NCBI GenBank assembly: GCA_025617375.2
Contig: JAMYGW020000002.1
Span: 3,472,001-3,536,000 of the forward strand
Reading direction: 5' to 3'
DNA: 64,000 nucleotides
DNA from: Acarospora socialis
Lineage: Eukaryota > Ascomycota > Lecanoromycetes > Acarosporales > Acarosporaceae
Positions 1 through 64,000 of this stretch are shown here, one piece after another. Positions within the stretch are counted from its first letter, which is position 1. Each line of letters begins with the position of its first letter. A program made the translations under genes and the position numbers. The notes beneath the pieces are model-generated. The model was not told the origin of the DNA. It saw only the letters and a program-made list of their open reading frames with translations, and searched no databases.

Positions 1-2881
1 TTACTATATAAAGTAACAATGTTACAGAGTTAAGATCAATTTTGAATGACTGATGCAAATTTTTTAACATTACACTGCAGTACACTGTGCTCTATATGTT
101 TATTCAGAATGATGTTGCTGAAAAAGTCATTTATATCATTGAAAATTTAGTGCACATCATGATCAAAAAAACAAAACTTTCAATAAAGTTCTAAGTAAAA
201 ACAACACAAACAGATGTCTATTTTTGCAATTGAACAGTAACTGATTTCTTAATCAATGATAGATAAACAATTTTGAAGAAGATCTTCACTGATGTACAGT
301 TATTCATTGATTACATTTGTATCTGAAATTGTAAATACTACTTCTATATTGATCTCAAATTGTTGTCAAAGAATAAACAGAATAAGTTCATAAATTGAGA
401 ATGAATGAAAATTTTCATGAACTATGTAAATAAAATCACAAAACAGTATCTGCTTTGAATTTCAGATCTTAAGTGAATTATTAAAAGTTATGCTGTAAAG
501 TTTGTTGAGAATGAAAAGAAAGTCAGTGTTGATTTTAAACTGCAAAGATAAATACTGAATATTCTGTCTAAATAAAAATTAATTGAATAATCACAAAAAA
601 ATGCAGTTATCACAAATTCTGCAGCATTTACAACTTTGTTTATTATTTTTAAGTAAATTCACAGATTCAGATTCATAAGTTTAAATGATAAAGAAAAATT
701 TAAATTAACTGCAAACAATTTTGACACATTCTCATCAGACATTCATATGATGAATAAATTAACTGTAATCAACTTAAACAGATTACAGACAAGTGAATAA
801 AATGAGATTAAATAGTTTTTACATATTGAAGTTTCTGTCAATAAAGCACTGAATATTTTAACTGAGAGAGTCAAGACATTTTTGTGTGTTGAGATTTCAA
901 AGAGAAAATGAAATGATGATGATGAAGATTTCAACAAACTTATAATTAAGATATCATGAATTATACTGATATTCACAACATTCATTACAGATGATAAAAA
1001 AGATACTAAGAACATCAAATTTAACATTCTTATATCTGTTATTTATGCTGAAGCAGTGAAAGACTTAATTTAAGAAAAAATATAAAAAAATATTATTTAT
1101 GCAGAGTTAACAGTTCTGACAGTCAATGAAATATAAAAAGAAATTGTATCATCAAAGAATGCAAACATAATGATCAACAAGTGAATATTTAAACTCAAAC
1201 TGAATACTGATGAATTTTTGAACAAATTTAAGACAAAAGTTATGATGAGAGATTTTTCACAAATATATAGCATTGATTATGAGAACATCTTTACATCTAT
1301 AGTCAAGTTTAACACTCTTTGAGTTTTTCTTGTCATTGTTGTTCTTAAGAATCTTGAATATCATTAAATAAATATTAATAACATCTTCATGAAATTCTTT
1401 CTTAAAGAGATCATTTATATAATAATTTCTTTTAAAGTTCAAGTTGCATCTAACTGTGTACTGTATATACTGTGTAGTTTTTATGATCTGAAATAAGTTG
1501 CACAAAATTAACATAAGTGATGTATCACTAATCTATATAAATTAAATTTTCATTAAAATAATATTAATTTATATCTTCTCATTCACAGCATCAAAAGAAT
1601 TATGCTGCTTCTTTATGTAAATAATATAATTGTAGTTTCAGTAAATCTGATATATGTTCTCTGATTTAAGAAAGTTCTTGTGAAAATGTTTAAAATTAAG
1701 AATTTAAAGAAGACACAGAAAATTCTTAACATACAAATTACATGCAATCATAAAAGAAGAATTCTACATCTGAATCAGACTCATTATGTAAATAAGATGT
1801 TGAAAGATCTTCATATGTAATTTAATAAGCATAAGATCACAACAATTTCACTCAATAAATATAATGTTTTTCATTTCATCAGTTCAGCTAATTAAAGAAT
1901 AGATTAAAAACAGTATTAATATGCAATTGAAAGTCTGATGTATGCAGAAATTCATACTTAATTAAATATCATCTTTATTTTAAATCAATTAAATCAATAT
2001 CTTAGTGATTCTGCAGAGCATCATGAACATATATTTAAGAAACTGTTGCAATATGTGAGATCAATTATTAATTTTAACATTGTGTATGAATTCAGTGAAA
2101 GTTAAATCATACTTAAATACTTTAACTTCAATTATACATCAAATAAACAAGATCAGAAGTCAATTCTGAGACATGTGTATATATTTAAAGATAAATTAAT
2201 ATTATGAACAAGTCAAAAACAGAAATTTGTTATCATTTTAATCACAGAGACTGAATATATAATTATGTCAATATGTGCAAAGACTGAGATCTGACTTACA
2301 CAGATACTGTAAAACATGAATATGAATAAGTATTTTAAAGACAATTTATACTGTGTGAACATCAAGAAAAATAAAATTCATCAAACAATCTTATTTCTTC
2401 AGTTCAAGAAAAACAATCAGATTGTTTTGATTCTGATTAAGAATGTATATGTGTATGAATGATTAAAATATATTGACATTATTTATCATTATATTTATAA
2501 TCTGCACAAACAAAATCAGATTGATGTGAACTTCATGTTCAGTCAAAACATAATGATTAATGAATTAATCAAGTTTTTATTTAGATGAATCTTTAAGCAC
2601 TTTGTTGAACAACTGAAACTTGCTGTTAATAAAAGTCAATAGATGCAATGTTATCAAGTGAAAATGTTAAGAAGTGTGATGTTCTAGCTGTTTTCATAAT
2701 CTTAGTTGAGATTAATGTCAAAAGTTACTCATTATTTATATAGTCTGCATAACAGAGTATGTGAACAGATAATCTTTACAACTCATGTTAATCATGATTA
2801 AGTCAATGATATACATTTCACTAAATAGACAGTTAGTCAGCAGTATAGCACAAGTATTTTTTTTATCTTTCAATAAATTCA
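1..2881 (+). mobile_element. Copia-type LTR element fossil, left part outside window
   Basis: Fossil of a Ty1/Copia-type LTR retrotransposon on the plus strand. Recognisable pol remnants lie in Copia order: an integrase-like stretch near 100-190, a reverse transcriptase core of the YVDD class near 1600, and an RNase H-like stretch near 2210-2290, followed by the 3' LTR. Integrase ahead of reverse transcriptase separates Copia from Gypsy. The 5' part lies beyond the window start. It is heavily broken by RIP-like change and cannot code. Its body matches the element at 3029-8412 in inverted orientation. Age cannot be dated from divergence, because RIP-like change inflates it. Confidence 0.8.
2665..2881 (+). 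repeat. 3' LTR of first Copia fossil
   Basis: A stretch of about 217 bp beginning TGTTAAGAAGTG and ending near AATAAATTCA. It matches the two LTRs of the neighbouring inverted element at 3029-3244 and 8197-8412. It follows the RNase H-like remnant, as expected for a 3' LTR. Borders are good to a few bases. In the parts compared, differences among the three copies are almost all transitions. Confidence 0.75.
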
Positions 2882-3028
2882 ATACTTGCAAATCTTTTTT
2901 CTTTTTAGATAATTCAGATTGTACAAAATGATTTCTTCATCATCATAAAATTCATGTTACATTCTTAAAGATGTTGTGCATTCTACTGAATATCTTTCTG
3001 CTTAATACAAATACTGTTTTTATGATTG
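2882..3028. other. spacer between tail-to-tail LTR elements
   Basis: About 147 bp of AT-rich sequence separating the two facing 3' LTRs. It is not part of the inverted repeat formed by the two elements. It looks like the old target DNA between two independent insertions, also changed by the RIP-like process. Confidence 0.55.
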
Positions 3029-3244
3029 TGATATTTATTAAGAGATAAAAAATACTCATGCTATACTGCTGATTAACTGTCTATTTAGTGAAACATACAT
3101 CATTAACTTAACTATAATCAATGTAAATTGTAAAGATTGTCTGTTCACATACTCTGTCATGCAGACTATATGAATAATGAGTAACTTCTGATATTAGTTT
3201 CAACTAAAACTATGAAAGCAGTTAAAACACTGCACTTCTCAACA
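3029..3244 (-). repeat. 3' LTR of second Copia fossil
   Basis: About 216 bp. It is the reverse complement of the same LTR consensus as 2665-2881 and matches 8197-8412 over its full length. Ends are approximate. Confidence 0.75.
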
Positions 3245-6200
3245 CTTTTATTTGATGATGCTGCATCTATTGACTCTCACTAACAGTAAGTCTCAGTTAT
3301 TTAATAAAATACTTAAAGATTCATTTAAATAAAAACTTAATTAGTTCATCAGTCATCATGTCTTAACTGAATACAAAGTTCACATCAATCTGATTTTGTC
3401 TGTGCAAATTATGAATATGATAATAAATAATATTAATGTATTTTAATTATTCATGCACATATGTATTCTTAATCAGAATTAAAACAATCTGATTGTTTTT
3501 CTTGAACTGAAGAGATAAAACTGCTTGATGAACTTCATTTTTTTTAATATTTACACAGTATAAATTATTTTTAAAATACTTATTTATATTTATGTCTTGC
3601 AGCATCTGTGCAAGTCAAACTTCAGTTTTTGCACATATTGATATAATCATGTATTCAGTTTCTGTAATTAAGATGATAACAAACTTCTGTTTTTGACTTG
3701 TTTATGACATTGATTTGTTTTTAAGCATGTACACATATTTTAAAATTAACTTTCAATCTTGTTTGTCTGATGCATAATTAAAGTCAAAATATTTAAGCAT
3801 AATTTAACTTTCACTGAACTTGTACACAATGTTAAAATTAATAATTAATCTCACATATTGCAGCAGTTTCTTAAACACATATTTATAATGTTCTGTAAAA
3901 TCACTAAAATACTGATTTAGTTGATTTAAAGTAAAGATAATGTTTAATTAAGTATGAATTGCTGCATACATTAGACTTTCAATTGTATGTTGATACTGTT
4001 TTTAATTTATTCTTTAATCAGCTGAGTTGATGAAACAAAAAGTATCATATTTATTAAGTGAAATTGTTGTAATCTTATGCTTATTGAACTGCATATGAAG
4101 ATCTTTCAGCATTTTGTTTACATAATGAGTTTAATTTAAATGTAGAATTCTTTTCTTGTAGTTATGTGTGACTTATATGTCAAGAATTTTCTGTGTCTTC
4201 TTCAAATTCTTAATTTTGAACATTTTTATAAGAACTTTCTTGAATCAAAAAATATGTGTCAAACTTGCTGAAACTACAATCATATTATTCACATAGAAAA
4301 ACAGCATAATTCTTTTGATGCTGTTGATAAGAAGACATGAGTTAACATTATTTTAATGAAAATTTAATTTGTGCAAATCAGTGATACATTATTTATGTTA
4401 GTTTTGCACAACTTGCTTCAGATTATAAAAATTACACAATATACACAATATACAGTTAAATGCAATTTGAACTTCAGAAGAAATTGTTATATAGATGATC
4501 TTTTTAAGAAAGAATTTCATGAAAATATTGTTAACATTTATCTGATGACATTCAAGATTCTTAAGAACAACAATGACAAGAAAAACTCAAAGAGTGTTGA
4601 ACTTAACTGTAAATGTAAAAATGTTTTTATAATCAATATTATATATTTGTGAAAAATCTCTCATCATAACTTTTGTCTTAAACTTGTCAAGAAATTCATC
4701 AGTATTCAGCTTAAGTTTGAATATTCATTTGCTGATCATTATATTTATATTCTTTAATGACACAATCTTTTCTTATATTTCATTGACTGTCAGAATCATC
4801 AATTCTGCATGAATAACATTCTTTTACATCTTTTTTCAGACTGAGTTTCTCACTATTTCAGCATAGATAACAGATGTGAAAATGTTAGATCTGATGTTTT
4901 CAGTGTTTTTCTCATTATTTGTAATAAACATCATAAATATCAACATAACTCATGATATCTTGATCATGAACTCATCAAAGTCTTTATTGTTGTCATTTCA
5001 TTTTCTCTTCAAAATCTCAACACACAAAAATATTTTGACTCTCTCAGTTGAAATATTCAGTGCTTTGTTGACAGAAACTTCAATGTATAAAAACTGCTTA
5101 ATTTCATTTTGTTTATTTGTCTGTGATCTGTTTGAGTTGACTGTAATTGATTTATTCATTATATGAATATTTAATGAAAATGTATCAAAATTGTCTACAA
5201 TTAACTTAAACTCTTTTTTATCATCTGAACTCATGAATCTAAATCTGTAAATTTGTTCAGAAACAGTAGACAGAGTTGTAAATATTGTGAAATCTGTAAT
5301 AATTACATTTTTTCATAATCATTTAACTGATTTCTGTTCAAACAGAATGTTCAGTGTTTATCTTTACATTTTAAGATTAACACTATCTTTTTTCTCATTC
5401 TCAGCAAACTTTACAGCATAATTTTTAATGATTTACTTAAAATCTAAAATTCAAAGCAGATATTGTTTTGTGATTTTATCTGCATAATTCATGAAGACTT
5501 TCATTTATTCTTAATTTATAAACTTATTCTGTCTACTCTTCAGCAACAACTTAAGATCAATATAGAAGTAGTATTTGCAATCTTAAATACAAATGTAATT
5601 AATGAACAGCTGCACATCAGTGAAGATTTTCTTCAGAATTGTTTGTCTGCTGTTGATTAAGAAATTAATTATTGTTTAGTTGTAAAAATAAACATCTGTT
5701 TGCACTGTCTTCATTTTAAGTTTTTTTGAAAGTTTTGTCTTTTTAATCATAATGTGCACTGAATTCTCAGTGACATGAATAACTCTTTCAACAACATTAT
5801 TCTGAATAAACATATAAAACACAGTGTACTGCAGTGTAATGTCAAAAAATCTGCATTAATTATTCAGAATTGATCTTAACTCTGTGACATTATCACTTTA
5901 TACAGTAAGTACTTTTGCACTGATCTGAAACTCAACTCTTAATTATTATTTTTGCAGTTTCTGTAAAGCATTATTGCATTACTTTAACAGTATTGTTTAT
6001 GTCTTTCAAAAATAGTTGTTTACAATCTTCAGAAAGTACTGATGTTCAGTAAATGATAAAGATAAAAAATTACATATATTAATGAAAATCAGAACAAAAA
6101 TGTTGATTTTTTTTTTATTTACATTGTGTTTTTGCTGATTGACAAACTTAATAAAAACACAAACTTCACAGATGTTCTTCTTGTCTTCAGTAATGAGAAT

Positions 6201-8196
6201 TGATTTCTTAAGAATTATAATTTTGTAAAGATCATGAAGTTTTGTAGAATTAAGATGAACAAATCATTGATGTTACAGTTTGTAGATCTTGATCTTTTCA
6301 CTTAAAAATGAAGTGTTAACAGAAAATGAAGTGTTAACAAAACTTAATGAGTCAGTTTACATCTGAGAGTTCATATCTGATACTGTGACTCAAAGAATTA
6401 TCTCTGAATTGAATAACATGTATATGACAGATAACAGAATGAATTTATTCAGTTCTTTTACAATGTATTTAATTATGTAGACACTGCTTTGCTTAAACAT
6501 TTTTATTATGATATTGTTATGTTTATTTTGCATATAAAGACTGTGCTGATCAAAGCTTTTCTGCAATTTCATTTTGCACATTTGCTTTCTCAATAAAAGA
6601 TTGACTTCTAGTTCAGATACATAAAGTGTTGAACTTAGATTTATAAAGTTTCTGAATTTATTCTGCATGACTGCAACTTCATAGTAGTGTGAGTATAAGT
6701 GTTTTTTCTCAACTTTGATTTGTTGATGTCATATGTATATTAAAAGATCACTAAAGAGTTAATGTTAATTAATTATGTATGTGAAGCATTCAGAGTCTGT
6801 AACTCATTCAAAGCTGAATATTTTACTGATAGTTTTCTTAAACAAAGTAACAATTTTATTGTCTTTCTCTGCATTAGACTCAGATGAGAATGAGTCACTG
6901 TTTTTTTTAATTTCAACATCAAAAGCTCTATGCTTTCTATTCTTGTGCTTGAATCTTATTTTATTTTTATGATGTGAATTGTCTGCAGACAACTTGTCTG
7001 ATTTTCTGACTGATTTAATTGTAATTAAAACAAATAACTTTCTTAACTTAACATTTTTGCAAGCAGCAGAAAGATATTCACAGTCTTAAATGTGATGAGA
7101 ACTGTAACAGAAAAAATATTTAATTAATTTATGCTGAGAAGAGTGATTATTGTCAGAGCTTAACAATCTTCAATAATGATGTTTCACATCATACTGATAT
7201 AAGTATATCAGATTTTTCTCTTTGTGTTGATCTGCTCACAAAACAGTTTCAACAGTTTTTAATTGTGTTTTTTTTTCTTGAAGCTTCTACAGATCTCTCT
7301 TGATGTTTAAGATGTTTTGAGTGTTGATTGTGTCATGAATCATCATGTAATTCTCAAATAATGTTTGAAGAAGTGTCTGAAATTATTGCTCAAACTTAAA
7401 TAAATCAGTCATATCAGACTGAGTTACAGCAATCTTTCTGTTCAGCTTACTGAAATATGTTTATATTTCATTAATAAATACATTTATCAACATTTTATAT
7501 TCAATAAACTTCATCAAATATTGTTTTTCAGTGATCTGCAGCTTCTTCTTGTATTTGAACTTTAAAACATTTCAAACATTCTTTATATTAATTTTATCTA
7601 TAATGTACTTCTGATTATCTGCATTGATATAGATGATGAGTCAGTATAAAGTTTTTGTGTCAGATTTCTAACTTTCAAAGTCAAAATTGCTAAGTAAAAA
7701 GAAGAAATCACTAACAGAAGTGTTAATCACTGAGATCTTGATGATATATTATAGATCTTTATCTATTAATCATTTTTTCATGAGAATAAATCATTGATTG
7801 CAGTTCTTGTGACTGAGAATTGAAATGAGTTGTTGTTTTATAAAAGAGTTGTTGAAATTCATAATGTAGCTTTTGATGACAGTTGACACATAATATAAAA
7901 AATGAATAAAATAAAGTATTAAGATGTACAGAAGAAGATAATGTAAATAAGAGAAAGAAGAAGTGTGTGTACTTGTTTACTCAATTGTTGAGCATCATAT
8001 TAAGTTGTCAGTAAGTCTTGTTTTGCTCAATCTTAAAGTCTCATATTGAGTGTTAAGAATGTCATTTTGCTCAATCTTTAAGTCTTATATTGATGATCAA
8101 GAGTGCTTGTTTTAATTTCATATTAAGCTGCTGAGACACTAGAACAGTATGCACTTTCTCTGAGAAGCTTCTTGCTAATTCAGACTCATAATTTAT

Positions 8197-8412
8197 TGAA
8201 TTTATTGAAAAATAAAAGAATACTCATGCTATACTGCTGACTAACTGTCTATTTAGTGAAATGTACACTGTTGACTTAATCATAATTGATGTGAATTATA
8301 AAGATTGTCTGTTCACATATTCTGTCATGCAGACTATATGAGTAATGAGCAATTTCTGATGTTAGTTTCAACTAAGACTATGAAAGCAGCTAGAACACTG
8401 CACTTCTTAATA
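8197..8412 (-). repeat. 5' LTR of second Copia fossil
   Basis: About 216 bp matching the LTRs at 2665-2881 and 3029-3244. The outer end is set from the shared start TGTTAAGAAGTG and is uncertain by about three bases. It marks the 5' end of the minus-strand element. Confidence 0.75.
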
Positions 8413-10377
8413 ACATTATTAATTCTCATTTCTCTGTCATTATTGATTTGAATGTTCTTTCTCTCAGTTATACAACTCAAAACTTTCTCTTCAGACATAA
8501 AGAAGATGCTTAATAAGTTGTAAATCACTGTGTACTTTAAACAACTCATGTTGTTAAAAATTGAAGAACTTATGCTGACATAACAGCTCTGAACAGTTGT
8601 ACAATTTCTTCATCAATGATTATCAACAGTTAAGCTTTTAAACATTGCACAATCATCATTCTTGCATGACAAAAGTTCTCATGAACTTCTGATGATGAAA
8701 AGAAGTTGAAAGAATTTGAATTATATAATAATTTGAATTCTGACATCATTGCAATTCATACAAACTTTTTTTAACTTAAATCTTTTGATATTGTACAGAA
8801 CAACACTGTACATTTTTGTTAAACAATCATTTTATTGATAATCTATTATCTTTTATACAAAATAACATTCTTTCAAAAATCAAACATTCTTCAGTTATAC
8901 AACATTTTTATGATTTCTTCTGTTTTGCAGTTGCATGAAATATTAAGACAGATTTAAAACATATTGAGAACAAAGTAATCATGAAGATTTTGAATGTCTT
9001 AATTTTATTGAGAGATTATTGCATCAAAACAAATCATATATACAAGTTATGATTGATTGCTCTTGTGAAGAATGAATTATATAATTGAAAGAGATCAAGA
9101 TAAAGAAAATTAATAAAGATACAAAGATAAAGATCAAGAAGAAAGAACAGAAAAAGAAGTTTTCTCAAAAAATTAAATTGAATGTTACTCAATTATTCAA
9201 CTCATCTTGAGTAAGTTGTACAATTTTATTTCTAAAATTCTCTATTAATCTCTATATCAGAAAGATACATTATTCAAGAATTAATTAATAATTTTAAAAA
9301 ACTTTACTGCTGCAGAGTTTGATGTTTCTTCAGATGATAGTTTGTTGATGTATTATATGAAAGTTAATGATTATAAGAAATGATTTGTGTACTTGTATTA
9401 AGAAATATATAGAATATTTATGTTAAAAACATATATTGTTGTCATCATTGACTGTGCAGACTGATTAGTTGAACAAGTTAACTGCAGTCAACTTAATCTA
9501 TTTGTACAATTCAGATTCTGATATTAAAATTAATTAAAACAATAAAAGTAGTTAAAACACTGCACTTCTTGACAGCTTGTTATCTTGTTGTATTAATATA
9601 TATTTATTTTCTATTTAAAATATTTGACTGATACTCAAATCATACAATTTAAATGTATTCAAATCATCTGCTTCTTCTGTTTCTTCTTTTTTTTTTTCTG
9701 ATTTTGTTAATTTTAATATTTACATTGTGATCATATCTGATCATGTGATCATATTAGTGACAATTATTGCAAATATTCTGAAAATTTTCTGATATAAAAA
9801 TACATTTCTATACATCATTAATATTATATGACTTAGATTTCAGAAAATAATACTCAAAATGAGTCATTCTCTCTATTACAGTCAGCACATTTCTTTTTGT
9901 TCTCTTTTTTACTAAAAAGATGTCAGTAATGTGTAATGTTGTATATTACTGTAGATTATATGAATCAGAACTATATAATAATTATTTCAATATATAAAGT
10001 TTGCTGCAGCATACTGATCATGATGTGATTTTTTTTTAATTACATTTTAATTTTCATTTCATCTTTTCACTTCTTCAGAATCTGTGTCTGAATATTGTTG
10101 AATTGAAATTCATTATTGTATATCTTTGTACAATCAGTTTTTCAGATCAGTCTTCATATTAAAAAGTATTTACTCTGTTTTTTTGTGCTTGCATTATATC
10201 ATTGATGATTGAGATAAAGATGATCATTGTTGTAGTTGATGAATTTGTTTGTACAATGATGAGAATGTTGATTATTTACTTATAGATCATGATTTCTTTA
10301 CTACAATCTATGACTACATGTTGTTAATGATGAATATTCATTAACACTTTGTGAAAATTCAAAAAAAATTTGATGTG
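8413..10377. other. AT-rich relic DNA between LTR element and amidase remnant
   Basis: About 2 kb of sequence with the same dinucleotide exclusion as the elements to its left. Apart from the LTR scrap at 9440-9573, no family can be named. Open frames are short and lack Gly, Pro and Trp. It ends abruptly inside the coding sequence of an amidase. Confidence 0.6.
9440..9573 (-). repeat. degenerate LTR scrap
   Basis: The stretch near 9500-9573 resembles the outer half of the Copia LTR and ends in the same terminal sequence as the three clear LTRs. Similarity fades toward 9440. It is probably a broken solo LTR or the end of a third insertion. Confidence 0.45.
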
Positions 10378-11459
10378 TCGGTAACCTCGTTATTGTCCAC
10401 TGTATGGCAAAGCTTCTGGGTACTTGCGGATGAGGCTCAGCGGGCACAACTACTCAATTTAATCACATTAGTTACAGAAGCTGGCGCCACGGTTATTAAT
10501 GGAACGGAGCTACCGGATTATCAGACAATCGTGAGCCCTAAAGGGTGGAATTGGTAACCTTACACAAACTCGAAGTGTCATACAAATAGCTAATAGCAAA
10601 CTCAGGGATTACGGCTCAACTCGTGGGTATGCAAACGAATCTGAGTACACGGTCGTAAAGGTAGAAACAAATAAGCCCTTCACTTGGCAAAACTGACCAG
10701 TGACAGGTCGACTTCTACAATGATATCAAGAGATACTTGGCAGAATTGAGTAACACAAACATCAGATCACTTGAAGACATCGTACAGTAAGCTCACCTTG
10801 AACACTTCAAGTCAATCCGTCTATTGCTGCTAATATCCGTTGTGCAGATACAACATCGATAACCTTGGTTCAGAAGGTGGCTTGCCAAATGTTCACCCCG
10901 CATTTGCATCCGGTCAGGACGGATTTTTAGCTTCGTTGGCCACCAAAGGTACCTTTTCCCGTTCTCCGGGCCTACGTCAATACACGCTTATGATTTGTGG
11001 CTTAGGGATTATGGATGAAACCTATTACCAAGCTCTTGACTTCTGTCAAAGATCCTCACGAAAAGGCGGTATCGACGCGGCTATTAAGAACAATGGTACT
11101 CAGTTAGCAGCATTGCTGGTTCCTCCTGACGTTGGTCAGACTTATCAGATTGCCGCTCCAGCTGGTAAGCCTTTCTAGAAGTTCTATTCTTTTACCAATT
11201 ATTACCCAACGAGACAGCCATTTAATGTATTGACCATCACACAGGCTATCCTATGATTACTCTTCCTGCAGGTGTCAACGCAGGGACTGGCATGCCGTTT
11301 GGACTAGCCCTCATGAGCACTGCGTGGTCAGAAGCAACGTTAGTCAAGTATGCGTCGGCAATTGAAGATTTGCAGTTGACATCTGGAACGAAACAAAAGC
11401 GAACGTTACCGCTGTGGTATGGATACCGGACTAAGAATATTCCTGTGTTGAACTTGTGA
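10378..11459 (+). pseudogene. 3' remnant of amidase-signature family gene
   Basis: C-terminal half of a fungal amidase (amidase signature superfamily, which hydrolyses amide bonds). Six exon pieces join in frame: 10378-10553, 10606-10660, 10707-10786, 10848-10948, 11006-11164 and 11245-11459. All introns have GT-AG ends. Recognisable motifs include TELPDYQTIVSP, NVHPAFASGQDG, GLLVPPD-like LAALLVPPDVGQTYQIA, and the typical C-terminal block PMITLPAGVNAGTGMPFGLA followed by AWSEATLVKYA. The N-terminal part with the catalytic Lys-Ser-Ser triad is missing, because the reading frame runs straight into the AT-rich block at about 10377. The rest shows no stop or frameshift, so loss of the 5' half is probably recent or the piece is still partly constrained. 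It should not be an active enzyme. Confidence 0.75.
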
Positions 11460-12733
11460 GGCGTGAAACAGAAAAGAGAACATTGATCTCCCAAGATGAT
11501 TTCTTGAGCAGTATGAACAACATCGCTATGTATGGAGTGAAATATTGAATGGTCTGAGAGAGCATGTTTGAGTGTTCGATTGTGTGCTTCCTCTTGCTGT
11601 AGAACAAGTAGGCGTCGTTGTGGCTGCATGCCTGAAGAAGCCTCATACGTTGATTCTTCGGTCATGGCCTACAAATTCACGTTTCTTGGACCGTCGTCGA
11701 ACGTCTACATGAAGCAAAACAATCTACCTAATTGGGAATGGACTCCTGGATCTATACCGATCTTTGTCGAACGTCTACCAACTTTCTTATCTGATCTGAT
11801 GCAATTAGTAAACAAATGCTGGACAATAATAAACGCAGTGTATTACACTGGCGTGGAGGCAGTAGATCCTTCCCATCCAGTCTCCACTACTTTACAGAGG
11901 CTTCGCAGCTTTCCCAGCCTAACATGTTGTAGTGATGTTGTCCCGCTGTGACGATTCACAGTAAGCATCTAGGTGTCATAGCCCTAATAGAGTACCTAAC
12001 GAAGACCTGAGCCATACTATTCACCACAGAGTACCTACCTAAACTACCCAGAGCACAATCAGAAAGGCAGCTGGTTTCAAGTAAACTGCACAAGACACAT
12101 ATTCTTGCAACTCACAGCGAGTCAAACGCAGCCTATACCCTATCGCATTTTAGGATATTAGTATTCACTTACACATATCATCTCACATCTACAACACCAC
12201 CAAAATATACCTAGTTTAAGATTTTTGAGTTGTTTTGACTTTCATCGAACGTCTACCACATTTCTTATCCGATTCTGAGCTATTGTAAACAAAGGTTTGA
12301 TAGCATCGGAGTGTCCCTGCAGCTCAACCCAACGCACGATACTGACGTTCTAGAAGCGTCATGTTTCAATATGAATGTTCGAATTGTTTTGATGGTTTTT
12401 CGTAGTTTGGCGATATTGAATAGAGAGTACTATCACAGTAGAAGAACTTTGTCGTCAAATGTCAAGCCCTGACAAGAAGGTAGTCTGGCTTACATAAGCA
12501 ATTCCTGCGATCGGCCAAGTAAGGCCGAAGACGCCGTGAAAAAGTTCCGCAGCGGAAGGGCTTCTTGATGTCGGTTGGCAGTAACTAACAGCTCTCCTCC
12601 GGAACCACTTTCAAGCCATTCCGAAATCAATCTCTTTGCGTCGAGACATACACTGTCTCAACTCGGGGAAGCATTGCATTTACTCCTACCGACCTAATTT
12701 TCACTGCGCCAATCTCTCAGGGAAGACATCGTC
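11460..12733. other. intergenic region downstream of amidase remnant
   Basis: No convincing gene. A 127-codon open frame at 11568-11951 shows no domain. Two related segments of about 55 bp, at about 11763 and 12242, share a core beginning TCGAACGTCTACCA and continuing TTTCTTATC. The right end is the promoter and 5' leader of the GGC1 gene. Confidence 0.5.
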
Positions 12734-13983
12734 ATGGCTCCTACCCTGATCCAGCCCATCGGTGGATCAGCAGCGAAGGACTTCAAGAAGGAGTCTGCGG
12801 CCGCACGGTTACTAGGCTCCGGTACGCAAGTATTGCTCTATACGGTGAAGTACAATGGCTAACGACCCTAGGATCTGCTGGAATCGCGGAGCTTGCCATC
12901 TTCCATCCTGTAAGGCCACCGATTAGCACAGTGGGGGAATCAAGCTAAAAGCCAGAAGGTCGATACGATTGCGAAACGCTTGATGAGCAATCAAGGCAGA
13001 GTCAGATCATCTCGTGTCTGACGCTCACTTCTTAGCGCTGATCCGAGTCCATCAGATAACATCTTATGCGAACCTCAAAACCGTCATCTTCAAACAATAT
13101 GCCGCCGAATCAGTCGGCAGGAGGTTTATATCGTTGTTTCCCGGGTTAGGGTATGCTGCTGGATATAAGGTACGAGAGCTTATTATCGCTGCGAAAAGGT
13201 ACCCCAGGGGTTGACGGAGCACCTAGATTCTGCAACGGATATACAAATACGGTGGACAACCATTTGTACGGGATTATCTTGCGTTACATCATGGCGAGAA
13301 GTTCGACCGAGCATTTGGGAAGGGGACAGGCAAGGCCATAATGCACGCGACTGCCGGAAGGTAGGTTTACCCACAAGGAGGTCTGGCGGAACAGATTTGA
13401 CAGATGCTATAGTTTAATCGGCATCGGTGAAATCGTTCTCCTCCCGCTAGACGTCCTGAAGATCAAACGACAAACAAACCCTGAAGCTTTCCGCGGCCGA
13501 GGCGTATTCCGAATCGTAGCAGACGAAGGAATGGGGCTCTACCGAGGCGCAGGGTGGACTGCTGCGCGAAACGCTCCTGGATCATTCGCCGTGAGTATCG
13601 AGACCTACCTCCATACACATACATACGCAGGCATCTAACAAACCCAGCTCTTCGGCGGCTCCGCCTTCGCCAAAGAATATCTCTACAAATTGACCGACTA
13701 CAACACGGCCTCGTGGCTCCAGAACTTCGTCGCCTCCATCGCCGGCGCCTCCGCTTCCCTGATCGTCTCCGCACCATTAGACGTCATCAAGACGCGAATA
13801 CAGAACCGCAACTTTGACAACCCTGAGTCGGGGTTCAGGATTGTGGGCAGCATGATGAAGAACGAAGGCATCACGAGCTTCTTCAAGGGATTGACACCGA
13901 AGCTGCTCATGACCGGGCCGAAGCTAGTGTTCAGTTTCTGGTTAGCGCAGACGCTGATTCCGGCTTTCAATAAGGTTGTTTGA
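12734..13983 (+). CDS. GGC1: mitochondrial GTP/GDP carrier
   Basis: Inner mitochondrial membrane carrier that exchanges GTP for GDP between cytosol and matrix, needed for mitochondrial nucleic acid and protein synthesis and linked to iron balance in yeast. Seven exons (12734-12821, 12872-12909, 12959-13000, 13056-13169, 13227-13360, 13413-13590, 13648-13983) give 309 residues, close to yeast Ggc1 (300). The sequence follows Ggc1 almost word for word in several blocks: HPVDTIAKRLMSNQ, LFPGLGYAAGYK, IGIGEIVLLPLDVLKIKRQT, GWTAARNAPGSFALFGG and SAPLDVIKTRIQNRNFDNPE. Three carrier repeats with Px[DE]xx[KR] signatures are present (HPVDTIAKR, LPLDVLKIK, APLDVIKTR). The frame and the splice phases all agree. 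Confidence 0.95.
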
Positions 13984-14469
13984 GTGCGTGTTGAGAGGAT
14001 TGGTTGTGTCGGTACTCCTCGCCTTTGTATGGAGGGATAGACCAACTCGTCGCGGTCATTCACCGGACAAGCCAGCGAGATTGCAGATTACCTTTCGCTT
14101 GATGTTCGGACGCAGCCACATACTCCACTTTTTGTACATGTACATCCAGCGGCTTGGAGGTTATATTTGTATTTAGGCATCGGGCTGGAGGGCATATTAC
14201 TTGCCATCTATACATATACCAACTCCCAACGCCCGAAACGAAGCTGCCCGATAAAGCATCGCACAGTCATCAGAAGCCTAAATGCCCCTACTCCAACGTC
14301 ATATGAACAGTTCTCCTCTAACCCCGTTCACCTTTGTCCCATACGTCCCTCTCCCTTCACCCTCCCAACACCACCACCTCCAGTAGGAGCAGCCGCAACA
14401 GAACCCTCACTCTCACTCTCACCCTCACCAACGAACCGTCCCCGCCATCGAACCGGAACACCTAACCGC
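13984..14469. other. convergent 3' region
   Basis: Lies between the stop codons of GGC1 (plus strand) and the NCE101-like gene (minus strand). It is pyrimidine-rich on the plus strand from about 14300. No gene or RNA is seen. The open frames here are low-complexity shadows. Confidence 0.5.
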
Positions 14470-14963
14470 CTACACCCCTTCCATTAGCTTCCGTTTCCCC
14501 AGTCCATTTGCCCGCCCTCCCCAGCCCCGCCTTCTCAATCTCAACCCATTCCTCACCCACCAACACCCTCCTCCCGCATATTCTCCCCCAACCCCCTTCC
14601 TCCACCCCAGCAACCGCCCTCCCTCCCCTAAAGAAGCGAAGAAAGCAGCCCAACAAACGTACCTCAACCCCACCGCCACCACCTCCCTCCCACCCCTCCC
14701 CTTCTCCGCCTCCTCCCGCCGGATCCGTAACGCGGCGGCCGAGAGACCGATCGTTAGCGCGAAGAGGGGATCTGCGTACCTGTTTCTCGCCCTGTTCAGT
14801 ACAAGGGTGCAGATGGAAGTTAGGGAGGGGTTAGGTTGACGAAGGGATTGGATAGAGAAGAGGGAGGTATGCTGCGGAGTGGACGAGGATGGAAGGAAGG
14901 GAAAGGAACGACGGACTTGGAGATGATGTAGTTGTAGCGTGGGAATTGCGCTGCGGTCGACAT
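14470..14963 (-). CDS. NCE101: NCE101-like small membrane protein
   Basis: Two exons (14963-14917 and 14791-14470) give 122 residues starting MSTAAQFPRYNYIISK. The core RYADPLFALTIGLSAAALRI followed by RREEAEKG matches the fungal non-classical export protein 1 (Nce101) pattern: a DP motif, one hydrophobic segment, then a basic RREE-EKG tail. In yeast Nce101 is implicated in leaderless protein export, but its mechanism is poorly known. Family members are usually 60 to 90 residues. Here a Gly/Arg/Trp-rich extension follows the core. A 36-nt segment beginning GTACGT and ending TTTAG just after the core is in frame whether spliced or not, and is too short for a usual intron. The first splice donor (GTCCGT) is weak. 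The assignment rests on the core motif only. Confidence 0.6.
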
Positions 14964-15690
14964 TGCGTGATGGTTTTGAGTGGGCGTTTGGGTGGTGGTG
15001 GTGAGCGGAGGTGAGCGGAGGTGAGGTGAGTTTTGTGAGGCGGACGGGATGGAATCTGGTGGTCGTGTGGGGGAACTGCTCGAGAACGTTGGGGGTGGAG
15101 CGGGATTTACCGAGGTTGGGCTCGTGATTAGTGGGGTGCGGAGAGTGGAGCGGGATTTACCGAGGTTGGGCTCGTGATTAGTGGGGTGCGGAGAGTGGAG
15201 CGGTGTGTGCAGCTGGTTACGTTAGAGATGTTTGAAGGGGACGACTTTAGTGGCACGACCAGGTGATTGGGCCATGGCAAGTTTGAGGTTGGACAAGAAA
15301 TGGATAGTGCATTTGGATCAAGTCTTCGTGGTTTGGTCAGCTGATTGGTATCGTCACGGGCGGCATGTTGAGTCATGACTACTGCAAATCACAGTCTATC
15401 ACGTTGCAGTTGTCCCGACTCGAGAGAAAAGCAGTTTGCTCCAAAGCTAGAAACAGAGGAATGAGGAAGATCTTCACATCAGACCACGACGGTGCTCGAT
15501 AGGAACCTAAGGACAGCTCCATTGATCGGTAATCTTTGATGGAACGCATGTCACAAAGCAAGCCCGTCCACTTCTCCGTCCTGCACCTGCACCCTCAAGT
15601 CCATCAAGTATAACAGAAGACCAACTACCCCGAACGCCTAGGAAGAGTATCATCGTCGAAGCGTGGGCAGCAATATCGTCAAGGTATGAT
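14964..15690. other. intergenic region with tandem duplication
   Basis: Divergent side of the NCE101-like gene and 3' flank of ATG8. It contains the 50-bp tandem duplication at 15093-15203. Minus-strand open frames at 15379-15690 are read-through beyond ATG8 and show no domain. Confidence 0.5.
15093..15203. repeat. 50-bp tandem duplication, two copies plus part
   Basis: A unit containing GGAGCGGGATTTACCGAGG recurs with a period of exactly 50 bp (GGTGGAG/GAGTGGAG anchors end at 15100, 15150 and 15200). Two full copies appear identical and the third is cut short. It is non-coding. Confidence 0.85.
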
Positions 15691-16927
<1,237 letters not shown>

Positions 16928-18303
16928 ATGGTAAACCCACAACCATGCCTTCGCTGGGCGGGGTCGCCCACGCTCCGAGAGATCCTTCGTTCGCAGAGAC
17001 CGTCAATTACTAGGCCACAGCAACGTCGACACTTCGCCGACTCTAAGCTACCACCTCAAGATGCCTCCCAAACACCTAGGCCAAAAGCACCGGCACAACC
17101 GATCTACTCACGGCAAATGCCAAAGCGACCACCAATACCGGGCAGAGAGCGACAAACAGTATGGGCGCCGTACCTCCGCCTCTCCGTCGGCGTGGTCTTC
17201 ATCGGCTCGTTGATCTACTCAATGGTATAACTCCCGAGTTCTCCAATGAATACCACTTGCTCAAGGTATTCAATTAGGTCACCACTCCCATCGAACCCGA
17301 AAAACTCGACACCCCCACCATCGCCGAACGCGACACCCTCTCTAAGCGCGAATCCGGCATCACTATCACCTCGCCCATGCGTCTACGCATGGAATCCTTT
17401 ATCCAGACGCAACAAAGCGCCATCGTCTCCGCTCTCGAGAAACTCGACGGCAACAAGTTCCGAACCGACACATGGACACGACCCAACGGCGGCGGCGGCA
17501 TAAGCTGCGTCCTGCAGGAGGGGCATGTCTTCGAAAAAGCCGGCGTCAACACCTCCATCGTCTACGGTACCCTCCCCCGGCCCGCGATCGAGAAGATGCG
17601 CGTCAACCACAAGGCACTGGACCCGGACGTCGAGAGCCTGGAATTCTTCGCCGCGGGCCTCAGCATGGTGCTGCACCCGCACAACCCCATGGCGCCCACC
17701 GTGCACCTAAACTACCGCTATTTCGAGACCGCCAACGCCGACGGCTCCCCGAACGCGTGGTGGTTCGGCGGCGGCACGGACCTGACGCCCTCCTACCTCT
17801 TCGACGAGGACGCCATCCACTTCCACCGCACCGTCAAGGACGCCTGCGACAAGCACGACCGCGCTTACTACCCGCGCTTCAAGGCGTGGTGCGACGACTA
17901 CTTCCGCGTCAAGCACCGCGGCGAGTCGCGCGGCGTCGGCGGCATCTTCTTCGACGACCTCGACGACACCGAAAAGGACCAGGAGAACCTCTTCGCCTTC
18001 GTCCAGGACTGTCTGTTGGCCTTCTTGCCCTCGTACATGCCCATCGTCGAGCGCAGGAAGGATATGCCCTTCACGCCCACGGAGAAGGAGTGGCAGCAGT
18101 TGCGGAGGGGGAGATATGTCGAGTTCAACCTTGTGCATGACCGCGGCACGAGTTTCGGGTTGAATACGCCCGGCGCGAGGGTGGAGAGTATCTTGATGAG
18201 TTTGCCGTTGACGGCCAAGTGGGTGTATATGCATGAGCCGGAGAAGGGGAGCAGGGAGGAGAGGATGGTGAGTGTGCTGAAGGAGCCGGTGGATTGGGTT
18301 TAG
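16928..18303 (+). CDS. HEM13: coproporphyrinogen III oxidase, aerobic
   Basis: Oxygen-dependent oxidative decarboxylation of coproporphyrinogen III to protoporphyrinogen IX, the sixth step common to haem synthesis. Two exons (16928-17224, 17278-18303) give 440 residues. The N-terminus is rich in Arg and Ser with no acidic cluster, as in a mitochondrial presequence, and [17 protein letters not shown] is a single membrane segment. This suggests an anchored form in the intermembrane space, unlike the 328-residue cytosolic yeast enzyme. Family signatures are plain: [45 protein letters not shown], and [19 protein letters not shown] chose the ATG at 16928 for its strong context (CACCATGG); an in-frame ATG lies five codons upstream at 16913. 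GC content is high in exon 2. Confidence 0.95.
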
Positions 18304-18628
18304 TCAAGAGCGGGAGTCAATTTTGATTTTCGTAGCATTGCGTGAGCATGGGCGTAAAGTCGCAGCTTTGGCGTTAAGTGTGATGATATATCGTAGAGTA
18401 GCTTAGAACTAAGTACTTTAAAAAGCAACCAAAAGGGGTATATAGAGCTTTCCAAAAAGGCACAATAATTTAAACGCAAGCAATGCAACGCTCTAGGGAG
18501 ATTTCCGTTCTACCATAGATGGCCCATCTGTCTATCAAGAATCGGCCCAAGATGATGTTATGACTACGAAGCAGAACAGGAACGCATTAGCGCAACACTC
18601 CCGCAGAGCGGACATAGATTCTGGGATA
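18304..18628. other. convergent 3' region of HEM13 and Hook
   Basis: A 325-bp stretch between two stop codons on opposite strands. It should hold both polyadenylation regions. Nothing else is seen. Confidence 0.5.
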
Positions 18629-21600
18629 TCATGCCCTCACCGATGACTGGTTCAACTGATACCGCTGCTTCTTGAGGAAGCTCTTCGGCGGATCATTTCG
18701 CCTCTGTAGGACAACATTGTTCATCTGCAACCGATTGGTCAAGTCGTACCACGCCGTCGCGATGAGCTTGTTCTCCCTCTGCAGGTTGAGCAGTTCCTGC
18801 TGTTGGGTCGAATTTTGAATATTAGCGACACGCATTTCGAAAACTATAGATTTACAAAATCCTACCCTTTGCTCCGAAGTCCCTCCACTCGTTCCTTTCG
18901 TTACATCCTCTCGGTCCTCTGCTTCCTGTATCTTCAGCTGATCCTGCAAGTTCCGGATGATGGCATTCTGCTTCCGCGTATGCTGCTCGGACTAGAGGTC
19001 AGCAGGGGTCACGAAGCGCGTTATTCTCTTTCCCGGCAGCCACCGAGGGGTGCGAGCATCCACCACTTCTCTGGAGGAAATCTCATCATTTACCTCGGTC
19101 AATTTCGCCACTCTTTCCCTGCCGTGCTTGATGGTTGTCGCGTACTCCTTGATGTGCTTTTCAAGCTGCTCGTCGAGATTCACGTTCTCTTCAGCGCGGC
19201 CTGAACTTGCCGATTTGAGAAGTTCCATCGTGGCTCTCAGATCATCGCCTAGCTTCTCGGTTTCTTGAAGCTGGTTGCCTTGCTGGTTAAGGATCTTCTT
19301 GGTGTCGTTCTTGTCACGGAGAGCTTTCTGCAAAAGAACCTTGTGTTCGTCTAAGTCAGCTTCGAGGCCTTTAGCCCTCTTTTGAAGAAGAGAATGGTCG
19401 GCGCGTAGATCCGTCAGTTCGGCCATTTTAAGTGCGTCCTGCTCAGCCTTGCCATCTAACGATACTGATGGCTCGTCAGCGTGCTCGTCCTCTATAGCAT
19501 GCATTAGGAGGGACATACGGTCCGCTTGTGATGCCGTCAGTTGCGCTTTAGTTCTAGCCAGTTCGGTCTCGATGTCGGCTGTTTTCCGCTTGTAGTTCGA
19601 TAACTGTTCGCGCATCTTCTGGAAGACCTCCGTACTGTCGCGAGTGTGAGTAGCTGTCCCTGTAGTTGGTTTCCAAAGGCCATACCCTTGGATCGGATGA
19701 CCTTGCTGGCCTTGCGCAAGCGAGGAGTCAAGCATGAGCTTCTCTTGGTAAGTCTCAAGGTACATTTCCTCGAGAGCCGCGTGCTTTGCTTTGGCATCGT
19801 CCAGGAGCTGCTGGAGCATGGCGCTTTTGGCATCTAGGCCAAGTGGAGTCTTCTTCAGCTCTTGAAGCTCTGCGGAGAGTTTCGCGATCTCCAGTTTCCT
19901 GCTTTTAGTAAGCAACCGAATCCACTTCAACAGGGTCAAGGCAGCTTGCAAGTCGGATTCGGTCTTGGTGCCCTTGGAAAGCTCTTGCTCCAGACCGCCA
20001 GTTGGGGCAGCCAGGACCTGTCCAGTTTCCATGTCACGGATCTTGTCAGTGAGATCGCTAATCGTTTCTCGGTCTCGCGCTTGCTGCTCGTTTGCATCGT
20101 CCCACCGGTGAGCCAATGTCGCATTGTCAAATTCGAGTTGTTTCTTCATCCTCTGTAACTCAACGCGATCTTGCTCGATCTTTGGGAGTATCCGTCTGTA
20201 TTCGTCGATAGTCTGTTGAAGACCCGCTGTTTTGTGCTGGTCGCTCTCGACATCCTTCCATCGCTGCTGAAGTTCTTCAATCTCATGCGAAAGATGCTTA
20301 TTCTCTTTCTCGAGATTCTGGGCTGCCTGTAGCTTAGTCTTATATTTGTCAATAGTGTTGGCCTTCTTCGCGAGATTGTCTCTTTCGAGCGTGACTTCAT
20401 CAAGCTTATCCCGAAGGCTCTGCGACTTCCCACTCGACACCCGTAGCTTCTCGATCTATACTTGGGTTAGTAAGCCTGGTCCAAAGTTGGTGGAGGTAGA
20501 AATACTGACCGTTTTCTGCATCGATTCCGTGCTCTTCTCATAGTCGGAGAGTTTGCCCTCTTGAGTAGCAATCAGGTCTTCTTGGGTTTGTCTGTGTGGT
20601 TTGTTAGACTCAACAATCAGAAGGAAGAAGTGGGGCCTATTGAACTCACATTCTGATCTCGAGCAGCCTCATGGGCGAATCCTCGGCGAAGCCTTTGCCC
20701 CCTTTAGCAGATCCATTGAGCTCCAAGCTGTCCTCGGCTTCTGTCAATCGTTCTTGTAGGATATCCTTACTGAAGTCAGCATAAAGACGGATAGAATGGG
20801 AGAAGTTTAACTCACATTGTTTTCCTGCAATCGAGCCAGCCGATTGTGGAGGTCACAAATTTCCTTTTCCAATTCTTTCTTGTCCCTGCTCAATTTATCA
20901 TTATCTGCCATGACTTTCCCAAATCGCTGCTCGAATAGGAGTTCTGTATCGGTAGCCTGGGTTTGCGTCGGTGCACCGGTTGCTTCTTGCGAAGCCGTGC
21001 TGTTGTCGGAGGCGTCATTGCCGCTTATTTGCATCTAAAAACTATTAGCCTTAGAAGTACTTGAACGAAAGCAACAATACCTCTTCGATGATTGACTTGA
21101 GCGACGCTTGCGTAGCGGTCGTCATGGTTGGCATCTTCCCAATGTACTCGGTCGCTTTGGTTGAGTTGATTGCTGCTAGTAAGATCATTTTGAGAAGCTG
21201 TTTCATGTTTTGAGCCTCGACCAAGTGTATAACAGCTTCATTGCTTACTCTCGCCGTTTCATCCGCCGAAGCATCCGTTGCGATTGCCTTTAGATCTTGA
21301 GGAACCGCTATGTTGGACGGTAGAGACTGTTCACATTCGTCGAGTATATAGCTCGTGAGAGTCTTGGTAATTTGCTTTACTGTCCACTGTTAACCTCCAA
21401 AGCTGGTGCGTAGGGTGTATCTCATCACGTACTGTTTTGCCATCTGGGTAGCCAGTGATCCGCTAACGAAGGACCATGTTCCGGCAGATCTCCTGTAAAG
21501 TAATTGGCATCGATATCGCCTGTGCATATATCATGTCAGCACCGCCCGGGGATCTCATATATTGACAAGACTTACGTAGCGCCTGCCAGATAATCCGTCC

Positions 21601-21792
21601 ATCGTTGAGATCCTGCAATGATCTGACCTCCTCCAACAACGGAAAACTGTTAATCTGCACGCGGAATGATTAGCACTTATCAGCCACAAGGGTAATGACA
21701 TGGGAAATACGTCTGAGACAGCTTAAACACGTGTCAGATATAATACTCACCCATTCTAGCAACGCCGCTCCCTCAGCTGCAATGTCACTCAT
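18629..21792 (-). CDS. hookA: Hook-family coiled-coil dynein adaptor
   Basis: Hook proteins link early endosomes, through the FTS-Hook-FHIP complex, to dynein-dynactin; in Aspergillus nidulans HookA is needed for endosome movement. The first exon starts at 21792 with MSDIAAEGAALLEW and continues after an intron into INSFPLLEEVRSLQDLNDGR, the N-terminal Hook (calponin-like) domain. A long heptad-rich coiled coil follows (largest exon about 20440-19096), with many Leu, Glu, Gln and Lys residues. The last exon holds ENKLIATAWYDLTNRLQ and ends QLNQSSVRA, which resembles the C-termini of fungal Hook proteins. Several short introns interrupt the N-terminal half. One intron at about 19095-18991 contains an open frame that should not be read as protein. 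By my reading the protein is roughly 850 to 900 residues. Not every exon border was fixed. Confidence 0.85.
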
Positions 21793-22381
21793 ATTCGTCA
21801 ATTAATTCTGGTATATGCTGAAACCGTAGAAGTATAAAGCAGATATGCAAGCAACCGTTTCTGGAACCGAGCATCATGGCCAAGGGTGCATCAAGTCTTA
21901 GATATATCTTAATTCAGGGTCTTGGGCAGTCGCGACTTGACTCGACAAACACATCCTTGTCCTCCACGCTTCAAAGGTCGAAGCGATGACGCTAGGACGG
22001 CCCGCAACAAAGGCGCCTTTGTTCCCGTAGACTTACAAGGCACAACCTCCTTTGATGATTTGAAGGGTAGCTATTGTTATTCAAGAGGAACTAACAAGAG
22101 AACTATGAATAGCCTAGGATAAAGAAATTACCGGGCTTTGTAACCTTGGAGTTGCTTGGTACGAGTCAATGGGAACGGATGCCCCCCAACGCTGTTCCGT
22201 TTACTGCTAAGCTACATCAGCCCTAAGGGCGTCGGATACGCCCAAAATGCCCCTGTTGCGAATCTGAATTTCTCCTTCCATTCCGTAAGCTCGTCTCGAT
22301 CGCACCGCGAAAACACCCCCAGCCTGGAACGCCCCACCTGATTTATACCGAGTAATTGCACTGGCCTGTCTCGAGTGAGGC
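21793..22381. other. intergenic region upstream of Hook gene
   Basis: About 0.6 kb holding the Hook promoter and the 3' end of the inhibitor-like gene. No coding or RNA signal is seen. Confidence 0.5.
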
Positions 22382-22866
22382 TCAGATCGGGTTTCCATTC
22401 GGGTCATACGCGTTGACGACTTGGTCCTCCTCGATGTATGGAACGTATTTGGATCCCAGTGCCTGGACTGTCTCAAGAGCCTTGGCCGAAGCTTGGGCTG
22501 CAAATCCTCTATCGATGGTATATTAGTACCGAGTGAGGCTATGAGTAGGTTGTATTCGGCGCATACTTGATAAGTTCTATCAGGGGCCTTGTCAGCATCT
22601 ACTCGATGGTTCCTCTCGAGATGATGCAACTTACGGTATTCATGGGTGATCACACCTCCCTGCAAGGTATAGAATTCAGCTTTAGTCTTCCACACTTGTC
22701 GAGGCCTAAGTAAACATACCGCTGCTATGACCGCATCTTTGGCTTGTGAGATGACACTCTCAGGTGTATCTTGTGGGTAGGTAACAACCACAGCTTTTTG
22801 CGGCGCAAGGCCCAGTATGGCGCTTGTAAAGATCGCAAGTAGAACGGAAACAACGGTGAGCTTCAT
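22382..22866 (-). CDS. small secreted I9-type protease inhibitor-like protein
   Basis: Four exons read MKLTVVSVLLAIFTSAILGL (a signal peptide), then KAVVVTYPQDTPESVISQAK, then GGVITHEYQLIKGFAAQ and ASAKALETVQAL, ending DQVVNAYDPNGNPI. The mature part of about 80 residues fits the inhibitor I9 / subtilisin-propeptide fold (beta-alpha-beta with the ITHEY...IKGFAA block), as in yeast proteinase B inhibitor Pbi2 and in subtilase propeptides. Yeast Pbi2 has no signal peptide. Here a clear one suggests secretion or vacuolar routing, perhaps as a stand-alone subtilase chaperone or inhibitor. A 10-nt micro-exon (AACTTATCAA) is needed to restore YQLIKGF. Reading only the first open frame would miss this. 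The function is inferred from fold-level similarity. Confidence 0.7.
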
Positions 22867-23529
22867 GACGATCGCTGAGATATGAGTAGTAGGTCGATGG
22901 ATATGCTGAGGGTTGGCTTTTAGTGAGGACTGCGCTGATAACAATCAAGCGTGAGCAGTCATGCCTCGGAGTGATGAATGCGGAAACTTGGATGACGTTC
23001 TTGCTGAGTCATCCTCGCTAAAGTTTGGCTTATTCGGCGGCGGCTCTTTAATCGACGATAGTTCTAAATTGTTCCACCTCAAACCATCAGCTCAGAACAA
23101 CCCCAAGCACCAACCCGTACACCTTTGGAGACTGCGCCATAGCTTCACTCCCAACTCGAGGTTCAATACGCGTGTCGCAGGGTGTTGTTGGGATACTTAA
23201 AGGGATCTGTAGCACGGTGTAGCTTGTTTTGTGGGGTGGCTGGTCAAGGAGAACTTTCTATCTGTCTAGACATCAACGGCTGCGCATACAATCTCTTTGC
23301 CTCGTTCTTGACACTAGCTAGCAACGCTTGAAAGACATCATCATCTTGCATTCGTTGTAAGAGGCTCCTTGAGAGATCAGTATCCGGTCGCCGGAGGAGG
23401 GAAGCGCAACTCCTTTGGAAAAGACACTCATCAACTTCTCCGTCCCTGGCTTTTAACACTGCCCGGCTTGCCAATCTGTTCTAACCTTTGTTAACGCATC
23501 TGAGAAACTCGTCCGTCTTGAAACCTACC
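22867..23529. other. divergent region between inhibitor-like gene and PCF11
   Basis: About 0.66 kb that should contain both promoters. The minus-strand frame at 23244-23474 has no recognisable domain. No RNA gene is seen. Confidence 0.5.
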
Positions 23530-25872
23530 ATGTCCTCAGGACTTCCCTCAGATGAAGTTGCGGAAGATTACAAGAACTCCCTCGAGGATCTAGCCATGAA
23601 CTCGAGGTATGAGATTAGCAATCTAACAGTCATTGCGAAGGAGAATACAGAACATGCTATGGCCATATCACGAGTTCTCGAGAACCATATTCGCACTGTA
23701 AGTTGACTACTTATAGCCCCCTAGCTTGTGACCTCTTGGTTAGGGGTTGAAACCTTTACTGTAGATTAGAACCAGTAGAGTAGCCTGATGAGGCTGGAAT
23801 AAAAGGACTGACTTGACAATAGGCACCCCCGAGTCGGAAACTGCCCGCACTCTATGTGCTCGATTCAGTTGTGAAGAACGTTGGGACCCCTTATACTCTG
23901 TTTCTTGGCCGAAACCTCTACCAAACTTTCATGAATGCATATACCTTGGTCGACAATCAGATTCGCAAGAAATTGGATGAGATGCTTAAGACGTGGAAGG
24001 AACCAGTCCCCGGATCTGTAGACACCAGACCCGTGTTTCCTGTTGAGGTTACACGAACCATTGAGAATGCTCTGATTAAAGCCAGAACAGCCGCAGTACA
24101 GCTACAACAACAACAAGCCAAAAGCCAACAAGAGATGTTAGCTCGAAGCCGGCCGACAGCAACACCTCCTGTACCCTGGCGAAACACCCCCACACCACCG
24201 CAGAGTACCTCCCGTCGCGCTCCCTTGCCTTTGAGTCAGAGTAATGGTCAGGCCTATGGGAGCAACGGCATAAGTCAGCCAAACGGCAATCATCAGGTAG
24301 ACAGATCCTTTACCCTGTTCTTAGTCGCCAAAGCTAACGGTTGACCTGGGAAGCCAACTCGCTCTGGGTTTGTCCCTCAATACCCAGGCCCTACCGCACC
24401 GCCTGCCCAGTCACTCTATTCCCAAACACCAGTCTTGAACCAAGTTTCCCAATCATATGGTTATTCAGATCCTCTCAATAAAGACATTGCAACTCTGATC
24501 TCGAGCGCGAGAACTGAGTTTGCGACGAATCCGTATGACCAGGGCATTCAACAGCGTCTCAAGGCGCTTCTTGATCTACAGAGTATTCTGCAGACTCAGC
24601 AATTACCACCTGATCAACTGCAAATGATCCGTGATCAGGTTGCACAACTTTCATCAGCAGCCCAGCCCGCGCTCCCGCCAGCGCCTGTTCTTCCTGTTGC
24701 ACCACCATCTTCTCAGCAAGCTCCACCACAGCAAGAACCGAGCTTAACTTCCTTGTTTGCACCGAACGCACTGGCACAACTACTCGCATCTACTGCTAAG
24801 CAACAGCAGCCTACGCCTCCGCCTCCTCAACCTCATTTGCCGGTGCGGCAGGTACAAACACCATTGTCTCAGGCACCTCCGAGTTTAGCACCTACCCCTG
24901 CAGGCGGAGAAAGCTCGTTGCTGGCTTCTCTACGAGCTGCTGGTATGCTTCCACCATTAAACAGCACAGCGACCTTACCACCAGCAGTTCCGGCTAGCCT
25001 TCCCTTCCCATTTCCCCCTCCGCCCGTCGCCCCTACCCCTGTACTACCAACAGGTATTCCTCGCTCCGTGATAGCACCAATCGGCAATGACGTTGAATTG
25101 ACATCCGCTTCGTTGAAGATGTAAGCTGACCTATTCGACTAGGAAGTCATAACATTCTGCTGACCCTCTCTCTAGGCCACGACCCCATCTCATCTTCACC
25201 CTGTACGAGGCACAGTCTAATCAATGTACATCATGCGGACGTCGATTCGTTGCGGACGAGGAAGGAAAAAGGAGGAAAGCCAGACATCTGGACTGGCATT
25301 TCCGGATCAACCAACGAATGGCAGATGCAGCCAAGCGTGGGCAAAATCGGAGCTGGTATGTGGATGAGATGGTATGTAATATACTCAGCTCTAGGTATTG
25401 TGCTCCAAGCATTGACTCTTCATAGGAATGGATCAAATCCCGAGAAGTTGAGGAGGATAACCCTAGTGCAGGTGCCGATGGGCTTAGCGTCGCGAATGTA
25501 GTTATCAGCAGGCCTCAAGATCCCAAGACCAAGTGGATACGCGTCCCAGACGACCCCACTCTAGCCAACTCCCATTGTCCCATCTGTCAAGAGAAGTTCG
25601 AAACTCAGTGGAACCCAGACGCGCAAGACTTTGTCTGGATGGATGCGGTGAAGGTAGGACCACGTGTTTATCACGCTAGCTGTCACACGGAGGCCAGCAA
25701 GGGCGGTGGAGGAACGCCGATGAGGGCTGCTACTCCTGACTCTATACTGGGGAAGAGGAAAGCGGAGGTAAGATCATTCTACCAAACACATTTTCAAGGT
25801 GCTGACACGTCACAGCAGAATGATCTAGATGCACTTCGAGCTAGAATAAAGAGGGAACCTATAGCCTCATGA
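23530..25872 (+). CDS. PCF11: mRNA cleavage and polyadenylation factor Pcf11
   Basis: Subunit of cleavage factor IA. It binds the RNA polymerase II C-terminal domain and couples 3' end cleavage to transcription termination. The N-terminal CTD-interacting domain is read across exons 1 and 2: EVAEDYKNSLEDLAMNSRYE, then KLPALYVLDSVVKNVGTPYT. A Gln/Pro-rich middle follows (24090-25000), with runs such as QLQQQQAKSQQ and many PPP. Two zinc-finger sites appear near the C-terminus: CTSCGRRF with later His, and CPICQEKFETQW with HASCH. Exons are about 23530-23697, 23823-24296, 24354-25121, then three more after 25175. The last 3' intron at about 25768-25815 is inferred from GTAAGA and CACAG. An in-frame ATG exists at 23488, but 23530 gives the usual MSS start. 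Confidence 0.93.
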
Positions 25873-26443
25873 TCCTGCTAACTCTAAACTCAATCTCCCC
25901 TACCCATAATTCCCACCTTTTGCGGCCTTCCCACAATCCTCGGTGGAGTCTATATGTGTTTGCGACACTTTCTTGGTTTTGTACTCTTCCTAATTTTCAT
26001 ACACTCCATGCATCTCCTCTGGTGTCACAACGGGGGCTTCGGTGCATGGTGGGGGCGTTTCCTGCCAGTTGCATAATATCACGGTAACCTTACAATTCTA
26101 CAGTTTTAAAAATCCTTTTTTACAACGAAAGTCCTGTTACTCTATATACACAGGGCTATAAGTTAGCTATAAAGGGGAACCAGCGATGGTGTTCGTACTC
26201 ATACCCTACTCGTATACTTTGTAGATATGCGATATTCCACTAAGTTTAACCCCACACTACCTACCTGATATCATAGCAACCATAAGAATTCAATTATCTT
26301 GCCTATCTGATACTCAGCAATTCGTGAACACCAAACAACAAGCCATTGAGGCCTTCCATATACGACGCCCAGCAATTGGAACAACCCTGACTGGGCTAAG
26401 CAGAAGTCGGGCACAAGCTACCTTGACCTACCCCTTTTCCACC
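25873..26443. other. intergenic region after PCF11
   Basis: About 0.57 kb: PCF11 3' region and promoter of the oxidoreductase gene. No coding signal is seen. Confidence 0.5.
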
Positions 26444-27827
26444 ATGCCTTCGCCACATACAGTCAAATGGGGAATTCTAGGTCGGTCTCCTACCTACAGC
26501 CGATCAGCACTACAACCCTGTAGCTCAGTTTGACTAGAGGTCATCACATACTGTACTTCTCCAAATGGAGCTAACATCACCCAGCAACTGGTTACATCGC
26601 TCAAGGTACGCCAACACCCATGGGCCTTACTTCAGGCTTCGAGCCCTGACAGAGCGCCTCAGAGTTCACCAAGGATCTCATGCTCGATCCCTCAACCCGT
26701 GACGTCTCCGATGTGAAACATACAGTTGTCGCCGCAGCGTCCTCATCCTCCGCCGAACGAGCGAAGAAGTTCCTGCAAGAATGCAATTGCCCCTCCGACG
26801 CAGTCGCCTACGGATCCTACACCGAACTGGTGAAGGACAAGAACATCGACATCGTCTACATAGCCACGCCACACTCGCACCACTACCAGAACGCCATGCT
26901 ATGTCTGGAAGCCGGCAAGCACGTCCTATGCGAGAAGGCCTTCACGGTCAATGCGGCCCAAGCCAAGAGACTGGTGGAGACGGCGAGGGCGAAGAAACTG
27001 TTTCTGATGGAGGCCGTGTGGACGCGATACTTCCCGCTGAGCATCCAGATCCGGAAACTGATCACGGACGGGACGATCGGGAAGGTGCACCGAGTTATCG
27101 CCGACCTGAGTTTCGGCGACAACGTCGAGGAGAAATACGGCAGTGATCACCGCATGGTGAACATGGACTTGGCGGGAGGCGCATTACTTGACCGTACGCT
27201 TTCCTCCGTGGCCCCGCTCCGTTGCCCGCATCCAGGCTAACACAACAGTACACAAATCCAGTCGGCATCTACTCCCTAACCTGGGTCTTCCAAACCCTCT
27301 ACCACACGCAACCCCCTTCCGCCCGCAAGCCGCCCTCCGTCACCAGTTCCGTCACCAAATACGCCCGCACCGGCGCCGACGAAATGACTTCCATGATCCT
27401 GACCTTCCCCGCCACGCCCACCACGCCCGCCGCGCACGGTATCGCCCTCACGAACCTGCGCGTCGCCACCGACGTCGACGGCCACGGCCACAAGTCTTCC
27501 GGACCCGCAATCCGCATCCAAGGCACGGAAGGCGAGGTCCAGGTTGATGGGCCGGCGTTTCGACCCACGCATTATCGGGTTATCCCGAAAGGTGATGGGA
27601 GTGGGAAGGGGGAGGTGAGGGAGGTGGATTGTCCGATCCCGGGCAAGGGCATGTTTTGGGAGGCGGATGAGGCGGCGAGGTGTTTGCGGGATGGGCGGTT
27701 GGAGAGCGAGGGGTTGACGTGGGAGGAGAGTGTGGTGATTATGGAGACCATGGACGAGGTCAGGAGGCAGAATGGGCTGGTCTATCCGGAGAAGATCGAG
27801 ACGTTGGATTATCCGGTTGATTTATGA
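26444..27827 (+). CDS. Gfo/Idh/MocA-family NAD(P)-dependent oxidoreductase
   Basis: Four exons (26444-26480, 26585-26605, 26663-27193, 27262-27827) give 384 residues. The start reads VKWGILATGYIAQEFTKDL, the GxGxxA-type Rossmann start of this family. KNIDIVYIATPHSHHYQNA and GKHVLCEKAF (EKP-like, with the catalytic Lys) follow, then MEAVWTRYFP and GGALLDLGIY. These match fungal dimeric dihydrodiol dehydrogenase / NADP D-xylose 1-dehydrogenase proteins, which are usually 380-400 residues. Substrate cannot be told from sequence; a sugar such as xylose or a trans-dihydrodiol is likely. The tiny 21-nt second exon and the CAG acceptors are needed to restore the nucleotide-binding motif. Confidence 0.88.
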
Positions 27828-28430
27828 GTTTGTGTCGTTTTCACACGTAGGGGTGAGAGGGTTGGGGACTAAAGACTTCCCGTCAAGAACTTATAGTCTA
27901 GAAATAGATCTAGGTTTGAAAGACTAGACTAACATTTAGGGTCAATGGTTTGTGAATTTAGCTTTATTGATTGCTGCGAGGCTTTGGATTGGGTTCATGG
28001 AGCAGCTTCAAGCAGCGTTCGATTGGGTGGACGCTGAAGGGAATTCATTGTTGAAAGGTTAGTTATGCACAGAAACTGACGACTTTATTCTGCCAGAGGC
28101 CGCGCGGCCATGCAAGGAGTTGGTGCAGAATAGATATGAGACTTTGAGAGTTCATTAATTGTAATGGTGGCTTCCTATAGCAATGCTCATGAGGAAGCAT
28201 CGTGGGATATGAGATCCGATGCTAACGTAGTATATGTAATACATGCGATGCAAGACACTCCGTACCGGTACATGCTCATGCTCAGCAGCGGCTGAGGCTA
28301 AACTTTTCGCGATAGATCTCACCCTGGCGAACAATAGCAGAGTCGCCCAACATGCGAGTAAGTCATAGCCTCTCCGATGCTTCAACGCGGTCCAAGAAGG
28401 TATTGTTTCGATGTCAAGGAGTGAGCAAGT
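27828..28430. other. convergent 3' region
   Basis: About 0.6 kb between the oxidoreductase and adenylate kinase stop codons. No gene is seen. Confidence 0.5.
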
Positions 28431-29485
<1,055 letters not shown>

Positions 29486-30062
29486 TGCTACACAAAGACG
29501 CGCGAAGATAGACCTGACCAAGGTATCCGAGGTCTATGAATGGGGTCCGCGGGTGGTGGTGAGGTTATGGATTGAGGTTCCTCCCAGAGCGTAAGGTAGT
29601 AAGATAGAGGTAGCTGGGTAACTCTGAGGTTGAACAGTAATTTTGTACCTCTGTACCTTCGTACCTCCGCCGTGTCCCTTCGGCTCGGAGGCAGGGAATC
29701 TTTACAATCTTTACCGAGTCGATCAACTGAACGCCTTTTACCCGGCTTTGACCATACACCTACGGAGTTCAGGGCAGACTTTGCGCTTTCTACATTGAAC
29801 AGCCTGTAGCAAGATGTCAACGTTGTATACGCTCGTGAGGCTTATGTTTAGTTCCTCAAAAGACCTAGAGAAATCGGGCAACTTGAAATCACGTGCTTTC
29901 CTGATGGCAGGTCGGGTGCGCTAGGCTGAGTTCGATTAGCTCTCATGAAGCTCAGGGACGCTGCATGAGGCGTGGTAGATTCAGTGACAGGACCGATCAG
30001 AATTGCCCATCAACAATACTACCATCCTCTCTTCCAACTTCTCCGTCGGTACACTATTCGCT
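29486..30062. other. shared upstream region of ADK1 and RPN8
   Basis: About 0.58 kb between divergent housekeeping genes, so it should hold both promoters. Open frames here have no domain. Confidence 0.5.
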
Positions 30063-31261
30063 ATGCCCGCCACAACTGCAGAAACCCTCTCACTCATTAC
30101 CCGAAACGTCTCCGTTGCGCCCCTAGTCCTTCTGTCAGCCGCAGATCATTATGGTCGATCAGCCAAAGGTACAAAGAAGCGCGTGGTCGGGGTGCTGCTG
30201 GGGCAGAACGATGGCAAGAATGTTAGAGTATCAAATAGCTTTGCCGGTATGATATCAAACCTTACCATTCTCAACGGCGCCAAGCTCATATGCGCCTGCA
30301 GTACCCTTCGAAGAAGACGACAAGGATCCATCAGTATGGTTCTTAGATCACAACTACGTCGAGTCGATGAACGACATGTTCAAAAAAGTCAACGCCCGGG
30401 AAAAGCTGATAGGATGGTATCACTCGGGTCCAAAGTTAAGGGCTTCAGATCTACAGGTCAACGAGCTGTTCAAGAGATACACACCGAACCCCTTACTAGT
30501 TATAATCGATGTACAGCCGAAAGAAGTCGGCGTGCCCACAGACGCGTACTTTGCAGTGGAGGAAATCAAGGATGTACGTTAATAAAGGTGCTGTTTGTTC
30601 TCAGGGTGTCTTGGCTAATGGTGTATCTCACTCACAGGACGGCACAACAACAACCAGGACCTTCGTTCACACGCCGTCAATCATAGAAGCCGAAGAAGCA
30701 GAGGAGATAGGAGTTGAGCACCTTCTGCGGGACATTCGCGACGTAGCAGTCGGCACCCTATCAACTCGCATCACATCCCAGTTACAGTCGCTGCAAGGCT
30801 TACACCTCCGATTACGAGACATCGGGCAGTATCTACAAAAAGTATTAGACGGGGAGTTACCCATCAACCACGCGATCCTCGGCAATCTTCAAGACGTCTT
30901 CAACCTTCTACCAAACCTGTCCACACCGAAAACGACACCCCAAATCAACGGGTCCGACAAGCCTCAAACCGAGAACAGCGAGCTGGCACGGGCGATGAGT
31001 GTCAAGACCAACGATCAGCTCATGACTATATATCTCAGTAGTCTAATCAGGGCGATTACCGCATTCCACGATCTGATAGAGAATAAGATACAGAATCGGC
31101 AGCAGCAGGAAGATAAGGAGGCTAAAAAGGACGAAGCGAAGGAAGGCAAAGACGAGAAGAAGGCGAATGGTGCAGCAGATGGTGAGAGCAAGGAGGGGAA
31201 GGAGGTCGACAGTAGTAAGGAAAAGGGGAAGGAAAAGAGTAATGACAAGTCGAAAAGGTAG
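30063..31261 (+). CDS. RPN8: 26S proteasome regulatory subunit Rpn8
   Basis: Lid subunit of the proteasome 19S particle. It forms the MPN heterodimer with the deubiquitinase Rpn11 and itself lacks the zinc-binding JAMM motif. Three exons (30063-30246, 30302-30573, 30638-31261) give 359 residues. The MPN domain covers about 20-150: [54 protein letters not shown], and [22 protein letters not shown]-terminal helix region follows, then a highly charged Lys/Glu/Asp/Gly tail ([15 protein letters not shown] and similar), as in fungal orthologues. Splice phases agree. Confidence 0.97.
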
Positions 31262-31582
31262 CGGAGTGGTTGAAGGGTTGGTGCGTTCCATACCTGAAGC
31301 ATTTCACAGGGTGTTTGCCCCGGCGCAGGATTGTTTGTGTGATTGTGGATGATCAGGACACTGCGAAGCGTTTCTGTCACTGCTCAGCCAGAAGCGAGTG
31401 GCCTGTACGAGCAATAATATGAGTAGGGTACCTTACTCGCCCAATATAGATCTCACATTCGCAGAATCCGCTTAGACCTCATCCGTGCCCCCCATCAAAC
31501 GTCGTCGTGCATACAACTCAAACTCCCACCCCATCATATCCCATCTAACCTGCCCGCATACGCCTCACCCCCCAAAGAAAGC
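31262..31582. other. convergent 3' region
   Basis: About 0.32 kb between RPN8 and the SWIM-domain gene. Pyrimidine-rich on the plus strand toward the right. No separate gene is supported. Confidence 0.45.
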
Positions 31583-32575
31583 CTACCCACCCCACCCAGC
31601 CCCCAGCCCCGCGCCCTCCCCCCTCCCCACTACCCTCTCCACCACAAACCCACCCAACAACCCACACCTCTCCCCCACCACACAAGCCAACAAATGCTTA
31701 CACACCGGCACCGCCTCTCCCCCCGCCGCCCACAACGAACTCAACCCTCCAAACACCCACTCCTTACTCTCCTCTCCCTCCTCCATCCCTCCTTCCCCTC
31801 CCCATCCATCCTCAACTCCTCCGACATCAGCAGTCTCCATGCCATCCTCAACGTCAATGTCGACATCCGCAGGAGCCCGACGACCAAAAGAAGCAACAGA
31901 AACCCGCGGCGTAGAACCGAAAGCGGAAAACGTGAACGCAGGACAGCTGCAATTCCACGCCCGCAGGCGCACTTCGTAGCTCTTCTCTCCTATCCCGGCA
32001 TAACGGGATCGGCCGGGCCGTTGTGCGGTGGCGGCGGCGGAGTGGACATAGTAGACTGCGTTGTGGGCCCTTCCCTTTGCCGTCGTGCTATCGGGTTCGG
32101 TCGTTGAGTTTTCCTTTCCCTTCTCCTTCGCCATCGCCGGACGCCCATTCTCGACGCTACCCCCATCCTCTTCCTCGTCCGCGTCCGCGTCCGTAAGCCC
32201 AGACTCATGTGCAGCAGCACCGTCTCCTTCTTTGGTGGTTCGACATGCTGCTTCTGCCCCGCAACCCAAGAGAACAGATGCTTGTGCCTGCTCCCGCTCC
32301 TGCTTGTCCGCCACCGGACCGATAACGACCCGCGTAACAAGCCCCCGATCCAGCAATTCGAGCGCAGGTAGAAACTCGTTAGGGAAGAGAGCGTGCAGAG
32401 TTAAGAAGAGGGACTTTGTAGATGGCGGGGCGGAGACGAGAGGGTTGGAGGGTAGGGGTGCGGTGGGCGGTAGGGGCGGTAGGGAGTTGAAGAGGGCGGT
32501 TAGGAGGGCTGTGGGGGTTGGGAGGGGGGAGGTGGGCATTATGGATTGTGGTTCGTTAGCGGGGGAGGTGGGCAT
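31583..32575 (-). CDS. SWIM zinc-finger protein, Sws1/Shu2-like
   Basis: One open frame of 330 residues. The C-terminal third holds AWNCSCPAFTFSAFG and, after an acidic insert, PVCKHLLACVV. This gives CxC...CxHxxA, the SWIM zinc-binding motif with the extra Ala seen in the Sws1/Shu2 family. In yeasts that family works with Rad51 paralogues in the Shu complex to promote homologous recombination. The acidic insert (DVDIDVEDGMETADVG region) between the two metal half-sites is longer than in yeast. The N-terminal part is Pro/Ala-rich. Two in-frame start codons, at 32575 and 32539, arise from a 36-bp tandem duplication. The family assignment is from the motif; a plain SWIM protein of other function is possible. 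Confidence 0.7.
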   Translation of the reverse strand: MPTSPANEPQSIMPTSPLPTPTALLTALFNSLPPLPPTAPLPSNPLVSAPPSTKSLFLTLHALFPNEFLPALELLDRGLVTRVVIGPVADKQEREQAQASVLLGCGAEAACRTTKEGDGAAAHESGLTDADADEEEDGGSVENGRPAMAKEKGKENSTTEPDSTTAKGRAHNAVYYVHSAAATAQRPGRSRYAGIGEKSYEVRLRAWNCSCPAFTFSAFGSTPRVSVASFGRRAPADVDIDVEDGMETADVGGVEDGWGGEGGMEEGEESKEWVFGGLSSLWAAGGEAVPVCKHLLACVVGERCGLLGGFVVERVVGRGEGAGLGAGWGG

Positions 32576-32601
32576 TATGGATTGTGGTTCGTTAGCGGGG
32601 G
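32530..32601. repeat. 36-bp tandem duplication over a start codon
   Basis: The unit AGGTGGGCATTATGGATTGT and its continuation recurs exactly 36 bp later. On the minus strand it encodes MPTSPANEPQSI, followed by MPTSP again, so the duplication is in frame and doubles the start codon of the SWIM gene. Confidence 0.85.
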
Positions 32602-33077
32602 TTGCGGGGTTGAGGGTGATGGTGTGATGGAGGAGTGTAGGTGAGGGGTTGGCGGTTCAGTGTTGACTCGAGTCTAATCTAAGAAGGAATCAAGCCGCCA
32701 GGTCCCGGTATGTGAAGTGGTGGACTGCTGTTTGAAGGGTAGCATAGGCGGAAGAGGAGGCCATAGGCGCATTGCATGTCGGTGCGAAGTACGTGCCCGT
32801 TGGGAAGCCCTGCTATCTCGGATCCGATATCGTGCCTAGACTGAGATACGAAATTTTTAAATCTCGAGTCAATCAGCCAGGTGGTGTGAGTTCGCCTCAC
32901 CTCCTGCGCTTCTCCAAATTCCCCGGTAAGGGAGATCGTCTTATCTTAGGGCTAGTACTCGCTTAACCAAAATGACAAGATGATTCACTCAGCATCGATC
33001 GTAAGTATCCAGTCTTCAATACAGTGCTTTCCATACCACGGATAGCCCTAAACAAGTTGGTAGAGACCGGAATCGGC
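32602..33077. other. intergenic region upstream of SWIM gene
   Basis: About 0.48 kb. Holds the SWIM gene promoter. No other coding signal is seen. Confidence 0.45.
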
Positions 33078-33087
33078 AAAAACAAAA
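33078..33087 (-). terminator. Pol III terminator of tRNA-Arg
   Basis: On the minus strand, T-runs of four and five lie 6 to 16 bases after the 3' end of the tRNA-Arg gene, as expected for RNA polymerase III termination. Confidence 0.75.
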
Positions 33088-33093
33088 CATCAT

Positions 33094-33165
33094 CGACGCG
33101 GATGGGACTCGAACCCACAGTCTTTGCCACCGGAAAGCAACGCGTTACCATTACGCCACCGCGCC
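33094..33165 (-). tRNA. tRNA-Arg (anticodon CCG)
   Basis: A 72-nt cloverleaf without intron. Acceptor stem GGCGCGG pairs with CCGCGTC (one G-U). D-stem GCGT/ACGC. Anticodon stem TTGCT/GGCAA with loop TTCCGGT gives anticodon CCG (codon CGG, Arg). T-arm GTGGG-TTCGAGT-CCCAT. Discriminator G. The A-box (TGGCGTAATGG) and B-box (GGTTCGAGTCC) are intact. Confidence 0.95.
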
Positions 33166-33831
33166 ATGCATGAAAATTATAGGCTCTTATTTGTTTATAG
33201 ATATGTCATGATTTTTGATTAACTCGACCCCATTGCCATGTAGGAGTGGAAACGCCACTGGCGAGTCATACACTGAACATGATAATCTGAACGGTGGTGA
33301 GGTGAGTCCTGTTCATGGACGAGTCCGAATATGGGTGCCAGCTACGAAAACTGAACGAAGGGACGAGCAGAGTGTACGAAGAGGACTAGATGCCTGTACC
33401 TGTCGGAAGTTAGGGCTTGGCTGCTTGGTGGATGGTTGGCTAATTCGAGACTTCAGTATACTGTCGACTGGTACGAAGGCGCCTGTGTATGTCGTATTAT
33501 ATCATAATTGTTACTTCCACGGAGAAGTATTAGAGGCCTAGGAGTTACTAGTAGCTCTGTTCGTTTGATTTGGCGAATGGAGGAAGTGGAGTCCTCTTCA
33601 ATTCTATCACTTCTTGGACCCAGACTTGGACTCGGAAGACTTTGTCGTATTATTACCAAACTCCCGCACGATTCTTCGTCTGGTCTAAAGGAGTATTATA
33701 ATCTAGCGTTGCAATGCAATCTAGACTCCGGTGTACAAGCACCTCCAGCGAAATCCAAACTCCCCCTTTCCCAAATGATGCCGACGTGGTACATGGTGCA
33801 AGCTCTAATGTCCCCCTTTCACCCCGCTGAC
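33166..33831. other. intergenic region left of the ubiquitin protease
   Basis: About 0.67 kb. Contains the upstream side of tRNA-Arg and the 3' side of the protease gene. No domain-bearing frame is seen on the plus strand; the frame at 33508-34491 is a shadow of the protease. Confidence 0.45.
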
Positions 33832-35345
33832 TTACACATTGGCCGATATGTTCTGCTTGGTATACGTAAGAACATACGCATCGAACCCCTCACGAGCCAA
33901 TGCCGTCCACAGTTCAACGTCCGACACCGTCGTATCGCTTATTTCCCTCCAGACATTGTCGGGTCCCCTGGCAACGTTGATGTAATGTCCGCCATTGAGC
34001 GTGCCACTGTGATAAATTACCGACGACAGACGATACAACAACTGCCCACCTATTTGTTGCTTTGGATGGCCGTGGAACTTGCTGAGGTCGAGCGACTCGG
34101 GGAAAACAATCTTGGTTCCAATTTTACTCGAGGCCATTATCCTGCTCTTTGGGTTCCACGTCCCTTCGAAGCGCTTAAGTGGGCAGATCAAGACCTCGGG
34201 TGCGAGCGTGATGAACTGCCGTCTCGTCTTGTCGCCATTGTCGCCGCATGCGGGGTTCTCACACCTCGCCTGACGTTGGGTGTAGAAGTTGCGCCTGATG
34301 ACGTTGATCAACTGATCCCCTTCTTTGGTACCCACAAGATCGGTGAACAGAGTGTAGTCGGGGGCCGTGGTCTCATTTTTCGGGCCCAAGAAACGGCTGG
34401 TCCTGCAGTTTGCACATTCAATTTCTTCGTCCGCGACAACCCCGAAAATGGCATCGAAGATGTTGGTTTGACTAATACGGCTGGTAAATAAGGGCAGGAA
34501 GACTTTCCGCAAGCGCAAGGATATACATACTTTTTTGGCAGTTGCTGCCGAATGGTCATAAGCATCCAAAGGAGAAACTCTCGAGAATCATGTTGCACAT
34601 GTTCGGGTTCTTTCCAGCCCACTAATACAACAGCGTCAGAGAAGGTTAGAAGAGTGACAACCGAAAGGACTTACTTCGTCGGAGATTTCTATTCATTTCA
34701 TTGGTTGCCCTCTTGACAACTGTCGTACGTTGTGTGGGACGAGGATAATGCGCCCAGAACGCCAGCTTCATGCGTCTCAGGTGGCAAGCCACACATTCTC
34801 CTCGTGTCTGGCCTGGTTCACTTAGTTCTCTCCTTTCGAAAAGGAAGGAGTAGTAGTCGTTACTTACAGTCATCAGGATGGTGATACTCTTCCAGCCAAT
34901 TCAGGAAGATCGGTAAGTGCATCAACACCTGGATAGATGCGTTACGGTAGCAGGTAACCCCAGTGTTGAACAGTCCGAAAGAACGGATGCCCTGTAGCAC
35001 CATGTACGGTTCCCAAGCTTTACTGAGGTACTTCATCTGATGGTGAAGGTAAGCCTCGAAAGTCGAGCGTTAGAGATTGGCACCTACCACAAGCCTACGT
35101 TGCTTTTCCTTTTGGTCTCTATTAGACCTCCACTTCGCGATTCGATCACTGACCGAGTTTGCCATCTTGTGTCTGTCGTGGTTGGTCCGCTCCGTAAATT
35201 TGATGGGATTCCGAAGCAATGCCTCTAGGGCTCGTACATGGGCGGTGTTATCAGGTCGGAGAAGCGATGAAAGTCTGCATTGGTGCTTTAAAGAGACAAC
35301 GGTCTTTGAGCTTCCTGTCTTGCGTCTCTCCATCATAATCGCCAT
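33832..35345 (-). CDS. ubiquitin-specific protease (USP/UBP family)
   Basis: Cysteine protease that removes ubiquitin from proteins. The Cys box is read as FGLFNTGVTCYRNASIQVL, with the catalytic Cys in TCY, in the exon at about 35038-34872. The His box is SVIYHSGTLNGGHYINVARG, in the last exon (34569-33832), with DAYVLTYTK at the end. A zinc-binding CxxC pair (CANC, and CENPACG later) sits in the last exon. Middle exons supply CVACHLRRMKLAFWAHY and WKEPEHVQHDSREFLLWML. At least four short introns are inferred. The ATG at 35345 is the first Met, but the same frame stays open upstream to about 35450 with protein-like sequence, so another 5' exon may exist. The specific UBP orthologue was not recognised. 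Confidence 0.82.
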
Positions 35346-35910
35346 CTTGTTGCGAACAAAGCCCGGATCCAGTAGACCTGAATCCGGAGGTCGGTCGAGG
35401 ATATTGTCCGGAAGCGGAACCTCACTCCAGTCCGCTTTCGGTAGTGGTTCTCATACAATGCTGAATCCCCGACAGTAGGAGTTCTTGGAATGGTTGTGGA
35501 AATTTATTAAAGGAGATACAAGTTCCCGATTGGGCGATGAATTGACAAGATCTGGAACGAGCTTAGGTACGCTTGCCACAGTGAAATCGTGAGCGTTACA
35601 GAGTTGTTAGGTAGGTTTCGATCCCACTCAACGACAGCGATAGAGATTCGAATTCTTGAATTCCTTTTCAGTTTTTACTATGAACAATAAAGACAACGAC
35701 ATTCAGTAACTAATTCGACCGTGATGCATACGACTTGAAGCATCATTGCGGGTGGTTGAATAAGGAATAAGAATAAGGCAAGGTGATGGATTCGCAAATG
35801 GCAATTTTTCCCGAGGCCACGGCACTAATCCGGATCAGTACCTACCCGCATGCGGCACCGGAGGGCAAGCAACGTAGCAGCATCTCCAGATCGCCGGCAT
35901 TGACATAGTA
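35346..35910. other. divergent region between ubiquitin protease and TRM9
   Basis: About 0.57 kb that should hold both promoters. The right part of an unfound 5' exon of the protease may lie near 35346-35450. Confidence 0.45.
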
Positions 35911-36828
35911 ATGCATACGGAGACGTCGCCAGATCATGGCCTGGAGAAATATGTTAGGGGAACCGGTGGCCTTTCCGAAGCCAAAAGCAGAGAGTATGAG
36001 GAAGAGCACGTCCATGAGGTCTATCAGCAGATCGCATCTCATTTCTCGTCCACTCGATACAAGGTGTGCGCTCCAGACGTGTTCCATAATCTTAAGACCA
36101 TCTTGATGCAAGGAGTCAAGCTGAGAGGTGTTGAAGCCATGGCCTATCGTTGAACGCTTTCTGAACGATCTACCCGACGGGTCGATAGGTCTCGATGTGG
36201 GGTGTGGAAACGGGAAATACTTGGGTGTCAACTCCAACGTGTTTATTGTTGCTTCAGATAGGTTGGCATTAACCCAAGAGAAAGACTTGCCACGATATCA
36301 GATTCATTGACATTGGCTTTGCTAAGACCGGCATGCAGATCAGAAGCACTGGTAAAGATTGCTGCGAAACATGAGCCTCACAGTGCACTTGTTGCCGATA
36401 TTCTAACACTACCACATCCACCTTCATCCTTCGATTTCGCAATCTCAATTGCGGTCATACATCACCTGTCTACCACGTCCCGGCGGGTGCAAGCTATTGC
36501 CACGATACTGGAGTCCCTACGAACTGCATCCGGAAGACGTGCTAAGGCGCTCATATATGTTTGGGCACTGGAGCAGCAACAGAGCCGTCGGGGCTGGAGT
36601 GAGAAAGATGAACAAGATGTCATGGTGCCGTGGGTGATGAAGGGAGCTTCCGTAGGCTCGAAAGACGCTGGCACGAAGACGTTCCATCGATACTACCACC
36701 TGTACCGATCCGGGGAGTTGGAACGGGATATTTCCGCAGCAGGCGGCACGGTCCTCGAGGCAGGATACGAGAAAGACAACTGGTGGGCTATTGCAACGAA
36801 AAACAGCGATGATATTGTACATGGCTAA
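35911..36828 (+). CDS. TRM9: tRNA wobble uridine methyltransferase Trm9
   Basis: SAM-dependent enzyme that, with Trm112, completes mcm5U and mcm5s2U at the wobble position of certain tRNAs. Three exons (35911-36063, 36137-36261, 36339-36828) give 255 residues, near yeast Trm9 (279). EYEEEHVHEVYQQIASHFSS, RYKPWPIVERFLNDLPDGS, the SAM-binding LDVGCGNGKYLGVN, and SFDFAISIAVIHHLST with RRVQA are all typical. The C-terminus has FHRYYHLYRSGELERDI. Splice phases agree and rebuild ASDRSEALVKIA across the second intron. Confidence 0.95.
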
Positions 36829-37027
36829 ACGGCGGCTCCAACTCAACGATGAACTCGCGACAACAGGGAAACAATCTCTATTCTCGGTCTTGCGAAAAAC
36901 GGCAAAATACGAATGCGAAACAGACGACAAACCCACACCAGCATCAAGCTAGTACTCTAGACAAATGGTCCTTACCCACGCTAAATGCAACATTACCACC
37001 ACCCACTAACGTTGTACAAACAAGTCG

Positions 37028-37849
37028 TCACTTCTTCTGCCTCGAGGATTCTGTATACGGTCCGGGCGGGGACCTTCGCTGTGGCTCCTGTACGCTCGCA
37101 AATGGCGAAGCGTAGGCCGGCATACCCGCCGTTAACTCCCCAACGGAGGGTAACTGTGTCGGTCCGGACCTCGTCGATGATTCCCTTCTCGACCGTGAGC
37201 TGGTGCCACTCCCTCTGCGACCTTTCGTTGGCGCCTCGGTGGCGGTGCTGGACAAGGAGAATGGTACCGCACCAGCTCTGATCGCCATCTCCTGCTCGCC
37301 GATTTGCCAGTGCATGGCTTCGGCTGCTCGCCACGGTATGGCCATGTTTTCTGCTATTTCCGACCACATCTGTTGCTTAAATCTGCCTGTTGTTAGCAGT
37401 TGGAGGGCCATCATGAGCTTGACTGTCAGAAGGGGAATCGCTTGCCTATCGTACAGTCTCGCCAGCTTATTCTTTTTCTCCTCGTCCCACTCGCCCCTTC
37501 TCTCCAGGTAGTTTTGGTAATGCAACCGGCAGCTGATGGCGCTCCGACCTGGGAGTCGCTTGCTGATGTCTTCCCATTTCATCCCAGTACCACGGAGCTC
37601 GATGATGAGCGCGTCTTCGTCGGCCGACCACTTTGACTGCTTCTTCGCCGGCGACTCGGACGGATGGGCCGGCAGTCCGCGCTTGGTTGCAACCGCGGGG
37701 TGTGCGGGAGCCGTGGCCTGGGTCGTCGGCGCCTGCACCGACGAGGATTCGCTCAGGGGTGGAGGTGAAGACTCATCCTGTTCCTCGGGCATGAGAAGGA
37801 GTGAGATATCCACTTTGGCGAAGGGGCAGGCACTCGGCGCGCAAAGCAT
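37028..37849 (-). CDS. Myb/SANT-domain DNA-binding protein
   Basis: Nuclear protein with Myb-like repeats. KQSKWSADEDALIIELRGTG, then MKWEDISKRLPGRSAISCRL, form the first SANT unit; WSEIAENMAIPWRAAEAMHW forms part of a second, a layout common to one conserved Pezizomycotina Myb family. The C-terminus is Ser/Arg/Pro-rich and probably disordered. A 63-nt GC-AG intron at 37383-37445 joins LYDR to FKQQMW; it has a clear branch-site-like GCTAAC near its 3' end. Because 63 is a multiple of three and the piece has no stop, read-through would add 21 residues. The first Met in frame is at 37849; the Met at 37792 (MPEEQDESS) is an equally good start. The target genes are unknown. Confidence 0.85.
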   Translation of the reverse strand: MLCAPSACPFAKVDISLLLMPEEQDESSPPPLSESSSVQAPTTQATAPAHPAVATKRGLPAHPSESPAKKQSKWSADEDALIIELRGTGMKWEDISKRLPGRSAISCRLHYQNYLERRGEWDEEKKNKLARLYDRQAIPLLTVKLMMALQLLTTGRFKQQMWSEIAENMAIPWRAAEAMHWQIGEQEMAIRAGAVPFSLSSTATEAPTKGRRGSGTSSRSRRESSTRSGPTQLPSVGELTAGMPAYASPFASVQEPQRRSPPGPYTESSRQKK

Positions 37850-39115
37850 ATGAGCGACCACGGAGCTATCAGGTAACGGATCGTGTAGATGGTGATGGTA
37901 ATCGTGGTGGCGGTGGCGACACTGCCTTTGACGCGTTCAGTGAGCGGACCGTCGTGTCGGTTCGGGGTTCGTGATGTCGTGAGACGCTCAGCTGCTAATA
38001 AGCTGACCGGACTCGGCTGCAGGAACTCTTTTGGTAGATTGCGTGGGAGGGCGATGAAAGAGGAAGAAGCATCTACAAACAGGTCGCCGAAAAAGACGGT
38101 CTGGGAGACTCGTTTCGGAGGTTAGCCAATGGCAATGGCAAGGAAGGGAGGCGAAGCCTAGAGCCAATAGCGAGGCCGACTACCATCGACCCTGAGGCAG
38201 ATCATCACAATTCAATCGGAGACCAGCCTGCCGGCCTTGGACAAGTCGTTCCGTGGTTTCAGGCATGAACCGGAATGGTGGACAAACAAAATGCAGAAAG
38301 GTACCAAGCCAGAGGGAGGTGCAGAGAGTAGGTAGTCGATGTGTGATTAGGTTGGTTGCGCGAACAGGGATCCCGGTATCAGAAAAGTGACGTGCTCGAA
38401 AGAGATCCTAAGCCTTTTTCTCTGCGGGAGAGGTGGGATGTGTTGTCAGACATGAGCTACCTGATGTGTTAGAGCAGTTCGCATGAAGTTGGGAGACTAT
38501 CCATCTTAGTAGGGCGGTAGGTAAGGTAGGTAGCTCGTTGATACCAACTTGGTAAGGTAGCTCTTCCAAATCTCGGCTGTGAGTTTAAATCTGCCACATT
38601 GGAGGGCATCAACCTGTACTGCATTTACGTGTAGTGCCTGCTGGGGAATGAAAGCTGGCCTCGACTGGTGGAGCATGCCTGCCTTATGATTCGATCTGGA
38701 CGAAGTATCTTACTTGTCGATGCTACCGGTTTTGTACTCATGCAACAGAAAGTTCAACAAGAACGAACCCGGCATCCTGTAATGCATCGTACTCGGTTTT
38801 CCCACTACCTTGAGGTAACTGATCCTCTTACGGTGAGCTGAGCCCAACCACGTAGCTATAGGGCAGAAGCGCCTCACGAACGATGATCTGCAGCCATCTA
38901 GGATGTTTTTCCTTGCAAGACGCATGCACATCTAGGACTAACTTTCTCCACTCATTCAACATTAGGTACCTGTACCTACAATCATCCCCTTGTCTCGAGA
39001 GCTGATGTTGTACGGTTCAAGTAGAGGTAGAGCCAGACTGCTGACTGTCTCACTCGTATCCTCCGTCTCCATTTGGGTTCCTATACGACCACTCGTATTT
39101 CACCTCAGGCACCAC

Positions 39116-39146
39116 AACACATCCACATCCACATCCACATCCACAC
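39116..39146. repeat. CCACAT hexamer microsatellite
   Basis: Several imperfect copies of CCACAT in a row in non-coding DNA. Confidence 0.8.
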
Positions 39147-40312
39147 CCACTCGAGTGCCCTACGGCGCCACCCCACGCCTACCTTACCCACTGGACACGT
39201 ATCTCTCCTGGTACTCGGACAAGTCAACAGTGCTAGGAACGAGGGACTAATATAGCGTCTTCTTCACCGCCTTCCGCACCCTGCAAGCAACGCGCATCAC
39301 CAACATTACCCACATCGTCACCGTCGTCATCATTATCCTCAGCGTCAACGACAGCAACACAGGAACTACATCAACAAGGCCAGAACCCTCGCAATGATAA
39401 GAAGAAGGATATTACATGCACCTATACATCACCGTTGCTGCCCAGTCTCGGTCACACACGCTGTCACTGCACCCATCCATTTCGCCAACACGAACAAACA
39501 AGGCCCTTTCTCTTCAACACTCAGGAGACGATGCCATAGATAGACCGATGGCTCCAGGGTACATATTGCAATGGACGTGCGTGTCCAGAGCACGGAACTC
39601 GCCTTTGGAGCCCCCCCTTAGCATGCCAGAGCTCAACCACGGCATTGCCAATTTGCCCGGTGGACAAGCAGCCAGCAGCATCAAGCGAGCGAATCACAGT
39701 CGGAGGGTAAAGGCCCGAGGTTCCTTAAAAATAAACACCTCATCCAGCCACGAAGAAGGTTCAGTAGTGAAGGTTAAGCAGCTACTGCCAACGAACACGT
39801 TGCTGTCGCCTGTGGGAGGAGACAAGAAGCTGAGCAGGAAAGTTGCGGTGACCACACCGCTATACCAGTGATCCCCTCGGCCAGCTGTTTTCCCCTCTCC
39901 CCCCACCAGTAGGTAGTCCTGTTCCGCGCCCAGAATTTCGGGACCTGAAGTCTTCCTGATGGCACATACTTTCAGTATTCATCCCTCGGTCTGCCTACAT
40001 CTACCACTACACAGACCGTAGACGTACATGTAAAAAGGTGTGGTGTAACATGGGTAGCGAGAGAGCACGACTTCTTCCGACGTCAATGCACTGCATGCCC
40101 CATACCTACCTACCATGCATATGCCATGCCATGTATGAGGAAGGGTCATTGCATACGCGCGAGTCGAGCGGAAAGATGCGTGATCGAGGCAGGCACCTAC
40201 CCGGCCGTTCTCCACACCCACCTGCCCACGGGAAGGGAGGTTGGGGGTTGGTAAGGACTCTGGACCGGGGAACGAGCAACGGGACGAGAACGGCTGCGAC
40301 GACGGGCAACGG

Positions 40313-40354
40313 CCACGGCTACGGCAATGGCAACGGCAACGGCAACGGCAACGG
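40313..40354. repeat. GGCAAC hexamer microsatellite
   Basis: About six copies of GGCAAC or close variants, followed by GGGTAC repeats. Non-coding. Confidence 0.85.
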
Positions 40355-40501
40355 GAGGACGGGTACGGGTACGGGAATCTGACGTTGACAGTTCTCCAAT
40401 GAGACGATCGTCGACGAACAATCCGTTTGTCTGACCTTGTTCTCATTGTCCAATTGTTTGCAGGCGTCAGGAATTTCCTCCGATACTCGAGCGCGATGGT
40501 T

Positions 40502-40553
40502 GTGACTGTAGTGACTGTAGTGACTGTAGGTGACTGTATGTGACTGTATGTGT
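40502..40553. repeat. GTGACTGTA short tandem repeat
   Basis: About five copies of a 9 to 11-bp unit GTGACTGTA(TG), imperfect in length. Non-coding. Confidence 0.8.
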
Positions 40554-41598
40554 GTAGGCCTAAGGTACGAGTACTGACTACCTTACCCACTGAGATGTGA
40601 GGCGAGCAGGATGGGACGATGGGGTGCATATCAAAGAGCGGTCAGTGCTTGCTTTGCTTAAGGATCCTGACTGTTGGGTTTGCCTGGATGTTGGAAAGCG
40701 GTGAGGATGACGGGTGATTGGCTGGTTGGTTGGAGTGCAGTCAAGTGGAGAGACTCGATTTCTGGGGTCGTTGCCCTAACACTACGATGCAGCACAGTAA
40801 GGTCCTCTAATGACCGTCACACCTAAGGTAGCTTACTGATTGTCTCTACCGGCATCCACACATCTCAATCTTGATTCATTTGATTCTGCACGACTGACAT
40901 AACAACACTATTCCTGAATTATTCGGTAGGAAATCCTAACCAATCCATTCATCGGATTGCTTGACAGTGGCTTAGTGCGTTATGTTGTGGCCTGTTCTCA
41001 GTTCCAATACGGGGCAATTCCAACACCTGCATCTCCGTGTCTCAAGTCTACACTTGCCTATACCGAAATCCTCCGGCTTGTACGACTGTAACAGACGCTC
41101 CGCAGCCTCGAACTTGGATGTTTTGAGACACCTCGGAGGAAAGGCGCTCAAGCCATCGTGGTACCACATCAGCCACAACGGTTGCACAACTGTCGGAGAA
41201 CCCAATGCAGACGATTCGGTCCATATGTAGGTGGGGTTACCTCTTGGCGGAGAGCAGCCTACCATTGCTACCTCAACTCAACCTCTTCAGAACATTCCCT
41301 ACCACGCTTCTACAATCGTCGTAGATAGATTCGCAATGGTAGCATAAGGTGTCATTGAAAAACAGCACAACGTTGCATTATCGGTGAAGACGAGATTCAT
41401 CTCGCATGTGCCTCTCATGACGCTCTGAACCAAAACTCCCCGAGTGCAGATCTCCCGCATCCGCACCCGCACCTTCAATCTCAGCCCTACCACCCTACCT
41501 CCACCATCCACCAGCCTACCTCACAACGCCCCCGCCACTAAGATAACGCAGCTACAGCTGCACACCGTCCCACTTTCACAACACCTGTAACCGCACCG

Positions 41599-42911
41599 AT
41601 GTCCCTCGAAACCGCACACGACATCCCCCTCCAAATCAGCTCCGAAAACGCCTCGGCCGAACGCCGCATCACGCCGTCATGGAGCGTCGCCCAGCTGAAA
41701 ACCAAACTCGAGCCCGTAACGGGGATCCCGCCTTCCGCGCAGCGGTTGACGCTCAAGCTGCCGGATCGGGAGGGTGTGCCGATCGAGGCGGAGGATGAGG
41801 AGCGCGTGCAGTTGGGCAGGTGGCCGTTGCAGCCTTATGCCGAGATACTGGTGCGTTTTCAGAGCGGTGGGCCCTGATTCTACCGCGGGGGTGCTTCTTT
41901 TCATCGTTAACTGGTTGCCTTCCCTCTCGCATATCCACCTGGAATACCACTGCATTGCGAATCGTGTCTACTTGCCTGTTTCCGCAAGCATGATCTCATC
42001 CTCGAAGATTGAAGATCTGACCCACACAGGTAACAGACACACGCCCCGCCACGACCCGCCTCCACCTGCCGGATCCGATCTCGGTCCCGAAATACACCAT
42101 GCCCACGTCCCAGTACGCGACGCGGTCGGACTCGGTCCTGGCGTGGAAGAAGGCAAATAAGTTAGGCCGCTTTGATCCGCATGCTGCAGACGCGGAGGTT
42201 GCGAGAAAGGAGGCGGCGGAGAGGGAGATTAGGGAGAGAGGTTAGTTCGAGATAGCCCCTTCCTTTACATGTTTTTCTCTTTTAGGCCACTTCTTGACTT
42301 CCTTCTGGCTGTCCGCATACAATCTCTACCATGTTGCCCATCCAAGCGCGCCCGAAGCAACTGTATCCCGGCCCCTCGTCACCGTCTTATCGCATCCTGC
42401 TTCCCTGCTTCAAACCCCCGGCAATATATGAACGCACACATCACACAGACTCAGTTATCCCATTCTGACTCTCCACCCAGGAATCGCCCTCCACAAACGC
42501 TGCATCCTCCTCCCACCCCCACCCCCCACCTCCCAACCCCCCTCTCACCCTTCCGAAAAAGACACCTCCCGCCGCGGCACAATCCTCTACATCGGGCCCC
42601 TCCCCTCCCTCTCTCAAACCCATAACTCCTCCTCCACCACCCCCAACCCCTCTTCTTCCACCCCCGATTCTGACTCCGACCGAGATCCCAACCCCCCTTC
42701 CAAGAACCCACAACCCCAAATCCCCTGGATCGGCATCGCCCTCGACGAACCGCAGGGCCGCAACGACGGCACGGTGAATGGGAAGAGGTATTTTGAGTGT
42801 AAGGCGGGCCATGGGGTTTTCGTCAGGCCGGAACGGGTCGAGGTGGGGGAGTGGGGGATGATTGATCTGGATGAGGGGTTGGAGGACGAGGGCGATATGG
42901 AGGAGATATGA
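41599..42911 (+). CDS. TBCB: tubulin-folding cofactor B (CAP-Gly)
   Basis: Chaperone that takes alpha-tubulin from the cytosolic chaperonin and passes it to cofactor E (yeast Alf1, fission yeast Alp11). Three exons (41599-41850, 42030-42240, 42481-42911) give 297 residues. Residues about 1-84 are the ubiquitin-like domain ([18 protein letters not shown]). The middle has [20 protein letters not shown] and LGRFDP. The C-terminal CAP-Gly domain holds [20 protein letters not shown] and [15 protein letters not shown]. The acidic tail ends GDMEEI, as in the family, where it mimics tubulin's EEY end. A Ser/Pro-rich insert splits the CAP-Gly start from its core. Intron 2 is unusually long here (240 nt). 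Confidence 0.93.
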
Positions 42912-43443
42912 GTTCTGGGTCAGGGAGAGGGAGAGGGAGAGGGGTGAGGGTAGTTCGAGGGCGGAGGTGGGAGGGTTGGTTGGAGAGGGAGTGGGAGGGA
43001 GGAGAGGGAGAGAGGACGTGAGGATGGGGACGTATGGGTGTGATAGAGAGAAAAGATACCCTTGCTTGCGCTACTTGGCTAGCTGGCTAAAATGCGCCTG
43101 CCCACTTGGTATCCTCCCTTTGCCCGTGGCCTTCACCACTACGCTCTCTATACCTCCGCCCCTGCTCCTAGTCGCCCACACCCGCCATCCAACATCCTCA
43201 TATATTCTACTCTGGTCGTCGTCGCAGCCCGAGCACCTCACTCAACCCGACCAGACCCAAGCCCGAAACCCACTAGTATCCTCTCCTCAGAAGGCCCCCC
43301 CTCTACACAAATATCTCATCCCCACTAATCCCACCTCCCCTTCACCTCTTTCTCTTTCCGCGCCCACTTCCACCACCTCCACAACTACCAACCAATCCCG
43401 CTTCAAGTCCATCCATACACCCCCTACCATACCCTACCCATAT

Positions 43444-43474
43444 CCCCCCACCCCCACCCCCACCCCCACCCCAC
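43444..43474. repeat. CCCCCA microsatellite
   Basis: Five or so copies of CCCCCA in non-coding DNA. Confidence 0.8.
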
Positions 43475-43761
43475 CGAATCCGAATCGACCATCTCCCACC
43501 CCGTCGACACCGCCGCCTCCCCTCACACCACACCACTCCGCTCCATCCCATCCGTCTCCCTGCTGCACCCCTCATACAGTTATCCGCATCCCTTGACACT
43601 TCTCTGAAAACACATACCCATACCCATACGCGCACACAAACGGGCGGCAGACCGGACCTACTCCCCAGGCAAGCAACCTATCCGACGAGGCGACGGGGAA
43701 AGACAAAGCCAAGAACGCGAACAAGACCGAAGACGAGGGTGCGGGTGCGGGTGCCAGGTGC

Positions 43762-43785
43762 CAGGGCAGGGCAGGGCAGGGCAAG
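43762..43785. repeat. GGGCA pentamer repeat
   Basis: About four copies of GGGCA. The same pentamer array recurs at 55213-55235 inside an intron. Confidence 0.75.
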
Positions 43786-44245
43786 GAGGCCAGCGATTGA
43801 TCGAGCACCCCCCGGGCGCGCGTAACAGGGTCCGTCCACTCACTCGTGCACGCACGACGCATGACACACGACTCACGACTCGAGCCCCAAACCCCCCGTT
43901 TTCTACGACGCCGGACCGCTTCGAGGCCACGGGCAATGAAGGAAGGGACTAAATCGAGACGCACTGGGACAAGCGCAAGCGCAACTATAGCGACCCGAAC
44001 GGAGAGGACGAGACGCCCTGCCTGTTCTGATACTCTACCTAGCCGGAGCAGAGACGGTCTTTTGCGCGCACCGCCGCTCTGCTTGGAAGTTGATGTCTGA
44101 TCTGAGCATTAGCACCGGGGAAGTTTAGGTTAGGTTAGGTCAGAATGGCGCTTCTCTGCGAGATCCTTCGCTGCTTTGTTGGTGTTGCAAGGGAGTCGTT
44201 CGTTCGTTTCGTTCTCGTCCATGTTACTTGATCACTTGGTAGGAC

Positions 44246-44263
44246 GCACACACACACACACAC
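44246..44263. repeat. CA dinucleotide repeat
   Basis: Nine CA units. Non-coding. Confidence 0.85.
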
Positions 44264-44294
44264 GCAAAGACATCACGGCGGCGAGAAAAGAGAG

Positions 44295-44297
<3 letters not shown>

Positions 44298-44339
<42 letters not shown>
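44298..44339. repeat. AG dinucleotide repeat
   Basis: About 21 AG units, preceded by AGAGAAAAAG. A long pure polypurine tract in non-coding DNA. Confidence 0.9.
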
Positions 44340-44342
<3 letters not shown>

Positions 44343-44741
44343 GTATACATTGTTTCAGTCTGAGTAGGTGCTAGGTAGCCAACTATACGCAGCGCCCCCC
44401 TTCCTAGTCCTAGGTACGCACAAAACAAGCTATAATGACGCCGGTTTTGGGCGGCTCGGTTGCAACGAAATTGAAAGAAACCAAACCCTGCTCCCGCGTT
44501 TCCGCCACCGTGTGTAGGAAAGAACGGACCGAACTCGAAGGGGAGTGAGGGTCGGGATTGGAGCGGCGACTGGAGGAAGAGGAAAGTAAACTATGATGCA
44601 GGATGCGCGTGCTAACAAGGAAAAGTATACAAAAGACGCTGCGCTCGTAGAAAGGTGGAGCAGGTGGTACACCGAGTCAGACCAAAGTAGGGAGACCGTG
44701 CCGCAACTGTCCCTTATGCCAATTCAAGCCCCTATCAGAAC

Positions 44742-47204
44742 CTACTCTTGGGATGGGCCGGCGTCGGTAGAGGGTAGATCGGATAGGACCTCGCATCCCT
44801 GCGCGAAGAAGATGCGGGCGGGCTGGTCGGATTGGTTCGTGATGCTGTAGAGGTTGCCTGGTGGAAACAACGAGAGAGAAGTCAGTACAGACTCGCCATG
44901 ATCCGCATAGAACTTTCGATTCAAACAGAAAGGGCCGAAGCTCAGCCATCTCTCGAACTTCGGGCAACCAACAGTAATGATGGCCTCAGAACAAGTCAGG
45001 GCAAAGACAAAAGAAGGAAAACTACTCACCTCTCGGAACCTGCCACATGCCCCCCTTCCCGATACTGAACACGGTCCCCGCAACCTCGACCACGACCCGG
45101 CCGTAAAAGACGAAGAAAACCATCTGCATCTTGCGCGAGTTCTTCTTCTTCTTCTGCCCTTTCGGAGCCAGATCGACCATGCCGGAGCCAAAGAACGGTA
45201 GAGTGAGGGTCTTGGCGTAGCGAAAGGTGCTGTTGTGCACTTCGCGCGTTTGAATGGCCGCGTGGGCGTAGGCGATTTCCGCTATTGTTATTTAGTGGCG
45301 CTCTACCATTGTAAGGTATAAAAGAGGGGAAAGGTATGAACTGGACTATCCGCACCAGTTTCATCCCCGTCTTCGTCATCCGGCCCCTGCCCAGAGTTCC
45401 AAGCCCTCACTACCCCCCGCATAATCCCTTCCTCCGTCTCCCATGGCTCCAGCTCCTCGTCCTCTTCTTCGACATCCTCGAGCGTTCGCTTGCTGCCAGC
45501 CGTCTTTGACCTTCCCTTCGTCGCCTTCTTTGACCGCGGTGGCTCCAACTCCTCCGTCCGAATCACCTCTTTGATGGTCGGCAGCAAATAGCGTTCCTTG
45601 GTGCCCGTTTCATCTTCACCATATACGATGCGCTCGTTCCGCCAGTAGGCCAAAGGCTTGACCGATGTTCTGCCGGAGCGCGTCGTTCGCGAACCGCTGT
45701 CATCGGCGGGGGTCCCACTGCGAATGATCTGAAGACTTCGAGGCTTTGGTCGGCCGTTGTTCCTTGGTGCGATTTCGGGCTCCACCGATGCAGGTTTGAC
45801 TGCTTTGGCTCTCTTAACAGACGTCACTTTTGCGTTCGGATCCCGCTGCGAAGGTGGTGGTTTTGTTTTCTTTGATGGCCTGCCGACGCGCGGTGTCTCA
45901 CTAGCAGAGGCGTTCTTCGCTCGCTTTGTTGGCCGCTCTTCTCCTCCATTGGCATCGTCGTTCGTATCTTGGAGTACAGGAGCTTTTGGATTCTTGGGCG
46001 GTCGTCCTCGAACTGGTTTGGCGGCGATGGAGATTTGCGACGCGTCCATATCAACGGATGCTGATCTTGGTGCTCGTCTTCTTCCTGGCTTCTTGGCAGC
46101 GACGGACACTTGCGATGCATCGACATCAACGGATGCTGATCTCGGCGGTCGTCCATGGCCTTGCCTTGCTGCAGTTGGGCGAACCTGTGCCTCCTGCAAT
46201 TCGGTTGATACCAGCTTCCGCGGACGTCTGCCCTTTCGCTTCGGAGACTGCACGGGGGCAGGTACCTCGTCCTCCAACTTTTCCTCAGGTGGCTCTGGTG
46301 CTTCTGGAAGACTATCCTCTCTATCATCGTCCTGTACAATCTGCATGGAATCATCGCCGGTGCCACCCGTATAGTCCAACTCGGCAGTCCCATTTGTCTC
46401 ATGTGTCGCACCGTTGACGATTGAAGTGGACTCCTCATCATCGTTCGCGCGCAAACTGAAAGGTCTTTTCTTGCTCCTTCCAGGCGATGGCTGCGAGTCG
46501 CTATATAGGCCACTACTCAGTGTAGTGGACCGGACATTCGTAGCAGCCCCAAGCCCGCGCCCCTTCTGCGGTGATCGTTCAATACTGGTGCGCACTTCTT
46601 CGATGGAAAAGTCCAACCGTCTGTTGACGGCTGGGTGTGATGCGGCTCGAACTGGCGTATGCTGAACTGGCCGTGATGGTGAGGATATTGGCCCTACGGA
46701 CCTACGTGCGGCGGAGTTTAGAGAGGTCTTAATGGGTGAACGCGAACGAGGTAGTGGTAGGATTGGTCGACCACTCTGACGCTCGGTCATAATATCTTTA
46801 GGCTCGGGCACGGTACCTATAGGCTCATCATGGTGGTTAGTATCTCGGTAGACCCCTTGTCCCCATCAAACGAGGCCTTATGACACCGCCACCGCTGCGC
46901 TCTAGTCCAACGTACTGTCGACCAATTCCATATCCTCCTCCTCCGAAATAGTAGTATTGTTGGTACCACCATTGAGCCTTCGCGACGACTTCTCCGGCGA
47001 TGAGAAGAGCCCCTCAACCAGCTCCAACCCATCTTCATCCCTGACCCCAGTATCCTTCACTGTAATGCCGGTTTTCCTAGCAAAGGTTACTGCTGATTCC
47101 CAATGGAGAGTCGATAAGCGCAATTCAGCCCGCGTCATCTCCTACCTTCCTAGCTTTCCAACATTGGAGTAGTCCATCTCACGGGTCTTGCGTGCCGGAG
47201 CCAT
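44742..47204 (-). CDS. MIF2: inner kinetochore protein CENP-C/Mif2
   Basis: Binds the centromeric nucleosome and scaffolds the kinetochore. It starts MAPARKTREMDYSNVGK and, after an intron, reads KTGITVKDTGVRDEDGLE and FSSPEKSSRR, the N-terminal Mif2 region. The large middle exon (about 46790-45330) is basic and Ser/Pro-rich, with AT-hook-like GRPP and RGRPPK motifs. The CENP-C motif is plain: RTSVKPLAYWRNERIVYGED. The C-terminal cupin dimerisation domain is in the last exons: RYAKTLTLPFFGSGMVDLAP, VVVEVAGTVFSIGKGGMWQV and NLYSITNQSDQPARIFFAQG. The protein ends GPSQE. Introns separate the N-terminal, central and cupin parts. Exon borders at about 46812-46905 were not fixed exactly. Confidence 0.93.
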
Positions 47205-48390
47205 GGTGTTGCTCAGTTTCGCGTTCGCGCGCAGTATATGCTCGGTAAGGGTCGCGCAGGGCTGTAGATCGAACTGGTGCAATGTTGGTAGTGATGTAGA
47301 AATAAGACTGGCGCTGCTTAAGTTTTACGTGTTACCATCATCAATCAATGATGTTTGTAGCAGTGTGTTGTGATGCCAATGCTGAGTTCACTTCCAAAGC
47401 GGGACGAGGTGCAAGCAAAACAACGCTATGCCTTCTAGGGCCGAGGTCAGATTTCATGGCACACAGTAGCGAAGGCATAGTAATAAACAACACACTTGAA
47501 TCTTTGCAATTAGAGATTGTATAAATCATTCTGCAAGCCTCAGAACACTTATCAAATAAGATATCAAAGTTGACTATACGACATAATTTTGATTTTGTAC
47601 TGATTCGTCTCAAAATTGCTCCTGTGTTGATACTGATTTCGCTCACACGCGTCGATAGATGTCTTGGCATCACCGTCCAAGAAAGAATATGCACTATTTT
47701 TGATTACTAAGGTTATACATAAATTTTATGCTAGAAGAAGGGCTCACTTAGGGTTATGCATATGCATGTGCATACCCTTAAAGGTCAACCTTATCTGCTT
47801 ACTCACAGTAATAATCATGTAGTCCCACCACCAAGATCAAATGGCCGCTAGATATTAAAAACTACGCTAAATGTTTAAACCATCGTCGCCGATTGAGAGA
47901 CTGTTTTCGCTCCGTAATGCTTAAGTTACCCACCAACATCCAAACAATTTGGAGTCAGAAGTGGCTGTTGCTTTCGCTACCACCTACAGTTTGAACGTCA
48001 GGAGATGTGATGACCTCGACCATGACATCGACATGGAGTAGAAAGAGAAGCGTTTCTAATCAAGCCTGGACTGGTCTCAGCATTATACCGCGCTATCCCC
48101 CTTTCACATTAATCTACGGCAAAGACACTCGAGGGGAATACTACTAAGTTCCACCAAACTCTGACCCGGTAGATTTTTTAGACTTGTTCGCCTATGAGAT
48201 TGATAATCTCTAGACAGGTTGGTCTCGAAGTCTTCTCTGCTGCGCTTGAGGGCTCTCTTATTGACAGTGCCATCACACAAGTGCTCCTTGATGGCATTTG
48301 CACTCCTAAAGTAGCAGCCTGACCATCCATGAAGCTGTCGAGATAGCAACCTACAATGAGGAGATAACTATCGTTCTTCAACGGCCGCAA
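47205..48390. other. intergenic region, AT-richer patch
   Basis: About 1.2 kb. GC falls over 47440-47800, but CC, GG and CG remain, so it is unlike the left-end island. A 117-codon minus-strand frame (47341-47694) shows no domain. The right side is the 3' flank of the GIY-YIG gene. Confidence 0.45.
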
Positions 48391-49546
48391 TCAGGGACCG
48401 CTCCAAGTCTTTCTCTGAGGGCATGAGAGTATATTGTGTCCCATAACACGGCATTGACTACATCTGACCGACCGTTTCAGCTTATCAGCACCGTTAGCTT
48501 CGCAGGTGCGTACATTGTGCCCCACGGTAGCGCAGTAGCTGCATTTTGAGACTAGTTTTGCTACTGCGTCGCTCCTGTAGTTATGCTTGTTTTTTGGTTC
48601 CTGATATCTTCTCTGCAATCGTTTGATTGTTTGTTCACGTATTTCTAGCTTTCGGAGCTCTTTCCTTCTCTCGTTCGCCGATGACCCGTAGGTTTGATTC
48701 TTCTTCTGATACAACATCGCCTTATATGCGGTAGTAGCATTCTTGAGTCGAGATTTCTGATATTGGTTCTTGGCGACACGACTCTCTTCCTTGGTCTTGG
48801 AATTCTGGTATGGTGCAGTGTGGAAGGGTTGCCTCAAAGGGCTTTCGCGACAGGCACCATGGTAGAGTATGTTCTCGATAGGCCAGGGGCACATGCGTAG
48901 ATAAGGCAAGTGTTTGTGAACGGTGTCGACGCATATTGTTTGCAGCCAATGTGTATAAACGGCCTCGCATAGAAGGCACAGAACTCTCGCCTCTTGAACT
49001 GCCGCTGGAGAACCGTCACCAAAGCTACTAAGAACGATAGTCGAGAAATCTTCCACCCTTGATATACTTTTATGATTCAGAAGGCCGTGATGGAATGACC
49101 CACGCAATCTAAAATAGTCAGCATGAAAATAGACAAACGGAAAAGCCAACCTACGCTGCTTTCATGCTGTAATGGGGACTCTTGTGCTGGCTCACTCGAT
49201 ACTCGAGGCCCCCATACGGACTCGTGGCTGAACCAATGTAAATATGCCTCCGGCCTGCCTTGTCTATGCGGTCTATCACCGATAGATAAACACCAGGCTC
49301 ATTGGATCTGTGATACTCTAAGCGTAGTAATTGGTCCGGGGTGGGTGATAAGTCATTCCCTAAAATTTCTTTGAAGGGTTTCAGTGTGCAGAAATCGATT
49401 GCGTCAACCCATTGCTGCACCCATTTTGTTTGCAGTAGCTGCCTCCATAGAGTTGTTGTATCCACCGGTTCTAGAGCGAGGAAGCCTTCTATAATGGTAG
49501 TAAGACGTGTGAGGTAAACTTGATGATCTTGTTCATTAGGAGACAT
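48391..49546 (-). CDS. GIY-YIG domain and CCHC zinc-knuckle protein
   Basis: Two exons (49546-49155, 49108-48391) give 369 residues. Residues about 85-240 look like a GIY-YIG nuclease-type fold: EPGVYLSVIDR (GIY strand), RRHIYIGSATSPYGG (YIG strand), YRVSQHK (candidate catalytic Arg), then a helix with LLCEAVYTHWL (candidate catalytic Glu). A basic linker rich in Lys, Arg and Gln follows. The C-terminus has two perfect CX2CX4HX4C knuckles, CSYCATVGHNVRTC and CSQCRVMGHNILSC, which usually bind single-stranded nucleic acid. This pairing suggests a nuclease or nucleic-acid-binding protein. I do not know a named family with this order. It may come from a mobile or domesticated element, but I see no repeats flanking it. 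Confidence 0.7.
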
Positions 49547-49780
49547 GATGGTGGTGGAAGTTATCCTGAGAAAGCCACTGTAGAACCGTCTGTGATATCT
49601 TCTAATATCAGCATCCTAACTGCCGCCTCCACAGACTCAGAGACTGGATGGTTCTTTGAAAAGGCCTGTTTCTGTATCTAGTAGTCAACAAGACAAGATG
49701 TGTAAACAGGTTCGCTAAAGCACTGCATCTTTCAATAAGGTAATGATATTTATCATAATTGAGTATTAAGCTGATAACCC
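49547..49780. other. upstream region of GIY-YIG gene and tRNA-Pro
   Basis: Short divergent region. No further feature is seen. Confidence 0.45.
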
Positions 49781-49918
49781 GGCTGGATAGTTCAGTGGAA
49801 GAAGTGAGCGAAATATGAATTACCCTTTTCGAAATATTCTCTAATCATTAATCAGTTCTTGCTTTGGGTTCTCAATCTCATCTGTAAGAGGTCCTGGGTT
49901 CAAATCCCAGTTCAGCCC
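49781..49918 (+). tRNA. tRNA-Pro (anticodon TGG) with two insertions
   Basis: Acceptor GGCTGGA pairs fully with TTCAGCC (one G-U) and the discriminator is C, as in yeast tRNA-Pro. The T-arm is CTGGG-TTCAAAT-CCCAG. The anticodon stem CTTGC/GTAAG closes a loop with TTTGGG, giving TGG. A 14-nt intron (49869-49882) sits at the normal site after position 37. A second, 52-nt insertion (49804-49855) interrupts the D-arm between positions 24 and 25. Removing both gives a regular 72-nt cloverleaf with D-stem GTTC/GAAT. The A-box (TAGTTCAGTGG) and B-box (GGTTCAAATCC) are whole, and a T7 run follows. It may be live or a pseudogene. Confidence 0.75.
49804..49855 (+). other. 52-nt GT...AG insertion inside tRNA D-arm
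   Basis: Begins GTGAGC and ends ATCAG, with CTAAT upstream of the end, so it looks like a small spliceosomal intron. The flanking tRNA bases AAGAA and TTCTT are complementary. The insertion contains a direct repeat of CGAAATAT. Nuclear tRNA introns normally lie only after position 37. Confidence 0.7.
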
Positions 49919-49922
49919 GTTC

Positions 49923-49929
49923 TTTTTTT
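49923..49929 (+). terminator. Pol III terminator of tRNA-Pro
   Basis: Seven T residues starting five bases after the tRNA 3' end. Confidence 0.8.
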
Positions 49930-50292
49930 GGATTTTCATCTGCGGTGTCTTTAATGTTAACAACACTGCGGGGCCCTTAGCCTACTGCAAATCAGACAGT
50001 GATGTCCGGGCGTTTTTCCTGACCGTCTTGCGCTTATACACTCTTAGATATGCTACATTGCTAAGAAACGTGTACTCGTATAGGTCAAAGGATTTCAGAC
50101 ATTTACAGCTAACCAACCTTATTTCGATCTCTAGGAGCTTGATCCTGCGAAAATCCCGTGGTAATTTAAAGATCAATCCTTCGGTGGCACGTTTTGAGGG
50201 AGCGGAATCCCTTCCTTTTCACGTGTTATCTTCGCATTTCTCATCTTTTCTATGCTTTCCTGTCTTCTAAGATGTGTCTTTGACGTGAAGCG
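49930..50292. other. upstream region of secreted repeat protein
   Basis: About 0.36 kb. Probable promoter and leader of the gene at 50293. No other feature is seen. Confidence 0.45.
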
Positions 50293-53200
50293 ATGGATCG
50301 CATCAAGTGTGATCTATATGGCATATGCTGTCTAGCTGTTCTAGCTTCATTCCCTCACTGTGTCTATGCTCAGCACTTTTGGGGTATGTTTTCAGAGTTC
50401 TTCTGAATCTTCGCGGAATCATCTCCTGTTTCATGGATTCAATTCCGCTGTATTATGGTGGGTATCGGCTGGTTCTAATCCTTGTTGTGAAATAGGGCAT
50501 TCATCTACTAATTCCTCAACTCAGTCTTCAGCGTTGACAAATGTGTCTACCCACCCTTTGACACAAGCGCCTGTCTCGGCATCTCCAACATCAACTTGTG
50601 TTGGCAACTGTCAGACATCTGTACCAGGATGCGATGTAAGAGGCCCTACCACGCAGACTGGTATAGTCACCATCACCGATATTGGTGGGAAGCTTGTCCC
50701 CGTTCCTTGTCCAGTCTACATCTCGCTGTGGAACGGTGTCCAGGCATCCAAAAACAACCAAACAGGGGCAAATGCCACAACTATCATTCCATCAAATGCC
50801 TGGTCTTCAACGGTGTACCCCCCATTCATCTTCGATCTCGAGTCTACGATGGTTGGGTCGTGTGATGTCTTTGGCGCGATCTGTCAGACTGGAACAATCG
50901 AGGCCAAGCTCAACCTCACCAGCACCGTATCCACGACTACAGTGGCCTGTTCGGATTACCTCAAAGCACAACGGGCCGCGGTAATAGAGACACGGGGAGC
51001 CCACTACATTGACCGGGACAAATATGCGATAGACTTCGGTCGTAGCCCGCAATGCTCCGCCTTTGTGGAACGCATTGCACGAAGCCGCGCTCTTGACGGC
51101 GCAACTAGGAGTTACTACGTTAACCCCAGCGAAACTCTTCTCAATTCAGCTTGGTATTCGTCTGTCAAGTTAGAGGACTACTCATTAGCAGGGTATACGT
51201 TGTCAGGTGGAACGCAAATACCACCGAAGCCCACGCCTCTGGCTGGATGCCCATCAAATGCGTCGGAACTCGATACGAACCTTTACCCTGGTGGGACTCA
51301 TCAGCACATCGGAGCTAGTCGGGATTGGGATTGCTGCGGATGGTGCAACCTTCATGTTCCTAAACTCCAGATCTTCTACTTCCCTGATGAGTCGGAAGTT
51401 GTTGGCTCGGGCCATAGTACGACCAATGCAACACGAACGAGGCCTGTGTTCAATGCGTCTGCCGCTCGGAAACGAGCTGATCCGTCACCGAACAAGCCAC
51501 CGGTGACTGCCGTCGTCAGTGGCTACACGTAGTATGTTAAGTTCCCCAGAAGCACTCCAGATCAAAGTGAATAACGCTTGATATTGTAGCACGTCGGGAT
51601 CAGTATACATAAGCATCAAAGGGGCCGCAAGCGTCACGGATTTCTGCGGGCCAGTCGGTCCTGTTTTCACCAATCCCATCATCCCTATAAAGGGCCAAAT
51701 CTCCACAGGTTCATACTCATACACACTTGGACAGCTCTGGCAAGGTGACTTGGGTCTGCCTGGAACAACCAAGGCCCTGAATTACGCAGATCTAGTAAAT
51801 CCGACGTGGGGCTTGTCTGACGAGTTCGAAACTGTGGAATACCGTTCGTATGCGAACAGCTTTTACACCCAGCGCGTGCGGACGATCGGGCCACCCTTCT
51901 ATCCAGTCGTTATCCCTCCGCCAGAGCTTTTTACCTTGGCATCGGAGTGGTCTGTATGCACGGCATTTGCTGGTTCGGAGGGACGGGGGGGAGCCTACTT
52001 TGGTTCTCCAATCACGTACGGCATCTTTGATCCCCCACATGCCTTGGTTCCAGCCAACAACCTCGATCCAGCCATCGATGGGGCCAATGGACCGCCACAA
52101 ATCGACACGACTCCATCGTTGAGCCCTGATCCTCTGTATTCACAGAATGCTCCTCAAACAGGAGCCGTCGGGACACCAAGTCAGCCTCCTGTAACGCGGC
52201 CTGCCGCACCTGTCCTGCAGCCAACAGCCCTGGAGGGTCAGCCACAGCCTTCTTCGCATGACTCAAAGCAACCATCCCCACAAGATCCACAGCGTCCTTC
52301 TCAAGGCGACCCTCACTCGCCCGGGCCAGGAAACTCCCCTGATCCAGGGAAGTGGCCTGATCCAGGAAACTCACCCGCTTCAGGAAATTCACCTGGGTCA
52401 GGAAACTCGCCTGGGTCAGGAAACTCGCCTGGGTCAGGAAACTCGCCTGGGTCAGGAAACTCGCCTGGATCAGGAAACTCGCCTGGATCAGGAAACTCAC
52501 CTGGATCAGGACACCCATCTGATCCAGGAAACTCACCTGTTTCAGAAAACCCTCCTAGTTCAGGTACTTTACCACGGCCTGTCTCAGTTGATCCATCAAA
52601 TCCTAATGGAGCCCCTCCGGAAACAGTTAGCAACGCACCAGCTGATAAACACCCAAACTTCCCAGACCTGGGTGGCATCATCTTCAGTGCATTCGGTGGT
52701 GGAGTGCCAGGGCAAAGCATATCAAAGACTACGATCCCACTGCCACCCCCTGGGCCAACCACTGCAATCATCTCGCCTGCCATTGGACACCCCATCACTG
52801 TGCTGAACCCCTCTGTCGTCGCTGTTGGAGGGCATGTTATTCTGGCGAACGGAGACCCTGCAACAGTTGATGGACAAGTGATATCACTTGATCCAACCGC
52901 AGGAATCATCGTCGAGTCGGTTCCAGGCGCCGCTGCACCGACAGCTGCGGCGGGAAATGCAGTACCCGTCGATCCTGGCAAGGTTGTAGTGGCCGGCTCT
53001 ACGCTCGCTCCCGGGGACCCAGCTATCACAGTGGGCGGCACACCTGTGACTCTGGCCCGCTCGGGTACCCTAGTGGTTGGCTCTTCTAGCATCGTCCTTT
53101 CCCCACCGCAAACACTTTCTCCTCTACAACCTCTAGAATTCTCTGTCGCAGGCGTTACCTTTTCGGCTGCTCCGTCCGCTACAGCAATCACTCTCGCCGG

Positions 53201-53810
53201 CACAACCATCACGCCCGGCGGTACGGCCGTTGTAATATCAGGAACCCCCGTCTCGCTCGCATCCTCGGGCGTCCTCGTGATCGGTACGTCGCGCAACCCT
53301 CTTACGGCGCCTGCCTCTCAACCTCAAGCATCAGTCTACTCGGTAGGCAGCCAATCCTTTATTGCGCCCGCCTCACAACCTCAAGCGTCAATCTACTCAG
53401 TAGGCGGCCAAACCTTTACTGCAAACCCTACCGCGATTCCGATAGCAGGAACAACCCTCAGACCAGGTGGACCAGCAATAACAGTCTCAGGAACCGTCAT
53501 CTCCCTCAAAGCAAGTGGGACCTTGGTAATTGGCAGCAGTAGCACAAGTATCCGTATGAGTACGGGCGGGAGCAGCAGCATGGCTCCAGTCTACACAGCT
53601 GGCGGGCAAGCCTCCACGATCACTAATTCTTCTGCCGTCTCGGTTGCCGCCACGACGCAGGTTGTTGGGGGGAGCAGCGTTGAGATTCCTGCGAGCTCTG
53701 GTGCGGTTGGGAGACCCTCTTCAGGAGGCTCAAAGGGGAGGAAAGGCCCGGTTCCACTCTGGCTGATGCTGGGGGTTTTGGTTTGTGGGAGTGGCGCGTT
53801 TTGCTTGTAA
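50293..53810 (+). CDS. large secreted repeat protein, probably cell-surface
   Basis: Three exons (50293-50383, 50496-51528, 51590-53810) give 1114 residues in one consistent frame. The start MDRIKCDLYGICCLAVLASF is a signal peptide ending near CVYAQ. A Ser/Thr/Cys-rich N-terminal part follows. Around 52318-52560 a hexapeptide close to PGSGNS is repeated about nine times or more (18-bp DNA unit). The C-terminal third has imperfect repeats of about 70 residues around TTLxPGGPAITVSGT and SLxxSGTLVIGSSS, seen in many fungal surface proteins. The C-terminus GPVPLWLMLGVLVCGSGAFC is hydrophobic, as a GPI signal or membrane anchor. Role is probably wall or adhesion. No enzyme domain was recognised. 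Confidence 0.8.
52318..52560. repeat. 18-bp coding minisatellite (PGSGNS)
   Basis: Tandem units close to TCAGGAAACTCGCCTGGG. Central copies are nearly identical and outer copies diverge (DPGNSP, ASGNSP). Length is a multiple of three per unit, so copy number can change without a frameshift. Confidence 0.9.
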
Positions 53811-54322
53811 TTGAAGGTGTATGTATTTGTAGTATACTCTTTGTATGTTAGATTATATATATATGTTATATGTGTCGAGTTGTGACGAGAGCCAGCGTTG
53901 GTGGGTCGGTGATTGATTGTGTGCATATCTCTGACAGGTACAATTGAGAGACCACAAAACTGGGTCAGATAGTGGCTCAATTCACTTGCAGGAGGGAGCC
54001 AGAAAAGACTCGTACGCCACATCTACCAGAATCTTGCGCCGCTGAGAACAAAGTACGATCGTTTCGAGAAGATTTGCCGTTTTCTTGCCCGCTCCGACAC
54101 CTTCCCTCCCCTCCCTCAACCAACACTTCGCTCTGCGAAAAGATGTAATAGATCAATTCAGACAAGTCCAATACACGTCGTACCCACAGCCGACGGGCCA
54201 TACAACCGGGTTCGAGGATCGTGGAATTCCTCTTCGCCCAATCCAGCCCTATATATAACCAAACCCCACCTCATCGGATAGCGCATACGAGAAAGCATAA
54301 ACGGAAGATGCTCGTCAAACAT
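53811..54322. other. convergent 3' region
   Basis: About 0.5 kb between the surface protein gene and DSC4. A TATATATATG stretch lies near 53857-53868. No gene is seen. Confidence 0.45.
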
Positions 54323-55483
54323 TCAAAACGCCCTCGGCCCGAATCTCCCAAACACCCAGCCAATGCCCCGCAAAATCGCCGCCACAACCATCGCCCCCGA
54401 TGCCGATGCCGATGCCGAGGCGGCAGACGAGTCGCCAACGCCTTGGTACCTCAGCCACTGCTCCCGCACCGTGTCCACGAGTCGCAGGTCCGCAACAACG
54501 TGTCCGCCAGTATGGAACTCGTCCAGCGGGTGGTGGTGGTTCGTCGAAGGGTTTTCTCCAGTATCATGGGCTTCTTGGTCAGCGGCGAGTAACTCGTCCA
54601 GCTCGCCGTCCTCGTCGGTGCCGGTGCGACTTGCGGAAGGGGGCTGGTGATGGTGGTGGTAGTGGAGGGGCTGGAGCGGGATCGAGTTGTCAGAGACGTG
54701 CGGCAGGTCGGAACGAAGGACGGCGCGCTCTTCGAAGTCGTGGTCTTGCGCGTCTGGTGGGATGAGGGTGGAAGAAGGATCTGCGGCTGCTACGTTAGGT
54801 GAGGTGGGGGCGCTGAGTAATTCCTGACGCGCGAGAGAGGCCGCGAGCACCAGCAGTTGTAGGACCAGAATTAGGAGGTCGAGGAGGACGAGGCGTGTTT
54901 TCGAGACGGGCCCCTTTTGCCCGACAAAGTCGATCAGGAGCCCGCCGTGCAGGTAGCCGCGCATTGCTTCACCCGCTTCAGGCCGGGCGGAGAAGATGTG
55001 GAAGAGCAGGCAGATGACGTTCGTACCCAGGATGGCGCCGATATAGCGCCTGTTCTCGGGCGGGTCGGGGAAGAACTTGGGTTTCGGGGTGAAGTAGACC
55101 CATTCGACTAGGGCGCGGAGGAGGAAGCGGATGAGGGAGCAGCTGGAGGTAGTGAACCGTCGGTCAGTGGATAGGGTACGTGGAGGAAGGAGAGTTGTGT
55201 TGGCTGGCTAGTAGGGCAGGGCAGGGCAGGGCAGGCCTCACTCCATGTAGTAGAGTACAGATAGCTCGCAGAAGATCACGATGTCGAGAGTGCGGACGAA
55301 GTTGTCGAGCAGCTCCACCTTCTTGCTCTTCTGTATTCGGCTTCGGAGCCGTTGTCTTTCCTGCCGGTCCACATTGTCGGGGTTGCTGTCTTCCCAGGGG
55401 AATGTGCCAGTGTCGGCACTAGGGTAGACATCTTGGAGTGGAGGTTGATCTGCTGGGGGAGATGTGGGCGGATCATCGTTCAT
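54323..55483 (-). CDS. DSC4: Dsc E3 ubiquitin ligase complex subunit 4 (DUF1746)
   Basis: The Golgi Dsc E3 ligase drives proteolytic activation of SREBP in fungi. Two exons (55483-55242, 55142-54323) give 353 residues from the first ATG; the open frame runs further up but has no other Met. DUF1746 features: VELLDNFVRTLDIVIFCELS and YYMDCSLIRFLLRALVEWVY across the intron, FTPKPKFFPDPPENRRYIGA, then MRGYLHGGLLIDFVGQKGP, KTRLVLLDLLILVLQLLVLA. Several membrane segments are visible. The tail is His/Ser/Ala-rich. The 99-bp intron holds a GGGCA array (55213-55235). It matches the fungal Dsc4 family by these blocks; the symbol is by family. Confidence 0.82.
55213..55235. repeat. GGGCA pentamer repeat in intron
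   Basis: Four or more copies of GGGCA inside the DSC4 intron, like the array at 43762-43785. Confidence 0.75.
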
Positions 55484-56126
55484 GTCTTGGTGAACGTCAT
55501 AGGTGAGACATGGGATGTGTTGCTTGTCTGACAAGGTGACTCAGCGTCTCAGTTGGAGTTCCCTGGCCACATCGGATGCCATGCCGGCTGTATATGGCCT
55601 GAATACCAGAACAGTGATTTTGTGCCCACTCGTAAATCTATGAGGTGCCATCTACTCCCAAATTAGAGCTGCGAGTCTTATAGCGAAGCACTCCAACTAG
55701 GACAGGCTCGTAGGGCTAGGAGCAGACTAATTCGTAGTTCGTTTGACAGATTTGATGCCGAACTTATAAGAATCGGACGAACTATGCAGTAGAGTTAATG
55801 ATATTAAGGTCTAGGAAACAAATATCCATTGGCCTTTGATCACTGCTGGGTGGTCTGAGAACGTAGGTACGAATGAGAACCAGTTGCTAAATCTTACCTT
55901 ACGCGCCTTTCGACCCGGCCCCGCCGATCAACCGGGATTGCGCGACGCGCTCATCCCAGTCTCCACGTGGGGTGAGGGCCGACGCAAATCCCTTGGCAAG
56001 TTTAACGCGTCTTCCCACTGTGTGTTGCTACTTCCACTAAGAACGTCCTTTCTTCACATGCTCATCCAACGACCAAATGATACAGTCGTCGAGTATCTGA
56101 AGATTCCCTCGTGACATCCGACATTC
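55484..56126. other. divergent region between DSC4 and RNH201
   Basis: About 0.64 kb expected to hold both promoters. A 92-codon plus-strand frame (55836-56114) ends just before RNH201 and has no domain. Confidence 0.45.
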
Positions 56127-57237
56127 ATGGAGGACTCACAACAACCAGACTCTCACGTAATCGCCCTTGAGACACCGGCACCAGATGTCTTCATTGCGCC
56201 GTCAATAGCTGCTGCCGAGATACTTTCCGGGGAATCATATGACTATCATTCCTCGATACCAGAGATCATCGCAAATGACATGTCAACAGAATGTGTGCTC
56301 GGCGTGGATGAAGCCGGACGAGGTCCTGTTCTCGGTATCTATGCCCTTCATATGACTTCGGCATGGTAGACTTCACCGCCTTTCCAAGTCAATTCCTAAC
56401 GGTTCGGATGGTCTAGGGCCTATGGTCTATGCACTGCTCTACCTCCCTCTCTCCTCCCATCGATCCCTCCTAGCAGATACCCACCACTTCGATGACTCTA
56501 AGGTCCTCACGCCCACCGTCCGCTCGAACCTTATGCAAGCGCTGTGCACACCGGACACCTCACTATATCGATCCTGTGGCTGGGCCACGAAAGTCATGTC
56601 CGCTCGCGACATCTCGGCGGGAATGTTGAAGCCCATTGGGACGTACAATCTCAATGCTCAGGCGATGGATGCCACGATCGAACTCATCAAAGGCGTCTTC
56701 GCGAAGGGGGTGAACGTGAAGGAGATATATATCGATACTATTGGGAGTCCCCAGACGTACCAGAAGAAGTTGGAACGGATATTTCCCACCACCTTGATTA
56801 CGGTCGCGAAGAAGGCAGACTCGCTGTACCCGTGTGTGTCGGCAGCATCGGTGTGCGCCAAGGTAACGAGGGACGCGGCTTTGGAGGTGTCTTATCAAGC
56901 CTATATACCGCCAACATCCGACGCTGAAATTGATACTACTCCGGCTGCGGAAGGATGGGGCTCGGGCTATCCTTCGGATGCCCGAACCTCCAATTGGCTA
57001 AAGCGGAACATGGACCCGGTATTCGGTTGGGGCGCGGAATGCCGATTCAGTTGGGGAACAGCCAAAGACCTCTTGGAAGCCAAGGGTGGGGGCGCAAAAG
57101 TCGACTGGCCAGTGGAAGACGATGACGAGACGATGCGATTGACTGATTTCTTCTCTGCGAAATGCAGTGCAGAGGAAAGTGCGGGTGACGAGTTAGCGAA
57201 ATGGTTCGGAAGGCCGGTTGGGGAGGAGGTTTTCTAA
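56127..57237 (+). CDS. RNH201: ribonuclease H2 catalytic subunit A
   Basis: Cuts RNA in RNA-DNA hybrids and removes single ribonucleotides from DNA, with subunits B and C. Two exons (56127-56334, 56417-57237) give 342 residues; yeast Rnh201 is 307. The metal-binding start [20 protein letters not shown] crosses the intron. Further sites are HHFDDSKVLTPTVR, EIYIDTIGSPQTYQKKL (catalytic Asp), and KKADSLYPCVSAASVCAKVT with RD next. SNWLKRNMDPVFGWG closes the domain. An N-terminal extension of about 50 residues precedes the first catalytic Asp. Confidence 0.95.
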
Positions 57238-59130
57238 CGAAGCTAACTTTGCGGATTCCGACAACTGGTACTCAGGACGATTCACAAGTACGTTGTCACC
57301 AACACTCTCGAGCCTATAGTAGGGCGTCCAGGTTATAGACCTCCTAACATTGACATATGCAACGTCGTCAGGTCACACAGCCATTATTACGCGTGTCTAC
57401 GTCCCGACAATCGCGATCTACCTCGTTAGAACGGCCACCCCTTCTTATCTCTACCATTTAGAGCTGGCCGACCACCGGAAAAGCGTCCAGTATCAAGCGT
57501 AGTAACGGCTCACTTGTGGGTCGGTACACAGTGTTGGGGTCGCATGTGGCGGAATGGCCTACGTGAAGCCAAACAAGAACTGTTTTAGGGACCCAGAAGC
57601 GGCAACGATGAAAATCTGCTTAGTGTCCGCCACGCTGTGTTTCCTTATAGTAAGGCATACCTTACGTTCGAAACGTAATCAACTAGACGAGTGACCATTA
57701 ATGTAAGTACATAAGGTAATTACCTGTAGGTGGGTAGTGTTGATGAGGGTATCTGCACACATGGCTTACATAACTTTACTGGGCTACGAACTATTACACT
57801 ATAGTTTTGACCTCAGTAAGAGTACTTTTACTTATCTCCTATACATGTTAATGACATGCAGAGTGTTTACCCAGGCACCGCACGGGTTTCGGTGTTCGTA
57901 GTTCTTGACTCTTAACAGTATTCCACTTTTCCTAGCATCGAATAAATCGTTGTAAGTGTTCCATGTCTAATCTCCAACTTCAAAAGAGGAAGGCATTCTG
58001 CCAACCCACCCGCAGTCTTAACATAGACAAGCTTACTAAGTAGGGTTTCACAACCTACATGAACGTCCGAGGCTCCTTTTCAAAATTCGTCGTCATGCAA
58101 ATGCTATTATGGCAGCTTATTGCAACACAATGATCGCAAACTTTTAAGTTATATTGAGGCCTCAATATCTTGCGCTCCACACATTCGCATCCTGCGTTAT
58201 ATACTGTGGTGTCTACGCATTTGACATGGAGCTTCGGTCGCTATTTGCTCTATGAATATAATGATCACCACCAATGTCCGTGAGTAATGTAAAACAATTG
58301 CTCGCTTATTAAGAATAATTCTTCATAGTAGTGTATGTGACAGCGAGCTTTCAAACATCACAATCAGTATGTCTAAATGAGCGGCGACAGCGAGGTGCCA
58401 GAAGCTGCGGTAGACTAAGCGAGTTTTTCATAGGCGGAGTCGAAACTGACATCTTTTACGCAAGGCATGTCAGCGAGATCTTTTACCACTGACTGTATCG
58501 TTGTAAGACAGGAAAGCGAGGTTGTTTCCAGGTCGCCCCGGGCGGGATATGGAGTCGAGCTTGTACTGTAACTAGCGCTTAGCGGCCTCACCAAGCATCA
58601 CTTCTCCGCTCCACCCCCGGGTTCCGGAGGCCAGAAGTACACATCGTTACTTTAAGATGGTTACAACTTTATTTGCGCAATTCTAAGAGTCCACCATCCA
58701 ATGTATTGCATATTTCAGTTCAACTTTCGTATGAATGCTGTCACTGGCACATTTCCGAGAGCAGCGTAGAATAATTGGGCATGCGAAGTGTCTCAATACC
58801 ACAGTTATAGTTTATGTACGAGCATGATGGAACACGGCGCAAACATGAACATACTTTGATTTTAAAACATCTTTAGACTCAGATACGTAAGTACGACTGT
58901 TTCTAGAAAGGAAATTTTGAAATTGGTAAAAGTTCAAATGAAGGTTTCTTGAAGAAAATTGTCATAACTATCGTGTGCGTTGTAGGGCTGGCGGACCCAA
59001 ATCCAAATGACAACAGGTAATTCCAAAGTGAAAGCATGATTGTGTATCTGGAGCAAAAGTAGGAAAACGAAAGCAGTAGTGATATTGCGTGTCACTTCAA
59101 GGTTTCGAGATTGACCGTCTAGGGCAATCA
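57238..59130. other. gene-poor region downstream of RNH201
   Basis: About 1.9 kb without a domain-bearing frame. Composition is moderate and keeps CG dinucleotides. Frames are short and interrupted. Short tRNA-like text near 57545 lacks a T-arm. Confidence 0.45.
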
Positions 59131-59575
59131 GTGATTTGAACATTTAGCCAGTATTGGATCAGAGGAACACACTGTTGCAGTTTTCTTGTATTTCACTGAA
59201 GAGCAGAGCTCAAAGTATTCCAATATTCTGGGAGATAATCCATCGTCATATTGTCGAGGCATATGGGCTCCGTACCCATCATCTTGCGCGGGCGCAGGTG
59301 TCCAACGCTGATATGTGCGACGTTGGCGTAAGGGTGGAGGGCCGTCATCACGATGCTCATTCATTTGTGGAGCAACTCTTTGAGGTTGGTCTACGGGTGG
59401 AGGTATTTCGCCGCCAGTGAAAAGCCCTATGTGCTCGTGGCGGCTGTCAGCAAAGTGACACTGCTGGTGTTGACAAGAAGCTGGGAATCAAGCAGTACAG
59501 ACTTTCAGCCATCATCTGAAGGCACCTTGGCATTAGACCGAACACGAATGCCATTGAAAGGTCTTCTTCTAGGTC
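59131..59575 (-). CDS. possible short orphan gene fragment
   Basis: A minus-strand Pro/Arg-rich stretch reads EIPPPVDQPQRVAPQMNEHR and DGPPPLRQRRTYQRWTPAPA, ending SNH. A GT-AG intron at about 59532-59430 would join it to RPRRRPFNGIRVRSNAK. Codon choice looks protein-like, but no start is found and no family is recognised. It may be a decayed gene end. Confidence 0.25.
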
Positions 59576-60343
59576 TCTAAGTCGATGACTTTTGTATTTT
59601 GTGATGTCTGGTATTTGGTATAGAGCACAAGAGTTTGCTCCACCTGAACAGGTATGAGAGCGTATTTAACCCCCCGATTATGTCATCTCCAGCTAATGAT
59701 TAGGCAGCTGCTTGGAGATTGACTGCCAATAGGATTATCAACCGCATCCCCAGTACTTTATTCGAAACATGGCTGAGCGCCTTCGCAGTCCACACACCTT
59801 TCATCGCCATTTTTGGGTGAGTGCCCAAGGCAGACTGTAACAAAATGACCAGCTACACATCATAACCAACTTTCAATACAGCTATCAGAAACTGAAATCT
59901 CGAAGCGATGCCATGTAGATGAGCGTATATTACAAGGACGGTATGGTTCGGTGAGGGGACTAGTAATCTGTCTGTGAAAGACAGGATTCCCAGATGCTTG
60001 TCAAGCTGAAAGCATGCACATCACAAGGGTATGTGAGCAAATAGAACAACAGCGCTTACAGCGCTTGATGGAGATGAGGCAGCTGTCTGCCTTGAGGATG
60101 GAAAGATAAGGCGGTGGATAGCCCTCCATTGGGGCTAGGTCAACATCTAAGCGTGTGTCATGTGGAACTCATATACAAGGTTCTGCTTGTGACAAGCAGA
60201 CAAGAGCGCTGCCGACTCACCGGTGCGATCGAAATTAGCTGACGCAGAACAAAACCCCGCCCCAAATATATATGGACCTTGACTTGTCCAGACTTGGTAT
60301 TTCGTCTTTCTGTTCTTCGTCAGAAGAAGACGCGACTTGAGAA
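59576..60343. other. intergenic region upstream of orphan gene
   Basis: About 0.77 kb with no recognised coding or RNA feature. The right end should contain the promoter of the gene at 60344. Confidence 0.45.
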
Positions 60344-62287
60344 ATGTCCCCTCCAACGAAGAGGCCCAAGCTTTCAGCGAACCGAATCCCAACTGTGACA
60401 ATATTATGCCAACAGCTTGGATTTGGGACCGAGGCCAACAGACCCGTAACAGAGCTTACAGACACCACTCAGTTCTGGCGAAAGCAGTATAGAACACCCG
60501 CTGGATTCCCCGGAAAAGATCTGACAAAATGGAAAGATCCAAGCGTTCAAGAAGACCTACGGTTGATGGTGCAAGAGTATCTTGACAGCCAAGGATTTGG
60601 TGCTCGACTTTGGCCACCAAAGCCACAGACCAGTGATGGTAAATCTTCAGGCCTAGAATACCCAGCAGACAGAGACAGGTGAGCTCTCTTTTCGAGACTT
60701 GGAAAACAGTGCGACATTACAGACTAAAACTGCTAAAGGATTACCGATTTATTATGTCAGCTCTTTTGGCGACAAAATGCTTACACTCATCGCAATGCAC
60801 AATTTGGCCCTATCAGGTCGAAGAAGCGTAACAGAGATGATGGATCAGTGGGTCCAAAGTCAACAGCTACAAGTCCCGGCCCTGCCCGGAGTCGCTCGCC
60901 TTCCTCAACAATATCACATGTAACCTCATTGCCACAACGGGTGATCAGCGCCTCCTCAGGGACCTTAGGGAGTAACCCCACCAAAGAAGCATTACCCGGA
61001 TCACCTATTGGGCCATCAGGACCTCTGGACTGGATAAGCCCTGTTGGCACTAACAGTGCAGTGGACCAAAACACGTGCCAGGTGTCGTCAAAGCGGTTGG
61101 GAAACGCCTCTGACGCACTTAGCCTAAAAGATCCGTTCGTTCTCTCATCTGAATCCCACTCACACTCGCGGGAGTTCGATATCTATGATTTCGATCCAAA
61201 CGAGAACTTGGTGCCAAGAAGAACCGCTCTGGGTTCGGTACATTCACGAGTCGGGGATCATCCGGCAACACCGACTGTGGTGGAGGACACAGTGTCTTTG
61301 GATAACTCGCAACCTACCGCAACATCAAGCCTCGATCGAAAGTTACCCACGACACCATCACCGCAGAGGCGGACGTCAAGGCAGTCACGGTCCAGTCACG
61401 GCGACCATGATAGCCATGACATCACAAGAACTCGCAGCAAGGAGCAGTCAGAGAACCTATCCACGCCCAGAAGACAATCAAAACGAAAGAGAACTACTCG
61501 AGCTAGACCGGAAGTTGTCGCACCGGATGTGGACTTGGACGCTATCCTGAAAGAAAGTGAGGAACTTGACAGGTATGCTGTTCACGACGACAACGTGTAT
61601 GCCAATTTCGGCAAGCACAGGCATCCAGCAGCATCATCGGACACGCCGAACTCTGCACCTTCCCATATGCAAAGAGTAGACTCCATCGCTCAGAGTGCTA
61701 CTACAAAGGGCTCCAACGCTGAGGGCCCGACGAGAGCCTCGACGGGCAGCATACGAGAGACAACAGCGAGTACCACTGTTGGAACAGATAGATCCAGTAC
61801 CCAGCCGACAAGCGTCTCACTCCCACCCGACTCAGAAATAAAAGCTCTCTCCTCAAAGGCCTCTTATTCGTCGGAGAGTAGTAAACCGCCGGTGACAACC
61901 AAACCAATGGTTGGAATACGCTTCTGGATCATCAAAGCCAGACTGCCCCGTTTTGCTTGTGAGAAATGGACGGACGGCAAACTTCAAGGGAAGTCGCTCG
62001 AGTCTGTCCTTGAGGGGGTCTCCAATGTCATCCAGAGTACTCGCATCCGAAAGCTCAAGTTCACGTTGGAAACAGCCGACAAAGAGCGGACGTATACCAT
62101 TCTGAATGACGCAGAAGACGAATTTGAGGAGATGAAGCAGCAGTTCGGTACAGACATGACAAGCGCCTTCAGAAAGAACCGTAACGAGTTCAAAGATTTT
62201 CACATATGGATTGAGCCGATTGAAGGAGAGGATTTGGCTAGGGATGGCGAAGCTGAGGTGGAAGATGCTCTGATGGGAGACTGGTAG
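60344..62287 (+). CDS. uncharacterised 618-residue fungal protein
   Basis: Three exons (60344-60678, 60723-60816, 60860-62287) give 618 residues. The N-terminal 140 residues look globular (PTVTILCQQLGFGTEANRP, FWRKQYRTPAGFPGKDLTKW, RLLKDYRFIMS-like LKLLKDYRFIMSALLATKCL). A long Ser/Thr/Pro-rich and basic middle follows, probably disordered, with RRQSKRKRTTRARP as a likely nuclear signal. The C-terminal 120 residues form a second globular part: PMVGIRFWIIKARLPRFACE, RKLKFTLETADKERTYTI and KDFHIWIEPIEGED. I do not recognise either domain. The second intron is only 43 nt; a nearby alternative (GTAACA to TACAAG, 46 nt) keeps frame too. Confidence 0.65.
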
Positions 62288-64000
62288 ATGTCTGTCGTGC
62301 CCAACTTCGTGGTGCACTTCACCTGCCTGCCGAGAGCGTACTCTAAAGAGCCACTATGCCGGTCTGACATACAGTGTCTATATCATTAGTGGAGTTTATA
62401 ATCCTCTTCGTATCTAGGTGAATTTTGACAGATGAAGTTGACGATGGTTTCACTAAAGCAGCTTTTCTTGGAGAAGCCTGCAGTGCACAAAAAGAATAGT
62501 ACACATGTAAAGTATAGTGGATCAGCAACTCCACAATAGTCGATGTTAGGTAGGTAACTTGTAAGTTAGAGGAGCTGCAGGATGAATCGCCCAGTTACTG
62601 AGACAGTACGGGTGGAACAGCGCTAAGAAAAATACACAATAGATGCTCTGCGGAGACAGATGCTATTGGTTAGAAACCCTGCTTTGGTCTTGCTGTTGGA
62701 TCAGCAATAATCACCCGACTGTACATTGCACAATAATCTTACGAAATTATTAGGACACATATCATGATGTTTTCTACAGTTTGCACCTTCAGAAAGTAAA
62801 CTATCATTGTCAAGTGTATCTAAGTGAGTCTAGTAGGTTGCATCAAAGAAATTGCTTGCTTGATAAAACATTATCTACACAGTATGAAGTAGATAAAGCA
62901 ATGATATGAGTACTCGCGCCGCTCGAAATGGCGCTCGGGATATGGTACGCTTACCTTATTCAGCACCACGAAATAAGCGTACTTTATCCTGCACGTGACG
63001 AGCGCCATCTCGAGCGGCGCGAGTACTACTATCACAGAGTGTGCTGTAGCACACCAGTGAGTTGCAGAGTTACATGTTGATATGTAGATTGGCGACAGTG
63101 AGGTGTCTTGGTGGTGAAATGGCAGCAAGGTCCTCTGGTAGAGACAATCCGAGTCCTTGTTTGGGGACGTCGTTGCATGGACCAGTTGTGTAGGTAGTCT
63201 ATTTATCCTTGAAGCAATGAATGCGTTTTCTCAGGTGGACAAGGCCCGAGGCAGGATGTCAGAAATGATGGGAGACCACGATGCAACAACAACACCTTTC
63301 CTGTTTTCTGTAGATTTAGATTATAACAGTTCACAAAGAAGCCTAAAAAAATCATTCTGTGATCAGTGACACTTAAGAGCATAAAAGATTACTTGTAGCA
63401 AGTCAAAATGTTCCTCTCTGTGCATTGAAACATGTTTTGTTGTCTGGTGGCGCTTATTGTTCTGCCATGACCTCTGGCATATAGCATCAGCCTAAGTAAA
63501 CAATTTATGACTTAGAACTAACACGATTCGGTTGACTCGAAGGAAGTCTAATGGTTGTTGCACATCTAGAGGTTTCTAATCATCTCTCACGACCTATCTA
63601 ACAGCTCGTTACACAATTTGAGGTGTTTTCTTCGTTCAAGCACGATCGTACTTACAGGGTCATGACATTGCGGGCTGCTGGTCGCATGTGCCAAGAGTTG
63701 CATTCTGCGGCGCAATAGCGCGGTGAGCAATGGCTTTACTTGGTTAAGTCGGGACTTTGGTGTAGAACTGGTGGTCATGCAGGACCCCACTGTACTCGTA
63801 CAGTGATTCGTGCCAATTGCTATGGATCTTGACAAGGCAAAAGGCCCACCCGACCGTGAGGTCGAGTTCTAAGTGAACATATGTAGTGAATGTGCAGGTC
63901 GCGCGACGCTCCGCCTCCAAGGACTTAACCTATTGACAGTGCACACTTCCCAGTGACCCTTACACACGCTATGTCATGAACGCCGCAAACCTTCCCTCAG
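62288..64000. other. gene-free right end with palindrome
   Basis: About 1.7 kb without a convincing gene. Minus-strand frames at 62871-63128 and 63587-63835 have no domain. Contains the fold-back sequence at 62909-63027. Confidence 0.45.
62909..63027. repeat. 119-bp fold-back palindrome, MITE-like
   Basis: The outer 29 bp (AGTACTCGCGCCGCTCGAAA and on) recur inverted at the right end with one mismatch. A second inner pair, GTACGCTTA and TAAGCGTAC, lies closer to the centre. The arms are GC-rich while the flanks are AT-rich. It looks like a small non-autonomous DNA element or a structured site. No clear target-site duplication. Confidence 0.7.

What the first reader, a model, noticed from the sequence alone, without database searches (positions are those of the whole stretch)
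49781..49918. tRNA-Pro gene with an extra 52-nt GT...AG insertion in the D-arm
Removing 49804-49855 and the ordinary 14-nt anticodon-loop intron gives a regular 72-nt tRNA-Pro(TGG) with all stems paired, intact A and B boxes and a T7 terminator. Known: nuclear tRNA introns lie after position 37; ectopic ones are known from archaea and some red algae. The insertion has intron-like ends (GTGAGC, CTAAT, CAG) and complementary flanks AAGAA/TTCTT. It may be an ectopic tRNA intron, a spliceosomal-type intron in a Pol III gene, or a disabling insertion.
Basis: partly seen in the sequence, partly recalled or inferred. Interest (0 to 1): 0.82.

Follow-up and report, generated by a model that had tools for sequence, protein, structure and literature searches.

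The report
tRNA genes interrupted by mRNA-type introns
In this fungus the transfer-RNA gene for proline, and at least eleven other tRNA genes, are split by short introns of the kind normally found in protein-coding genes, which suggests that the cell uses its mRNA-splicing machine to make essential tRNAs.

Summary
Confirmed: 49781-49918 is a tRNA-Pro(UGG) gene with a 14-nt anticodon-loop intron and an extra 52-nt GT..CTAAT..CAG insert between positions 24 and 25. Scored on tRNA structure alone, that insert is the unique best of 1208 deletions. No second tRNA-Pro(UGG) was found. Among 37 well-paired nuclear tRNA genes read from the same genome, 12 carry such inserts, 15 in all, at 12 positions. 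They are 50-57 nt (one 86), start GT, end AG; 12 of 15 have a CTRAY branch site 8-16 nt from the end, against 1.04 in shuffles. The only tRNA-Trp and elongator tRNA-Met genes found are interrupted. A decayed intronless tRNA-Arg copy matches the spliced form across two junctions. Bulge-helix-bulge geometry is absent. Best reading: spliceosomal introns in Pol III tRNA genes, removed by the spliceosome beside the usual tRNA endonuclease. The host is probably a lichen-type ascomycete. Splicing is inferred; there were no RNA data and no relatives to compare, and the copy searches are heuristic. The library searches listed no precedent.

The parts
49781..49803 (+). tRNA-Pro(UGG) exon 1 (acceptor 5' strand, A box, D arm to position 24)
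49788..49798 (+). A box TAGTTCAGTGG (tRNA positions 8-19), uninterrupted
   Evidence: read; box positions as given in PMC3978253 (passage)
49804..49855 (+). 52-nt ectopic intron between tRNA positions 24 and 25, GTGAGC...CTAATCATTAATCAG
49804..49809 (+). 5' splice site GTGAGC
49841..49845 (+). branch-site motif CTAAT; proposed branch A at 49844, 11 nt from the intron end
   Evidence: class-wide test
49853..49855 (+). 3' splice site CAG
49856..49868 (+). exon 2 (end of D stem, anticodon stem 5' strand, anticodon TGG at 49865-49867)
49869..49882 (+). canonical 14-nt anticodon-loop intron after position 37 (tRNA-endonuclease type)
   Evidence: ARAGORN; exact ends can slide by 1 nt
49883..49918 (+). 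exon 3 (anticodon stem 3' strand, variable loop, T arm, acceptor 3' strand, discriminator C)
49897..49907 (+). B box GGTTCAAATCC, uninterrupted
49923..49929 (+). T7 Pol III terminator
49747..49753 (+). TATA-like upstream stretch TATTTAT (possible upstream Pol III element; not tested)
33093..33166 (-). tRNA-Arg(CCG), the other tRNA found in the window, uninterrupted (internal control)

Best explanation
The 52-nt insert is a U2-type spliceosomal intron inside a Pol III tRNA gene, one of at least 15 such introns in at least 12 nuclear tRNA genes of this fungus. Pol III transcribes the whole gene; the spliceosome recognises GTGAGC, the branch site CTAAT and CAG and removes the 52 nt; the tRNA endonuclease and ligase remove the 14-nt anticodon-loop intron; the 72-nt tRNA-Pro(UGG) then folds normally. 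Shown: gene structure, the shared intron signature, no uninterrupted copy at the sensitivity used, and an intronless paralogue for one of the other genes. Inferred: transcription by Pol III, removal by the spliceosome, and the order of the two splicing reactions.
For: (1) The insert is the unique best structural deletion of 1208 and is GT-AG. (2) 15 ectopic inserts in 12 tRNA genes: 50-57 nt and one of 86; +4 is A in 12 of 15, +5 is G in 11, -3 is C or T in 13. (3) The branch motif was not used to delimit introns, yet CTRAY with its A 8-16 nt from the end occurs in 12 of 15, against a shuffle mean of 1.04 and maximum of 6 in 2000 rounds; YTNAY in 15 of 15 against a mean of 4.29. (4) Protein-gene introns of the window are of the same kind: 82 nt GTATCT with CTAAC and TAG (RNase H2A), 125 nt GTAAGT with CTGAC and TAG (Pcf11), 55 nt GTATGA with CTCAT and CAG (Rpn8) (RNase H2A and Pcf11 recognised from memory). 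(5) A 602-nt query of eight spliced tRNAs found no uninterrupted tRNA-Trp(CCA), elongator Met, Thr(AGT), Lys(CTT), Leu(AAG) or Ser(AGA); Trp and elongator Met have no substitute. (6) The decayed intronless tRNA-Arg(ACG) copy L156 equals spliced L085 over 36 nt spanning both junctions. (7) Two tRNA-Leu(AAG) genes share a D-loop intron site with unlike intron sequences, and the second intron of L095 is absent from L097. (8) The 12 spliced genes are as well paired as the 25 uninterrupted ones: acceptor stems without mismatch in 12 of 12, score 40-46 against 40-47. (9) No strict BHB. (10) CCG makes up 18 of 56 proline codons in four reading-frame stretches; an IGG tRNA cannot read it (recalled).
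Against: No RNA evidence and no related genome. GT-AG helped to choose among near-equal boundaries: in the structure-only test the adopted intron was the single best in 2 of 9 genes, tied best in 4 (2 to 17 ties), and 1-2 points below the best in 3 (Thr L131, Met L137, Ser L143); an earlier, cruder scoring preferred other deletions in those three. The three genes with two introns were delimited by hand. Three of 15 introns lack strict CTRAY. Four introns lie in the A box and one splits the B box, which could hamper TFIIIC. The genome searches are heuristic and completeness is unknown: the eight-tRNA query missed three interrupted genes that other searches found (L090, L128, L143), so a diverged uninterrupted copy could be missed too, and uniqueness of Pro(AGG) is untested. 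25 of 37 tRNA genes, 23 of 26 5S matches (3 partial) and U6 are uninterrupted. The tRNA-like locus L081 has an insert that is not GT-AG. Rfam's tRNA model matched only 5 of 10 interrupted genes above its cut-off, not the window's.
Confidence: 0.88

Rival explanations
1. Ectopic tRNA introns of the archaeal or red-algal kind, cut by the tRNA splicing endonuclease at bulge-helix-bulge structures.
For: Ectopic and multiple tRNA introns of that kind exist in archaea, nucleomorphs and Cyanidioschyzon merolae (PMC4090602 passages; PMC3978253 passages); archaeal positions such as 30/31 and 53/54 recur here.
Against: The 4-bp central helix of a BHB was complete at only 1 of 15 junctions, and there without inner-helix pairing; the window insert is unstructured; BHB introns would not be expected to share GT..CTRAY..AG and a 50-57 nt length. 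Only strict geometry with the cut after the second bulge base was tabulated, not relaxed forms.
Confidence: 0.06
2. A disabling insertion: the locus is a pseudogene and other tRNAs cover its codons.
For: Insertions in D or T arms of eukaryotic tRNA genes are usually supposed to be pseudogenes (PMC4090602 passage). A tRNA-Pro(AGG) gene exists (L128) and as IGG could read CCU, CCC and CCA (recalled). Decayed tRNA copies occur here (L156; L099).
Against: The spliced Pro(UGG) has no stem mismatch and the 12 interrupted genes pair as well as the 25 uninterrupted ones; no uninterrupted Pro(UGG) was found; Pro(AGG) is itself interrupted twice; the Trp and elongator Met genes found are interrupted; CCG codons are in use; decay would not keep donor, branch and acceptor motifs.
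Confidence: 0.05
3. A third, unknown splicing route (for example a lineage-specific nuclease or a degenerate self-splicing intron such as those in lichen rDNA).
For: The host's 18S gene carries inserts of about 231 and 269 nt, in the manner of the degenerate rDNA introns of lichen fungi, for which a specific splicing machinery is argued to have evolved (PMC8527467 passages).
Against: All but one of the tRNA inserts are 50-57 nt, too short for a group I core (general knowledge); the window's is unstructured; they carry all three spliceosomal signals.
Confidence: 0.03

Closest known systems
Spliceosomal introns in the rDNA of lichen-forming and other ascomycetes (Bhattacharya et al. 2000, cited in PMC8527467; passages seen)
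   Same: Spliceosomal introns in a structural-RNA gene not made by Pol II; PMC8527467 reports that yeast removes them from Pol I transcripts
   Different: Those are in Pol I rRNA genes; here the hosts are 12 of 37 tRNA genes read (Pol III), down to one intron in the T arm
mRNA-type introns in U6 snRNA genes of Schizosaccharomyces and Rhodosporidium (recalled; from no call)
   Same: Spliceosomal intron in a Pol III gene
   Different: U6 is itself a spliceosome part; the U6 found in this genome is uninterrupted. I recall no tRNA case
Ectopic BHB tRNA introns of archaea, nucleomorphs and Cyanidioschyzon merolae (PMC4090602, PMC3978253; passages)
   Same: Introns outside 37/38, several per gene
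   Different: Those rest on RNA structure cut by the tRNA endonuclease (many nucleomorph ones have no defined BHB); these carry splice-site and branch-site sequences and no strict BHB
Canonical eukaryotic tRNA intron at 37/38
   Same: The same gene also has one (14 nt)
   Different: The 52-nt insert lies at 24/25 with GT-AG ends

Membership tests
U2-type spliceosomal intron | GT at the 5' end and AG at the 3' end with boundaries set by the flanking gene | tested here: met
   For the window gene the unique best structural deletion of 1208 is GT-AG; the other 14 are GT-AG partly by choice among near-equal boundaries
U2-type spliceosomal intron | Branch-site motif a short way before the 3' end | tested here: met
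   CTAAT, A 11 nt from the end; 12 of 15 in the set against shuffle mean 1.04
U2-type spliceosomal intron | Length and signals like the host's protein-gene introns | tested here: inconclusive
   Agrees, but only three protein-gene introns of the window were compared: 82, 55 and 125 nt
U2-type spliceosomal intron | Removed by the spliceosome through a lariat | not testable with these tools
   no RNA data
Bulge-helix-bulge tRNA intron | Two 3-nt bulges separated by a 4-bp helix at the splice sites | tested here: not met
   full 4-bp helix at 1 of 15 junctions; 2 of 4 pairs at the window's; relaxed forms not tabulated
Canonical eukaryotic tRNA intron | Located after position 37 | tested here: not met
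   insert lies between 24 and 25; the separate 14-nt intron at 37/38 does meet it
tRNA pseudogene | Uninterrupted functional copies of the same isoacceptor elsewhere | tested here: not met
   no second match; heuristic search, a diverged copy could be missed
tRNA pseudogene | Decayed stems, boxes or terminator | tested here: not met
   no stem mismatch, A and B boxes and T7 present
Lichen rDNA spliceosomal intron | Located in rRNA genes | tested here: not met
   host gene is a tRNA

The most novel reading that the evidence does not exclude
In this fungal lineage the spliceosome is a second, essential tRNA-splicing machine: roughly a third of nuclear tRNA genes, among them the only tRNA-Trp and elongator tRNA-Met found and both tRNA-Pro genes found, can yield a working tRNA only after spliceosomal splicing of a Pol III transcript, even where the intron cuts the A or B box, so that all protein synthesis depends directly on spliceosome activity.
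Probability: 0.75. Interest if true: 0.95.

Novelty: new variant of a known kind. Interest (0 to 1): 0.9.

Why it matters
tRNA splicing and mRNA splicing are taught as separate systems; [quoted passage not shown] If these introns are spliceosomal, the spliceosome can work on short, highly folded Pol III transcripts, introns can colonise 72-nt essential RNAs at twelve positions, and translation depends directly on the spliceosome. It is also a natural test of how TFIIIC copes with interrupted internal promoters. The tRNA finders run here missed or misnamed such genes, so tRNA sets of related fungi may be wrongly annotated. It would extend to the tRNA supply the proposal that ectopic rDNA introns slow growth and aid desiccation tolerance in lichens (PMC8527467, passages).

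Tried and rejected
Bulge-helix-bulge geometry at all 15 junctions: complete helix at one only. Recent mobile origin: the 15 introns share no BLAST match longer than 8 nt with each other, and the window insert has no 12-mer elsewhere in the window. Relatives in other collections: one exon-1 pattern gave 1 viral and 12 prokaryotic contigs; none of the 13 continues as a tRNA by eye. L081 (49 bits to the Rfam tRNA model) was tried with structure-only deletion and with one GT-AG removal and stays unresolved.

Rows dropped before the count of 37: L099 (Leu-like body, two acceptor mismatches, odd anticodon), L156 (decayed Arg), L081, L102/L145 and L103/L144 (T arm but no 5' half found), L112 (tRNA-Ser with encoded CCA on a small contig, taken as bacterial), L114 (tRNA-Met at the end of C8, taken as mitochondrial), the mitochondrion-like tRNAs, and the remaining fetched stretches in which no tRNA was found. 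Two deubiquitinase introns were ambiguous and not used. My note says at least 25 contiguous 5S copies; the recount gives 23 of 26.

Full report
The feature. The window lies on contig C2 of a 31.1-Mb, 38-contig genome. At 49781-49918 there is a tRNA-Pro gene: exon 1 49781-49803, a 52-nt insert 49804-49855, exon 2 49856-49868, a 14-nt intron 49869-49882 in the usual place after position 37, and exon 3 to 49918, then a T7 terminator at 49923-49929. With both inserts removed ARAGORN reads tRNA-Pro(TGG), 72 nt; with them it reads a spurious tRNA-Gln, and the window-wide ARAGORN and Rfam scans miss the gene. The spliced form has no mismatch in any stem. The insert lies between positions 24 and 25, in the D stem.

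Is the boundary real? I enumerated deletions of 40-100 nt, with an optional anticodon-loop intron, and scored only tRNA structure and conserved bases. Of 1208 distinct deletions the reported insert is the single best, and it is GT...AG (a cruder scoring gave the same answer for this gene). The insert alone folds no better than shuffled sequence (z +0.57).

Is it a pseudogene? A search with the spliced 72-mer found only this locus. A pattern for a proline tRNA with a B box and an anticodon-loop intron of moderate length found only this locus; that pattern also misses Pro(AGG), whose B box is split. CCG, which needs a UGG or CGG anticodon (recalled), makes up 18 of 56 proline codons in four reading-frame stretches, one of which may include a few intron codons. 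These searches are heuristic.

The rest of the genome. A terminator-anchored B-box pattern gave 103 matches against 24 for the reversed control, overlaps counted and the printed list cut before its end; two relaxed forms gave 57 against 20 and 86 against 19. I fetched 80 stretches and read them with ARAGORN and by hand. Together with the window's two tRNAs, 37 nuclear tRNA genes could be read whole with good pairing. Of these, 25 have at most the canonical anticodon-loop intron and 12 carry one or two ectopic inserts: Pro-UGG (window), Pro-AGG (L128, two), Thr-AGU (L131), elongator Met (L137), Trp (L140), Lys-CUU (L107 and L090), Arg-ACG (L085, two), Leu-AAG (L095, two; L097), Ser-AGA (L089 and L143). 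That makes 15 introns. Anticodon names of the interrupted genes and of L071 are my reading; ARAGORN names most of them otherwise or misses them. The 12 spliced genes pair as well as the 25 others: no acceptor mismatch in 12 of 12, at most one D-stem mismatch, one anticodon-stem mismatch (Met), one T-stem mismatch (Trp), score 40-46 against 40-47 on one scale. Dropped rows are listed under Tried and rejected. Cys, Phe, Asn, Asp and other isotypes were not found, so the survey is incomplete.

The signature. The 15 introns are 50, 51, 51, 51, 51, 52, 52, 52, 53, 53, 54, 55, 56, 57 and 86 nt long. All start GT and end AG; +4 is A in 12, +5 is G in 11, -3 is C or T in 13. GT-AG was one criterion for choosing among near-equal boundaries, so it is only partly independent. 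In the structure-only test of nine single-intron genes the adopted intron is the single best in 2 (Pro window, Trp), tied for best in 4 (with 2, 3, 12 and 17 ties), and 1-2 points below the best in 3 (Thr, Met, Ser L143); in all nine it is the best of the GT-AG candidates. The three two-intron genes were delimited by hand. The branch site is independent, since it was not used: CTRAY with its A 8-16 nt from the end is present in 12 of 15, against a mean of 1.04 and a maximum of 6 in 2000 shuffles that keep both ends; the looser YTNAY in 15 of 15 against a mean of 4.29. Three protein-gene introns of the window are alike: 82 nt with CTAAC (its A 17 nt from the end), 125 nt with CTGAC (11 nt), 55 nt with CTCAT; each was the most plausible of the joins listed, and RNase H2A and Pcf11 were recognised from memory. 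Insertion places, by my numbering from the spliced forms: 15/16, 16/17 (twice), 18/19, 21/22, 24/25 (twice), 28/29, 29/30, 30/31 (twice), 32/33, 33/34, the variable loop, and 53/54; 12 places. Four cut the A box and one the B box.

Direct evidence for junctions and function. (a) L156 is an intronless, partly decayed tRNA-Arg(ACG). Spliced L085 is identical to it over 36 consecutive bases that contain both L085 junctions. (b) The two tRNA-Leu(AAG) genes have an intron at the same D-loop place; the introns differ in sequence and length (51 and 86 nt) while the exons match at 90-95% in the pieces found, and only L095 has a further anticodon-stem intron. (c) A 602-nt query of eight spliced tRNAs returned 19 matches: exon pieces of seven interrupted genes used as query, two pieces of the second Leu gene, the paralogue tRNA-Lys(UUU) at 78%, and L156. 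No uninterrupted Trp, elongator Met, Thr-AGU, Lys-CUU, Leu-AAG or Ser-AGA gene appeared. The query missed L128, L090 and L143, so it would miss a diverged uninterrupted copy as well; none turned up in the B-box searches either. Trp and elongator Met have no substitute, so if the assembly is complete these introns must be removed. (d) Rfam's tRNA model, which knows nothing of splice signals, matches five of ten interrupted genes above its cut-off (L131, L107, L089, L140, L090). In L090 its insertion agrees with the adopted intron to within 1-2 nt; in L140 and L107 the gap opens at or within a base of the adopted donor but also swallows the anticodon arm or loop; in L131 it covers the loop and both introns; in L089 it lies 3-5 nt away. 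The window gene, L137, L097 and L085 had no tRNA match and L143 only a partial one below the cut-off.

Mechanism. Strict bulge-helix-bulge geometry is absent: the 4-bp helix is complete at 1 of 15 junctions, and in the window gene 2 of 4 pairs form. Spliceosomal removal is the reading that explains donor, branch site, acceptor and length together. There is precedent outside Pol II: lichen fungi carry spliceosomal introns in rDNA and yeast removes them from Pol I transcripts (PMC8527467, passages); U6 genes of some fungi have mRNA-type introns (recalled). The U6 of this genome is uninterrupted, and of 26 5S matches 23 are contiguous over the gene and 3 partial, so the introns are not general in Pol III genes. 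Stretches upstream of interrupted and uninterrupted genes alike contain AT-rich, TATA-like words (not tested); [quoted passage not shown] The Pol III step is inferred from boxes and terminators.

The host. tRNA clusters on several contigs look like fungal mitochondria (my reading), and the 18S gene has two inserts of about 269 and 231 nt, in the manner described for lichen-forming ascomycetes. I take the host to be a lichen-type ascomycete; the species is not identified.

Literature. Ten searches answered. None of the listed titles or abstract starts reports spliceosomal introns in tRNA genes; several lists were cut (for example 20 of 374 and 25 of 374), and one search found no paper. I saw passages only of PMC4090602, PMC3978253, PMC4033280, PMC13149111, PMC11782384, PMC8527467, PMC6652019, PMC6945747 and PMC8393795. 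[quoted passage not shown] merolae as exceptions, and has no word beginning 'spliceosom'. Subscription journals and preprints are mostly not in the library, so a precedent may exist elsewhere.

Verdict. Confirmed and larger than reported: not one odd tRNA but a genome-wide class. Confidence 0.88 that the window insert is a spliceosomal intron. The intron type is ordinary and the host gene class is new, so I call it a new variant of a known kind.

Noticed in passing
window 1-10000: About 10 kb with 24-27% G+C beside about 50% in most of the rest of the window; could be a centromere or a mutated repeat block.
   Followed up: no
L133 (C2:3139219-3140130), L129, L136, L138: A repeated tRNA-like Pol III unit with a TATA-like stretch upstream, an A-box-like TGGCTCAGTGG, a GAGTTCGANCC B box and a T5 terminator; three tandem copies in L133 and similar matches on C1, C3, C6, C7, C9. 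Possibly a SINE or a new small RNA.
   Followed up: partly
L158 (C28:21750-22560) and C18:107717-108124: 18S rRNA gene with inserts of about 269 and 231 nt within conserved regions; no group I family hit at Rfam's cut-off.
   Followed up: partly
C15, C16, C33, C38: Several mitochondrion-like contigs with different tRNA order; C15 carries its tRNAs twice about 131.06 kb apart, as a head-to-tail dimer would. More than one fungus may be in the assembly.
   Followed up: no
L112 (C35:2018-2104): tRNA-Ser(GGA) with an encoded CCA end on a 17-kb contig, probably bacterial contamination.
   Followed up: no
L081:273-423: tRNA-like locus (49 bits) with about 79 nt of self-complementary insert near the anticodon; no single GT-AG removal gave a convincing tRNA.
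   Followed up: partly
L156:1489-1561 (C13:727436): Intronless, partly decayed tRNA-Arg(ACG): either an ancestral copy or a copy made from a spliced tRNA.
   Followed up: partly
L099 (C8:1711950-1712440, minus strand): tRNA-Leu-like body with two acceptor mismatches and a loop that reads CTTGGGA, that is a UGG anticodon; probably a decayed Leu copy.
   Followed up: partly
L102/L145 and L103/L144: T arm and 3' acceptor strand of a tRNA with no matching 5' half found upstream; pseudogenes, or genes with an intron that hides the 5' half.
   Followed up: partly
window 51582-53810 (+): Long open frame with tandem GNSPGS repeats and no Pfam match.
   Followed up: no
L110 and L130: tRNA-like B boxes just downstream of what read by eye as ends of Copia-type polyproteins.
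   Followed up: no
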